Virus record (IMG/VR): IMGVR_UViG_3300020465_000044
Coordinates: 1-38,033 of that record
Length of the DNA: 38,033 bases
Strand: one strand, 5' to 3'
DNA from: a virus
This document shows positions 1 to 38,033 of the stretch, in pieces. The notes beneath the pieces were generated by a model. That model ran no database searches, was not told the origin of the DNA, and saw only the letters and a list, made by a program, of their open reading frames with translations. Position numbers and translations under genes: made by a program. Within the stretch, counting starts at the first letter, position 1. Each line of letters begins with the position of its first letter.

Positions 1-1
1 T

Positions 2-433
2 CCTGATGGTCCTACTGTTAACCTTGACCGTGTTTCCCACAGAATCACATCGCTTGCTGCTGAAGGTACTAACTTCATCGGAAGAGCACAAATCCTAGAC
101 ACCCCTATGGGTAAAATTGCATCATCACTTTTAGGTGAAGGTGTAAAACTTGGTGTTTCATCAAGGGGTATGGGTTCAATTGACAAGCGTGAAGATGTTA
201 ATGTCGTTTGTGATGACTTCATGTTAGCAACAGCAGCAGACATAGTTGCTGATCCCTCCGCACCTGATGCTTTCGTAAATGGAATCATGGAAGGTAAAGA
301 GTGGGCTTGGGATAACGGCATACTTAAGGAGACGAAGGTTGCTAAATATAAGAGTTACATCGACGATGCTACTCGTCAAAACCTAGAGGAGAGAACACTT
401 CAAGTGTTCAACAACTTCCTACAAGGCTTATAA
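2..433 (+). CDS. 21: Prohead core protease gp21 (3' part)
   Basis: This is the C-terminal part (about 143 residues visible) of the T4-type prohead protease, the serine protease that cuts scaffold and capsid proteins during head maturation. The reading frame is open from base 2, so the gene starts upstream of the window. The visible protein contains the conserved RAQILDTPMGK block followed by GVKLGVSSRGMGSI; the SSRG segment is the serine-nucleophile region of this family. It is followed directly by scaffold gp22 and capsid gp23, its substrates, as in T4. An internal ATG at 107 is not a start, because the homology runs through it. T4 gp21 is about 212 residues, so roughly two thirds is present. 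Confidence 0.93.
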   Translation, partial: PDGPTVNLDRVSHRITSLAAEGTNFIGRAQILDTPMGKIASSLLGEGVKLGVSSRGMGSIDKREDVNVVCDDFMLATAADIVADPSAPDAFVNGIMEGKEWAWDNGILKETKVAKYKSYIDDATRQNLEERTLQVFNNFLQGL

Positions 434-435
434 TT

Positions 436-443
436 AATAAATA
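436..443 (+). promoter_or_regulatory. Late promoter before gp22
   Basis: AATAAATA matches seven of eight bases of the T4 late -10 element TATAAATA and fits the NATAAATA form reported for cyanophages. It lies in the short gap after gp21, about 32 bases before the gp22 start, and would be read by RNA polymerase carrying gp55. Confidence 0.6.
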
Positions 444-475
444 AACATAGATAATTCAAATTTACGGGAAGACTA

Positions 476-1639
476 ATGTCAGACATGTTAAACGAAAAGT
501 TTGAGGAATTCGCATCTGAGCAAAAGGATGTTCTCAAAGAGTATCAAGATCCTATGCCAACAGTTACTGCAACTGTTATACCTGGTACAGGTAGCGATCC
601 AACTCAGGTTTCGGGTGATCCCCAACAGAAAGGTACAGGCAAAGATGAACCATCTGGTTCTTCACCAACAGTACCACCATCAGTTGCTAATGGTCAATCA
701 GTAAATGATTTGGGCGGATCATCTACACCACCACTTCATGCTAAGAAGGAGAAAGGTGAGGAGAATCCTGGTGCTAAAGCAGCTGCTCCTATCTCACAAG
801 ACGGTAGTGCAGCATCTCCATCTGGTAAAGGTGGCGACGATGCAGGTTACCATGCATACAGTGGTGATATTACACACGGAACTACTAAAGGTCCAGATGT
901 ACAGTACCCAATCAAACCATCGTTTGAAGAAGTTGAATTATCTGACGACGTAAAAGCCCTCCTAGAGGGAACAGAACTCTCTGAAGAGTTTGCCGAGAAA
1001 GCAAAGACAATCTTTGAAGCTGCTGTCAAGGCAAAACTTACTGAAGAGTACGACAAGCTTGTAGTACACTTTACCAAAGAGCATGAAGAGAAGCTCACTG
1101 CTGCTAAGGCAGAACTCAATGAAGAAGTTAATGGTACAGTAAACTACGCCGTGAATCAATGGTTGGAAGAGAACCAACTCGCCGTTGATCGTGGAATCAG
1201 AAATGAGATTACAGAAGACTTTATTTCAGGTCTGAAGAATCTCTTTGAAGAGCACTACATTTCTATCCCAGACGACAAAGTGGATGCGGTAGAAAGTATG
1301 GCTAACTCTATTCGTGAGATGGAAGAACGCCTTGACGAACAGGTCAAAGCTAATGTGAAACTTCAGAATCGTCTTAACGAGTCTGCTGCACAAGTTATTC
1401 TGAGACAAGTTTCAGAAGGACTAGCAGATACTCAGAAGGACAAACTATCAGCTCTCGCTGAGGGTGTTGAGTTTAAATCAGAGGAAGAGTATTCCAAGAA
1501 ACTCACCACAATTAAAGAGTCATATTTCCCTAAAGAAAAGGCTCAAGTCAGCGAAGTATCTGACGAAGCTCCAGTTGAAGCAGAAGATGTCTCTCCAGCA
1601 ATGGGTAGCTATCTAGACGCTTTAAATCGCTGGAATTGA
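476..1639 (+). CDS. 22: Prohead core scaffolding protein gp22
   Basis: This is the major scaffold around which the capsid assembles; it is degraded by gp21 before packaging. The first 140 residues are low complexity, rich in Pro, Gly, Ser and Thr. From about residue 150 to 350 the protein is strongly helical and charged, beginning with the gp22-like segment FEEVELSDDVKALLEG, which fits a coiled-coil core protein. Several sites fit the T4 protease rule of Leu/Ile-x-Glu followed by Ala/Gly: LLE-G, IFE-A and LAE-G. A purine-rich GGGAAG precedes the start. The position between gp21 and gp23 supports the call. The protein (387 aa) is longer than T4 gp22 (about 269), mainly because of the N-terminal low-complexity region. 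Confidence 0.93.
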   Translation: MSDMLNEKFEEFASEQKDVLKEYQDPMPTVTATVIPGTGSDPTQVSGDPQQKGTGKDEPSGSSPTVPPSVANGQSVNDLGGSSTPPLHAKKEKGEENPGAKAAAPISQDGSAASPSGKGGDDAGYHAYSGDITHGTTKGPDVQYPIKPSFEEVELSDDVKALLEGTELSEEFAEKAKTIFEAAVKAKLTEEYDKLVVHFTKEHEEKLTAAKAELNEEVNGTVNYAVNQWLEENQLAVDRGIRNEITEDFISGLKNLFEEHYISIPDDKVDAVESMANSIREMEERLDEQVKANVKLQNRLNESAAQVILRQVSEGLADTQKDKLSALAEGVEFKSEEEYSKKLTTIKESYFPKEKAQVSEVSDEAPVEAEDVSPAMGSYLDALNRWN

Positions 1640-1648
1640 TTTTAATAA

Positions 1649-1656
1649 TATAAAAC
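1649..1656 (+). promoter_or_regulatory. Possible late promoter before gp23
   Basis: TATAAAAC matches six of eight bases of TATAAATA and lies 23 bases before the capsid gene. A separate late promoter for the most abundant virion protein would be expected, but this match is weak. Confidence 0.3.
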
Positions 1657-1678
1657 ACTTTTAACAGAGATTAAACAA

Positions 1679-3061
1679 ATGTTTAACGCAAAAGCTCTAA
1701 CGGAAAAGTGGTCACCTGTTCTAAGTCATGAAGGGTCTACTCCCATCAAAGACAATTATAGAAAGGCTGTTACTGCTGTACTGTTAGAAAACCAAGAGAA
1801 ATTCATACGTGAAGAACGTGGAATGCTCAACGAGGTAGCAGTGAACGCTGCTGGTGCTATCGGTAGTAACGCACTATCTGGTAGTGGACTCGACACTAAA
1901 ACAGGTGGATTAGCTGGTTTCGACCCAGTTCTAATCAGCTTGATTCGTCGTGCTATGCCTAACCTAGTTGCATACGATATCTGCGGTGTACAACCAATGA
2001 GTGGTCCTACTGGACTTATCTTCGCAATGAAGGCTCACTACGAAACACGTACTGGCCCCGAAGCATTATACAACGAGCCAGATTCAAACTTCTCTGCTGG
2101 ATCAGACGCAAGTAAGGGTGCATACAACCCTGCTAACGATGCAACAGATGGTTCGAACCCTGCTCTACTTAATGACGCATCACCTGGAACTTATGAGCGT
2201 GGTGTTAAGCCAATGGCTCGTAACGTTGCTGAAGAATTGGGAGAAACAACTCAGTTCCGTGAGATGGCATTCAGCATTGAGAAGACTGCTGTGACTGCAC
2301 AGTCCAGAGCCCTCAAGGCAGAGTACACTCTAGAACTAGCCCAAGACTTGAAAGCTATTCACGGTCTAGATGCAGAGCAAGAACTTGCTAACATTCTTTC
2401 TAGTGAGATCCTTGCTGAAATCAACCGTGAGGTTGTACGTACAGTTTACACAATTGCAAAACCTGGTGCTGCTAATAACGTAGCAAACGCTGGTCGTTTT
2501 GACTTAGACGTAGACTCAAACGGAAGATGGTCAGTTGAGAAATTCAAAGGACTTATGTTCCAAGTCGAAAGAGATGCCAACGCAATCGCACAGGAAACTC
2601 GTCGTGGGAAGGGTAACTTCATCGTCACATCTGCTGACGTTGCTAGTGCTCTTGCTATGTCTGGTACTCTAGACTACTCTTCAGGTCTTACTGGTGCTGG
2701 TGGTCCTTCCATCGGTGAAGTTGATGACACTGGAAACCTACTTGTAGGTACAATGAACGGACGTATTAAGGTATACGTTGATCCTTATTCTGCAAACATT
2801 GCTGACAAGCATTACTACGTTGTAGGATACAAAGGAACTTCTCCTTATGACGCTGGTCTGTTCTACTGTCCTTATGTTCCTCTCCAAATGGTTAGAAGCA
2901 TAGGTCCAGACACCTTCCAACCCAAGATTGGATTTAAGACACGTTACGGCATGGTTGCAAACCCATTTGTAACACAGGCTAATGGTACACCTGATGCAGA
3001 AACACTTACTGCTAACAGGAACCAGTACTACAGACGTGTTCAGGTTGAGAACCTAATGTAA
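1679..3061 (+). CDS. 23: Major capsid protein gp23
   Basis: This is the main head shell subunit (460 aa, HK97 fold in T4). The N-terminus MFNAKALTEKWSPVL and the region around PVLISLIRRAMPNLVAYDICGVQPMSGPTGLIFA are hallmarks of marine T4-like gp23; the latter is in the part commonly used as a marker for environmental myoviruses. In T4 the N-terminal 65 residues are removed by gp21; here LNE-VAVNAAG near residue 50-55 is the nearest candidate site, although Val at P1' is not the usual residue. It directly follows its scaffold, and a strong terminator lies about 24 bases after the stop. Codon use differs slightly from the neighbours, with more C-ending codons (AAC, TAC, GAC), as expected of a very highly expressed gene. 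Confidence 0.98.
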   Translation: MFNAKALTEKWSPVLSHEGSTPIKDNYRKAVTAVLLENQEKFIREERGMLNEVAVNAAGAIGSNALSGSGLDTKTGGLAGFDPVLISLIRRAMPNLVAYDICGVQPMSGPTGLIFAMKAHYETRTGPEALYNEPDSNFSAGSDASKGAYNPANDATDGSNPALLNDASPGTYERGVKPMARNVAEELGETTQFREMAFSIEKTAVTAQSRALKAEYTLELAQDLKAIHGLDAEQELANILSSEILAEINREVVRTVYTIAKPGAANNVANAGRFDLDVDSNGRWSVEKFKGLMFQVERDANAIAQETRRGKGNFIVTSADVASALAMSGTLDYSSGLTGAGGPSIGEVDDTGNLLVGTMNGRIKVYVDPYSANIADKHYYVVGYKGTSPYDAGLFYCPYVPLQMVRSIGPDTFQPKIGFKTRYGMVANPFVTQANGTPDAETLTANRNQYYRRVQVENLM

Positions 3062-3084
3062 ATTTTGGTCACGAGATCACAACG

Positions 3085-3112
3085 AAGGGGAGCCGAAAGG
3101 TTCCCCTTTTTT
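3085..3112 (+). terminator. Rho-independent terminator after gp23
   Basis: A 10-bp stem AAGGGGAGCC / GGTTCCCCTT (one G-T pair) closes a GAAA tetraloop and ends in a run of Ts. It lies about 24 bases after the capsid stop and should end or protect the abundant gp23 mRNA. Confidence 0.93.
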
Positions 3113-3150
3113 ATTAAATATACTATAATATGAATACATGAGCCCACCTT

Positions 3151-3315
3151 ATGAACGGTAGACTTACCAAAGTTGATATGACATCTAGACTTTTGAAAAT
3201 CAAAAGCGGTATTGCCAACAAAAATTGGCATCGTGATTGGGATGATAAAGAAAGGAATGCAGCACAACAAGCACTAAACGACGCACTGGACATCCTCGAT
3301 GAATACCATTACTAA
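3151..3315 (+). CDS. Conserved small phage protein, unknown function
   Basis: This is a 54-residue protein beginning MNGRLTKVDMTSRLLKIKSG and containing NWHRDWDDKERNAAQQALNDALDILDEY. It looks like a compact, soluble, charged helical protein with no membrane segment. It is the first gene after the gp23 terminator. Its 3' end overlaps the next gene by 17 bases, which suggests co-translation. From memory, similar short proteins are found at this position in other marine T4-like phages; its role is unknown. Confidence 0.75.
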   Translation: MNGRLTKVDMTSRLLKIKSGIANKNWHRDWDDKERNAAQQALNDALDILDEYHY

Positions 3316-3553
3316 CCCCCTTGTCTATAATCCAAACGGATTCAATCCCATTGATATGGAAAAGGTTCCTCTGACAGAGGACATCTTAAAATTGAGAGAG
3401 TTTTTACTGACAACATTAGTTGATGTTGATGTACCTATAGCAGCAAACCTTTATCGGTTTTGTGACTGGTGGATTCTAACTCAAGATCGTGACATAGCAA
3501 ACGATCCAAATGCAATAACAAATATCAAAAAAGCATATGCGACTTTTAAGTAG
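3299..3553 (+). CDS. Small phage protein, unknown function
   Basis: This 84-residue protein has no recognised domain. The N-terminal 25 residues are polar and Asn/Pro-rich; the rest is probably helical (EDILKLREFLLTTLVDVDVP) with a Trp-containing segment (FCDWWILTQD). It overlaps both the upstream gene (17 bases) and the downstream gene (17 bases), so it belongs to a translationally coupled run of small genes between gp23 and the tail-tube-like gene. Confidence 0.7.
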   Translation: MNTITNPLVYNPNGFNPIDMEKVPLTEDILKLREFLLTTLVDVDVPIAANLYRFCDWWILTQDRDIANDPNAITNIKKAYATFK

Positions 3554-3728
3554 TTTCTATAGTGTCGATGAAGTACGACATGCAAAAGTCTTTGAGATAG
3601 AAGACTTTGATCAGAGACCATATCAGTTCAGGGTTTTCACTACAGATAATGATGGTGCTAACTCACGTGACTTTATACATACAAATGAAGCAGAGGATTT
3701 TGCTGAGGACTGGGTACATAGGTATTAA
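3537..3728 (+). CDS. Small acidic phage protein, unknown function
   Basis: This 63-residue protein starts inside the previous gene. Its composition suggests a small alpha/beta fold: VRHAKVFEIEDFD, then YQFRVFTTDND, then a helix ending EDFAEDWVHRY. There is no membrane segment or known motif. Only two bases separate its stop from the next GTG start. Confidence 0.65.
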   Translation: MRLLSSFYSVDEVRHAKVFEIEDFDQRPYQFRVFTTDNDGANSRDFIHTNEAEDFAEDWVHRY

Positions 3729-3730
3729 AA

Positions 3731-3898
3731 GTGAATCCAATTTATAAAGTGTTGATGGGAGTAGGCATACCAGGAACAGTTGCTTCTGTGGTAATCATCG
3801 TCAATGCTTTAAAAAGAAAGGTCAATCCTGAGATATCTGACGAAGAGTACCAAGTACAGTGGGGCAATGGAGCACCCGATCAGTACAAGGATAAATAG
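3731..3898 (+). CDS. Small single-pass membrane protein
   Basis: This 55-residue reading frame starts with GTG two bases after the previous stop. Residues 6-27 form one hydrophobic segment (KVLMGVGIPGTVASVVIIV), followed by basic LKRK and an acidic, hydrophilic tail ending QYKDK; this predicts one membrane span with the tail in the cytoplasm. The final codons overlap the GATAAATA late promoter of the next gene. Function is unknown. An internal ATG at 3755 is an alternative start but would cut into the hydrophobic segment. Confidence 0.6.
   Translation: MNPIYKVLMGVGIPGTVASVVIIVNALKRKVNPEISDEEYQVQWGNGAPDQYKDK
3890..3897 (+). promoter_or_regulatory. Late promoter before tail-tube-like gene
   Basis: GATAAATA is an exact NATAAATA late element, 23 bases before the GTG start of the tail-tube-family gene. 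It overlaps the last codons of the preceding small membrane protein gene. Confidence 0.65.
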
Positions 3899-3919
3899 TA
3901 AGTAGCTTGGGAAGTTGAT

Positions 3920-4432
3920 GTGACTGCTGAATGGTATAAAGAACAACCTACAAATAGAAATTTTCTATCTCCAGTAGGGTTTCAGTTTGATCTGGAACTT
4001 TTTTCGGGGGTAGATTTTTTCTGTCAGTCAGTAAATCTCCCTGACATTAGTATGCCTGTTGCTGAGATTCCTAATAAGTTTCGTTCCATACCTTTACCTG
4101 GTAGTGGTGGTGTACAGTTTGGTGATCTAAACGTACAATTTTTAATCGATGAAGATCTTAAGAACTACATGTCAATCCAAAATTGGATTAGGGACTTCGG
4201 ACTCACAGAAGGTCATGCATCTGGGTTGGATAAAACTTCAAGAGGAAGAATACAAGTTCTTACCTCTAATTTTAATGGGAATTTCTACGTCAACTTTGAA
4301 GAGTTATTCCCAATAGCATTGACAGGTGTTAACTTTGATGCTACCCCTTCAGACATTGAATATGTAACTGCAACAGCAATTTTTAAATACACAAGATATA
4401 ACGTACAGACAGAGACTGGCATTAATTTATGA
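3920..4432 (+). CDS. Tail-tube-family (gp19-like) protein
   Basis: This 170-residue protein matches the pattern of T4 tail tube proteins (gp19; the fold is shared with initiator gp54). N-terminal FQFDLELFSGVDFFCQSVNLP lines up with gp19 NLFQVEISYLGQNFTFQCKATALP. A GDLNVQFLIDEDLKNYMSIQNWI segment then lines up with the DDWTVTVMND...FVDWQ part of gp19, and a beta-rich C-terminus follows. It is therefore probably a virion protein of the tail tube or its ends. In T4 gp19 lies upstream of gp20, so this copy between gp23 and uvsY is probably a paralogue rather than the main tube subunit; a tail-completion role (gp3-like) is possible. The start is GTG with GGGAAG upstream. The late promoter at 3890 fits a structural role. 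Its stop overlaps uvsY as ATGA. Confidence 0.65.
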   Translation: MTAEWYKEQPTNRNFLSPVGFQFDLELFSGVDFFCQSVNLPDISMPVAEIPNKFRSIPLPGSGGVQFGDLNVQFLIDEDLKNYMSIQNWIRDFGLTEGHASGLDKTSRGRIQVLTSNFNGNFYVNFEELFPIALTGVNFDATPSDIEYVTATAIFKYTRYNVQTETGINL

Positions 4433-4902
4433 ATTTTGAATCCCTTCGTAATAAATTTGACAAACTAAGAGCAGAGTGGACAGAGGATAGTCATGTAGAC
4501 TTCCAGTTCAAGAACAAACAATATAGTGCTGACCTAGCACAGGTCGCATTAGACATCCCTTTCTGCCATAATAAATACTTAAACCACTACACTGATATAT
4601 CTCAGATTAAAACCTCACTTGAATTTGAAATTCGCAAACTTGTTAAAGAGAAGCGTGAGTATTATGGAGGAGAAGCTGACGCAAAGATCTATGCTGAAAA
4701 ACCTTTTGGCGGTAGGATCTCAACTCAAGATAAGATGAAAGTTTATGTTGAATCAGATGATGATGTCATAAACCTAGAAGCGAAAATTAGATACCTAGAT
4801 CAAATGCTTTATTGGTTGGATCAGGTAATGAAACAAATATCAAATAGAGGGTTCCAAGTCAAGAGTGCTATTGAGTGGGAGAAATTTGTTAATGGACAAT
4901 GA
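4429..4902 (+). CDS. uvsY: Recombination mediator UvsY
   Basis: UvsY loads the recombinase UvsX onto single-stranded DNA covered by gp32. The 157-residue protein matches T4 UvsY (137 aa) in several places: a central YLNHYTDIS...EIRKLVKEKREYYGGEADAKIY block corresponding to T4 KARLDYYSGRGD, a SADKDVL-like ESDDDVINLEAKIRYLDQML helix, and the C-terminal SNRGFQVKSAIEWEKFVNG corresponding to T4 KSRGFAIKHIQDMRAFEAG. It overlaps the tail-tube-like gene upstream and uvsW downstream by ATGA junctions. The same uvsY-uvsW coupling is seen in T4. Confidence 0.9.
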   Translation: MNFESLRNKFDKLRAEWTEDSHVDFQFKNKQYSADLAQVALDIPFCHNKYLNHYTDISQIKTSLEFEIRKLVKEKREYYGGEADAKIYAEKPFGGRISTQDKMKVYVESDDDVINLEAKIRYLDQMLYWLDQVMKQISNRGFQVKSAIEWEKFVNGQ

Positions 4903-6365
4903 TGTCACATCTCTCAGTTAAAAAGAAGAATGAAGTCTACGTTACTATTGAATCTCCTGAACAACACATACACCATGAGTTAGCAGATTACTTTACGTTC
5001 GAAGTACCTGAAGCAAAATATTTAAAAAAGAATCCCAGATATAGACATTGGGATGGAACCATAAGGTTGTACTCACCTGCTACTGGTGATTTGTATGCTG
5101 GATTGTATACTCATTTAAAAGGATTTGCTTTTGATCGTAATTATGATCTGGCAATAAAAAAGGATGACTGGTATGGTCATCCTAATGAGATAAATGATTT
5201 TGTTTCTCCTCGTGGTATCAAAGTCTTTATGGATCGTATCACTCATGTGAAACCTAGAGACTATCAATACGCAGCAGTGTATTCTGCTATTAAAAATAAT
5301 AGAAAGTTACTTCTTTCTCCTACTGGGTCTGGAAAGTCTTTGATGATCTACTCCATAGTCAGATACTATGCTGCCACCGCAAAGAAGGTACTTATAATCG
5401 TCCCAACTACATCCCTTGTGGAGCAGATGGTTGCCGACTTCATCGACTATGGTTGGGATGCGGATGCTCATATTCACAAAATATATGGTGGTAAGGATAA
5501 AGTAACTGATAAGAATATCATCATATCTACTTGGCAATCAATCTATAAATTTCCTAAGAGATACTTTGATGATATAGATTGTGTGATCGGTGACGAAGCA
5601 CATCTATTTAAGAGTAAATCTTTGACTGGCATCATGACCAAGTTGCATAATGCTAAGTATAGATTTGGATTCACTGGTACACTCAACGGAACCAAGACCC
5701 ATAAGTGGGTGCTAGAAGGTCTCTTTGGAGAGTGTGACCGAGTAACCAAGACAGATGATCTTATCAAACGTGGTTATCTCAGTAAGTTTAGGATCAAAAT
5801 ACTACTTTGTAAACATGCTCCGCAACATTTTGAAACATATCAGGATGAGATGGAGTATCTGGTTAGTCACAAAGGTAGGAATAACTTGATCAAAAATCTA
5901 GTTAAAGACCTAGATGGTAACACTCTTGTGCTGTTCAATTATATAGAGAAGCATGGGGAACCTTTATATGATCTCATAAATAATAATGTTAAAGAAAATC
6001 GAAAGGTATTCTTTGTGCATGGTGGCACGGAGGTCGAAGACCGTGAAGAGGTTCGTCAGATAACAGAGCAAGAGAACGATGCAGTTATTGTTGCGTCCTA
6101 TGGGACTTTTTCTACTGGTATTAATATTAAGCGGTTGCACAACATCGTCTTTGCGTCGCCTAGCAAGTCCCGTATTAGAAACCTCCAGTCAATTGGTAGA
6201 GTACTTCGCAGAGGTGAAGGAAAGACTATAGCAACATTATATGATATAGCAGATGATATAGGTAGTATGAATTATACATTAAAACATCTGAACGAAAGAG
6301 TAAACATCTATAACGAAGAAAATTTCAAGTATGAAGTGATCAAAGTAAACTTAACAGCAAACTAA
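4899..6365 (+). CDS. uvsW: UvsW RNA-DNA and DNA helicase
   Basis: UvsW is a superfamily 2 helicase that unwinds R-loops and branched DNA and shifts replication from origin-dependent to recombination-dependent. The 488 residues show the full motif set: Q-like region KPRDYQYAAVYSAI, motif I SPTGSGKSL near residue 140, motif II GDEAH near 230, motif III GFTGTLNGTK, and motif VI QSIGRVLRRGEG near 430. The small N-terminal DNA-binding domain contains YRHWDGTIRLYSPATGDLYAGL, typical of UvsW. Two adjacent ATGs (4899, 4902) are possible starts; the first makes an ATGA overlap with uvsY. Confidence 0.96.
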   Translation: MMSHLSVKKKNEVYVTIESPEQHIHHELADYFTFEVPEAKYLKKNPRYRHWDGTIRLYSPATGDLYAGLYTHLKGFAFDRNYDLAIKKDDWYGHPNEINDFVSPRGIKVFMDRITHVKPRDYQYAAVYSAIKNNRKLLLSPTGSGKSLMIYSIVRYYAATAKKVLIIVPTTSLVEQMVADFIDYGWDADAHIHKIYGGKDKVTDKNIIISTWQSIYKFPKRYFDDIDCVIGDEAHLFKSKSLTGIMTKLHNAKYRFGFTGTLNGTKTHKWVLEGLFGECDRVTKTDDLIKRGYLSKFRIKILLCKHAPQHFETYQDEMEYLVSHKGRNNLIKNLVKDLDGNTLVLFNYIEKHGEPLYDLINNNVKENRKVFFVHGGTEVEDREEVRQITEQENDAVIVASYGTFSTGINIKRLHNIVFASPSKSRIRNLQSIGRVLRRGEGKTIATLYDIADDIGSMNYTLKHLNERVNIYNEENFKYEVIKVNLTAN

Positions 6366-6761
6366 ATGGAAGAAGAATTTTACGCTACTATAAAATTGGT
6401 TAACGGAGAAGAGATTGTCGCTAAGGTATCCTTCATGCCAGATGATGATAGTCTTGTATTAGAAAATCCTCTAGAAGTTGTTCCTGTCCAACAGCAGCGT
6501 AGTCAAGACGTTCAAATTAATGGGTTTACTTTAGTAGAATGGATTCGTTCAACGTTTGATCAAATGTTTGTACTCCCACGTCAGCACGTGCTCACCATGA
6601 CAGAGACAGACAAAAAAATAGAGCACTTCTATTTGAAGACGCTCAAGAAAATGCATATGGGTCTCGACAATAATAAGTTTACGAGAAGTATGGGTCGTTT
6701 AGGATCTGTGAGTGAGACCAAAAGGTATCTAGAGAAAATTTATAAGCTACAATCCCCCTGA
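6366..6761 (+). CDS. Sm-like domain protein
   Basis: This 131-residue protein follows the uvsW stop with no gap. Residues 4-42 (FYATIKLVNGEEIVAKVSFMPDDDSLVLENPLEVVPV) have the strand pattern of an Sm/LSm/Hfq barrel: V-x-L-x-x-G-x-x-V-x-A-x-V, then a turn, then L-V-L-x-x-P. The rest is helical and basic with VEWIRSTFDQMFVLPRQHVLTM, probably another barrel strand plus a C-terminal extension. Sm-like proteins of putative cyanophage origin have been described structurally (from memory). RNA binding or ring formation is an inference. Similar patterns occur in the genes at 21385 and 21794. Confidence 0.6.
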   Translation: MEEEFYATIKLVNGEEIVAKVSFMPDDDSLVLENPLEVVPVQQQRSQDVQINGFTLVEWIRSTFDQMFVLPRQHVLTMTETDKKIEHFYLKTLKKMHMGLDNNKFTRSMGRLGSVSETKRYLEKIYKLQSP

Positions 6762-6813
6762 ACCCTTGACAGAGTTAGTCTATATCTTTTTTGTCACGTT
6801 GTCAAGCCCCCTG

Positions 6814-6842
6814 TTGACATTGCTTGCATTAACTGGTATACT
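6814..6842 (+). promoter_or_regulatory. Sigma70-type promoter for gp55 operon
   Basis: TTGACA (6814-6819) and TATACT (6837-6842) are separated by exactly 17 bases, with a TGG extended -10 just before TATACT. Predicted transcription starts near 6849. TGTCAA (6800-6805) forms an inverted repeat with the -35 box across 8 bases, and TTGTCA is repeated at 6791 and 6799, which may form an operator. It lies in the 105-120-base gap before gp55. Confidence 0.88.
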
Positions 6843-6881
6843 TGATAGGAGTAGCAAGCAATCTAAGTGGCACATGCAACA

Positions 6882-7373
6882 ATGGTTAAAAAGAAAACTG
6901 AGTATTACGTAAACAATAAGGAATTTCTAGAGGCTATTACGGTATACCGTAACTCTGTTATCGCAGCAAAGGAATCTGGTGACACCCGACCTCGTGTGCC
7001 GAACTATATTGGCGACTGCTTCCTTAAGATAGCTACACATTTATCATACAAACCGAACTTTGTCAACTACATGTTCCGAGAGGACATGATCTGCGATGGC
7101 ATTGAAAACTGCTTACAGTACATAGACAACTTCGATCCAGAAAAATCCAAGAACCCTTTTGCTTACTTCACTCAGATTATATACTACGCATTTTTGAGAC
7201 GGATTCAGAAAGAGAAAAAGCAACTAGAGATCAAGAATAAAATTTTAGAACGGTCAGGATATGATGAAGTTATGCACACTGACACGTTTGAGGGTACAAT
7301 GACTGGGATGAATGCTAATCAATCTGACATGGGAAGTATCAAAGAGAACATCGAAACCAAAATGAATCGCTAA
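6882..7373 (+). CDS. 55: Late-transcription sigma factor gp55
   Basis: gp55 is the small sigma-like factor that directs host RNA polymerase to TATAAATA late promoters. The protein matches T4 gp55: N-terminal YYVNNKEFLEAI (T4 YNYVNNKELLQAI), central MFREDMICDGIENCLQYIDNFDPEKSKNPFAYFTQIIYYAFLRRIQKEKKQ (T4 [46 protein letters not shown]). The chosen ATG at 6882 gives the same N-terminal length as T4; a GTG at 6867 would add five residues. The C-terminus ends SIKENIETKMNR and lacks the hydrophobic SLDFLYE-type clamp-binding tail of T4 gp55. It is driven by the strong promoter just upstream, so it should be made early. Confidence 0.95.
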   Translation: MVKKKTEYYVNNKEFLEAITVYRNSVIAAKESGDTRPRVPNYIGDCFLKIATHLSYKPNFVNYMFREDMICDGIENCLQYIDNFDPEKSKNPFAYFTQIIYYAFLRRIQKEKKQLEIKNKILERSGYDEVMHTDTFEGTMTGMNANQSDMGSIKENIETKMNR

Positions 7374-7948
7374 TGGACAAATATCAAAACGCTATTCCTC
7401 ATGAGGATATTAAGTTTAGAGAAACTCTAAAGCAACTACTCCATGACAATGCTTATAGACATGGAAAGTTTACATTATCATCTGGTCAAGAGTCAGAACA
7501 TTATGTAAACTGTAAACCTGTCACTTTGTCATGTGAGGGTAATGCTTTACTATCTAAACTTATGATCAAGTTTATTGACAAGAAAGCAGTAGCAGTAGGC
7601 GGCTTGACACTTGGTGCAGACCCATTAGTATGTGGTGTGGCACAAAGATCATATTATATTGCATCTCACACTGATTTAGATGCACTTATAGTAAGGAAGA
7701 ATCCTAAAGGGTATGGTACAAAGGAGGTCATTGAGGGACCGAAACCTAAAAAAGGATCTATAGTGACAGTATTAGAAGATGTAACCACAACAGGTAGTAG
7801 TGCAATGACAGCAGTCAGAGTGTTACGTGATGCAGGTTACGTTGTTAATCGTGTAGTTGCTATTGTTGATAGGATGGAAAACCATCAGACATGGAAAGAT
7901 AATGATATTGAATTTTACTCACTATTTTTATTAGATGAAATAACATGA
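7373..7948 (+). CDS. pyrE: Orotate phosphoribosyltransferase (PyrE)
   Basis: The enzyme joins orotate to PRPP to give OMP in pyrimidine synthesis, so it would supply nucleotides for phage DNA. The 191 residues have the family layout: N-terminal YRHGKFTLSSGQESEHYVNCKP (substrate loop), GGLTLGADPLVCGVA, the flexible-loop basic region VRKNPKGYGTKEVIEG, and the PRPP-binding motif VTVLEDVTTTGSSAMTAV near residues 120-140. Length is normal for PyrE. Its ATG overlaps the gp55 stop (TAATGG), so it is co-expressed with the late sigma factor. It is a host-type metabolic gene known from some marine phages. Confidence 0.93.
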   Translation: MDKYQNAIPHEDIKFRETLKQLLHDNAYRHGKFTLSSGQESEHYVNCKPVTLSCEGNALLSKLMIKFIDKKAVAVGGLTLGADPLVCGVAQRSYYIASHTDLDALIVRKNPKGYGTKEVIEGPKPKKGSIVTVLEDVTTTGSSAMTAVRVLRDAGYVVNRVVAIVDRMENHQTWKDNDIEFYSLFLLDEIT

Positions 7949-8370
7949 CCGAACCATATGATTTAAACACTGGCATTCATAATAATGTACAGATCACCAT
8001 TGATTTGAATGAACTGGTTGCCACTAGAGGTGAGTTTTTATTTAAAGATGATGATGTATCAATGTCCCATAATCAAATAGGACATATAGCAGAGAGATTG
8101 AGAACTGAATTAACTTGGGATGCACTCTACTCAATGGTTGATACTACGATACTTCAGTTCTATGATTGTCATGAGCATCCAGAAATCTGGACAGATAAAC
8201 ACTACGGTGAGATACAACCTGAACCTGGACGTGAGAAAGAATTGAACGATAGGGAAGCAGAAGCAAAGAAACGTAAGAAGGAATTTGAAAAGAATTTTGA
8301 TATGGTTGAACTGTCTTGTTCAGCATGGACAATAGAAGTACCTGTACGCAAGAGGGACAATGAATCCTGA
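7945..8370 (+). CDS. Conserved phage protein, unknown function
   Basis: This 141-residue acidic protein is coupled to pyrE by an ATGA overlap. The N-terminal half has a beta segment (NVQITIDLNELVATRGEFLF) and helices; the C-terminal half has a highly charged helix (EPGREKELNDREAEAKKRKKEFEKNFD) followed by a strand-like ELSCSAWTIEVPV. There is no membrane segment or catalytic motif. The function is unknown. Confidence 0.65.
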   Translation: MTEPYDLNTGIHNNVQITIDLNELVATRGEFLFKDDDVSMSHNQIGHIAERLRTELTWDALYSMVDTTILQFYDCHEHPEIWTDKHYGEIQPEPGREKELNDREAEAKKRKKEFEKNFDMVELSCSAWTIEVPVRKRDNES

Positions 8371-8536
8371 TGAAAATCCTTTCTGGGGAGAACCCACCCC
8401 CACTGACTTGTGGGATGACATGGACAAACTTAATGAACTCTATGAAGAACTTGAATGGGATCATACAGATTACTTAGAGTTTAAAATAGAAGGAAACCAT
8501 ATAACCATAAGAAACAAATCGAGAGAAGGCAGATGA
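8360..8536 (+). CDS. Small acidic protein, unknown function
   Basis: This 58-residue frame begins inside the previous gene and encodes a very acidic peptide with many Trp and Asp residues (MNPDENPFWGEPTPTDLWDD). It ends with a strand-like YLEFKIEGNHITIRN. It overlaps the following microORF by ATGA. Small size and lack of a known motif limit the confidence, but the packing of starts and stops supports translation. Confidence 0.55.
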   Translation: MNPDENPFWGEPTPTDLWDDMDKLNELYEELEWDHTDYLEFKIEGNHITIRNKSREGR

Positions 8537-8628
8537 TTCTAGAAGTACAATTGGCAGTGGTTAAAAAGTTGAGGGAATTGTATCCTTCTACTAGAGCAGT
8601 GTATACTATTAAGACACGAATGTTATGA
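8533..8628 (+). CDS. 31-residue microprotein before gp47
   Basis: The frame encodes a basic 31-residue helical peptide (MILEVQLAVVKKLRELYPST...). Its start forms ATGA with the upstream stop and its stop forms ATGA with the gp47 start. It may be a real microprotein or mainly a device for carrying ribosomes into gp47. Confidence 0.5.
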   Translation: MILEVQLAVVKKLRELYPSTRAVYTIKTRML

Positions 8629-9665
8629 AGGTAGCAGTTATAACAGACCAACATCTTGATGGTCGGAAGGGTTCACAAGTCTTTTGGAATTACTTTTACA
8701 AATTTTATAATGAAATATTTTTCCCAACACTTGAGAAGCACGGTATCGATACCATCCTTGATCTTGGTGACACATTTGATAATCGAAAGTCTATGGATTA
8801 TAGTACTTTTGCAAGGATTAAAACTGACTATTTCGACAGACTTGAAAAGTATGATGTACACATGATTCTAGGGAACCATTGTACCTATTATAAAAATACC
8901 AATAGGATCAATTCCCCAGAACTATTATTACAAGAGTATAATAATATAACTATCTACTCTGAACCAACTAACCTCACACTAGGTGGTAAGGAGTTTCTTA
9001 TGTTACCATGGATCAATTCAGGTAACCGTGATCAAGCAACTAAAGCTATACAAGAATCAACTGCTCCTATCTGTGCTGGTCATTTAGAGATAGACGGCTT
9101 CGAAGTAATGAGAGGTCACAGATTCAACGGTGGTTTCAAATCTACAGACTTTAAAAAGTTTGATCGTGTATGGTCAGGACACTTCCATCATAAGTCTAAG
9201 CATGGTAACATCCAATACTTAGGTAACCCATACCAGATGTTCTGGAATGATTATGCAGACAATAGAGGGTTCCACATATATGATACGGATACAGACAGAC
9301 TAACATACATCAAGAATCCATTTGAAATTTTCACCAAGATATACTATAATGATGTTGAGCATGACTATAGTGAGTATGTTACCAGCAAGCACAAGGATAC
9401 CTTTGTTAAGGTTGTGGTCGAGGAGAAGCACAAGATAAACGATTTCGAAAATTTGATTGATGGATTGTATCACAATGGTGCTCATGATGTAAAAATTATT
9501 GAGAAGCTGGTTGACACAACCATAGATGATGATGTAGAATTAAACGTGAAGGATACGCTAACCCTTCTAGGTGAGTACATAGATGAAGTGGATCTTCAGG
9601 TAGATAAATCCGATCTGAAGACCCTAATGCAATCCCTATACATAGAAGCGTGTGAAGTCTCATAA
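8625..9665 (+). CDS. 47: Recombination nuclease subunit gp47 (Mre11/SbcD)
   Basis: gp47 is the nuclease of the gp46/gp47 complex, which processes double-strand ends for recombination-dependent replication and degrades host DNA. The metallophosphoesterase motifs are clear: motif I VITDQHLDGRKGS (residues 5-17), motif II DLGDTFDNRK, motif III LGNHCTYY, then GHLEIDG and WSGHFHHKS with a downstream GNPYQMFWND capping segment. The usual DxH of motif I is present as DQH. Length is 346 aa, close to T4 gp47 (339). It is separated from gp46 only by a DUF3110-like gene. Confidence 0.96.
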   Translation: MKVAVITDQHLDGRKGSQVFWNYFYKFYNEIFFPTLEKHGIDTILDLGDTFDNRKSMDYSTFARIKTDYFDRLEKYDVHMILGNHCTYYKNTNRINSPELLLQEYNNITIYSEPTNLTLGGKEFLMLPWINSGNRDQATKAIQESTAPICAGHLEIDGFEVMRGHRFNGGFKSTDFKKFDRVWSGHFHHKSKHGNIQYLGNPYQMFWNDYADNRGFHIYDTDTDRLTYIKNPFEIFTKIYYNDVEHDYSEYVTSKHKDTFVKVVVEEKHKINDFENLIDGLYHNGAHDVKIIEKLVDTTIDDDVELNVKDTLTLLGEYIDEVDLQVDKSDLKTLMQSLYIEACEVS

Positions 9666-9670
9666 ATTCT

Positions 9671-9976
9671 ATGTTCGTCATCACGATAAAAGATCATCCA
9701 CAGGGTGTATACTCTGTGCTAGATGCTGATGACGACCGCATCATTCCAATCTTTGTGAATAAAAATGATGCTACTAGGTATGTCAATCTCATTGAAATTA
9801 CTGGCGACAATCCTCCTCTAGAGGTTATTGATGTCGTCTTAGAACAGATGATGCAAGCTTGTTCTATGTCTGGTCAACGGTTTAGTATTATTACAGAAGA
9901 CGACTTTATAGTTCCACCCGATAGTTATGATTCACTTTCGCAAGATACGCTGGAAGAACCTCCTGAGCACAGGTAA
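9671..9976 (+). CDS. DUF3110-like protein
   Basis: This 101-residue protein resembles the cyanobacterial DUF3110 family: an N-terminal strand MFVITIKDHPQGVYSVL, then FVNKNDATRYVNLIEI (family pattern FED-DA-RYA-LLE), then a segment with conserved spacing and a final DDFIVPP (family often ends near LVPP). Function of the family is unknown. It starts five bases after the gp47 stop and its 3' end overlaps gp46 by 50 bases. The family is largely confined to cyanobacteria and their phages, so it helps to identify the host. Confidence 0.65.
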   Translation: MFVITIKDHPQGVYSVLDADDDRIIPIFVNKNDATRYVNLIEITGDNPPLEVIDVVLEQMMQACSMSGQRFSIITEDDFIVPPDSYDSLSQDTLEEPPEHR

Positions 9977-11672
9977 TACATTCAGCGAGATTGATCTGTC
10001 TGCGACTAGAAATACTTTGATTGTTGGAGCTAATGGTTCTGGTAAATCAACTATATTAGATGCCCTTACATTCTCTTTGTTTGGAAAACCATTCAGAAAG
10101 ATCAGTAAGAGTATGTTAGTTAATAGTGTCAATGAGAAGGACACTATAGTAGAGATAGAGTTTAGTATTGGTAAGAAAAACTATCATATCATTCGTGGTA
10201 TCAAACCTAACAAGTTTGAGATTTATTGTAATGATAAGATGCTGGATCAGAATGCTAAGGCAGTAGATCAACAGAAGAATTTGGAACAGAATATCTTGAA
10301 GATGAACTTCAAGTCATTCACACAGATTGTGGTGTTAGGATCTAGTACCTTTGTTCCTTTCATGCGTTTACCTAGCGTACAACGTAGAGAGATCATTGAA
10401 GATATCTTAGATATTCAAGTGTTCTCTATTATGAATACTAGATTGAAGGATAGAGTAAAGGATAATAGTAATGAACTAAAGGATCTAGATTATCAGTTGC
10501 ATCTTCTTACAGAGAAGATCGAACTACAGAAAAAATATATGTTCGAATTAGAAAAGAAGAACAAAGAAGAGATTGATAGAAAGAGAGCAAGGATCACAGA
10601 AGCAGAGCAGGAAGAATTAGAAACCAATGGATCTATTCAACGTCTAGTAGATAACGTGAAAGATTTGCAGCAAGAGATGGAAGAATATGCAAAGTCTGTT
10701 GACAAGCTAGAGAAACTTAATACAATTTTAATAAAATTAAATCAGAAATTAAACACACTTAAGAAGGAGCATCAGTTCTTTGAGAAGAATCATGTGTGTC
10801 CTACTTGTACTCAGGTTTTAACTGAAGAGTTTAGAGGTGAAAAGTTAGAGAGTGGTCAGGCTAAACTAGATGAAATGTATGGTGGGTATGAAGAACTAAC
10901 TACAACCATTGATGCAGAAAAGAAAAGACATAATAAGTTTGTTGAGTTGTCCACTAAGGTGACAGAAGCAAACACAAAGATCGCAACATCAAATTATCGT
11001 TTGGTAACTATACGCAAGACCATTAAAGAAATTCATGATGAGGTTATGGAACTGGAAGGTTCTAATCCAGATAAGAAAGCAGAGTTTGTTAAGTTAGAGA
11101 AGTTAGTAACAGAGAAGAAAGAGATACAACAGACAACTATTGATTCTAAGAAGGATCGTGATGTTCTATCTGCTGCCATTGCTTTGTTGAAGGACAGTGG
11201 TATTAAGACTAGGATCATCAAGACTTATCTTCCTACGATGAACAAGTTAATCAATGAGTATCTTCAAAGGATGGATTTTTATGTTAACTTTACTTTAGAT
11301 GAGAACTTTGATGAGACTATCAAGTCTAGATATAGAGATGTCTTTACGTATGAGTCATTCTCAGAGGGTGAGAAAGCACGTATTGATATCAGCCTATTGC
11401 TAACTTGGCGATCTGTTGCTAAGCTTAAGAATAGTGTAGATACAAACCTTTTAATTTTAGATGAAATCTTTGACAGCTCGCTTGACCAATCTGGTGCTTC
11501 TGATCTTGGTTGGATCTTACGTAATTTCGACGATAACACTAATGTTTTCGTAATCAGTCATAAGGATCTATTGAATGATAAGTTTGATAGAACTATCAAT
11601 GTGACCAAAGAAAAGAATTATTCGACAGTAGAGGAGACAGTTCACGAAGTGACACATGCACTGGTTGGCTAG
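9927..11672 (+). CDS. 46: Recombination nuclease ATPase gp46 (Rad50/SbcC)
   Basis: gp46 is the SMC-like ATPase partner of gp47. Walker A VGANGSGKST lies at residues 33-42. The two coiled-coil arms (about 180-280 and 300-390) flank the zinc hook CPTC at residues 291-294. The C-terminal half holds the signature YESFSEGEKARIDISLL and Walker B NLLILDEIFDSSLD, with the switch region VFVISHKD. The sequence is close to T4 gp46 throughout, including FGKPFRKISKSMLVNS. The length of 581 aa is normal (T4 560). The start lies 50 bases inside the previous gene; ATG 9927 gives the conserved IRWKNLLSTGN start. Confidence 0.97.
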   Translation: MIHFRKIRWKNLLSTGNTFSEIDLSATRNTLIVGANGSGKSTILDALTFSLFGKPFRKISKSMLVNSVNEKDTIVEIEFSIGKKNYHIIRGIKPNKFEIYCNDKMLDQNAKAVDQQKNLEQNILKMNFKSFTQIVVLGSSTFVPFMRLPSVQRREIIEDILDIQVFSIMNTRLKDRVKDNSNELKDLDYQLHLLTEKIELQKKYMFELEKKNKEEIDRKRARITEAEQEELETNGSIQRLVDNVKDLQQEMEEYAKSVDKLEKLNTILIKLNQKLNTLKKEHQFFEKNHVCPTCTQVLTEEFRGEKLESGQAKLDEMYGGYEELTTTIDAEKKRHNKFVELSTKVTEANTKIATSNYRLVTIRKTIKEIHDEVMELEGSNPDKKAEFVKLEKLVTEKKEIQQTTIDSKKDRDVLSAAIALLKDSGIKTRIIKTYLPTMNKLINEYLQRMDFYVNFTLDENFDETIKSRYRDVFTYESFSEGEKARIDISLLLTWRSVAKLKNSVDTNLLILDEIFDSSLDQSGASDLGWILRNFDDNTNVFVISHKDLLNDKFDRTINVTKEKNYSTVEETVHEVTHALVG

Positions 11673-11692
11673 TATAATTTTTTGTGTATACT
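11649..11692 (+). promoter_or_regulatory. Sigma70-type promoter before CobT-like gene
   Basis: Two overlapping arrangements are visible: GTGACA (11649-11654) with TATAAT (11673-11678) at 18 bases, and TTGGCT (11665-11670) with TATACT (11687-11692) at 16 bases. Either would start transcription just before the ATG at 11715. The upstream elements lie inside the end of gp46. Confidence 0.6.
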
Positions 11693-11714
11693 AGGTATAT
11701 CAAACAAAAGACCA

Positions 11715-13961
11715 ATGACATTCGAGCATCACGCACACCAAAGACAGGAGATCAAAGGCAATCTTGCAAGACTCCTAGCAACAGAGAACCTTATAGTAGA
11801 GCATAGGAAAGATATTCCTACTGCATCATTTGATACTGATCGTAGAGTTCTTCAGTTACCACAGTGGGATAAAGCAAGTGGTGTTGTGTATGACATGCTT
11901 GTAGGTCATGAAGTAGGACATGCTTTGTATACTCCTAATAAGGATTACACAGATCATGTTGAATGTCCAAAGGATTATGTGAATGTAGTTGAAGATGTTC
12001 GTATTGAGAAATTAATGAAGCGTCAGTATCCTGGTCTTCGCAAGAGTTTTGCTGGTGGATACAAAGAATTAAATGATGAAGATTTCTTTCAGATCGAAGG
12101 TGAAGATATTTCACAACTTCTATTGATTGATCGTATCAACCTACACTTCAAGGTTGGTGCTGCTGCTATGATACCATTTAATGCTGATGAGTATGGATTC
12201 GTTAAACGTTCAGAACTAACTGAAACATTTGAACAAGTATGTGCTCTAGCAGGTGAGATCTATGAGTATACTAAAGAAGATCAACAGCAGAAAGCAGAAG
12301 CACAAGCAGAATTAGATGAAGCAGGTTTAGAGTTAGAAGATGATTTAGAAGATGGTCAAGATGCTGGTCAATCAGATTCAACACCACAAAATTCACAAGA
12401 AGGTGAATCAGATGATGGTGAAGAGGATGACCAAGAATTCGAGACTAGTAGTTCTAATGGTGGACAAGGTGGTAGTGGTTCTACAACACCTGGTAATTCA
12501 GGTGGTGAAGAGGGTGCAGAGCATTCTCATACACAGAATGCATTTGATAATGCTTCTACTCAACTCTCTAGTAATAGTGGTTATAACATTAAGTACTATG
12601 AGATTCCAGAAAAGGTAAATCTAGATAAGTTTATTGTTGACTGGAAAGAAGTGCATGAGTGGGTTGATTCTAGATTCGCTGAAACACCAGAACCAAGATC
12701 TTCCGTAGGTGAAGATGGTACTGTATACTGGAAGCAGATAGGATTAGCAGATGCTGATTCTGAGTATAAGTCTCACAGAAAAGAAGCACAGAAAGAAGTT
12801 AACTATCTTGTTAAAGAATTTGAGTGCCGTAAATCTGCTGATGCATATGCTCGTGCTACTACTGCCAAGACTGGTATACTTGATTGCACTAAACTTCACA
12901 CATACAAGTACAATGAAGATCTATTCAAGAAAGTAACTGTTGTTCCTGATGGTAAGAATCATGGATTGATCTTCTTAATGGACTGGTCTGGTTCAATGTC
13001 CGAACAGTTACATGCAACATACAAACAGGTTCTTAACCTTACTGCATTCTGTAAGAAAGTTCAGATACCATTTGAAGTATATGCTTTCACAAATGAGTGG
13101 AGAGTTGTTAACTACATTAAGGATAACCAAACTGATCGTAGTCACTATCATTACTATAGAGAACCAGAAAACTTGGTTACTGGTCAGTTCCATCTTGAAG
13201 AAGGTAACTTCCATATGATGAATATTCTTTCATCACGTAGTAACTCACGTGATTATGAGAGACAGTGCAAGAACATTTGGAGAATAACATATGCTTACGA
13301 TAACCATCGTACTGGCAGTTATCAAATCCCAGAGGGTATGAATCTATCTGGTACTCCATTGAATGAAGCAATTGTTATGCTCAACTATATCATTCCTGAG
13401 TTCAAAGCAAAGAATGATTTACAGAAAGTAAATGCTGTTATTCTTACTGATGGTGAAGCATGCTGCTCTGCTTATGGTAGACAGTCAGACAATGAAAGAA
13501 CTGGTGAGGTAAGAACCTATGCTAGTAAAATAGGTTATGGTAATGCATTGCGTGATCGTAAGACAGGCATCATATACAGACCACTAACCAATTCATACAC
13601 TCAAGTAACTAACCAGTTACTACAACAAGTCCAAGATAGAAATGCTGGTGTTAATGTTCTAGGATTTAGAATCATGAGTGGTAACAGACTTCAAGAGTTT
13701 GTTTGCAGATACTCTAAACTTGGATCAAACTATAGTGAGATTCAGTCACAGTGGAGAAAGAACAAGTCTGTTATTGTCCCAAACCCACTTGGATACACTG
13801 CTCTCTATGCTATACAGCAAACCGCACTTGACAACACCACTGACTTTGATATAGAATCTGGATCAAAGAAGGCAGACATTTCCAGAGCATTCAAAAAAAT
13901 GTTAAAGTCTAAGTCAACCAACAAGAAGTTGTTGAATTCTTTTATAGGGTACGTTGCTTGA
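11715..13961 (+). CDS. CobT-like zincin-VWA protein
   Basis: The N-terminal domain holds a zincin motif HEVGH at residues 65-69, followed by a conserved NVVEDVRIEKLMKRQYPG block, as in CobT-type and related peptidases. An acidic, Gly/Ser-rich linker lies at about 195-285. The C-terminal half is a von Willebrand A domain with an intact MIDAS DWSGS (Asp423, Ser425, Ser427). This layout matches the CobT-like partners of MoxR/CobS AAA+ ATPases, and a CobS-like gene lies 670 bases downstream. The pair probably forms an ATP-driven chaperone or metal-handling machine; cobalt insertion into B12 has not been shown here and CobN is absent. A TTG at 11682 is possible, but ATG 11715 starts the conserved MTFEHHAHQRQEIKG sequence. 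Length is 748 aa. Confidence 0.85.
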   Translation: MTFEHHAHQRQEIKGNLARLLATENLIVEHRKDIPTASFDTDRRVLQLPQWDKASGVVYDMLVGHEVGHALYTPNKDYTDHVECPKDYVNVVEDVRIEKLMKRQYPGLRKSFAGGYKELNDEDFFQIEGEDISQLLLIDRINLHFKVGAAAMIPFNADEYGFVKRSELTETFEQVCALAGEIYEYTKEDQQQKAEAQAELDEAGLELEDDLEDGQDAGQSDSTPQNSQEGESDDGEEDDQEFETSSSNGGQGGSGSTTPGNSGGEEGAEHSHTQNAFDNASTQLSSNSGYNIKYYEIPEKVNLDKFIVDWKEVHEWVDSRFAETPEPRSSVGEDGTVYWKQIGLADADSEYKSHRKEAQKEVNYLVKEFECRKSADAYARATTAKTGILDCTKLHTYKYNEDLFKKVTVVPDGKNHGLIFLMDWSGSMSEQLHATYKQVLNLTAFCKKVQIPFEVYAFTNEWRVVNYIKDNQTDRSHYHYYREPENLVTGQFHLEEGNFHMMNILSSRSNSRDYERQCKNIWRITYAYDNHRTGSYQIPEGMNLSGTPLNEAIVMLNYIIPEFKAKNDLQKVNAVILTDGEACCSAYGRQSDNERTGEVRTYASKIGYGNALRDRKTGIIYRPLTNSYTQVTNQLLQQVQDRNAGVNVLGFRIMSGNRLQEFVCRYSKLGSNYSEIQSQWRKNKSVIVPNPLGYTALYAIQQTALDNTTDFDIESGSKKADISRAFKKMLKSKSTNKKLLNSFIGYVA

Positions 13962-13986
13962 CAATTACCCTTTTCGGTATTATACT
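13958..13986 (+). promoter_or_regulatory. Sigma70-type promoter
   Basis: TTGACA (13958-13963) overlaps the stop codon of the CobT-like gene and is followed at exactly 17 bases by TATACT (13981-13986). It is the same sequence combination as the promoters at 6814 and 21332. Transcription should start near 13993, about 24 bases before the next gene. Confidence 0.9.
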
Positions 13987-14016
13987 GAATCAAAGTAAGC
14001 CAAATCTAACAAATCT

Positions 14017-14568
14017 ATGAGAAAACTCAAACAAATCTGTCCAGAATACAATCAGTACGCAAATTTCCACAACGATAAGATCTTCACCATGGCGTTAAAA
14101 CGTCAGATACAGGAAAACCCAGAAGGAACTCAGTTGAAGTTCTGTAAGAAAGCTGCGAAGAGTTATTTCAGGGATAAGTACCCGAAGGTATATGCAGAGA
14201 TGACAGCAAAGGATTGGGGTGACGTTTCAAAACGTTTGAGTTCCATATTCCAAAAGAGCAAGAACGTTAATCCTGCTTTATACAAATTCAGACAGTATGC
14301 TCCAAACTTATTTGGACAGAGTAAGCAAGTCTCTCAGGCAAGTGTAAACTTTGGTGATAAGTTTGAACTGTATGAGGAGACTCCTCTTCCAGTAGAGGAT
14401 ACTGAAATTCCTGATCAACAGGAGCTTGATTTTGAGGTGGTTGATGCTCCAAAGGCAAAACTTCCTAAGAATTTAGATGCTACTTTCTTTATGGATAGGT
14501 ACTTTGACAAATCTTCTAGTGTGAGAATGACACTACCAGATAGCACAATGATCCAGTTCAATAAGTGA
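14017..14568 (+). CDS. Conserved phage protein between CobT-like and CobS-like
   Basis: This 183-residue protein has its own promoter and its own terminator, so it is a single-gene transcription unit. It has a basic, helical N-terminal domain (MRKLKQICPEYNQYANFHNDK to FQKSKNVNPALYKFRQYAPNLFGQ, about 100 residues) and an acidic linker with a C-terminal FFMDRYFDKSSSVRMTLPDSTMIQFNK. No domain is recognised. Its position between the two partners of the CobS/CobT-like pair suggests, but does not show, a related job. No strong Shine-Dalgarno sequence precedes the ATG. Confidence 0.75.
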   Translation: MRKLKQICPEYNQYANFHNDKIFTMALKRQIQENPEGTQLKFCKKAAKSYFRDKYPKVYAEMTAKDWGDVSKRLSSIFQKSKNVNPALYKFRQYAPNLFGQSKQVSQASVNFGDKFELYEETPLPVEDTEIPDQQELDFEVVDAPKAKLPKNLDATFFMDRYFDKSSSVRMTLPDSTMIQFNK

Positions 14569-14574
14569 CACACA

Positions 14575-14596
14575 CCCCCTTCACAGGGGGTTTTTT
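14575..14596 (+). terminator. Rho-independent terminator
   Basis: CCCCCT and AGGGGG form a 6-bp GC-rich stem around loop TCAC, followed by six Ts. It begins six bases after the stop of the 14017 gene, and its right arm overlaps the spacer of the following cobS promoter. Confidence 0.9.
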
Positions 14597-14607
14597 CTTG
14601 CTATCAT
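14580..14607 (+). promoter_or_regulatory. Promoter for cobS-like gene
   Basis: TTCACA (14580-14585) is 16 bases from TATCAT (14602-14607), which has a TGC extended -10 immediately before it. The -35 box lies inside the terminator loop and stem, so terminator and promoter share sequence. The cobS-like gene starts 25 bases after the -10. Confidence 0.55.
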
Positions 14608-14632
14608 AAGTACATAACAAACAAAAAGCAAA

Positions 14633-15715
14633 ATGCCAGCACCAAATCCTCTTACAACTACACAGTTAGTTGGTTACTTATCAGAAAAATATGGTTCACA
14701 GATCAATGCAGATCATGTACGTGAAGCAGCATCACATTTTGGGATTGGGTATGCTACAACCACAAAACGTTTACGTCAGTTCTATGTACAACGTGGTACA
14801 TGGAATATTGAGAAGGTTAAGAAGCAACTTGAAAGACAAATCACTTCTCCTTCTGTAATACCAGAAATTCAGCAGAACCTAAAACCAGTTAAGGATCCAA
14901 ACTTTGTTCCTTTTGGAAACTTCTCAGATGTGAAGAAAATTATAGCATCTAAACTATTCTATCCTACCTTCATCACTGGACTCTCAGGAAATGGTAAGAC
15001 ACTTAGTGTAGAGCAAGCATGTGCTCAACTAAATAGGGAACTCATTCGTGTAAACATCACTATTGAAACAGACGAAGATGATCTCATCGGTGGATTCAGA
15101 CTTGTTAATGGTGAGACTGCATGGCACAATGGTCCTGTGGTAGAAGCACTAGAGAGAGGTGCAGTTCTTCTTCTTGATGAAGTTGACCTCGCATCAAATA
15201 AGATTTTATGCTTACAATCTATCCTAGAAGGTAAGGGTGTATTCCTTAAAAAGATTGGTAAGTATGTTGAAAGGAAACCAGGCTTTAATGTTATTGCAAC
15301 AGCAAACACAAAGGGTAAGGGATCTGAAGATGGTAGATTCATCGGTACTAATGTATTGAACGAAGCATTCCTTGAGAGATTTGCTTTGACATTCGAGCAA
15401 GAGTATCCTTCAGTTAAAACTGAGCAGAAGATCCTTGAGAAAGTATCTGGTAACTTAGGTGTACTTGATGAAGAGTTCTGTGAGAACCTTGCTAACTGGT
15501 CTGACATCATTCGTAGAACATTCAAGGATGGTGGTATCGATGAAGTTATCTCAACTCGTAGACTCGTACACATCATTCGTGCCTTTGCTATCTGGCAAGA
15601 TCGTTTGAAAGCAATCAAGTTATGTGTAAACAGATTTGATGATGAGACTAAGCAGTCATTCTTAGATTTGTATGACAAGATTGACGTTAACGTAGGAGAA
15701 GAATCCGATGATTAA
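14633..15715 (+). CDS. cobS: CobS-like AAA+ ATPase (MoxR type)
   Basis: The 360-residue protein has an N-terminal helix-turn region (about 1-80) and an AAA+ core: Walker A GLSGNGKT near residues 116-123, a pre-sensor DLIGGFRLVNGETAWHNGPVVEAL typical of MoxR/CobS proteins, Walker B VLLLDEVDLAS near 177-187, sensor 1 VIATANTKGKGSEDGRF, and an arginine finger region NEAFLERFALTFE. CobS is the ATPase of aerobic cobaltochelatase and is widespread in T4-like cyanophages. Together with the CobT-like gene upstream it forms a complete ATPase-VWA pair. Its 3' end overlaps a small gene by 8 bases. Confidence 0.9.
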   Translation: MPAPNPLTTTQLVGYLSEKYGSQINADHVREAASHFGIGYATTTKRLRQFYVQRGTWNIEKVKKQLERQITSPSVIPEIQQNLKPVKDPNFVPFGNFSDVKKIIASKLFYPTFITGLSGNGKTLSVEQACAQLNRELIRVNITIETDEDDLIGGFRLVNGETAWHNGPVVEALERGAVLLLDEVDLASNKILCLQSILEGKGVFLKKIGKYVERKPGFNVIATANTKGKGSEDGRFIGTNVLNEAFLERFALTFEQEYPSVKTEQKILEKVSGNLGVLDEEFCENLANWSDIIRRTFKDGGIDEVISTRRLVHIIRAFAIWQDRLKAIKLCVNRFDDETKQSFLDLYDKIDVNVGEESDD

Positions 15716-15875
15716 ATCAGGCGATTGCAAATTCGTAGGCAGTGTCATCTCCCTTAAGGGAGGTGCTTCTGCTAGGGTGCTCAGTGTACGTGAAGATAAA
15801 ATTTCAATATTAAATCTTGACGGTTCGCACAAAGAGTGCTATTATGAAGAGATCAAATATGTATGGACACCTTGA
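15708..15875 (+). CDS. Small beta-rich protein, unknown function
   Basis: This is a 55-residue protein (MIKSGDCKFVGSVISLKGGA...) with alternating hydrophobic residues and a final YEEIKYVWTP, a pattern like a small SH3 or KOW-type barrel (VGSVISLKGGASARVLSVREDKISILNLDG). It starts inside cobS and ends inside the following gene. Function is unknown. Confidence 0.6.
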   Translation: MIKSGDCKFVGSVISLKGGASARVLSVREDKISILNLDGSHKECYYEEIKYVWTP

Positions 15876-16180
15876 AGTATAACGAAGACCAACTCATCAA
15901 AGAGATTCATGACTACATTAGTCAAACCTACAGAGGACACTACTCTGCTGGCAATGTACAAACACTTGACCTCATTGATTCTGTAGGAGATGCAGAGGCA
16001 TTCTGTAGAAGCAATGTTCTGAAGTATGCTTCACGTTATGACCGTAAAGGATCAGCACGTAAAGATATTATTAAAATTATTCACTATGGAATTCTCCTTC
16101 TACACTTCAATGACAAACGAGCAGCAGCAGACGCTGCCACCACTGGTTCCACCTCCTTCACCGTTGACTATGACAAATAA
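15863..16180 (+). CDS. DUF3310-like protein
   Basis: The 105-residue protein contains the pattern of the phage DUF3310 family: LDLIDSVGDAEAFCRSNVLKYASRYDRKGSARKDIIKIIHYGILLL, where the family has DLIE-x-hhG---NAIKYI-RAG-K---EDLKKA-WYL. The family is often linked with nucleotide metabolism, but its biochemical activity is not settled. A low-complexity Ala/Thr tail follows. It overlaps the small gene upstream and, by 11 bases, the clamp gene downstream. Confidence 0.7.
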   Translation: MDTLKYNEDQLIKEIHDYISQTYRGHYSAGNVQTLDLIDSVGDAEAFCRSNVLKYASRYDRKGSARKDIIKIIHYGILLLHFNDKRAAADAATTGSTSFTVDYDK

Positions 16181-16844
16181 AGTAAACCTAACTGGTGACA
16201 CAGTAAACATTCTAAGGAATTACTGTCACATTAATTCATCTATCGTTTTTAGAAAAGGAAATGTTATCAGAACAATCAGTAACGCAGAGAACATCCTCGC
16301 TAAGTACACCAGCGATGAAAGCTTTCCGACTGACTTCGCTATATATGATCTTCCACAGTTTCTTTCTGGTCTCGCTCTGTTTGATAATCCTGAACTGGAC
16401 TTCTCCTCTGAGAATTATGTTCGGATTAATAGCGGTCGTCAGTCTGTTAAGTACTATTATAGTGACCCTGAGATTACGCTCAAGTCTGCACCAGAGAAGA
16501 ATGTAAAGTTTCCTGGTGGTGATATTACATTCGAATTGAATGCTGAGGATCTCAAAAAATTGTATAAAGCAGCAGCAGTATATCACTTGCCCGATCTAAA
16601 CATCACCACAACTGGTGGGAAGATTGAACTTGTTCTTCATGACAATGATAATGATACCAGCAACACATTTAAAATTGGTGTGGAAGGTACTTATACAAAT
16701 AAAGATCTTGATCTTGATATTAAGATGGAGAATCTTAGGGTGATGGAGAGAGATTATAACGTTAAGGTATCATCTCAGTTGATTTCTGAATGGATTTCTA
16801 CTGATGACAAATTAACTTATTACATTGCGTTGGAGCCCAAGTAG
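16170..16844 (+). CDS. 45: Sliding clamp gp45
   Basis: gp45 is the trimeric ring that holds the polymerase on DNA and, in T4, also activates late transcription. The 224-residue product matches T4 gp45 (228 aa): N-terminal LTGDTVNILRNYCHINSSIVFRKGNVIRT (T4 LSKDTTALLKNFATINSGIMLKSGQFIMT), DFAIYDLPQFLSGLALF (T4 DVAIYDLNGFLGILSLV) and C-terminal YYIALEPK (T4 YVIALEAD). An open frame reaches back to 16026, but homology begins at ATG 16170. It is followed by gp44 with a one-base overlap. Confidence 0.95.
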   Translation: MTNKVNLTGDTVNILRNYCHINSSIVFRKGNVIRTISNAENILAKYTSDESFPTDFAIYDLPQFLSGLALFDNPELDFSSENYVRINSGRQSVKYYYSDPEITLKSAPEKNVKFPGGDITFELNAEDLKKLYKAAAVYHLPDLNITTTGGKIELVLHDNDNDTSNTFKIGVEGTYTNKDLDLDIKMENLRVMERDYNVKVSSQLISEWISTDDKLTYYIALEPK

Positions 16845-17788
16845 TGTCGAATGATTTTTTATGGGTCGAGAAATATCGACCAAAGGTGATTGATGATTGT
16901 ATACTCCCAGAGACTATCAAGAATGTATTCAAGGGATTCGTCTCTCAAGGCGAATTACCTAATCTACTACTTACTGGATCTGCTGGTGTTGGTAAGACTA
17001 CAATCGCCAAAGCATTATGTGATGAGATAGGTGCATCCTACATCATGATCAATGGATCTGATGAGGGTAGATTTCTTGATACTGTTAGGACTAGAATCAG
17101 AACGTTCGCATCTACTGTGTCTCTGACCTCTGGAGCGTCCCATAAGGTCGTTATTATAGATGAAGCAGACAACACAACCAACGATGTTCAACTGTCTCTC
17201 AGAGCTGCTGTGGAGGAGTTCCACAATAACTGTAGGTTTATATTTACTTGTAATTTTATTAACAAGATCATTGAACCTTTACACTCACGGTGTACAGTGG
17301 TTGATTTTCGTGTAAAGAATGGACAGTCTGTAGCATTACAGGGTCAGTTCTTTGAACGTCTTAGAGTTATACTGAAAAAAGAGAATGCTAAATTTGAAGA
17401 TAAAGTTCTGGCTAAACTTATTAAGCGGTATTATCCTGATTGGCGTAGGCTTATCAATGAGTGTCAACGCTATTCTGCTAATGGATCCATTGATGCAGCT
17501 ATTCTCGTGGATGTTGCTGACGTTAATCTTGATAGTCTTCTTTCGGCGTTGAAGCAGAAAGATTTCAAGACTGTTAAGAATTGGGTCGTTCAACATATGG
17601 ATAATGATCCTAGCATGGTAATGCGTAAGATTTATGACAATCTTTATGGCGTACTAAAACCCAATTCAATACCAGAAGCTGTACTAGTTATCGCAAAGTA
17701 CATGAGAGATATCTCAAATGTACCAGACCAAGAGATCAATATGTTAGCATGTCTGACTGAAATAATGATGACTTGCGAATTCAAATAA
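16844..17788 (+). CDS. 44: Clamp loader large subunit gp44
   Basis: gp44 is the AAA+ ATPase of the clamp loader, which opens gp45 and loads it at primer ends. Domain order is normal: WVEKYRPKVIDDCILP start, Walker A GSAGVGKTT near residue 45, Walker B VVIIDEADN near 105, sensor 1 FIFTCNF, and the SRC arginine finger LHSRC. The C-terminal collar domain is present; length is 314 aa (T4 319). The start is GTG and shares the G of the gp45 TAG stop. The small subunit gp62 is not next to it as in T4; dam and three small genes are inserted between. Confidence 0.97.
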   Translation: MSNDFLWVEKYRPKVIDDCILPETIKNVFKGFVSQGELPNLLLTGSAGVGKTTIAKALCDEIGASYIMINGSDEGRFLDTVRTRIRTFASTVSLTSGASHKVVIIDEADNTTNDVQLSLRAAVEEFHNNCRFIFTCNFINKIIEPLHSRCTVVDFRVKNGQSVALQGQFFERLRVILKKENAKFEDKVLAKLIKRYYPDWRRLINECQRYSANGSIDAAILVDVADVNLDSLLSALKQKDFKTVKNWVVQHMDNDPSMVMRKIYDNLYGVLKPNSIPEAVLVIAKYMRDISNVPDQEINMLACLTEIMMTCEFK

Positions 17789-17792
17789 AGTG

Positions 17793-17810
17793 TGCTAAAT
17801 TACTTTAGCA
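17793..17810 (+). promoter_or_regulatory. Perfect inverted repeat before dam
   Basis: TGCTAAA and TTTAGCA form a perfect 7-bp inverted repeat around TTAC in the 67-base gap between gp44 and dam. No T run follows, so it is not a standard terminator. It lies just before a Shine-Dalgarno-like GTGGAG and ATG at 17825. It could be an operator or an mRNA hairpin that controls entry to dam. Confidence 0.45.
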
Positions 17811-17855
17811 AGTGGAGTTTCCCAATGACTGAACTAAAGAGACCAAATCCTTACA

Positions 17856-18689
17856 ATGCCCAGAACACTAAAATCACTGAAGACACCACTGCGTTATCCA
17901 GGAGGGAAGAGCAGAGCGATAGTAAAGTTGCTGCAATACCTCCCAGACCTTTCCCAGGTAAAAGAGTTTCGTGAACCATTTTTAGGTGGTGGGTCTGTAG
18001 CATTAGAAATTACAAAGAGGTATCCTCACATTGAGATATGGGTCAATGATCTATATGAACCTCTAGCAAATTTCTGGCAAATATTACAACATGATGGTGA
18101 AAAATTACAAGATGATCTCAAAAAAATTAAAGAAAAATATAATACTCCCGATCTGGCAAGGGACATCTTTACCAGATCTAAGGAGTATCTGTCCACAAAA
18201 GAGACTGAAGACTTCCGTCGTGCTGTCAGTTTTTATATTGTCAATAAGTGCAGTTTTAGTGGTCTCACTGAGTCCTCGTCGTTCTCAAAACAAGCAAGCG
18301 AGTCCAACTTCTCCATCAATGGAATTGAAAGACTCATGGAATACTCCGAGCTTATTGAAGGATGGAAAATTACCAACGATACCTACGAATCCCTTCTAAC
18401 AGACCAGAAGAATGTATTCGTTTATCTTGATCCACCCTATGATATTAAGATTCCTATCTATGGGAAGAGGGGTGCTATGCACAAGTACTTTGATCATGAT
18501 AAGTTTGCTTACGATTGTGACAATCATACTGCTCCTATGTTAATATCATATAACAGTAGTCAGGTAGTAAGAGACAGATTTAAAGATTGGAATGCTGCTG
18601 AGTTCGATCACACTTACAGTATGCGTACTGTTGGTGACTATATGAGAGAGCAGCAAGACCGTAAGGAACTGGTTCTTTTAAACTACTGA
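17856..18689 (+). CDS. dam: DNA adenine methyltransferase (Dam type)
   Basis: The enzyme transfers a methyl group from S-adenosylmethionine to N6 of adenine, probably protecting phage DNA from host nucleases. The N-terminal TPLRYPGGKSRA segment is the usual Dam-family start; the SAM-binding motif FREPFLGGGSVALE lies at about 38-51, and the catalytic motif DPPY at residues 192-195. Length (277 aa) and motif order fit the D12/Dam class (alpha class). The GATC target is an inference from the family. No good ribosome site precedes ATG 17856; a better one lies before an overlapping frame at 17825. No restriction enzyme gene is next to it, so it is an orphan methylase. Confidence 0.93.
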   Translation: MPRTLKSLKTPLRYPGGKSRAIVKLLQYLPDLSQVKEFREPFLGGGSVALEITKRYPHIEIWVNDLYEPLANFWQILQHDGEKLQDDLKKIKEKYNTPDLARDIFTRSKEYLSTKETEDFRRAVSFYIVNKCSFSGLTESSSFSKQASESNFSINGIERLMEYSELIEGWKITNDTYESLLTDQKNVFVYLDPPYDIKIPIYGKRGAMHKYFDHDKFAYDCDNHTAPMLISYNSSQVVRDRFKDWNAAEFDHTYSMRTVGDYMREQQDRKELVLLNY

Positions 18690-18696
18690 ACCAGTT
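18667..18696 (+). repeat. Inverted repeat around the dam stop codon
   Basis: AACTGGTTC (18667-18675) and GAACCAGTT (18688-18696) are perfect inverted copies around a 12-base loop, overlapping the dam stop. A third partial copy, GAACTGG, follows at about 18700. No T run follows the stem. It may stabilise or end the dam mRNA ahead of the next promoter. Confidence 0.55.
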
Positions 18697-18735
18697 GAAG
18701 AACTGGCACATTTCACTGTCACAGTAAGGTTGTTC

Positions 18736-18744
18736 TGCTATAAT
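18736..18744 (+). promoter_or_regulatory. Extended -10 promoter
   Basis: TGC followed by the consensus TATAAT (18739-18744) forms a strong extended -10. The -35 region at 16-17 bases is only weakly matched (TGTCAC/CTGTCA), as is usual for extended -10 promoters. It is 27 bases before the small gene at 18771 and would serve the gp62-regA operon. Confidence 0.65.
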
Positions 18745-18770
18745 ACATATAGATAACAAAGGTACTAACT

Positions 18771-18914
18771 ATGAGATGCGAAGTGAAACTATACGTTGCT
18801 GGCAGAATCTATAGTGAGTTTGTTGAAGCACGTAATTATCAAGAGGCACGTGAGGTTGCAACAGTACGTAACCCACACGCTAAAGTAATGTCTGTGAATG
18901 CTGTATTCAAATGA
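18771..18914 (+). CDS. Small phage protein, unknown function
   Basis: This 47-residue protein (MRCEVKLYVAGRIYSEFVEA...) has a strand-helix-strand pattern with an EARNYQEAREVA helix and an RNPHAKVMSVNAVF end. This strongly resembles the short single-domain proteins common in cyanophages that contain a xxAxNYxEAxxxAxxxNP-like motif. It is the first gene after the 18739 promoter and is ATGA-coupled to the next. Confidence 0.65.
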   Translation: MRCEVKLYVAGRIYSEFVEARNYQEAREVATVRNPHAKVMSVNAVFK

Positions 18915-19015
18915 GCAAAACAAATATACAAGAGAAAATCGATGTAGCATTGAAGCGAATCGATGAATTGCTTTTGTTAATCGAACACTGGAAACAACAA
19001 GATAAAGATAAATGA
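18911..19015 (+). CDS. 34-residue helical microprotein
   Basis: This very short frame encodes a single amphipathic helix (IDVALKRIDELLLLIEHWKQQ) with regular leucine and isoleucine spacing, so a coiled coil is likely. It is coupled by ATGA to the genes on both sides, which supports translation. Confidence 0.5.
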   Translation: MSKTNIQEKIDVALKRIDELLLLIEHWKQQDKDK

Positions 19016-19314
19016 TTTTTATAGCAAAACCATCAGTGTATACTTTACCTGGTACATGGGAGAAACAACCTGATGTTCTCATCCCACATTTTAATCTAAC
19101 ACCTGATCAAGGATTCATTTTTTTCTTTGTTCTAGTTCTTTTAGGTTTTGTGGTGTATGGTATCTACCTGACTTTTGGTTCAGGTAAGAAGAACCTTAGA
19201 GATCAGATTGACGAACATGCTAAAATGCATGAACTGGGCATTGCACATGGACACGGTGGAAACAAAGATGCATATGAAATGTCTGGTAAACTTGAACATA
19301 AACATGATGATTAA
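19012..19314 (+). CDS. Membrane protein with His-rich tail
   Basis: This 100-residue protein has one strong membrane span (GFIFFFVLVLLGFVVYGIYLTF, about 34-55) preceded by a 33-residue Pro-containing N-terminal part. The cytoplasmic tail is charged and His-rich (DEHAKMHELGIAHGHGGNKD and LEHKHDD), which could bind a metal, though this is only an inference. It lies between the 18.7-kb promoter and gp62, with an ATGA overlap upstream and a TAATG-type junction downstream. Function is unknown. Confidence 0.65.
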   Translation: MIFIAKPSVYTLPGTWEKQPDVLIPHFNLTPDQGFIFFFVLVLLGFVVYGIYLTFGSGKKNLRDQIDEHAKMHELGIAHGHGGNKDAYEMSGKLEHKHDD

Positions 19315-19712
19315 TGAAGTATCAACTTAAAGATTATCTTTACACCATCAATCAAACTAAAAAGAATTTGATGGATGAAGATAGTGATGCTATAAAAAAT
19401 TACACACCCTATGTGGTCAATCGGTGTCTGTCTTCATTTACAGATGCCATTCTTTATGCCAATGAAATGAATAAGTCTACACACCTTCCTAAGAAGATGC
19501 AGTACGACTTTTATATAAATAGTCTCAAGCCTAGAAAGCGTTTTTCGCCATGGGCACGTAAAGATTCTATTGATTATCTTGACGTAGTTAAAGAGTATTA
19601 TGGTTATAATGATGATAAAGCTCTTCAAGCACTCAGAATTCTCACTAAGGATCAGATTGAACATATAACATATTCATTGAGAAAGGGTGGAAACAATGAG
19701 CGTCGAAACTGA
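19314..19712 (+). CDS. 62: Clamp loader small subunit gp62
   Basis: gp62 completes the gp44/gp62 clamp loader. The 132 residues match cyanophage gp62 in LKDYLYTINQTKKNLMDEDSDA, YTPYVVNRCLSSFTDAILYANEMN, YDFYINSLKPRKRFSPWARKDS and VVKEYYGYNDDKALQALRILTKDQIEHI. T4 gp62 is longer (187 aa), but the cyanophage forms are about this size. Its end overlaps regA, as in T4, where the genes are translationally coupled. The codons for YINS at 19514-19521 spell an exact TATAAATA, a late-promoter sequence inside the gene. Confidence 0.88.
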   Translation: MKYQLKDYLYTINQTKKNLMDEDSDAIKNYTPYVVNRCLSSFTDAILYANEMNKSTHLPKKMQYDFYINSLKPRKRFSPWARKDSIDYLDVVKEYYGYNDDKALQALRILTKDQIEHITYSLRKGGNNERRN

Positions 19713-20118
19713 GATCCAGTGGAAACAATCAGACATGATTGAAGTCATGCTGAGTGAACCAGATGATTTTCTAAAAGTGAGAGAAACTCTAACTAGGATA
19801 GGAGTAGCATCTCGTAAAGAAAAAAAGATTTATCAATCTTGCCATATTCTTCACAAGCAAGGTAAGTATTACATAGTTCATTTCAAAGAACTGTTTGCTT
19901 TGGATGGTAAGAAAACTAACTTATCAACAAATGATGTGCAACGTCGTAATAGAATTGTACAGTTACTATCTGATTGGGGGTTGATTAAAATCTCTGATAG
20001 TAATGCTGTGCTTGACCTAGCACCTCTTAATCAAATCAAAGTCTTGGCATTCAAAGAAAAGGGTGACTGGACATTAGAAAGCAAGTATAATATTGGCAGA
20101 AAGAAAACTGAATCTTGA
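19696..20118 (+). CDS. regA: Translational repressor RegA
   Basis: RegA binds the start regions of many early mRNAs, including its own and replication genes in T4, and blocks translation. The match is very clear: MIEVMLSEPDDFLKVRETLTRIGVASRKEKKIYQSCHILHKQGKYYIVHFKELFALDG aligns to T4 MIEITLKKPEDFLKVKETLTRMGIANNKDKVLYQSCHILQKQGKYYIVHFKEMLRMDG, and LLSDWGLIKI and KYNIG close the family. The product (140 aa from ATG 19696) has a 14-residue N-terminal extension before the T4 start. A GTG at 19687 is an alternative. The start overlaps gp62 by 17 bases. Confidence 0.97.
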   Translation: MSVETEIQWKQSDMIEVMLSEPDDFLKVRETLTRIGVASRKEKKIYQSCHILHKQGKYYIVHFKELFALDGKKTNLSTNDVQRRNRIVQLLSDWGLIKISDSNAVLDLAPLNQIKVLAFKEKGDWTLESKYNIGRKKTES

Positions 20119-20834
20119 CTGATGAAATAAATGCTCTTGTTATAAAAGAGCAACGTGGTAAATTACATAGATGGAAAACTTGGGAACCTAAGACACCATT
20201 TGCACCCACCGTAGATGCACATTTGTGGGTGGATTCTTATGGTCCTTTATTAGCAAAAGAGCTTCAAGTATTAATAAAGGAAACACGTATAGGTAATGTA
20301 TCAGAAGGTTCGTTTTTAGTAGGACAAAACTTTAAGAAGTGGTGGACAAAGTATAATATTTTTAGTTGGACTGAGTGGACAGTGTTGTCTTTGCTCAGAG
20401 AAAGAATTTATATAAGTTATGTTGAATATTGTAAGGCACTTGCTCTAGAACCATTACAGAGAAAGGATTTGTGGGTTAGAGGATGGTTTGTGAGACTTGA
20501 ACAAGGTGATCATATAGGAATGCATTCACACTCTCTACACGAGAATACATTTCTTAGTGGAAACATGAGTCTTAGTTTAAATGATACTACAACAGACTAT
20601 TGGATCCCATTGTTTAGTTTGTATCATGGTTATTTCAGAGTGAAGAATGATCCAGGTAATATATGTTTGTTTCCTTCATGGATACAACATAGGGTTGATC
20701 ATCTCAAGGACAGACAGGTACGGTATACCCTAGCATTTGATTTGTTTACTAAAGAATCATTTAATTATATCGAAAAAACCGAAACTAAAGGTGAGGATCT
20801 TGCGAAAATAATCCTGTTGTCAACTAAGTTGTAG
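20115..20834 (+). CDS. 2OG-Fe(II) oxygenase-like protein
   Basis: This 239-residue protein resembles the putative 2-oxoglutarate/Fe(II) oxygenases of marine phages. It has GMHSHSLHENTFLSGNMSLSL, like the family pattern HxH...SG-YY, then GNICLFPSWIQHRVDHLKDRQVRYTLAFDLF, like the distal His and the Arg that binds 2-oxoglutarate (family pattern LFPSWL-H-V-P----RISL-FN). Candidate metal ligands are the first His of HSH and the His of QHRVD. The N-terminal 60 residues are not recognised. Start is TTG overlapping the regA stop (TTGA); no ATG precedes the conserved part. Substrate is unknown. Confidence 0.7.
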   Translation: MTDEINALVIKEQRGKLHRWKTWEPKTPFAPTVDAHLWVDSYGPLLAKELQVLIKETRIGNVSEGSFLVGQNFKKWWTKYNIFSWTEWTVLSLLRERIYISYVEYCKALALEPLQRKDLWVRGWFVRLEQGDHIGMHSHSLHENTFLSGNMSLSLNDTTTDYWIPLFSLYHGYFRVKNDPGNICLFPSWIQHRVDHLKDRQVRYTLAFDLFTKESFNYIEKTETKGEDLAKIILLSTKL

Positions 20835-20850
20835 TGTGATTAAATAGTAG

Positions 20851-20869
20851 TGTCGCCGTAAGGGACACA
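20851..20869 (+). promoter_or_regulatory. Hairpin in the hsp20 leader
   Basis: GTGTC and GACAC pair, with CC-GG above and one bulged G, closing a GTAA (GNRA) tetraloop. It lies about 30 bases before the hsp20 ATG and its AAGGAG site. A nearby TTAAATA at 20842 resembles a late -10 imperfectly. Possible roles are mRNA stabilisation or control of hsp20 translation. Confidence 0.45.
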
Positions 20870-20898
20870 AACACACTCGCTTAATAAGGAGAACTATC

Positions 20899-21330
20899 AT
20901 GGGTAACCTTCAAAGGTATCATGCTGCGGATCTACCACAGCTACTAGAAAGAATTAACAAAAACTCCATCGGAATGGAAGATTTCTTTGATGGATTTTTT
21001 AATGCAACATCAACAGACAACTATCCACCATACAATTTGGTATCTGTAAACAACATCGAATCCAGACTGGAGATTGCTCTTGCTGGTTTCAAGACAGAAG
21101 AGGTTGCAGTTTACACAGAGTATGGTAAACTGTTTGTAGAAGGCAAGAAAGAAACCACAGAAACAGAGACAGAATACCATCACAGAGGACTAGCACAGAG
21201 ATCTTTCAAGAGGTCTTGGTCTATCTCAGATGATGTTGAGATCAAGTCTGTTGAGTTTCAAGATGGTCTTCTCTCTGTCAGACTAGGGAAAATCGTTCCA
21301 GAGCATCATGCAAGGAAAGATTGGCTTTGA
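20899..21330 (+). CDS. hsp20: Small heat shock protein (Hsp20)
   Basis: The product (143 aa) is an Hsp20 family chaperone, common in T4-like cyanophages. After a 50-residue N-terminal arm comes the alpha-crystallin domain: YPPYNLVSVNNIESRLEIALAGFKTEEVAVYTEYGKLFVEGKK, then HHRGLAQRSFKRSWSISDDVEIKSVEFQDGLLSVRLGKIVPE. This includes the typical RSFKRSW-L-DDV strand and the GLL-V-L strand. A strong AAGGAG ribosome site precedes the start at a good distance. The C-terminal IxI motif of many Hsp20s is not obvious in the final KIVPEHHARKDWL. It is likely to be transcribed with its upstream genes or from a late signal near 20842. Confidence 0.96.
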   Translation: MGNLQRYHAADLPQLLERINKNSIGMEDFFDGFFNATSTDNYPPYNLVSVNNIESRLEIALAGFKTEEVAVYTEYGKLFVEGKKETTETETEYHHRGLAQRSFKRSWSISDDVEIKSVEFQDGLLSVRLGKIVPEHHARKDWL

Positions 21331-21331
21331 C

Positions 21332-21360
21332 TTGACAGGTCGTTAAATATACTGTATACT
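21332..21360 (+). promoter_or_regulatory. Sigma70-type promoter for the gp43 operon
   Basis: TTGACA (21332-21337) directly follows the hsp20 stop and is 17 bases from TATACT (21355-21360). This is the third exact copy of the same promoter in the window. It lies 25 bases before the next gene and should drive the gp43-uvsX-gp41 operon early in infection. Confidence 0.9.
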
Positions 21361-21384
21361 ATTAAAATCGTAGAAAAATAAATT

Positions 21385-21867
21385 ATGACGGATTCAGCTG
21401 CGACAGCAACACCACCTGTTGAGGGTGGACAACAGCCTGCTGCCCCACAAATACAACATAATATTCGCATCGTTACACTAGCATCAGGAGAGAATGTTAT
21501 TTGCAATTTCACTCAGGTTCGTGAGGAAGATAAGTTTGTAGCATATCAAATGCTATATCCTTTGATCACTACCCTTACAGTGGATGGCGAAGAAGGTTCA
21601 CCTGATGCTAGTTATCGTGTGGATTATAGAAGGTGGAATGTTTTCACACCTTATGAAGACTTCCGAATTAACCCACAACATGTGGTGACTGCCATGCCTC
21701 CAAATTTGGAGATCATGACAAATTATGTACAGAAGTTAAAGGATGCTGGAGTTGATCTAGGATTCTTACCTAATAATGGAGAGGACATTTTAAATGGCGG
21801 AGGAACAACAGGAGAATCGAGTGCAGCTGCTGCTACTGCGGGACCAGTGGGTAGTAGCCCGAGTTGA
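21385..21867 (+). CDS. Sm-like domain protein with low-complexity ends
   Basis: The 160-residue protein has an Ala/Pro/Gln-rich N-terminal tail (1-30), a central domain with the Sm-like strand pattern HNIRIVTLASGENVICNFTQVREEDKFVAYQMLYPLITTL (31-70), further strands (YRVDYRRWNVFTPYEDFRINPQHVVTAMPP), a helical segment, and a Gly/Ser/Ala tail. The Sm-like call rests on the V-x-L-x-x-G-E-x-V pattern shared with the gene at 6366. It is the first gene of the polymerase operon. Its last 74 bases overlap the next gene in another frame; that overlap encodes its low-complexity tail. Confidence 0.55.
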   Translation: MTDSAATATPPVEGGQQPAAPQIQHNIRIVTLASGENVICNFTQVREEDKFVAYQMLYPLITTLTVDGEEGSPDASYRVDYRRWNVFTPYEDFRINPQHVVTAMPPNLEIMTNYVQKLKDAGVDLGFLPNNGEDILNGGGTTGESSAAAATAGPVGSSPS

Positions 21868-22060
21868 GGAACTAGGTGGTGTAGAGTTTGGTGACCCAGA
21901 CTGTGTACTATACAAACCTAGAGAAGTGAACAAGGATGGTGAATTGACACCTTGGCCTCCCCATGCTGAGGAGGGTGAGGTTGTCATTAGGTCATCTGAT
22001 ATATTAGTATTGGTTAATCCAAACAAGAAAACTCTCGCTCGTTATATTGAATCTGAATGA
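21794..22060 (+). CDS. Small Sm-like or barrel protein before gp43
   Basis: The 88-residue protein begins 74 bases inside the previous gene. It has VQLLLLRDQWVVARVEELGGVEFGDPDCVLYKPREV, which again looks like an Sm-like barrel (L-L-x-D-x-x-V-x-A-x-V...D-C-V-L-x-x-P), then EVVIRSSDILVLVNPNKKTLARYIESE. Similar proteins lie next to gp43 in other marine T4-like phages as far as I recall. It is coupled to gp43 by an ATGA overlap, so it is likely to be made with the polymerase. Function is unknown. Confidence 0.65.
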   Translation: MAEEQQENRVQLLLLRDQWVVARVEELGGVEFGDPDCVLYKPREVNKDGELTPWPPHAEEGEVVIRSSDILVLVNPNKKTLARYIESE

Positions 22061-24546
22061 AGTTCTACACTAATGTTGAACAAGCTGGCAATCGCTTGCT
22101 AGTGCGTGGTTATGAATCTGGTGTTGCATTCTCATATAGGGTGGCTTATAACCCCACCCTGTATGTTCCTACAAAAAATTATTCAGAGTGGAGAACTCTT
22201 GAAGGTGATTGTGTAGAACCAATTCCATTGGGTTCCATTAAGGAAGCACGTGAGTTTGTTAAAGAATATAAGGATGTACCAGACTTTGATATCTATGGTA
22301 ACACTAGGTATCTCTATCAGTACATTCTAAACGAACATCCAGAGGATCAAGTAAAATTTGACACGTCAAAGATACGTGTCTTTAACATAGATATTGAGAC
22401 AGGTGCTGAGAATGGGTTTCCCGATATCGAATCAGCAGACCAAGAAATATTAGCGATCAGTATTAAGGACTCTTACACTGGTCGCATTGTTGTCTTTGGG
22501 GCAAGACCATTTGACAACAAGCATGATGATGTAGATTACATGCACTTCAGAACAGAAGAGTCCATGTTGACTGCATTCTTACAGTACTGGAATGAAAATT
22601 GTCCTGATGTTATTACGGGCTGGAACGTACAGCTTTTTGATATTCCCTATATCGCTCGCCGTATTGATAGGATACTCGGTGAAAGGGCTGCTAAGAGTCT
22701 TAGCCCTTGGAAACTTATATCTCGTAGGGAAATCTATATCAGGGGAAGGAAGCAAATCGCTTACGACTTACCAGGAATTTCTTGTCTGGATTATCTCCAA
22801 CTATACAGGAAATTCACTTATACAAACCAAGAAAGCTATAGGTTGGATCACATCTGTATGGTTGAACTTGGATCAAGAAAGTTAGATCACTCTGAGTTTG
22901 ATACATTCAAAGAGTTCTACGAGAATGATTGGCAGAAGTTTATTGATTACAACATCCATGACGTTAGGTTGGTAGATCAACTTGATGACAAGATGAAACT
23001 ATTAGACCTTGCGTTTACTATGGCATATGATGCTAAGGTAAACTACGAGGATGTATTTTCACAGGTACGTATGTGGGACAACTACATTTACTGTGAGTTA
23101 AACAAACGTAAGATTGCTATTCCTCCTAAGAAGGAAGCAACTAAAGATATACAATATGCAGGTGCTTATGTCAAAGAACCGAAACCAGGAGGCTATGATT
23201 GGATTGTTAATTTTGACCTCAATAGCCTGTATCCTCACCTTATTATGCAGTACAATATCTCACCAGAGACCCTCTGGGAGACTAGACACAGTAGTGCCAG
23301 TGTTGAAGGGATCCTAAACAAAGAGATTGAGGTCAACCCTGAGTTTGCTACATGTGCTAATGGAGCACAGTACAGAAAGGATGTACAAGGGTTCCTACCC
23401 TTGATGATGAAGAAGATGTATGACTCTAGAGTCATATTTAAGAAGAAGATGATTGAGGCAAAGAAGCAGTATGAGAAGACACCAACGAATGAACTCACAA
23501 AAGAGATTGCTAGATGTAATAACATACAAATGGCGAAAAAGATATCTCTTAACAGTGCCTATGGTGCTATTGGGAATGAGCATTTCAGGTATTATAGGTT
23601 AGCAAACGCTGAGGCTATAACACTATCTGGACAGGTATCAATCAGGTGGATTGAGAACAAGATTAATGCTTATCTAAATAAACTACTCTCTACAAATAAC
23701 GAGGATTACGTAGTTGCATCAGATACCGACTCGATCTATCTTAATCTCGGACCTCTTGTTACTAAATTTTTTAGTAATAAGTCTGACGATAAGGTTCGGA
23801 TCGTGGAAATACTTGACAAGATCTGTAAGGATAAGTTGGAACCGTTCATTGATGCCTCGTATGAGGAGCTTGCAGCGTATGTTGAAGCGTATGATCAAAA
23901 GATGATCATGAAGAGGGAGAACATTGCCGAGCGTGGTATATGGACTGCCAAAAAGCGATACATACTTAACGTATGGGACTCCGAAGGTGTTCGATACAAA
24001 GAACCCAAGATGAAAATCATGGGTCTAGAAACCGCTAGGTCATCGACACCAGCATTTTATCGGGAGAAACTCTATGAAGCTTATAAGATCATTGTCAGCA
24101 AAACAAATGATGACCTTATCTCTTTTATCAATGCAGTCAGAGCAGAAACCAGAGAAAGACCAATCGAAGAAATCTCCTTCCCTAGATCAGTCTCAGGTTT
24201 TGAGAGATACAGCCACAGAACTGACATCTATGGTCCAAGCACACCAATCCAGGTCAGAGGAGCACTCCTCTACAACCACTACTTAAAGAAACATAAGATT
24301 CAAAACAAGCATCAGTCGATGCAGGATGGTGAGAAGATAAAATATGTTTATCTTAACATGCCTAATCCAATACATGAGAATGCTATCAGTTTCTTTAATG
24401 AGATACCAGAGGAGTTTGGTTTGTTACCTTTTATTGACTATAAACTACAGTTTGATAAGGGATTCTTGCTTCCTCTGACAAAAGTGCTAGACTGTATAGG
24501 ATGGCACACAACCAAAAAAATAACACTCGGAGCTTTTTTTGAATGA
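22057..24546 (+). CDS. 43: DNA polymerase gp43 (family B)
   Basis: This is the replicative polymerase with proofreading. Exonuclease motifs: Exo I FNIDIETG near residue 109, Exo II NVQLFDIPYI and Exo III YNIHDVRLVDQL. Polymerase motifs: A FDLNSLYPHL near 385-394, B KISLNSAYGAIGN, and C ASDTDSIYL near 555-563 with both catalytic Asp. The C-terminus ends ITLGAFFE, a hydrophobic tail suited to bind the clamp, as T4 gp43 does. Length 829 aa (T4 898), normal for cyanophages. No intein or intron interrupts the frame. It overlaps the genes on both sides by ATGA. Confidence 0.98.
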   Translation: MKFYTNVEQAGNRLLVRGYESGVAFSYRVAYNPTLYVPTKNYSEWRTLEGDCVEPIPLGSIKEAREFVKEYKDVPDFDIYGNTRYLYQYILNEHPEDQVKFDTSKIRVFNIDIETGAENGFPDIESADQEILAISIKDSYTGRIVVFGARPFDNKHDDVDYMHFRTEESMLTAFLQYWNENCPDVITGWNVQLFDIPYIARRIDRILGERAAKSLSPWKLISRREIYIRGRKQIAYDLPGISCLDYLQLYRKFTYTNQESYRLDHICMVELGSRKLDHSEFDTFKEFYENDWQKFIDYNIHDVRLVDQLDDKMKLLDLAFTMAYDAKVNYEDVFSQVRMWDNYIYCELNKRKIAIPPKKEATKDIQYAGAYVKEPKPGGYDWIVNFDLNSLYPHLIMQYNISPETLWETRHSSASVEGILNKEIEVNPEFATCANGAQYRKDVQGFLPLMMKKMYDSRVIFKKKMIEAKKQYEKTPTNELTKEIARCNNIQMAKKISLNSAYGAIGNEHFRYYRLANAEAITLSGQVSIRWIENKINAYLNKLLSTNNEDYVVASDTDSIYLNLGPLVTKFFSNKSDDKVRIVEILDKICKDKLEPFIDASYEELAAYVEAYDQKMIMKRENIAERGIWTAKKRYILNVWDSEGVRYKEPKMKIMGLETARSSTPAFYREKLYEAYKIIVSKTNDDLISFINAVRAETRERPIEEISFPRSVSGFERYSHRTDIYGPSTPIQVRGALLYNHYLKKHKIQNKHQSMQDGEKIKYVYLNMPNPIHENAISFFNEIPEEFGLLPFIDYKLQFDKGFLLPLTKVLDCIGWHTTKKITLGAFFE

Positions 24547-24722
24547 GCAAAACAGTTTGGACGGTCACGTACCAAGATACACAAGTGGAAGCACTTGAGG
24601 CAGAACAAATAAGAGTCTTTGAAGACCGTGAAGCTGCAAGGTTTTATGCTCTTGAACTGGCTAAAAAATATGATTATATTAATATGTACGAAAGTGAGGT
24701 AACTGATGGGTTTTCTAGATAA
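24543..24722 (+). CDS. Small protein between gp43 and uvsX
   Basis: This 59-residue frame begins [28 protein letters not shown] and continues with an [25 protein letters not shown] helix and strand. The pattern of two strands, a helix beginning DREAARFYA, and a strand is like other small cyanophage proteins. It is joined to gp43 by ATGA and overlaps uvsX by 17 bases. Confidence 0.6.
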
Positions 24723-25719
24723 TGTAATAAAAGACAGTGGTAATGAGTTTGCAAGTAGGGTCAGTGACGGAGTGGCTGCTGGAGATACATCCAGTTTTGT
24801 TGATACAGGTAGCTATATTTTTAATGCTGTCGTTAGTGGTTCTCTTTTCGGTGGTATTCCCTCTAACAAAGTCACAGCACTCGCAGGAGAATCCTCAACA
24901 GGAAAAACTTTCTTTGCCCTTAGTGTTGTACGTAACTTTCTTGATAACAATATCAACGGTGGGGTTATTTATTTTGAATCTGAGTCTGCTCTCAGCAAGG
25001 ACATCATTGAATCCAGAGGAATTGATTCTAAACGTATGGTCATATTCCCTGTTGCTACGATAGAAGAGTTTAGGACTCAGGCAACTAGGATTGTTGACAA
25101 GTATATGAAGGAACCAAAGGATCAGCGTCAACCATTGATGTTTGTTCTTGATTCTCTTGGTATGCTTAGTACATCAAAGGAGATGGAAGACATCTCTAAT
25201 GATAAACAGGTCAGGGACATGACCAAATCACAATTGATTAAAGGTGCATTCAGGGTACTGACCTTGAAACTTGGACAGGCATCAATCCCAATGCTTGTCA
25301 CGAATCACACATATGATGTGATAGGAAGCTATGTGCCAATGAAAGAAATGGGTGGTGGTGCTGGACTAAAGTATGCAGCATCTACTATAATATATTTGTC
25401 TAAATCGAAAGAGAAGGACGGTACTGACGTGGTGGGTAACATCATTAAGTGCGAAGCAAAAAAATCACGATTTACTCAGGAGGGTTCTAAAGTTGCTACA
25501 CGATTATACTTTGACGAACGTGGATTGGACCGCTATTATGGACTCTTGGAGCTCGGTGAGAAGTATGGAGTATTCACAAGGGTGGGGAACCGTATCAAAG
25601 TTGGTGACTCTAATGTTTACCCTAAGTCTATACTCAGTAATCCTGAGAAATACTTCACAGACGAAGTAATGGCAAAACTAGAAGAAGCAGCTCGAACGGA
25701 GTATAGTTATGGCAACTGA
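24706..25719 (+). CDS. uvsX: Recombinase UvsX (RecA-like)
   Basis: UvsX drives strand exchange in recombination and recombination-dependent replication; its loader UvsY is at 4429. The protein has Walker [12 protein letters not shown] near residues 60-70, Walker [12 protein letters not shown] near 143-153, and the L2-like [35 protein letters not shown]. Length (337 aa) is slightly shorter than T4 (391). It overlaps the small gene upstream and gp41 downstream (11 bases), placing recombinase and helicase in one operon. Confidence 0.96.
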
Positions 25720-27091
25720 AAGGATTGAAGAAACTATTTTACGCAATCTTCTCTTCACTGAAGAGTACTATCGTAAGGTGGTTCCTTTCCTTAAGCCTGA
25801 TTATTTTCAAGAGTTCTATGAGAGAGTAATCTTTGAAGAGATTGCTGATTTTGCATTGAAGTATGATAAACTTCCTACCCAAGAAGTTATCATTATCAAT
25901 CTACAAAATCGTACCGATTTAACTGAAGATACATTCAATGAATCTCTTCAAGTTATACGTGGACTCACTGACGAATGGGTAGATTTTGAATGGATGGTCG
26001 ATGCCACAGAAAAATGGTGTCAAGACCGTGCTATATATCTTGCGCTCATGCAGTCGATTAAGATTGCTGACGGTGGAGATAAGAAACTTAGCAAGGATGC
26101 TATACCAAGTATCTTGCAAGATGCTTTAGCTGTCTCCTTTGATGAACACATTGGACATGACTACATTGAACAATCTGAAGATAGATATGCCTTCTACCAT
26201 AAAACAGAGGAGAAAATTCCCTTTGATCTGGAGAAGTTTAACTATATTACAAAAGGTGGTCTACCTAATAAGACTCTCAACATCGCTCTTGCTGGTACAG
26301 GTGTCGGGAAAAGTTTATTCATGTGCCACATGGCTAGTGCCTGTCTCACATCGGGCAGCAACGTTCTCTACATTACATGTGAGATGGCAGAGGAGAAGAT
26401 TGCTGAACGAATTGACGCAAATCTTTTAAACTGTAACATCAAAGATATACCAGAACTACCTGAAGTTCTGTATAATTCTAAGGTACAGGAGATTGCTAGA
26501 AAGACACAGGGTAAACTTATCATTAAAGAATATCCTACTGCTTCAGCACATGCTGGACACTTTAAAGCATTGTTATCAGACTTAGCTTTAAAGAAAGATT
26601 TCAAACCACATATAATATTTGTGGATTACCTAAACATCTGTGCTTCTGCCAGATACAAAGGTGCTATTGTTAATTCTTACACTTATGTTAAAGCGATTGC
26701 TGAGGAGCTTCGGGGTCTTGCTGTGGAGCATAACGTACCGATTGTCAGTGCTACTCAAACTACTCGTGCTGGTTATGGGTCTAGTGATCCTGACCTCACT
26801 GACACTTCAGAATCCTTTGGACTCCCTGCTACTGCTGACCTTATGTTCGCTCTCATATCTACTGAGGAATTGGAATCCCAAAACAGATTGTTAGTTAAAC
26901 AACTTAAGAATCGTTATAATGATCCTACCTCTAACAAGAAATTCTTGATAGGTATTGACAGATCTAAGATGAGGCTGTATGATGTTGCTGAGGATACATC
27001 AATTTTAAATTCTTCTGCTGAAGAAGAAGAGATGCCTCAATTTTCTGAAACTAAAAATCGATTAAGTAAATTTGCTGAATGGAACGTTTAA
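25709..27091 (+). CDS. 41: Replicative DNA helicase gp41 (DnaB-like)
   Basis: gp41 forms the hexameric fork helicase that works with primase gp61. The N-terminal domain ([30 protein letters not shown]) is DnaB-like. The RecA-like domain has Walker [12 protein letters not shown] near residues 194-204, the [15 protein letters not shown] segment (DnaB motif SLEM--EQ---R), Walker [12 protein letters not shown], and the [12 protein letters not shown] motif. Length is 460 aa (T4 475). It begins inside uvsX and is followed three bases later by mazG. Confidence 0.97.
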
Positions 27092-27094
27092 ATT

Positions 27095-27505
27095 ATGACT
27101 AATAATGTTGACTTTGATAAGTACAGTCATTTCGTGGATGCTGTCACAAGCGATTGTTCTAAGGATTTTGTCAGTCTTGCTGACCGTATGGGTGAACTTG
27201 ACAGACAAGGTGCAAATATTGAACGTCTTACCACTGCTGGCGTTGGGCTTGCTGCTGAGTCTGGTGAGTTTCTTGAGATTGTTAAGAAGATGGTGTTTCA
27301 AGGTAAACCTTGGAACGACGACAACCGAGAGCATCTTATTATTGAGTTGGGTGACGTTATGTGGTACGTAGCACAAGCATGTATGGCATTAGATGTACCA
27401 TTTGATGATGTTGTTCGAGGTAATGTTAAAAAGTTAGAGAAACGTTATCCAGGTGGCAGTTTCTCTGTTGAAAAATCTGAAGTAAGAGCAAAAGGAGATA
27501 GATAA
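27095..27505 (+). CDS. mazG: MazG-type nucleotide pyrophosphohydrolase
   Basis: MazG enzymes hydrolyse nucleoside triphosphates or alarmones to monophosphates. The four-helix family motif is visible: AAESGEFLEIVKK (ExxE region near residues 52-64) and later HLIIELGDVMWYVAQA (ExxD near 88-92), which bind Mg2+. Length of 136 aa fits phage MazG. Cyanophage MazG has been discussed as modulating ppGpp or degrading dGTP and dCTP of host DNA; which substrate applies here is not visible. It follows gp41 and its stop shares one base with the next ATG. Confidence 0.93.
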   Translation: MTNNVDFDKYSHFVDAVTSDCSKDFVSLADRMGELDRQGANIERLTTAGVGLAAESGEFLEIVKKMVFQGKPWNDDNREHLIIELGDVMWYVAQACMALDVPFDDVVRGNVKKLEKRYPGGSFSVEKSEVRAKGDR

Positions 27506-27591
27506 TGCACTTAATTTTACCTATAATCTGTATAGGATTGATATGTTTAGTAATAGTATACTCAGTTATTAATAGATATGACCCTCACTAA
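27505..27591 (+). CDS. 28-residue membrane microprotein
   Basis: The frame is one hydrophobic segment (LILPIICIGLICLVIVYSVI) followed by NRYDPH, so a single membrane span is predicted. A ribosome site AAGGAG lies at a good distance before its ATG, and it shares TAATG with the mazG stop. It overlaps the next gene by 14 bases. The good ribosome site makes translation credible. Confidence 0.55.
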   Translation: MHLILPIICIGLICLVIVYSVINRYDPH

Positions 27592-27775
27592 GACCGTAGA
27601 AGAATCTCTACGAGATGCACAAGAAGATCTACGTAATGCGTTAGCATTTGCTGCAAGAAGTGAAAAAGCTTATGTTGCTAAACATATTGCTAACCTCCTT
27701 GCTAATATTGACAACATCATTGACTCAACAAAGATCATTGAGATGTTGGAAGATGATATAAAAAATCATGAGTGA
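27578..27775 (+). CDS. Small helical protein, unknown function
   Basis: This 65-residue protein is almost wholly helical: EESLRDAQEDLRNALAFAARSE, then HIANLLANIDNIIDSTKIIEMLEDDIK. Regular hydrophobic spacing suggests a helical hairpin or coiled coil. It overlaps genes on both sides (14 and 8 bases), fitting the run of small genes after mazG. Function is unknown. Confidence 0.65.
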   Translation: MTLTKTVEESLRDAQEDLRNALAFAARSEKAYVAKHIANLLANIDNIIDSTKIIEMLEDDIKNHE

Positions 27776-28055
27776 CGAATTTACCATAGACATTGATAAA
27801 GCATTGGAGAATGCTAAGAAAACTGATCTCAATGGATTTACAAAGGATGAAAATCCTGGTCCATTAGAGACAGTTCGTAAGTCACTTGAAAACTGTGAGC
27901 AGTTATGTGGTTTGGATAAAAAAATAGTATCAATGTTACTTGATGGTGAATTCAATCAGTACGAAACATTAAATTCTGTTGGGAGGTCTTCCAAATTTAT
28001 TAAGATTGAATATGATATCAAAGAAAGAGATCAAGGATCATCTGAAGAAACTTAA
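27768..28055 (+). CDS. Small acidic protein, unknown function
   Basis: This is a 95-residue acidic protein with MSDEFTIDIDKALENAKKTDLNGF, ETVRKSLENCEQLCGLDKKIVSMLLDGEFNQYETLNSVGRSSKFIKIEYDI. It is helical with two Cys (CEQLC), and overlaps the next small basic gene. There is no known domain. Confidence 0.65.
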   Translation: MSDEFTIDIDKALENAKKTDLNGFTKDENPGPLETVRKSLENCEQLCGLDKKIVSMLLDGEFNQYETLNSVGRSSKFIKIEYDIKERDQGSSEET

Positions 28056-28140
28056 ACAGATTAAAAATGATCTCAAAAGAAACCCTATTGGTACACCACT
28101 TCGAAAAAGGGATAGAAAGAATAGACCTTCCTCTAAATAA
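28012..28140 (+). CDS. Small basic protein, unknown function
   Basis: This 42-residue peptide is very basic (MISKKEIKDHLKKLKQIKNDLKRNP...RKRDRKNRPSSK), starting inside the previous gene. It may bind nucleic acid. Its last codons and stop lie inside the 28125 terminator stem-loop, so ending translation and ending transcription are physically linked there. Confidence 0.5.
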   Translation: MISKKEIKDHLKKLKQIKNDLKRNPIGTPLRKRDRKNRPSSK

Positions 28141-28155
28141 CTAGAGGAAGGTTTT
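28125..28155 (+). terminator. Rho-independent terminator
   Basis: ACCTTCCTCTA (28125-28135) and TAGAGGAAGGT (28142-28152) are a perfect 11-bp stem with a 6-base loop, followed by TTT. It closes the replication operon and directly precedes the gene at 28161. The left arm and loop also spell TCTAAATA (28132-28139), close to the late -10. Confidence 0.88.
28132..28139 (+). promoter_or_regulatory. Possible late promoter inside the terminator
   Basis: TCTAAATA differs from TATAAATA at one base and is 21 bases before the 28161 gene, the same spacing as the better late promoters here. It lies in the left stem and loop of the terminator. It may restart transcription of the next block, but an A-to-C change at the second position weakens it. 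Confidence 0.35.
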
Positions 28156-28160
28156 CTATT

Positions 28161-29582
28161 ATGGCTAACGTATCGTGGAGAAAATTAGGTCAGGTAAACA
28201 ACAAGGGTGATATGTATCTCTTAGTTGTTTTTGATGCTATTCATACACGTAGAGAATTACAGGTTGAGAGTCACGGTAAAGTTTTATTGACTGCACCTCA
28301 GAAAGTATATGATGACATGGAAGATGTGTTCAATGGTGATCTTCCATTTGATTCTGTTAAAGGAACTGATTCATTTAAGTCAAGATATAGTGGTGCTAAA
28401 GGAAAAGTTTTAGAAGTAAGAAAGATAGGTAAGACTAAGTTAGTAGATAAGATAGGTTTCACAAAGATTTTTAAGTCACCTGAGTTTGGAAGCAATACAG
28501 GATCAGGTGCTGGTGCAAAAGCAACAGAGATGTTTGAAAGTGCTGCATGTTGGATGACTGCTCTTGCATATCAATCTGGTGGTATTCCAGATGGATATGT
28601 TTTGAAAGAATCAGACTTTGAAGGTGTGAAAAAGCATGTAGATACAACTGCAACGTTACACGAAGCTTTTATGTTTCTGAATAATAATTCAGATTGGATG
28701 ACTTCTACTATTAAGACAGCAAACAAACTATATTCAACTAATGAATTTAAGAATCCTAAGTTCCATTTCTATAGAGGTAAGAAGGTTGTTGATGTAGTTG
28801 AAGAACATTTTAAAACTGTCAATAAGAATGAAGGTAGACCATTTTCTAACCTAAACAAGTGGACACCTGCTGATATGTACATGTGTGATTGTGATTTTGA
28901 TAATACAATGATCACAGATACAGTTCTTTTTGCTGATTTGAATACTAAGATGCAGATTTTAATTGATCAGAAGAAATTGATTGGTGTATCGTTGAAAGGT
29001 ATTGGTTCTGGTAGTGCAAATATATCTAAGAAAAATTTCATAGGAGGACCAGCAAAACAGTCAAGAAGATTTACTGGTATGAGAGCTAAAAGTTTGTTTG
29101 GTTCTATGGATGTATACTTTACAGCATCACCAGGTGATATAGAAGTACAGTTCCGTGCTACTGATACTGCTGGTAAGACATGGCAAGGTGAGGTGATGGG
29201 TGAATCAGCAAAGCATGGTAAGATAGGTGGTGGTGTATTGGATAATGTTTTAACGAAAGTCTTAGGTAACAATAAAGGATTGTTTGCTAAGACAGGTTAT
29301 TCAAAGACATCTGCAATAGCATCTGCTGCTAACACATTAGATAAGAAAATTTTTAAATTAGCCACAGATAACAAGGATATGTTTGAGGATGATGAAGAGA
29401 TAACACTTGATAGAATCTCTGGCATGCCACCAAAGTGGAAGTTTGCTAAGTATCTTGGTCTTGTCTTTGCTGATATCATGAGAACTGCTGATACAGATGA
29501 TAAACATGATATTGCTACAAAATTATATCTGTATGCAACATCAGAATCAGATCAATCTGCACCATATATAAAGGTTTCTTAA
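28161..29582 (+). CDS. Conserved phage protein, possible PD-(D/E)XK-like
   Basis: This 473-residue protein is not recognised from a named T4 gene. It starts with a beta region (MYLLVVFDAIHTRRELQV), and has a central segment NLNKWTPADMYMCDCDF...LFADLNTKMQILIDQKKLIGVSLKGIGSG near 230-300. This W-x-PAD...LN...GVSLK pattern resembles the Asp and (D/E/S)xK parts of restriction-endonuclease-like folds; this is an inference, not a firm call. Later parts are beta-rich (AKSLFGSMDVYFTASPGDIEVQFRA) and helical. It is the first gene after the 28.1-kb terminator and is coupled by TAATG to the ligase-like gene. It could also be a structural protein. Confidence 0.75.
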   Translation: MANVSWRKLGQVNNKGDMYLLVVFDAIHTRRELQVESHGKVLLTAPQKVYDDMEDVFNGDLPFDSVKGTDSFKSRYSGAKGKVLEVRKIGKTKLVDKIGFTKIFKSPEFGSNTGSGAGAKATEMFESAACWMTALAYQSGGIPDGYVLKESDFEGVKKHVDTTATLHEAFMFLNNNSDWMTSTIKTANKLYSTNEFKNPKFHFYRGKKVVDVVEEHFKTVNKNEGRPFSNLNKWTPADMYMCDCDFDNTMITDTVLFADLNTKMQILIDQKKLIGVSLKGIGSGSANISKKNFIGGPAKQSRRFTGMRAKSLFGSMDVYFTASPGDIEVQFRATDTAGKTWQGEVMGESAKHGKIGGGVLDNVLTKVLGNNKGLFAKTGYSKTSAIASAANTLDKKIFKLATDNKDMFEDDEEITLDRISGMPPKWKFAKYLGLVFADIMRTADTDDKHDIATKLYLYATSESDQSAPYIKVS

Positions 29583-30796
29583 TGGCTAACGTAACACAGT
29601 TAAAACATCTAGAACATTTGGAAGATGAGATGCTCAACTATGGAGTTTCTGGATGTAAAGCATCTGTTAGTTTCTTACAGGAACTACGAAAGATGCTTGG
29701 GTGTGATAATAGTACAGGTTTCATGCAAACTAAGTGGGATGGAGCACCTTCTATAGTTTGTGGTAAAGATCCTGCAAATGGACATTTCTTTGTAGGTACT
29801 AAAGGTGTCTTTGCAAAGACTGAACCTAAGATATGCTATGGTCCTGACCAAATTGATGAATGGTATGGTGATAAAGCAAACTTAGCTGCTGGTTTGAAAC
29901 TTGCTTTGGAATATTTTTCTCAGTTAGGTATTGATGGTGTGATACAGGGTGATTTTTTATTCACTTCTGCCACAAGAAAAACAGAAACTATACATGGTGA
30001 GAAGGTTTATACATTTACACCAAACACTATTACATATGCTATACCTGTAGACCATCCATTAGGTAAGCAAATTGGTCAAGCTAAGGTTGGTGTGGTATTT
30101 CATACTCATTATGCTGGTGAGAAGGATGGATGGGACATATCAAGTATGACTGCTAGACCAGGTGCTAAGGTTAAATCTAGTAAGGACGTTGTTTGTATTG
30201 AAAATGACACTCCAATGGACAGAGTTGGGTTGAATCATACTGAAGAGGTTAAGTTTGATAAGCATGTGTCAACCATTGAAAAATTGTGTGGAGATTGTGG
30301 GTATTTCCTTGATGAATTGGTGACAAATACAGGTACAACAGGTAACGAAAAGTGGCATGTTGCATCATATTTAAAACAGTTCTTCAATGCAGAGATAAAA
30401 GCAGCACGTTCTATTACTAATGTTGATGCTACTTTTGCTAGTCTCTATAATTTTTATTATGACAAGACTAAGGGTATGCTTGACAAGATAAAGACACCTG
30501 CTAATAGGGTGGCTAAGTCTGATCTTGTATATAAGAGTCAAAATTATCTAAGAGATAACCAATCTAAGTTTAAATCATTGCTTGGTCTCTATAAAGAGTT
30601 GCAGACAGTGAAGCAGATGGTTATAGATAAGTTGGATAAACTTGAGACCTTTAAAACTTTTGTTAGAACTGATCAAGGTTATAAAGTTACTGGTCCAGAG
30701 GGATATGTTATGCATAAAGACGGAGATATGATCAAATTTGTTAACCGTCTTGAGTTTTCATACAACAATTTTACTGTAGCAAAGTCATGGCGTTAA
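29582..30796 (+). CDS. Ligase-like nucleotidyltransferase fold protein
   Basis: The 404-residue protein carries the covalent nucleotidyltransferase motifs: motif I KWDG at residues 51-54 (the Lys would take AMP), a motif III-like GVIQGDFLF at 119-127, a motif IV-like EGYVMH from Glu373, and a motif V-like DMIKFVNR with Lys385. Between motif III and motif IV is a long, mainly helical stretch, unusual for a small ligase. The spacing differs from DNA ligase of T4 and I cannot say whether the enzyme joins DNA, RNA or something else. It overlaps its neighbours by one and ten bases. Its neighbour encodes an NMNAT-like protein, which also works on adenylyl groups. Confidence 0.7.
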   Translation: MANVTQLKHLEHLEDEMLNYGVSGCKASVSFLQELRKMLGCDNSTGFMQTKWDGAPSIVCGKDPANGHFFVGTKGVFAKTEPKICYGPDQIDEWYGDKANLAAGLKLALEYFSQLGIDGVIQGDFLFTSATRKTETIHGEKVYTFTPNTITYAIPVDHPLGKQIGQAKVGVVFHTHYAGEKDGWDISSMTARPGAKVKSSKDVVCIENDTPMDRVGLNHTEEVKFDKHVSTIEKLCGDCGYFLDELVTNTGTTGNEKWHVASYLKQFFNAEIKAARSITNVDATFASLYNFYYDKTKGMLDKIKTPANRVAKSDLVYKSQNYLRDNQSKFKSLLGLYKELQTVKQMVIDKLDKLETFKTFVRTDQGYKVTGPEGYVMHKDGDMIKFVNRLEFSYNNFTVAKSWR

Positions 30797-31350
30797 AGTG
30801 TAACAAGTGCTACTTCACATTTGGTAGGTTTCAACCACCTACTACAGGACATGCAGACAACTTTCGTAATGTCAGACGTACTGCTAATGGTGAGGACTAT
30901 AGAATCTATATTTCACACAGTCATGACACCAAAGGCAACAACCCATTGCCACGTGATAGAAAATTATTCTGGATGAACAAGATATTTCCAGAGCATAAGG
31001 GTAAAATATTCAGTCTTACTAAGGCAGATCCAGTAGCATGCTTACAAGATATAATGATGTCTGGGTATGATGAGGTAGTGTTTCTTGTGGGGTCTGATAG
31101 GGTTAATGCTATGCAGTGGGTGCATAAATATAATCATAAAGACTTCACTTTTCGTACTATAGAGATAAAATCTTCTGGTAGTCGAGATGCAGACGGTGAT
31201 ACGTTTACCATATCTGGTACAAAGATGAGACGTGCAGCATTTGCTGGTGATTTTAAGTCATTTAAGACAGGTATACCCACTTTAAATGACAAAGATGTAA
31301 TGACTTTGATGAGTGAAATCAAAAGTAATCTACCAAAAAATTTCAAATGA
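30787..31350 (+). CDS. NMNAT/cytidylyltransferase-like protein
   Basis: The 187-residue protein is a HIGH-type nucleotidyltransferase. The N-terminal FTFGRFQPPTTGH (residues 10-22, with TTGH) is the ATP-binding motif of nicotinamide-mononucleotide adenylyltransferases and cytidylyltransferases. The second signature ISGTKMRRAAFAGDF, near residues 140-155, is the ISSTxxR motif. A CxxC pair (CNKC, residues 5-8) precedes the first motif. The most likely role is NAD synthesis from NMN and ATP, as in NadM-like phage proteins; FMN or cytidylyl transfer is possible. It overlaps the ligase-like gene by ten bases and the next by ATGA. Confidence 0.85.
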   Translation: MALKCNKCYFTFGRFQPPTTGHADNFRNVRRTANGEDYRIYISHSHDTKGNNPLPRDRKLFWMNKIFPEHKGKIFSLTKADPVACLQDIMMSGYDEVVFLVGSDRVNAMQWVHKYNHKDFTFRTIEIKSSGSRDADGDTFTISGTKMRRAAFAGDFKSFKTGIPTLNDKDVMTLMSEIKSNLPKNFK

Positions 31351-31562
31351 AAATCTTACACAGACTTCCAGTTGATGATTGGTTTGATGACGTTCCACAC
31401 CCCCATGATACTATGCCTATAGCAACAGACCCTAATGAGAATCCTAGACCAGAAGAAGAAATCGCTGATGATATTACTATGCATGAAAAAATGTATAGGA
31501 TTGCCACAGATAAGTACAATCCCTTCTCTGTAGGTGGTTCTGAGAGTATCTCTGATAAATGA
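31347..31562 (+). CDS. Small acidic protein, unknown function
   Basis: This 71-residue protein is Pro and Asp rich (MKILHRLPVDDWFDDVPHPHD...NPRPEEEIADDITMHEKMYRIATDKYNPF) and probably partly disordered. It is coupled by ATGA to the NMNAT-like gene and to the next gene. No known domain is visible. Confidence 0.6.
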   Translation: MKILHRLPVDDWFDDVPHPHDTMPIATDPNENPRPEEEIADDITMHEKMYRIATDKYNPFSVGGSESISDK

Positions 31563-31771
31563 AGGACTTTAGAAAACTGAGAGAGCAGGCTATACGTCAG
31601 CAGCATAGACATGCTGAGGGATTCTCTGTAGGTGACAGAGTAATGAGTGCTATTTCAGGTGAAAAGGGAACCATCCACAGAACAGGTGTTAACTACGTTA
31701 TTTGTGTTACAGAGAGTGGTGACATGTTTCGTGCGTGGGTAAAGGATATTCGTACTATAAATAGATCATAG
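31559..31771 (+). CDS. Small KOW/SH3-like protein
   Basis: This is a 70-residue protein with a basic helical start (MKDFRKLREQAIRQQHRHAE), then FSVGDRVMSAISGEKGTIHRTGVNYVICVTESGDMFRAWVKDI. The VGDRV...GEKGTI...YVICV pattern is typical of small KOW or SH3-like barrels. It may bind RNA or protein; function is unknown. It ends over the TATAAATA late promoter at 31756. Confidence 0.6.
   Translation: MKDFRKLREQAIRQQHRHAEGFSVGDRVMSAISGEKGTIHRTGVNYVICVTESGDMFRAWVKDIRTINRS
31756..31763 (+). promoter_or_regulatory. Late promoter (exact TATAAATA)
   Basis: An exact match to the T4 late -10 element, 29 bases before the gene at 31792 and overlapping the end of the previous gene. Confidence 0.75.
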
Positions 31772-31791
31772 AAAACTCTTCAATTTTAGAC

Positions 31792-32535
31792 ATGGAAAAG
31801 CAGAAGACAGTTAACAGTCTCGCACATAACGACGACTTTTCTAAGGCTCTCATGGAGTCTTACTCACGTTGGTCTGGTGGTGACGGTTTCCAGAACACTT
31901 CGATTGCTGAGGAAGAAATTCCTACAGGACAGAAGCAGGGTGGTACTGCTTTTGCTACATTTGACACACCAATAGGATCAGTTCCTGCACCAGCATCTGA
32001 TGCATCAACTTCGATTCCTACAATAGAGAAGCAGAAACCTGATGATGGCAGTATAAAAGATCCTAAAGCAACATGTAATGGTGGTGAACCTGCTGTTGCA
32101 CTAAAGGGTTCCATGACTATGGGTCAAGGATCTATGTCAGGTGGTGTTCCACAATCTCAAGGTCAAACACTCCAGTATACTAACGTAGTTTCCAAAGAAG
32201 AAGTAGAACCAGTTGATGAATCTAAGAAAAAAGCAAAGAAAGACTACGATGGAGATGGTAAAGTAGAATCAGGCAAGGCAGAGTACTTTGGTTCTAAGAA
32301 CAAAGCCATCAAGAAAGCGATGAAGAAAGAAGACTTCGATGCTAAACAGTCAGAGCTTTGGGATGAAGCATCTAAGATTCTTACAGAACTTAGTGAGTTA
32401 ACAGAAACTACTTACACAGTTACAGGTGAGAAGTGGGAGACTGAGGACAAGCCTGTCATTAAAGAAAAGTCAGGATGTTCTACTAAAGAGAAGCAGAGAA
32501 AGAAAGCTAAAAAAATCATGGGATATGTGAAATGA
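31792..32535 (+). CDS. Putative virion protein with DYDGDG motif
   Basis: This 247-residue protein is mostly low complexity, rich in Gly, Ser, Thr and Lys. In the second half a KKKAKKDYDGDGKVESGKAEYFGSKNKAIKKAMKK segment has an EF-hand-like DxDGDG loop, a motif I associate with several cyanophage virion proteins. The C-terminal part has a helix (FDAKQSELWDEASKILTELSELTETTY) and a basic tail (KEKQRKKAKKIMGYVK). The exact late promoter just upstream supports a late, structural role. The GGxx, Lys-rich and helical modules suggest a flexible protein. Confidence 0.6.
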   Translation: MEKQKTVNSLAHNDDFSKALMESYSRWSGGDGFQNTSIAEEEIPTGQKQGGTAFATFDTPIGSVPAPASDASTSIPTIEKQKPDDGSIKDPKATCNGGEPAVALKGSMTMGQGSMSGGVPQSQGQTLQYTNVVSKEEVEPVDESKKKAKKDYDGDGKVESGKAEYFGSKNKAIKKAMKKEDFDAKQSELWDEASKILTELSELTETTYTVTGEKWETEDKPVIKEKSGCSTKEKQRKKAKKIMGYVK

Positions 32536-32696
32536 AATCATACAGACAGTTTTTAGAGTATAGATTGCCAGTAGGTGACACCTTACCTGTTAATAAGAAA
32601 GGAAAAAAGAAAAGAAAAACTGTTGAAGTGATGCCAAAAGTCCCTGATGGACCAAGAGGTAATAATAATGACGCAGACAGAGACGACAGAAAATAA
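32532..32696 (+). CDS. Small basic protein, unknown function
   Basis: This 54-residue protein starts MKSYRQFLEYRLPVG and continues with the basic stretch KKGKKKRKTVEVMPK and an acidic Asn/Asp-rich end. The MKSYRQFLE start resembles that of various phage virion proteins. It is ATGA-coupled to the previous gene and overlaps the next by 29 bases. Confidence 0.55.
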   Translation: MKSYRQFLEYRLPVGDTLPVNKKGKKKRKTVEVMPKVPDGPRGNNNDADRDDRK

Positions 32697-32823
32697 GTGT
32701 GAACGTCTGGTATCTTTTTTAAAGTTACAACCTGATTATGTTACACCTATACCAAACACTCCTTACCCAGTAGGGTTGAGGAGATGGTTAAGAGTGCTTA
32801 ATGAAGCAGACTATATATTCTAG
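32668..32823 (+). CDS. Small protein, unknown function
   Basis: This 51-residue protein (MTQTETTENKCERLVSFLKLQPDYVTPIPNTPYPVGLRRWLRVLNEADYIF) starts 29 bases inside the previous gene. It has one helix at each end and a Pro-rich centre. No domain is recognised. It precedes the lipase gene. Confidence 0.5.
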   Translation: MTQTETTENKCERLVSFLKLQPDYVTPIPNTPYPVGLRRWLRVLNEADYIF

Positions 32824-32825
32824 TA

Positions 32826-32833
32826 GATAAATT
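32826..32833 (+). promoter_or_regulatory. Possible late promoter before lipase
   Basis: GATAAATT matches NATAAATA except at the last base. It is only 12 bases before the lipase ATG, closer than the other late promoters, so it is doubtful. Confidence 0.22.
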
Positions 32834-32837
32834 TATA

Positions 32838-33431
32838 ATGACTTTATCAAAAGAGGTTGTATTAGAAGCATTAAGGTGCTGTAGGGATGTTTATCCTAAC
32901 GAAAAAGACTTTCTTGTCAGTAGGAAGGTGGAAGGTCACACCATTCTTGCTGTAGAAGGCACGAATGAAACAACAGATTGGATTACTAATCTAAAGTTTC
33001 TTATCAAACGTGACGATTGTCACAGAGGATTCAAGAACAATGCTAACAGGACACTAGCAGAACTAGTGGTAGCATATGAAGGATTGGATCCTAAGAGAAC
33101 ACTTGTTATCGCAGGTCATTCTCTTGGTGGAGCTACCGCAACACTTATTGCAGACTTATTATGGGAGTCAGGCAATAAGAATATTGCACTTGTAACTGCT
33201 GGATCACCTAGACCAGGTGGACGCAGACTACGCAGGAGGATCAAGGATCTTGAGCACTTGCGTTTTGTTCATGGAGATGATATAGTACCTGGAACCCCAC
33301 CATGGCTAGCAGGATATGTACACACACATCCAGTCATCAAGTTAAAAGACGAGAAGGACACCAGATTTGATGGTGTTGCTGATCATAACATGGGGTCATA
33401 CTACGAAGCAGCACAGAAATTTTATGCGTAA
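32838..33431 (+). CDS. Class 3 lipase-like alpha/beta hydrolase
   Basis: The 197-residue protein has the full class 3 lipase set. The N-terminal oxyanion-region TILAVEGTNETTDWITNLKF matches the family pattern (V-FRGT----DW--N). The nucleophile elbow GHSLGG is at 93-98 with Ser95; the acid is in HGDDIVPGTPP (Asp148); the catalytic His is His183 in ADHNMGSYYEA. It is compact compared with fungal lipases (about 270). There is no N-terminal signal peptide. Substrate is not visible; phospholipid or galactolipid breakdown is possible. It is followed directly by a lipoprotein and a membrane protein. Confidence 0.9.
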   Translation: MTLSKEVVLEALRCCRDVYPNEKDFLVSRKVEGHTILAVEGTNETTDWITNLKFLIKRDDCHRGFKNNANRTLAELVVAYEGLDPKRTLVIAGHSLGGATATLIADLLWESGNKNIALVTAGSPRPGGRRLRRRIKDLEHLRFVHGDDIVPGTPPWLAGYVHTHPVIKLKDEKDTRFDGVADHNMGSYYEAAQKFYA

Positions 33432-33612
33432 ACTAGCTTTAATACTACTCACACCACTATTAGTAGGATGCGATCCTTCAGGTGGTATGGGTAGTTTTAA
33501 TTGGTCACCACCAGGTGAACCAGATGGTCAAACCTGTGAATCTACAGCAGGTTTTTGGCAACAGTACTGTGGTACTGGTGAACACCCTAATATATGTGAC
33601 TGTTATCAATGA
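33424..33612 (+). CDS. Small Cys-rich lipoprotein
   Basis: The 62-residue product starts with basic MRKLALILLTPLLVGC, a classical lipoprotein signal with lipobox LVGC; Cys16 would carry the lipid. The mature part is about 47 residues with four more Cys (TCESTAGFWQQYC and ICDC), probably two disulphides in the periplasm. An open frame runs back to 33367, but ATG 33424, overlapping the lipase end, gives the correct signal. It could be a spanin-like outer-membrane lipoprotein or a superinfection protein. Confidence 0.7.
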   Translation: MRKLALILLTPLLVGCDPSGGMGSFNWSPPGEPDGQTCESTAGFWQQYCGTGEHPNICDCYQ

Positions 33613-33791
33613 CATTCTTATTTTTGTTATTCAAACCCTTACTATTCTTAATGGTAAGGAAGGTATTTAAAAAACAGATGAAGGTCTTCGCTGTAGAGAT
33701 GCTCGAAGACTTTGCTCAGTCCACAGACAACGATGTGGATGACCAACTCGTAGCCAGAGTCAAGAAGGCTATGAGATTGGGGGCGGTATAA
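33609..33791 (+). CDS. Small membrane-anchored protein
   Basis: This 60-residue protein has an N-terminal hydrophobic segment (MTFLFLLFKPLLFLMV) followed by a basic RKVFKKQMKV and a helical tail (FAVEMLEDFAQSTDNDVDDQLVARVKKAMRLGAV). It is coupled by ATGA-like overlap to the lipoprotein. It may be an inner-membrane partner of that lipoprotein. Its final codons overlap the late promoter at 33787. Confidence 0.55.
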   Translation: MTFLFLLFKPLLFLMVRKVFKKQMKVFAVEMLEDFAQSTDNDVDDQLVARVKKAMRLGAV

Positions 33792-33794
33792 ATA
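33787..33794 (+). promoter_or_regulatory. Late promoter (exact TATAAATA)
   Basis: An exact T4-type late -10, 35 bases before the Ig-like virion gene at 33829. It overlaps the last codons of the small membrane gene before it. Confidence 0.78.
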
Positions 33795-33828
33795 AAGGAA
33801 GAAATGGTAATTTATTCGGAGCGTATCA

Positions 33829-34668
33829 ATGTCTCTATACGGTAGTACCGATAGTAATGCTAACAAAACCAAAGCTGGGATTGGTGTTGCTACGGATTCA
33901 CAAACAAAAACAATTGTCTATATTGACGAAACAGAAGCAGCACTTGAGCAGAATAAGAAGCGAGGGTTGAATGCTCCTGGTTGGTGGTCATACTTCACCT
34001 ATAATGATAGCTCAGGTAGAGCACGTCATAAGGCAGAGCAGATGGTATTCATCGCTAACGGTGAAGCAAACTCTGGAGAAACACAAGCAGATGATACTCT
34101 TGCTGGTGACTTTCTTTCTACAGTTTCTATTGGTACACAACCTTCTGATGCATCTGTTGCTGCTACTAACACACAGAACTTCGCAGTTGTTGCTACTCCA
34201 ACAGGTGAAGCATCCGCAATTGATGGTGCTGCCAACGCTGGAAACACAGCAGGAAGAACTGCTGGTACATATACTGCAATAGCAGCGACAGGTGGTACTG
34301 GATCAGGTGCTACTGTTACTCTTGTAGTTGATGCTAACGGTGCTGCTGCAGCTACATTAGTTGGCAAAGGTGGTGGATACACTGACAATGATACAATAAC
34401 ACTTAGCAGAACTGGTACATATGGTGGTGCTTCAGACGTTACAGTTAATGTAAACGGAGTAGGTGCTACAGTAACATATCAGTGGCAAGTCAGCACAGAT
34501 GGTGTTAACTTCGCTGATGTTTCAACTGGAACTAATGATACTACTGCTACATATACAACAGCAGCAACAGCCGCTGGTGACAATGGCAATAAGTACAGAT
34601 GTGTAGTCGGTACATCACAAGGTGCAACTCCTGTGATTTCAACTGCTGCCACATTAACAGTTACATAA
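33829..34668 (+). CDS. Putative virion protein with Ig-like domain
   Basis: The 279-residue protein has an N-terminal head (1-95, MSLYGSTDSNANKTKAGIG..., with GWWSYFTYNDSSGRARHKAEQMVFI) and a C-terminal Ig-like domain. The first Ig strands are VSIGTQPSDASVAATNTQNFAVVATPT (about 98-125) and the later ones VTYQWQVSTDGVNFADVSTG...YRCVVGTSQGATPVISTAATLTV (about 213-279). An extra Gly/Thr-rich repeat-like module (GTYTAIAATGGTGSGATVTLVVD, GGGYTDNDTITLS) is inserted between the two. The exact late promoter just upstream supports a virion function, probably head decoration or tail fibre surface. Confidence 0.8.
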   Translation: MSLYGSTDSNANKTKAGIGVATDSQTKTIVYIDETEAALEQNKKRGLNAPGWWSYFTYNDSSGRARHKAEQMVFIANGEANSGETQADDTLAGDFLSTVSIGTQPSDASVAATNTQNFAVVATPTGEASAIDGAANAGNTAGRTAGTYTAIAATGGTGSGATVTLVVDANGAAAATLVGKGGGYTDNDTITLSRTGTYGGASDVTVNVNGVGATVTYQWQVSTDGVNFADVSTGTNDTTATYTTAATAAGDNGNKYRCVVGTSQGATPVISTAATLTVT

Positions 34669-34675
34669 CATGTAA

Positions 34676-35032
34676 ATGAAATTTGATGAATTGACACAGG
34701 ATAATTGGATCCTATTCGCTATTAAAAATTATAATAATCCTCAGTCAGTTACATACAGTGACTTTGAGGAGGATCTGAAAAGGTTCAAATATATCAAGAG
34801 ACTCCTCAGAAGGTATGAAACCACTGGGGAGTTTCGCAAGCATTTGATCCTGAATCATATTATATTATTATATAATGTCTTTGGTGATGCTGCCACACCA
34901 CTCTTATTCTATAAGATTGAGGGTACATACTGGCCAGTTATTAAATCATTCATGGTCTTCCTAGATAGGTTGCCTGAATCACTAAATAATGATATTGACA
35001 AGACGTGTCTCAAAGAACTCAATCTGATATGA
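34676..35032 (+). CDS. Conserved phage protein (DUF7207-like)
   Basis: The 118-residue helical protein (MKFDELTQDNWILFAIKNYNNP...EEDLKRFKYIKRLLRRYETTGEFRKHLILNHIILLYNVFG...LLFYKIEGTYWPVIKSFMVFLDRLPESL) resembles a family of about 120-residue proteins found in many T4-like marine phages. The role is unknown. It starts seven bases after the Ig-like gene and is coupled by ATGA to the next gene. Confidence 0.8.
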   Translation: MKFDELTQDNWILFAIKNYNNPQSVTYSDFEEDLKRFKYIKRLLRRYETTGEFRKHLILNHIILLYNVFGDAATPLLFYKIEGTYWPVIKSFMVFLDRLPESLNNDIDKTCLKELNLI

Positions 35033-35889
35033 AACGACTTTCTGAAATGATGGCTGGAGATGGTAGTGGTCTTGCACTGCCACCTGCTTTTGTCTTCGTT
35101 AATACTAAGTCGGCACGTAAATATAAGAAGGGTAATTCCAAAATTGATGGCCGATCTAAAGATGCCAAAGATCTGATGTCACGTATCCAACGTAGAAAGA
35201 TGAACAAAGAAGAATTAGAAACCACCAATGAAGCTTCACTAGCAACAGCACGTAAGAACATTGGTAGAAATCCTAAGAAGAAATCTTGTTGGGATGGATA
35301 CAAAGCAACTGGTACTAAGATGAAAGGTGGTAAATCAGTACCTGATTGTAAGAAAGAAGAATTAGAAACTCCTATTGCTGAATCCGTTCCTAACGAAACA
35401 GAACGTGCTCAGAAACAGATTGGGCAAATGAAAAAACTCAATCGTAGGAAGGAGTTACAGAAGAAGCGTGGTGAAGCCAAGCAAAAGATGCAGTCTAAAA
35501 CAAAAGAGATGGACATCTTAATGAAGGCAAGACTATCTGACTTCAAAAAGAAGGCAGGTTCTCAGACCAAAAAATTGAAAACATTAAACAACTCTATAGA
35601 ATTAAAAGGTGATGATATGATTAAAGAAACTACATTAAGTCAGAAGGATGCTCTTGAAGTAGCAGTTGCAGTAGCAACTAAGGAGGTTCCTGATTTTGGT
35701 GAGAACGATATGGCAAAGATTCAGTTCTCTGATGGTGGTATACAGAACCTAGATAATTTTTCTGCTAAGAAAATAGCAGCATGTTATGGTTCATTGGATG
35801 ATTCCCATAAGGATCAGTTTAGATTTATGGTAAACAAAGATGCTGCAACATTCCAGTCTGCACTGGACTTTGCTATTCGTAACGTATAA
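35029..35889 (+). CDS. Basic repeat-containing protein, putative virion
   Basis: The product (286 aa) is very basic in the first two thirds, with two copies of KEELET (residues 60-65 and 109-114) around a CWDGYKATGTKMKGGKSVPDC segment (87-107), a motif seen in other cyanophage proteins. A Lys/Arg-rich coiled coil (about 125-190) follows, then a compact acidic C-terminal domain (LSQKDALEVAVAVATKEVPDFGENDMAKIQFSDGGIQNLDNFSAKKIAACYGSL...FAIRNV). A GTG at 35005 is possible but ATG 35029 fits the ATGA overlap. The KEELET copies could be protease-site linkers. Role is unknown; a structural or DNA-binding role is likely. Confidence 0.7.
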   Translation: MKRLSEMMAGDGSGLALPPAFVFVNTKSARKYKKGNSKIDGRSKDAKDLMSRIQRRKMNKEELETTNEASLATARKNIGRNPKKKSCWDGYKATGTKMKGGKSVPDCKKEELETPIAESVPNETERAQKQIGQMKKLNRRKELQKKRGEAKQKMQSKTKEMDILMKARLSDFKKKAGSQTKKLKTLNNSIELKGDDMIKETTLSQKDALEVAVAVATKEVPDFGENDMAKIQFSDGGIQNLDNFSAKKIAACYGSLDDSHKDQFRFMVNKDAATFQSALDFAIRNV

Positions 35890-35891
35890 GA

Positions 35892-36302
35892 ATGGCCGAG
35901 AGTATCAACGCTGCTATCATTGAGCGGCTGGAGAAAGTAGTTGATACTCTCCAAGACAATTCAGTTAAGATGGGAAACCTTCTTGCTGTTCACAACGAGA
36001 AGTTGGACAAGCAAGATAGGATTGATGGTGTTCTCTTTGAGAAGATCGAGTCAGTCCATCGTGAAGTAAACCGTCAAGCAATTGATATAAAGAAAGGCTG
36101 TGAAAGAGATATCCGAAAAGTCGATGACCGTCTTCAGATCATGGAGAAGAAAATGTGGTCTATTTTTGGTGCTCTGTCTATTCTATCTTTCGTGGTTAGT
36201 CCAATCGGACAAAGAATAATCAAACCAATTTTCGAACCGTCATACCCTAGGTTGACACCTGTAGAAACTGGTGTTAGTATAGAGTCACCTCAGATGAGAT
36301 GA
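35892..36302 (+). CDS. Coiled-coil membrane-anchored protein
   Basis: The 136-residue protein has a long coiled coil (SINAAIIERLEKVVDTLQDNSVKMGNLLAVHNEKLDKQDR...KVDDRLQIMEKK, residues 5-95) followed by one membrane span (MWSIFGALSILSFVVSPIG, about 96-114) and a short Pro-rich tail. The layout is like phage XhlA/holin-associated and small membrane-tether proteins. It starts two bases after the previous stop and ends two bases before gp61. Lysis or membrane anchoring is an inference. Confidence 0.75.
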   Translation: MAESINAAIIERLEKVVDTLQDNSVKMGNLLAVHNEKLDKQDRIDGVLFEKIESVHREVNRQAIDIKKGCERDIRKVDDRLQIMEKKMWSIFGALSILSFVVSPIGQRIIKPIFEPSYPRLTPVETGVSIESPQMR

Positions 36303-36303
36303 T

Positions 36304-37293
36304 TTGTCATACCTTGACGTAAAGTACATCCAATACCTTTCACCTCGTCTGCCCCTCTTCAAGAAGAAGAAGGCAGACCTTTTTAATTTTAGGTGTCCTT
36401 ACTGTGGTGATTCACAGAGGAAGAAGAACAAGGCTCGTGGATACTTATTCAAAATTAAAAATGAATTTGTATACAAGTGTCACAATTGTGGGTATGGAAG
36501 AACCTTTTCTAATTTTTTAAAGGATCAAGACACAATGCTTCATGATCGATATATCATGGAGAAATTTAGAGATGGCAAGACTGGTAAGGGTACTACCACA
36601 CCAAATCCCAAGTTTAATTTTACACAACCTAAATTTAAGAAAAAGGATATAGATTTAGATAAAATATCTGATCTAAATACATCACACACCGCACGAAAAT
36701 ATCTCCAAGATAGAAAGATAAAGGATCTATCTCAGTTCTATTATGCACCTAAGTTTAAGGCTTGGACTAATGAACTGAAGCAAACTTTTGACAGTCTTAG
36801 AGGAGATGATTCAAGGATCATCATTCCATTCAGGGATAAAGATGGTAAACTGTTCGGTTATCAAGGTAGATCTCTAGCCAAGACGGCTACGCTTAGATAT
36901 ATAACGGTCATGCTTGATGAGGACAGACCCAAAATATTTGGATTGGATAGAATAGATGACACAAAACCCATTTACATTACAGAAGGACCATTCGACGCAA
37001 CGTTCATTCAGAATTCCGTTGCGATGGCTGGGTCTGATGTTGATATTCGGACGTTTGGCTGGCGCAATTATATTTACGTTTATGATAACGAACCACGTAA
37101 CACAGAAATCGTCAACCGAATCTCCAAGTCCATCGATGGAGGAGGTAAGGTAGTAATTTGGCCTAAGAATATACAGCAGAAGGACATCAACGACATGTAC
37201 CTAGCTGGACATGATGTGCAAAAGGTGGTAGAATCTAATTCATACAGTGGGTTAGAAGCAACTCTTAAATTAAACGACTGGAAAAAAGTATGA
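36304..37293 (+). CDS. 61: DNA primase gp61
   Basis: gp61 makes RNA primers at the fork with gp41. A zinc-binding domain with CPYC (31-34) and CHNC (59-62) leads to a Toprim core: GYQGRSLA, YITEGPFDATFIQNSVAMAGSD (acidic motif), YVYDNEPRN with the catalytic DxN, and WPKNIQQKDINDMYLAG. Length is 329 aa (T4 342). Start is TTG at 36304; the frame is closed two codons upstream and MSYLDVKYI is the usual cyanophage start, so the rare start is well supported. Its stop overlaps nrdA by ATGA. Confidence 0.95.
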   Translation: MSYLDVKYIQYLSPRLPLFKKKKADLFNFRCPYCGDSQRKKNKARGYLFKIKNEFVYKCHNCGYGRTFSNFLKDQDTMLHDRYIMEKFRDGKTGKGTTTPNPKFNFTQPKFKKKDIDLDKISDLNTSHTARKYLQDRKIKDLSQFYYAPKFKAWTNELKQTFDSLRGDDSRIIIPFRDKDGKLFGYQGRSLAKTATLRYITVMLDEDRPKIFGLDRIDDTKPIYITEGPFDATFIQNSVAMAGSDVDIRTFGWRNYIYVYDNEPRNTEIVNRISKSIDGGGKVVIWPKNIQQKDINDMYLAGHDVQKVVESNSYSGLEATLKLNDWKKV

Positions 37294-38033
37294 GCAACGG
37301 CATTAAAGTAGTTAAACGAGACGGTGAGGTAGAACCTCTCAACCTTGACAAAATTCATAAGGTAGTAGAAGATGCCTGTGAAGGGTTAGGGAGTGGTGTG
37401 AGTGCCTCACAGGTCGAAATGAACTCAGGTTTGCAGTTCTATGATGGTATTAAAACATCAGACATTCAAGAGATACTGATCAGGTCAGCGAGTGATCTGA
37501 TTGATCTAGAGCATTATAACTATCAGTTTGTTGCTGCACGGTTATTGTTGTTTACTTTATACAAACAAGTTCATGGTCCACAGTGGATGGAAAATCATCC
37601 ACATCTTTCTGATCACATTTCAGGATGTGTTACAAAAGGTGTCTATGATGATAGCATTGTAGCTAAGTATACAACAGAAGAGTGGGATAAGATTAACTCA
37701 TGGATCGATCATGACCGTGATATGCTTTTCACTTATGCTGGTCTTCGACAGGTAGCAGATAAGTATCTTGTACAAGATAGAAGTGTAAACTCAGTCTATG
37801 AGACACCTCAGTACATGTATATCATGATTGCTGCTACATTATTTTCAAACTATTCTACAGATGTAAGGCTTAATTATGTCAAAAACTACTACGACGCAAT
37901 CAGCAGACACAAAATCAACATCCCAACGCCCATTATGGCAGGTGTCAGAACACCCATACGTCAATTTGCATCTTGTGTTCTGGTTGATATTGACGATACC
38001 CTCGATAGTATCTTTAGCTCTGATATGGCTATT
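37290..38033 (+). CDS. nrdA: Ribonucleotide reductase large subunit NrdA (5' part)
   Basis: The first 248 residues of the class I enzyme that turns ribonucleotides into deoxyribonucleotides. An N-terminal ATP-cone (IKVVKRDGEVEPLNLDKIHKVVEDACEGL) is followed by the catalytic domain start (DRDMLFTYAGLRQVADKYLVQDR...ETPQYMYIMIAATLF, then TPIMAGVRTPIRQFASCVLVDIDDTLDSI). The FASCVL Cys is the conserved redox-active one. The ATP-cone implies the usual activity control by ATP and dATP. The gene runs off the window end. It is coupled to gp61 by ATGA, so primer synthesis and dNTP supply are linked. Confidence 0.97.
   Translation, partial: MSNGIKVVKRDGEVEPLNLDKIHKVVEDACEGLGSGVSASQVEMNSGLQFYDGIKTSDIQEILIRSASDLIDLEHYNYQFVAARLLLFTLYKQVHGPQWMENHPHLSDHISGCVTKGVYDDSIVAKYTTEEWDKINSWIDHDRDMLFTYAGLRQVADKYLVQDRSVNSVYETPQYMYIMIAATLFSNYSTDVRLNYVKNYYDAISRHKINIPTPIMAGVRTPIRQFASCVLVDIDDTLDSIFSSDMAI

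Follow-up and report, generated by a model that had tools for sequence, protein, structure and literature searches.

To our knowledge, the internal-protein strategy of phage T4 has so far been known for Alt and IPI. The T4 internal proteins IPII and IPIII begin with MKTYQEFIAE. In the T4 capsid-targeting leader (CTS), residues 4 and 7 serve targeting, whereas residues 8 and 10 serve processing (PMC9026906). In cyanophages, the core cluster T4-GC 190 was previously reported as a virion protein (PMC3037559). Its members were detected in virions of S-SM1, S-SCSM1, S-SZBM1 and S-CREM2, all four carrying a leader, and not in those of S-PM2; the authors of the proteomics caution that they may be contaminants of the CsCl preparations. 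Of the phage records searched, 469 encode the DUF6267 family (T4-GC 71, phrog_455), as do viral contigs numbering at least in the hundreds; no function is assigned to it in the libraries searched. Both families meet in the window analysed here, a viral stretch of 38,033 nucleotides (IMG/VR record IMGVR_UViG_3300020465_000044). The initial annotation presented the three-gene block A-B-C as the strongest candidate in this window for an undescribed system; the locus proved to be known already, B being T4-GC 71 and C the virion protein cluster T4-GC 190. The features of the block are:

28123..28154, + strand: hairpin, terminator-like on both strands, directly 5′ of A (13-bp stem, z -3.6)
28133..28139, + strand: CTAAATA, word resembling a T4-type late promoter, within the loop of the hairpin (conserved position in relatives)
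28161..29582, + strand: A, 473 aa, phrog_1462, PD-(D/E)XK-like residues E126, W234xPAD238 and S277LK279, putative function (homologue alignment, model)
29582..30796, + strand: B, 404 aa, DUF6267, putative ligase-superfamily nucleotidyltransferase with a helical insertion at about 219-352 (Pfam, motifs, AF2 model)
30787..31350, + strand: C, 187 aa, CTP_transf_like / NMNAT-type nucleotidyltransferase (Pfam, PHROG, motifs)

The three open reading frames lie back to back as first annotated, with overlaps of 1 base (A/B) and 10 bases (B/C), and constitute one late operon of a marine T4-like phage. They had been described as following a strong terminator. The hairpin is real (dG -26.2 versus -15.7 ± 3.0 in shuffles), but its loop carries CTAAATA. 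About 27 of 42 distinct relatives have this word 27-33 nt before the start of A, for an expectation of 0.022 per 150 nt. Since relatives keep it even without conserving the hairpin, the terminator label tells only half the story. Neither the late promoter nor the capsid-targeting leaders of relatives featured in the initial annotation. Genes for polymerase, UvsX, gp41 helicase and MazG immediately precede the block, and genes for head-type and virion proteins follow it directly. Downstream of C are found:

31347..31562, + strand: D, small protein of 71 aa, with CTS-like leaders at the same place in several relatives (ORF, relatives' loci)
31559..31771, + strand: E, SH3/KOW-like protein of 70 aa, phrog_4808, N-terminus MKDFRKLRE (in Syn9 and Melnitz-2, one protein with C)
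31756..31763, + strand: TATAAATA, T4 late-promoter word 5′ of F (word scan)
31792..32535, + strand: F, 247 aa, phrog_4359, repeat-rich family of the A-B-C module (PHROG)
32532..32696, + strand: G, basic protein of 54 aa, N-terminus MKSYRQFLE, CTS-like (leader pattern)

B is a full-length member of Pfam PF19782 (DUF6267, E 3e-119). Among 95 aligned homologues, with identity down to 28%, H9, H12, K51, D53, G54, P56, Q122, D124, P147, N148, H174, E373, G374, K385 and R389 are invariant. The nucleotidyltransferase motifs first read from the sequence, K51-W-D-G, QGDFLF (122-127), E373-G and K385, are where they had been placed and show little or no variation within the same set; motif III is QGD124, with D replacing E, and motifs IV (E373-G374-x-V376) and V (K385) are conserved. 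The long helical insertion noted initially is predicted at about 219-352, and the predicted secondary structure elements come in the order expected for the ligase superfamily. When the AF2 model (pLDDT 88) was compared with VIA-align, rows 1-31 were all ligase-family structures (Z 7.2 to 5.0), headed by the Naegleria RNA ligase (7.2), T4 Rnl1 (6.7) and Rnl2 (5.6), then by archaeal RNA ligases and DNA ligases, a Z of about 7 being equivocal by itself according to the tool's own note. Foldseek alone returned only weak LigA rows, VIA-align giving the clearer ligase result. A sequence search in the PDB yielded coiled-coil noise only and was discarded. As profile-profile comparison with T4 Rnl1 gave no signal, the ligase claim is made from motifs and fold. 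The ligase/nucleotidyltransferase fold proposed at the outset is upheld at this level, by conserved motifs and by predicted-structure neighbours that are all RNA and DNA ligases. Judged from the model, B would be a lysine-adenylating ligase-type enzyme, nearest to RNA ligases, with an insertion between motifs III and IV. Pfam gave DUF6267 alone, and a LigA-type NMN-binding domain was not recognised. B evolves under purifying selection among close relatives (dN/dS about 0.1). Homologues in cellular records amount to 39 contigs, nearly all of them marine MAG or single-cell assemblies, which we assume to be phage-derived; none was found in 14 control genomes. The ligase assignment provides DUF6267 with a direct assay, formation of lysine-AMP.

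C passes the Pfam PF01467 cut-off (24.5 bits for 21), in agreement with the NMNAT-type superfamily first assigned to it, and its TTGH and ISGTKMR motifs are indeed present and conserved across 204 homologues, G-R-x-x-P-x-T-x-G-H and S-x-x-K-x-R being invariant or nearly so. Scores against the NMNAT equivalogs of NCBIfam fall far below the cut-offs (TIGR01526, 21.9 of 341 bits; TIGR00482, 12.5 of 112), so that C is classed as NMNAT-type and not as NMNAT proper. By its sequence, C belongs to the adenylyl/cytidylyltransferase superfamily and has its motifs intact.

B and C are tightly coupled. All 76 close relatives that could be tested keep their order, and 75 of them display the 10-base overlap. 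In S-PM2d138 (resequenced S-PM2), a protein of 592 aa is a B-C fusion with the motifs of both; B of S-PM2 had been considered as a split gene, which is ruled out by this single open fusion. Moreover, PHROG 455 covers both domains. The functional link suspected initially is borne out by the fusion and by the extent of this family, and the strict coupling together with the fusion argues for a joint task.

A belongs to a conserved phage family. Its W234-x-P-A-D238 and G275-VSLK279 motifs are present as described, and W234, P236, D238 and SLK, as well as E126 and K279, are invariant across 46 homologues; S277 sits where the PD-(D/E)XK signature has D/E, next to invariant D238 and K279. The nuclease assignment was not supported: although the motif residues are conserved, the predicted fold, modelled with confidence (pLDDT 90), matches no nuclease in the PDB, nor any other solved fold there. 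In BFVD, the model matched unnamed phage relatives only, Campylobacter phages among them. Pfam searches with all A members returned scattered sub-threshold matches, including restriction enzyme CfrBI (E 0.04), which we do not believe. ORF90 of S-SCSM1 is an A homologue annotated as a virion protein. S-SZBM1_139, also considered as an A homologue, was ruled out by its position downstream of C.

C homologues, as well as B homologues from non-cyanophage lineages, start with a T4-like CTS. In Melnitz-type methylophages, leaders stand on B and on C alike. A registered pattern, picked after viewing homologue N-termini and then fixed by T4 residues 4, 7, 8 and 10, is matched by 114 of 289 B and 55 of 255 C homologues (0.2 and 0.04 in shuffles) and by none of 1641 minus-strand ORFs. 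Whole-genome scans served as a check on that choice. In T4 they retrieve exactly ipII and ipIII, and in S-CREM2 exactly the SAM hydrolase and C, both detected in the virion by MS; in Syn9 they retrieve C only, in DLP6 B only, and in S-SCSM1 C and one ORF of 83 aa. The leader is thus nearly unique, in the genomes scanned, to B/C genes and known internal or virion proteins. Its presence agrees with virion detection of C in five phages, the S-PM2d fusion being devoid of leader. B has no leader in S-SCSM1 and S-SZBM1, nor did the B protein of S-CREM2 yield one; B is not among the detected virion proteins of S-CREM2 and S-SZBM1 and has no virion tag in S-SCSM1. No CTS stands on A, B or C of the window or of its closest relatives (0/50, 0/79 and 0/76), and the 10-residue CTS occurs nowhere in the genome of the close relative P-HM1, which among the isolates examined is the nearest to the window. 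The CTS-like leaders of E and G are 9-residue variants, shorter than the 10-residue CTS.

The B/C leaders of relatives suggest, by analogy with T4, that the virus particle brings along a repair kit. We lean, with somewhat more confidence than doubt, towards an explanation in which A-B-C opens a late-transcribed module in T4-like phages, whose partners B and C are packaged via the CTS in the family and ejected with the DNA. C in most cyanophages, and B with its neighbours in other lineages, would be loaded into the prohead by their leader, which a gp21-type protease would trim after (L/I)xE. The trimmed proteins would be ejected with phage DNA into the host, where C would work together with B, the incoming genome or else host RNA being their immediate target. 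Broken nucleic acid could thereby be sealed, and NAD or a nucleotidylated product supplied, before phage gene expression, as a host-takeover or counter-defence step. We infer the enzymatic activity, the ligase substrate and host ejection. Since A, B and C of the window are without tag, CTS-like leaders standing on the small E and G only, packaging and delivery in this very phage are also something that we infer.

B and C could instead be ordinary intracellular infection enzymes for repair and cofactor supply, virion C being carry-over and nothing being packaged in the window's lineage. The neighbouring replication genes, the lack of leaders on A, B and C in that lineage and the contamination caveat all fit. 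We nevertheless hold it somewhat unlikely, for it has to accommodate the late-promoter word upstream, the head-type and virion protein genes directly downstream, and the CTS on homologues and its concordance with C detection in five phages. A recruitment of these folds as components of the head core or of the particle's structure, with loss of catalysis, would agree with the placing of C, and in S-SCSM1 also of A, in the virion; it appears very improbable given purifying selection on B and catalytic motif residues that vary little or not at all even between highly divergent B and C proteins.

Two other explanations give C a role in NAD metabolism. C, alone or with partners, might rebuild NAD after a host NAD-depleting defence, B being a passenger that serves repair separately. 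Phages do restore NAD against defence, and canonical salvage ends with NMN adenylyltransferase (PMC12774641), to which the NMNAT-type motifs of C would correspond. However, neither the annotated genes beside C in the loci examined nor PADLOC, which found nothing, revealed Nampt, Adps or Namat, and strict B-C coupling and fusion point to a joint task; we consider this improbable. Alternatively, B could be an NAD-dependent ligase releasing NMN from which C remakes NAD, A being an end-processing nuclease, in a self-sustaining repair. The overlap, synteny and fusion of B and C, and the superfamily of C, are in its favour, but B is nearest to ATP-using RNA ligases and lacks a recognisable LigA-type NMN-binding domain by Pfam, C remains far under the NMNAT equivalog cut-offs, and no nuclease was matched by the model of A. 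This scheme is distinctly improbable.

If the packaged module that we favour is true, abundant ocean viruses would extend the T4 internal-protein strategy to enzymes of the repair type. For the NMNAT-like virion proteins of cyanophages, the CTS link provides a testable rule, namely that the leader predicts packed and ejected enzymes, and with the pattern, genome sequences by themselves could be enough to list ejected effectors. A widespread phage system in which a nucleic-acid ligase and an enzyme that makes NAD (or a related one) travel in the capsid, are injected with the genome and repair defence damage before expression is a tentative idea, held with more doubt than belief; if true, nucleic-acid or cofactor damage by host defence would be mended ahead of any phage gene expression.

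The ligase assignment of B and the CTS link appear to be new. DUF6267, of which B is a full-length member, had no assigned function and is placed here in the ligase/nucleotidyltransferase superfamily. With RNA ligases (Naegleria NgrRnl, T4 Rnl1, Rnl2 and archaeal homodimeric enzymes), B shares the predicted nucleotidyltransferase fold and the motif order I-III-IV-V with KxDG, EG and K. It differs from them by a helical insertion of about 130 residues before motif IV, by QGD in place of E in motif III and by an N-terminal HxxHxED element, and there is no match at sequence level. C is a short member of T4-GC 190 (phrog_395, phrog_3041), the cyanophage cytidyltransferase of S-SCSM1, S-SZBM1, S-CREM2 and S-SM1, with catalytic motifs kept; unlike these proteins, it has neither the N-terminal leader nor the SH3/KOW-like domain at the C-terminus; here that domain has a gene of its own (31559-31771). 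Compared with phage NAD reconstitution (NARP1, or canonical salvage ending in NMNAT), C belongs to the superfamily of the last salvage enzyme, whereas no Nampt, Adps or Namat partner was recognised and C is tied to a ligase-like enzyme. Finally, with the T4 internal head proteins (IPI-III, Alt), the leaders of B/C homologues match IPIII at residues 1, 4, 7, 8 and 10. A, B and C of the window differ by having no such 10-residue leader, and in the homologues the cargo would consist of ligase-type and NMNAT-type enzymes instead of IPs or an ADP-ribosyltransferase.

The window, a 38 kb IMG/VR record, comes from a marine phage of T4-like type. Downstream of the genes for DNA polymerase, UvsX, a gp41-type helicase and MazG, it carries three overlapping genes, A, B and C, followed by D to G:

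A: 28161-29582, (+), 473 aa, member of the diverging phage family phrog_1462
B: 29582-30796, (+), 404 aa, DUF6267 protein over its full length
C: 30787-31350, (+), 187 aa, above the Pfam CTP_transf_like cut-off
D: 31347-31562, (+), 71 aa
E: 31559-31771, (+), 70 aa, phrog_4808
F: 31792-32535, (+), 247 aa
G: 32532-32696, (+), 54 residues, basic

In the 80 closest viral contigs, B is followed by C in all 76 that could be tested, with an identical 10-base overlap in 75 of them; A is recognisable in 56, its end being the exact start of B in 56/56. Just 3′ of this module, ahead of a head-protein gene, lies a gene for a class-3-lipase-like esterase (32838-33431; GHSLGG motif; phrog_21992).

Every residue named by the initial annotation in A, B and C was found in the window sequence. 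Among 95 homologues of B, with identity as low as 28%, K51xDGxP, Q122 and D124 of QGD, P147-N148-x3-Y152, E373-G-x-V, K385 and R389 are invariant, and these are the residues expected for a lysine-adenylating ligase. The N-terminal H9xxH12 is also kept, with near-invariant E14-D15, and a dN/dS of ~0.1 for B among close relatives indicates strong purifying selection. The AlphaFold model is confident (pLDDT 88), with an insertion of five helices separating motif III from motif IV; Syn9 gp183 (320 aa) and other shorter homologues miss part of the length. In VIA-align the closest structure is NgrRnl (Z 7.2 over 181 residues), followed by T4 Rnl1 (6.7), Rnl2 (5.6) and archaeal RNA ligases (5.7-5.4), with DNA ligases after; a Z near 7 is not decisive alone, and the motif residues and the first 31 rows, occupied by ligase-family structures only, agree with a ligase. 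Profile-profile comparison with T4 Rnl1 revealed no sequence-level kinship. No open-access paper was found that mentions DUF6267, and its assignment to ligases appears to be new.

In A, E126, W234xPxD238 and S277-L-K279 are invariant in 46 homologues and resemble PD-(D/E)XK, but with serine in the D/E position, and the confident model matched no solved structure. A is thus a possible, unproven candidate nuclease. Its family may reach far beyond cyanophages, as the fold relatives of A in BFVD include proteins of CP20 and IBB35, two Campylobacter phages.

C retains G-R-x-x-P-x-T-x-G-H and S-x-x-K-M-R and falls far below the NMNAT equivalog cut-offs, so it is classed as NMNAT-type only. In the resequenced S-PM2 (S-PM2d, LN828717), one 592-residue protein combines B and C and carries both sets of motifs, and PHROG 455 likewise spans both domains; this reading as a fusion appears to be new. 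Relative to S-PM2d, the reference S-PM2 genome (NC_006820) has B split by a frameshift; the two genomes may truly differ here, or one of the records is wrong. C of Syn9 and of methylophage Melnitz-2 has an additional SH3/KOW-like domain at its C-terminal end, which the window encodes separately as gene E. Several cyanophages label phrog_4808 as ribonucleotide reductase alpha subunit or NrdB, apparently a misnomer, because its size (70 aa) and fusion to C contradict the label. Non-cyanophage C homologues reach 650-1200 aa and have long tails that are charged and rich in repeats (DUF5824 in Melnitz-2).

Promoter-like words make the A-B-C unit look late-expressed, as virion genes are. A statistically significant hairpin (28123-28154) precedes A and holds CTAAATA inside its loop; this word lies 27-33 nt 5′ of the A start in ~27/42 distinct relatives (expectation 0.022 per 150 nt) and is kept where the hairpin has decayed. 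The T4 late promoter is TATAAAT(A) (PMC3037559), and TATAAATA, the T4 late-promoter word, lies ahead of gene F, at 31756, and also ahead of the head-protein gene at 33829. In the hairpin, the 3′ arm, AGAGGAAGG (28143-28151), doubles as the likely ribosome-binding site of A, which the stem could mask in read-through transcripts.

That an NMNAT-like protein is virion-borne, and its locus, are already published. Mass spectrometry detected C in virions of S-SM1, S-SCSM1, S-SZBM1 and S-CREM2, although authors of such studies themselves mention contamination as a possibility. All four proteins start with a leader resembling the capsid-targeting sequence (CTS) of T4 internal proteins IPII and IPIII, MKTYQEFIAE, in which residues 4 and 7 target and residues 8 and 10 serve gp21 processing (PMC9026906). 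C was undetected in the early S-PM2 study, and the fused S-PM2 protein has no leader. Leader and packaging of C thus agree wherever both are known, in only five phages, one of them from that early study. B is absent from the S-CREM2 and S-SZBM1 virion lists and has no virion tag in S-SCSM1; no leader was found on B of these three phages. A of S-SCSM1 is annotated as a virion protein.

Leaders of C (slash, leader end)
Syn9: MKKFSAFLSE/A
S-SCSM1: MKSFLQFLKE/A
S-CREM2: MKNFSSFLTE/A
One S-SCSM1-type C: MKTYRQFITE/V
S-SZBM1: MRFRQFIIE/A, a shorter variant

Many non-cyanophage B proteins start like MLRFKQYLSE/SKN or MIRFKKFIAE/SKN, immediately ahead of the conserved HMEHLED. The registered pattern M..[FY]..[FYLI][LIV].E matches 114/289 B homologues (0.2 in composition shuffles) and 55/255 C homologues (0.04), counts that are non-independent as many homologues are related, and 0/1641 minus-strand ORFs. 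Whole-genome scans gave the sharpest control.

ORFs matching the CTS pattern
T4 (335 ORFs): ipII and ipIII, nothing else
S-CREM2 (329): SAM hydrolase and C, nothing else; both in its virion
Syn9 (379): C only
DLP6 (558): B only
S-SCSM1 (402): C and one 83-aa ORF
Melnitz-2 (325): gene immediately upstream of B
P-HM1 (332; isolate of the window's own lineage): no match

The leader of the virion-associated S-CREM2 SAM hydrolase (OR473000 3837-5081, minus strand), MKDFDSFLEE, suggests an ejected anti-restriction enzyme. The sole paper that a search of open-access literature found to combine capsid targeting sequence and cyanophage is a T4 review, with cyanophage in a cited title only; the proposed rule that this leader marks packaged enzymes appears to be new.

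Leaders were found on 0/205 A, B and C proteins of the window and near relatives. E starts with the CTS-like MKDFRKLRE/Q, conserved in relatives, and G with MKSYRQFLE/Y; judging by these starts, they are the two window genes that look tagged, both small. In several relatives a tagged variant occupies the position of D. In the window lineage, either E and G would be packed while B and C stay intracellular, or tagged partners would bring A, B and C into the head.

At the family level, we propose that the enzymes would be made late, loaded into or associated with the head, and delivered along with the DNA. B is predicted to self-adenylate and then seal broken nucleic acid, RNA being the likelier substrate than DNA because of the fold neighbours of its model; C would make or restore an adenylylated cofactor, with NAD as leading candidate. 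By analogy with Alt and the anti-restriction protein IPI of T4, early repair or counter-defence would be the most natural reason for carrying such enzymes in the particle. The likeness to T4 internal proteins lies in the proposed delivery mode, whereas the cargo of this family, a ligase-type and an NMNAT-type enzyme, is different.
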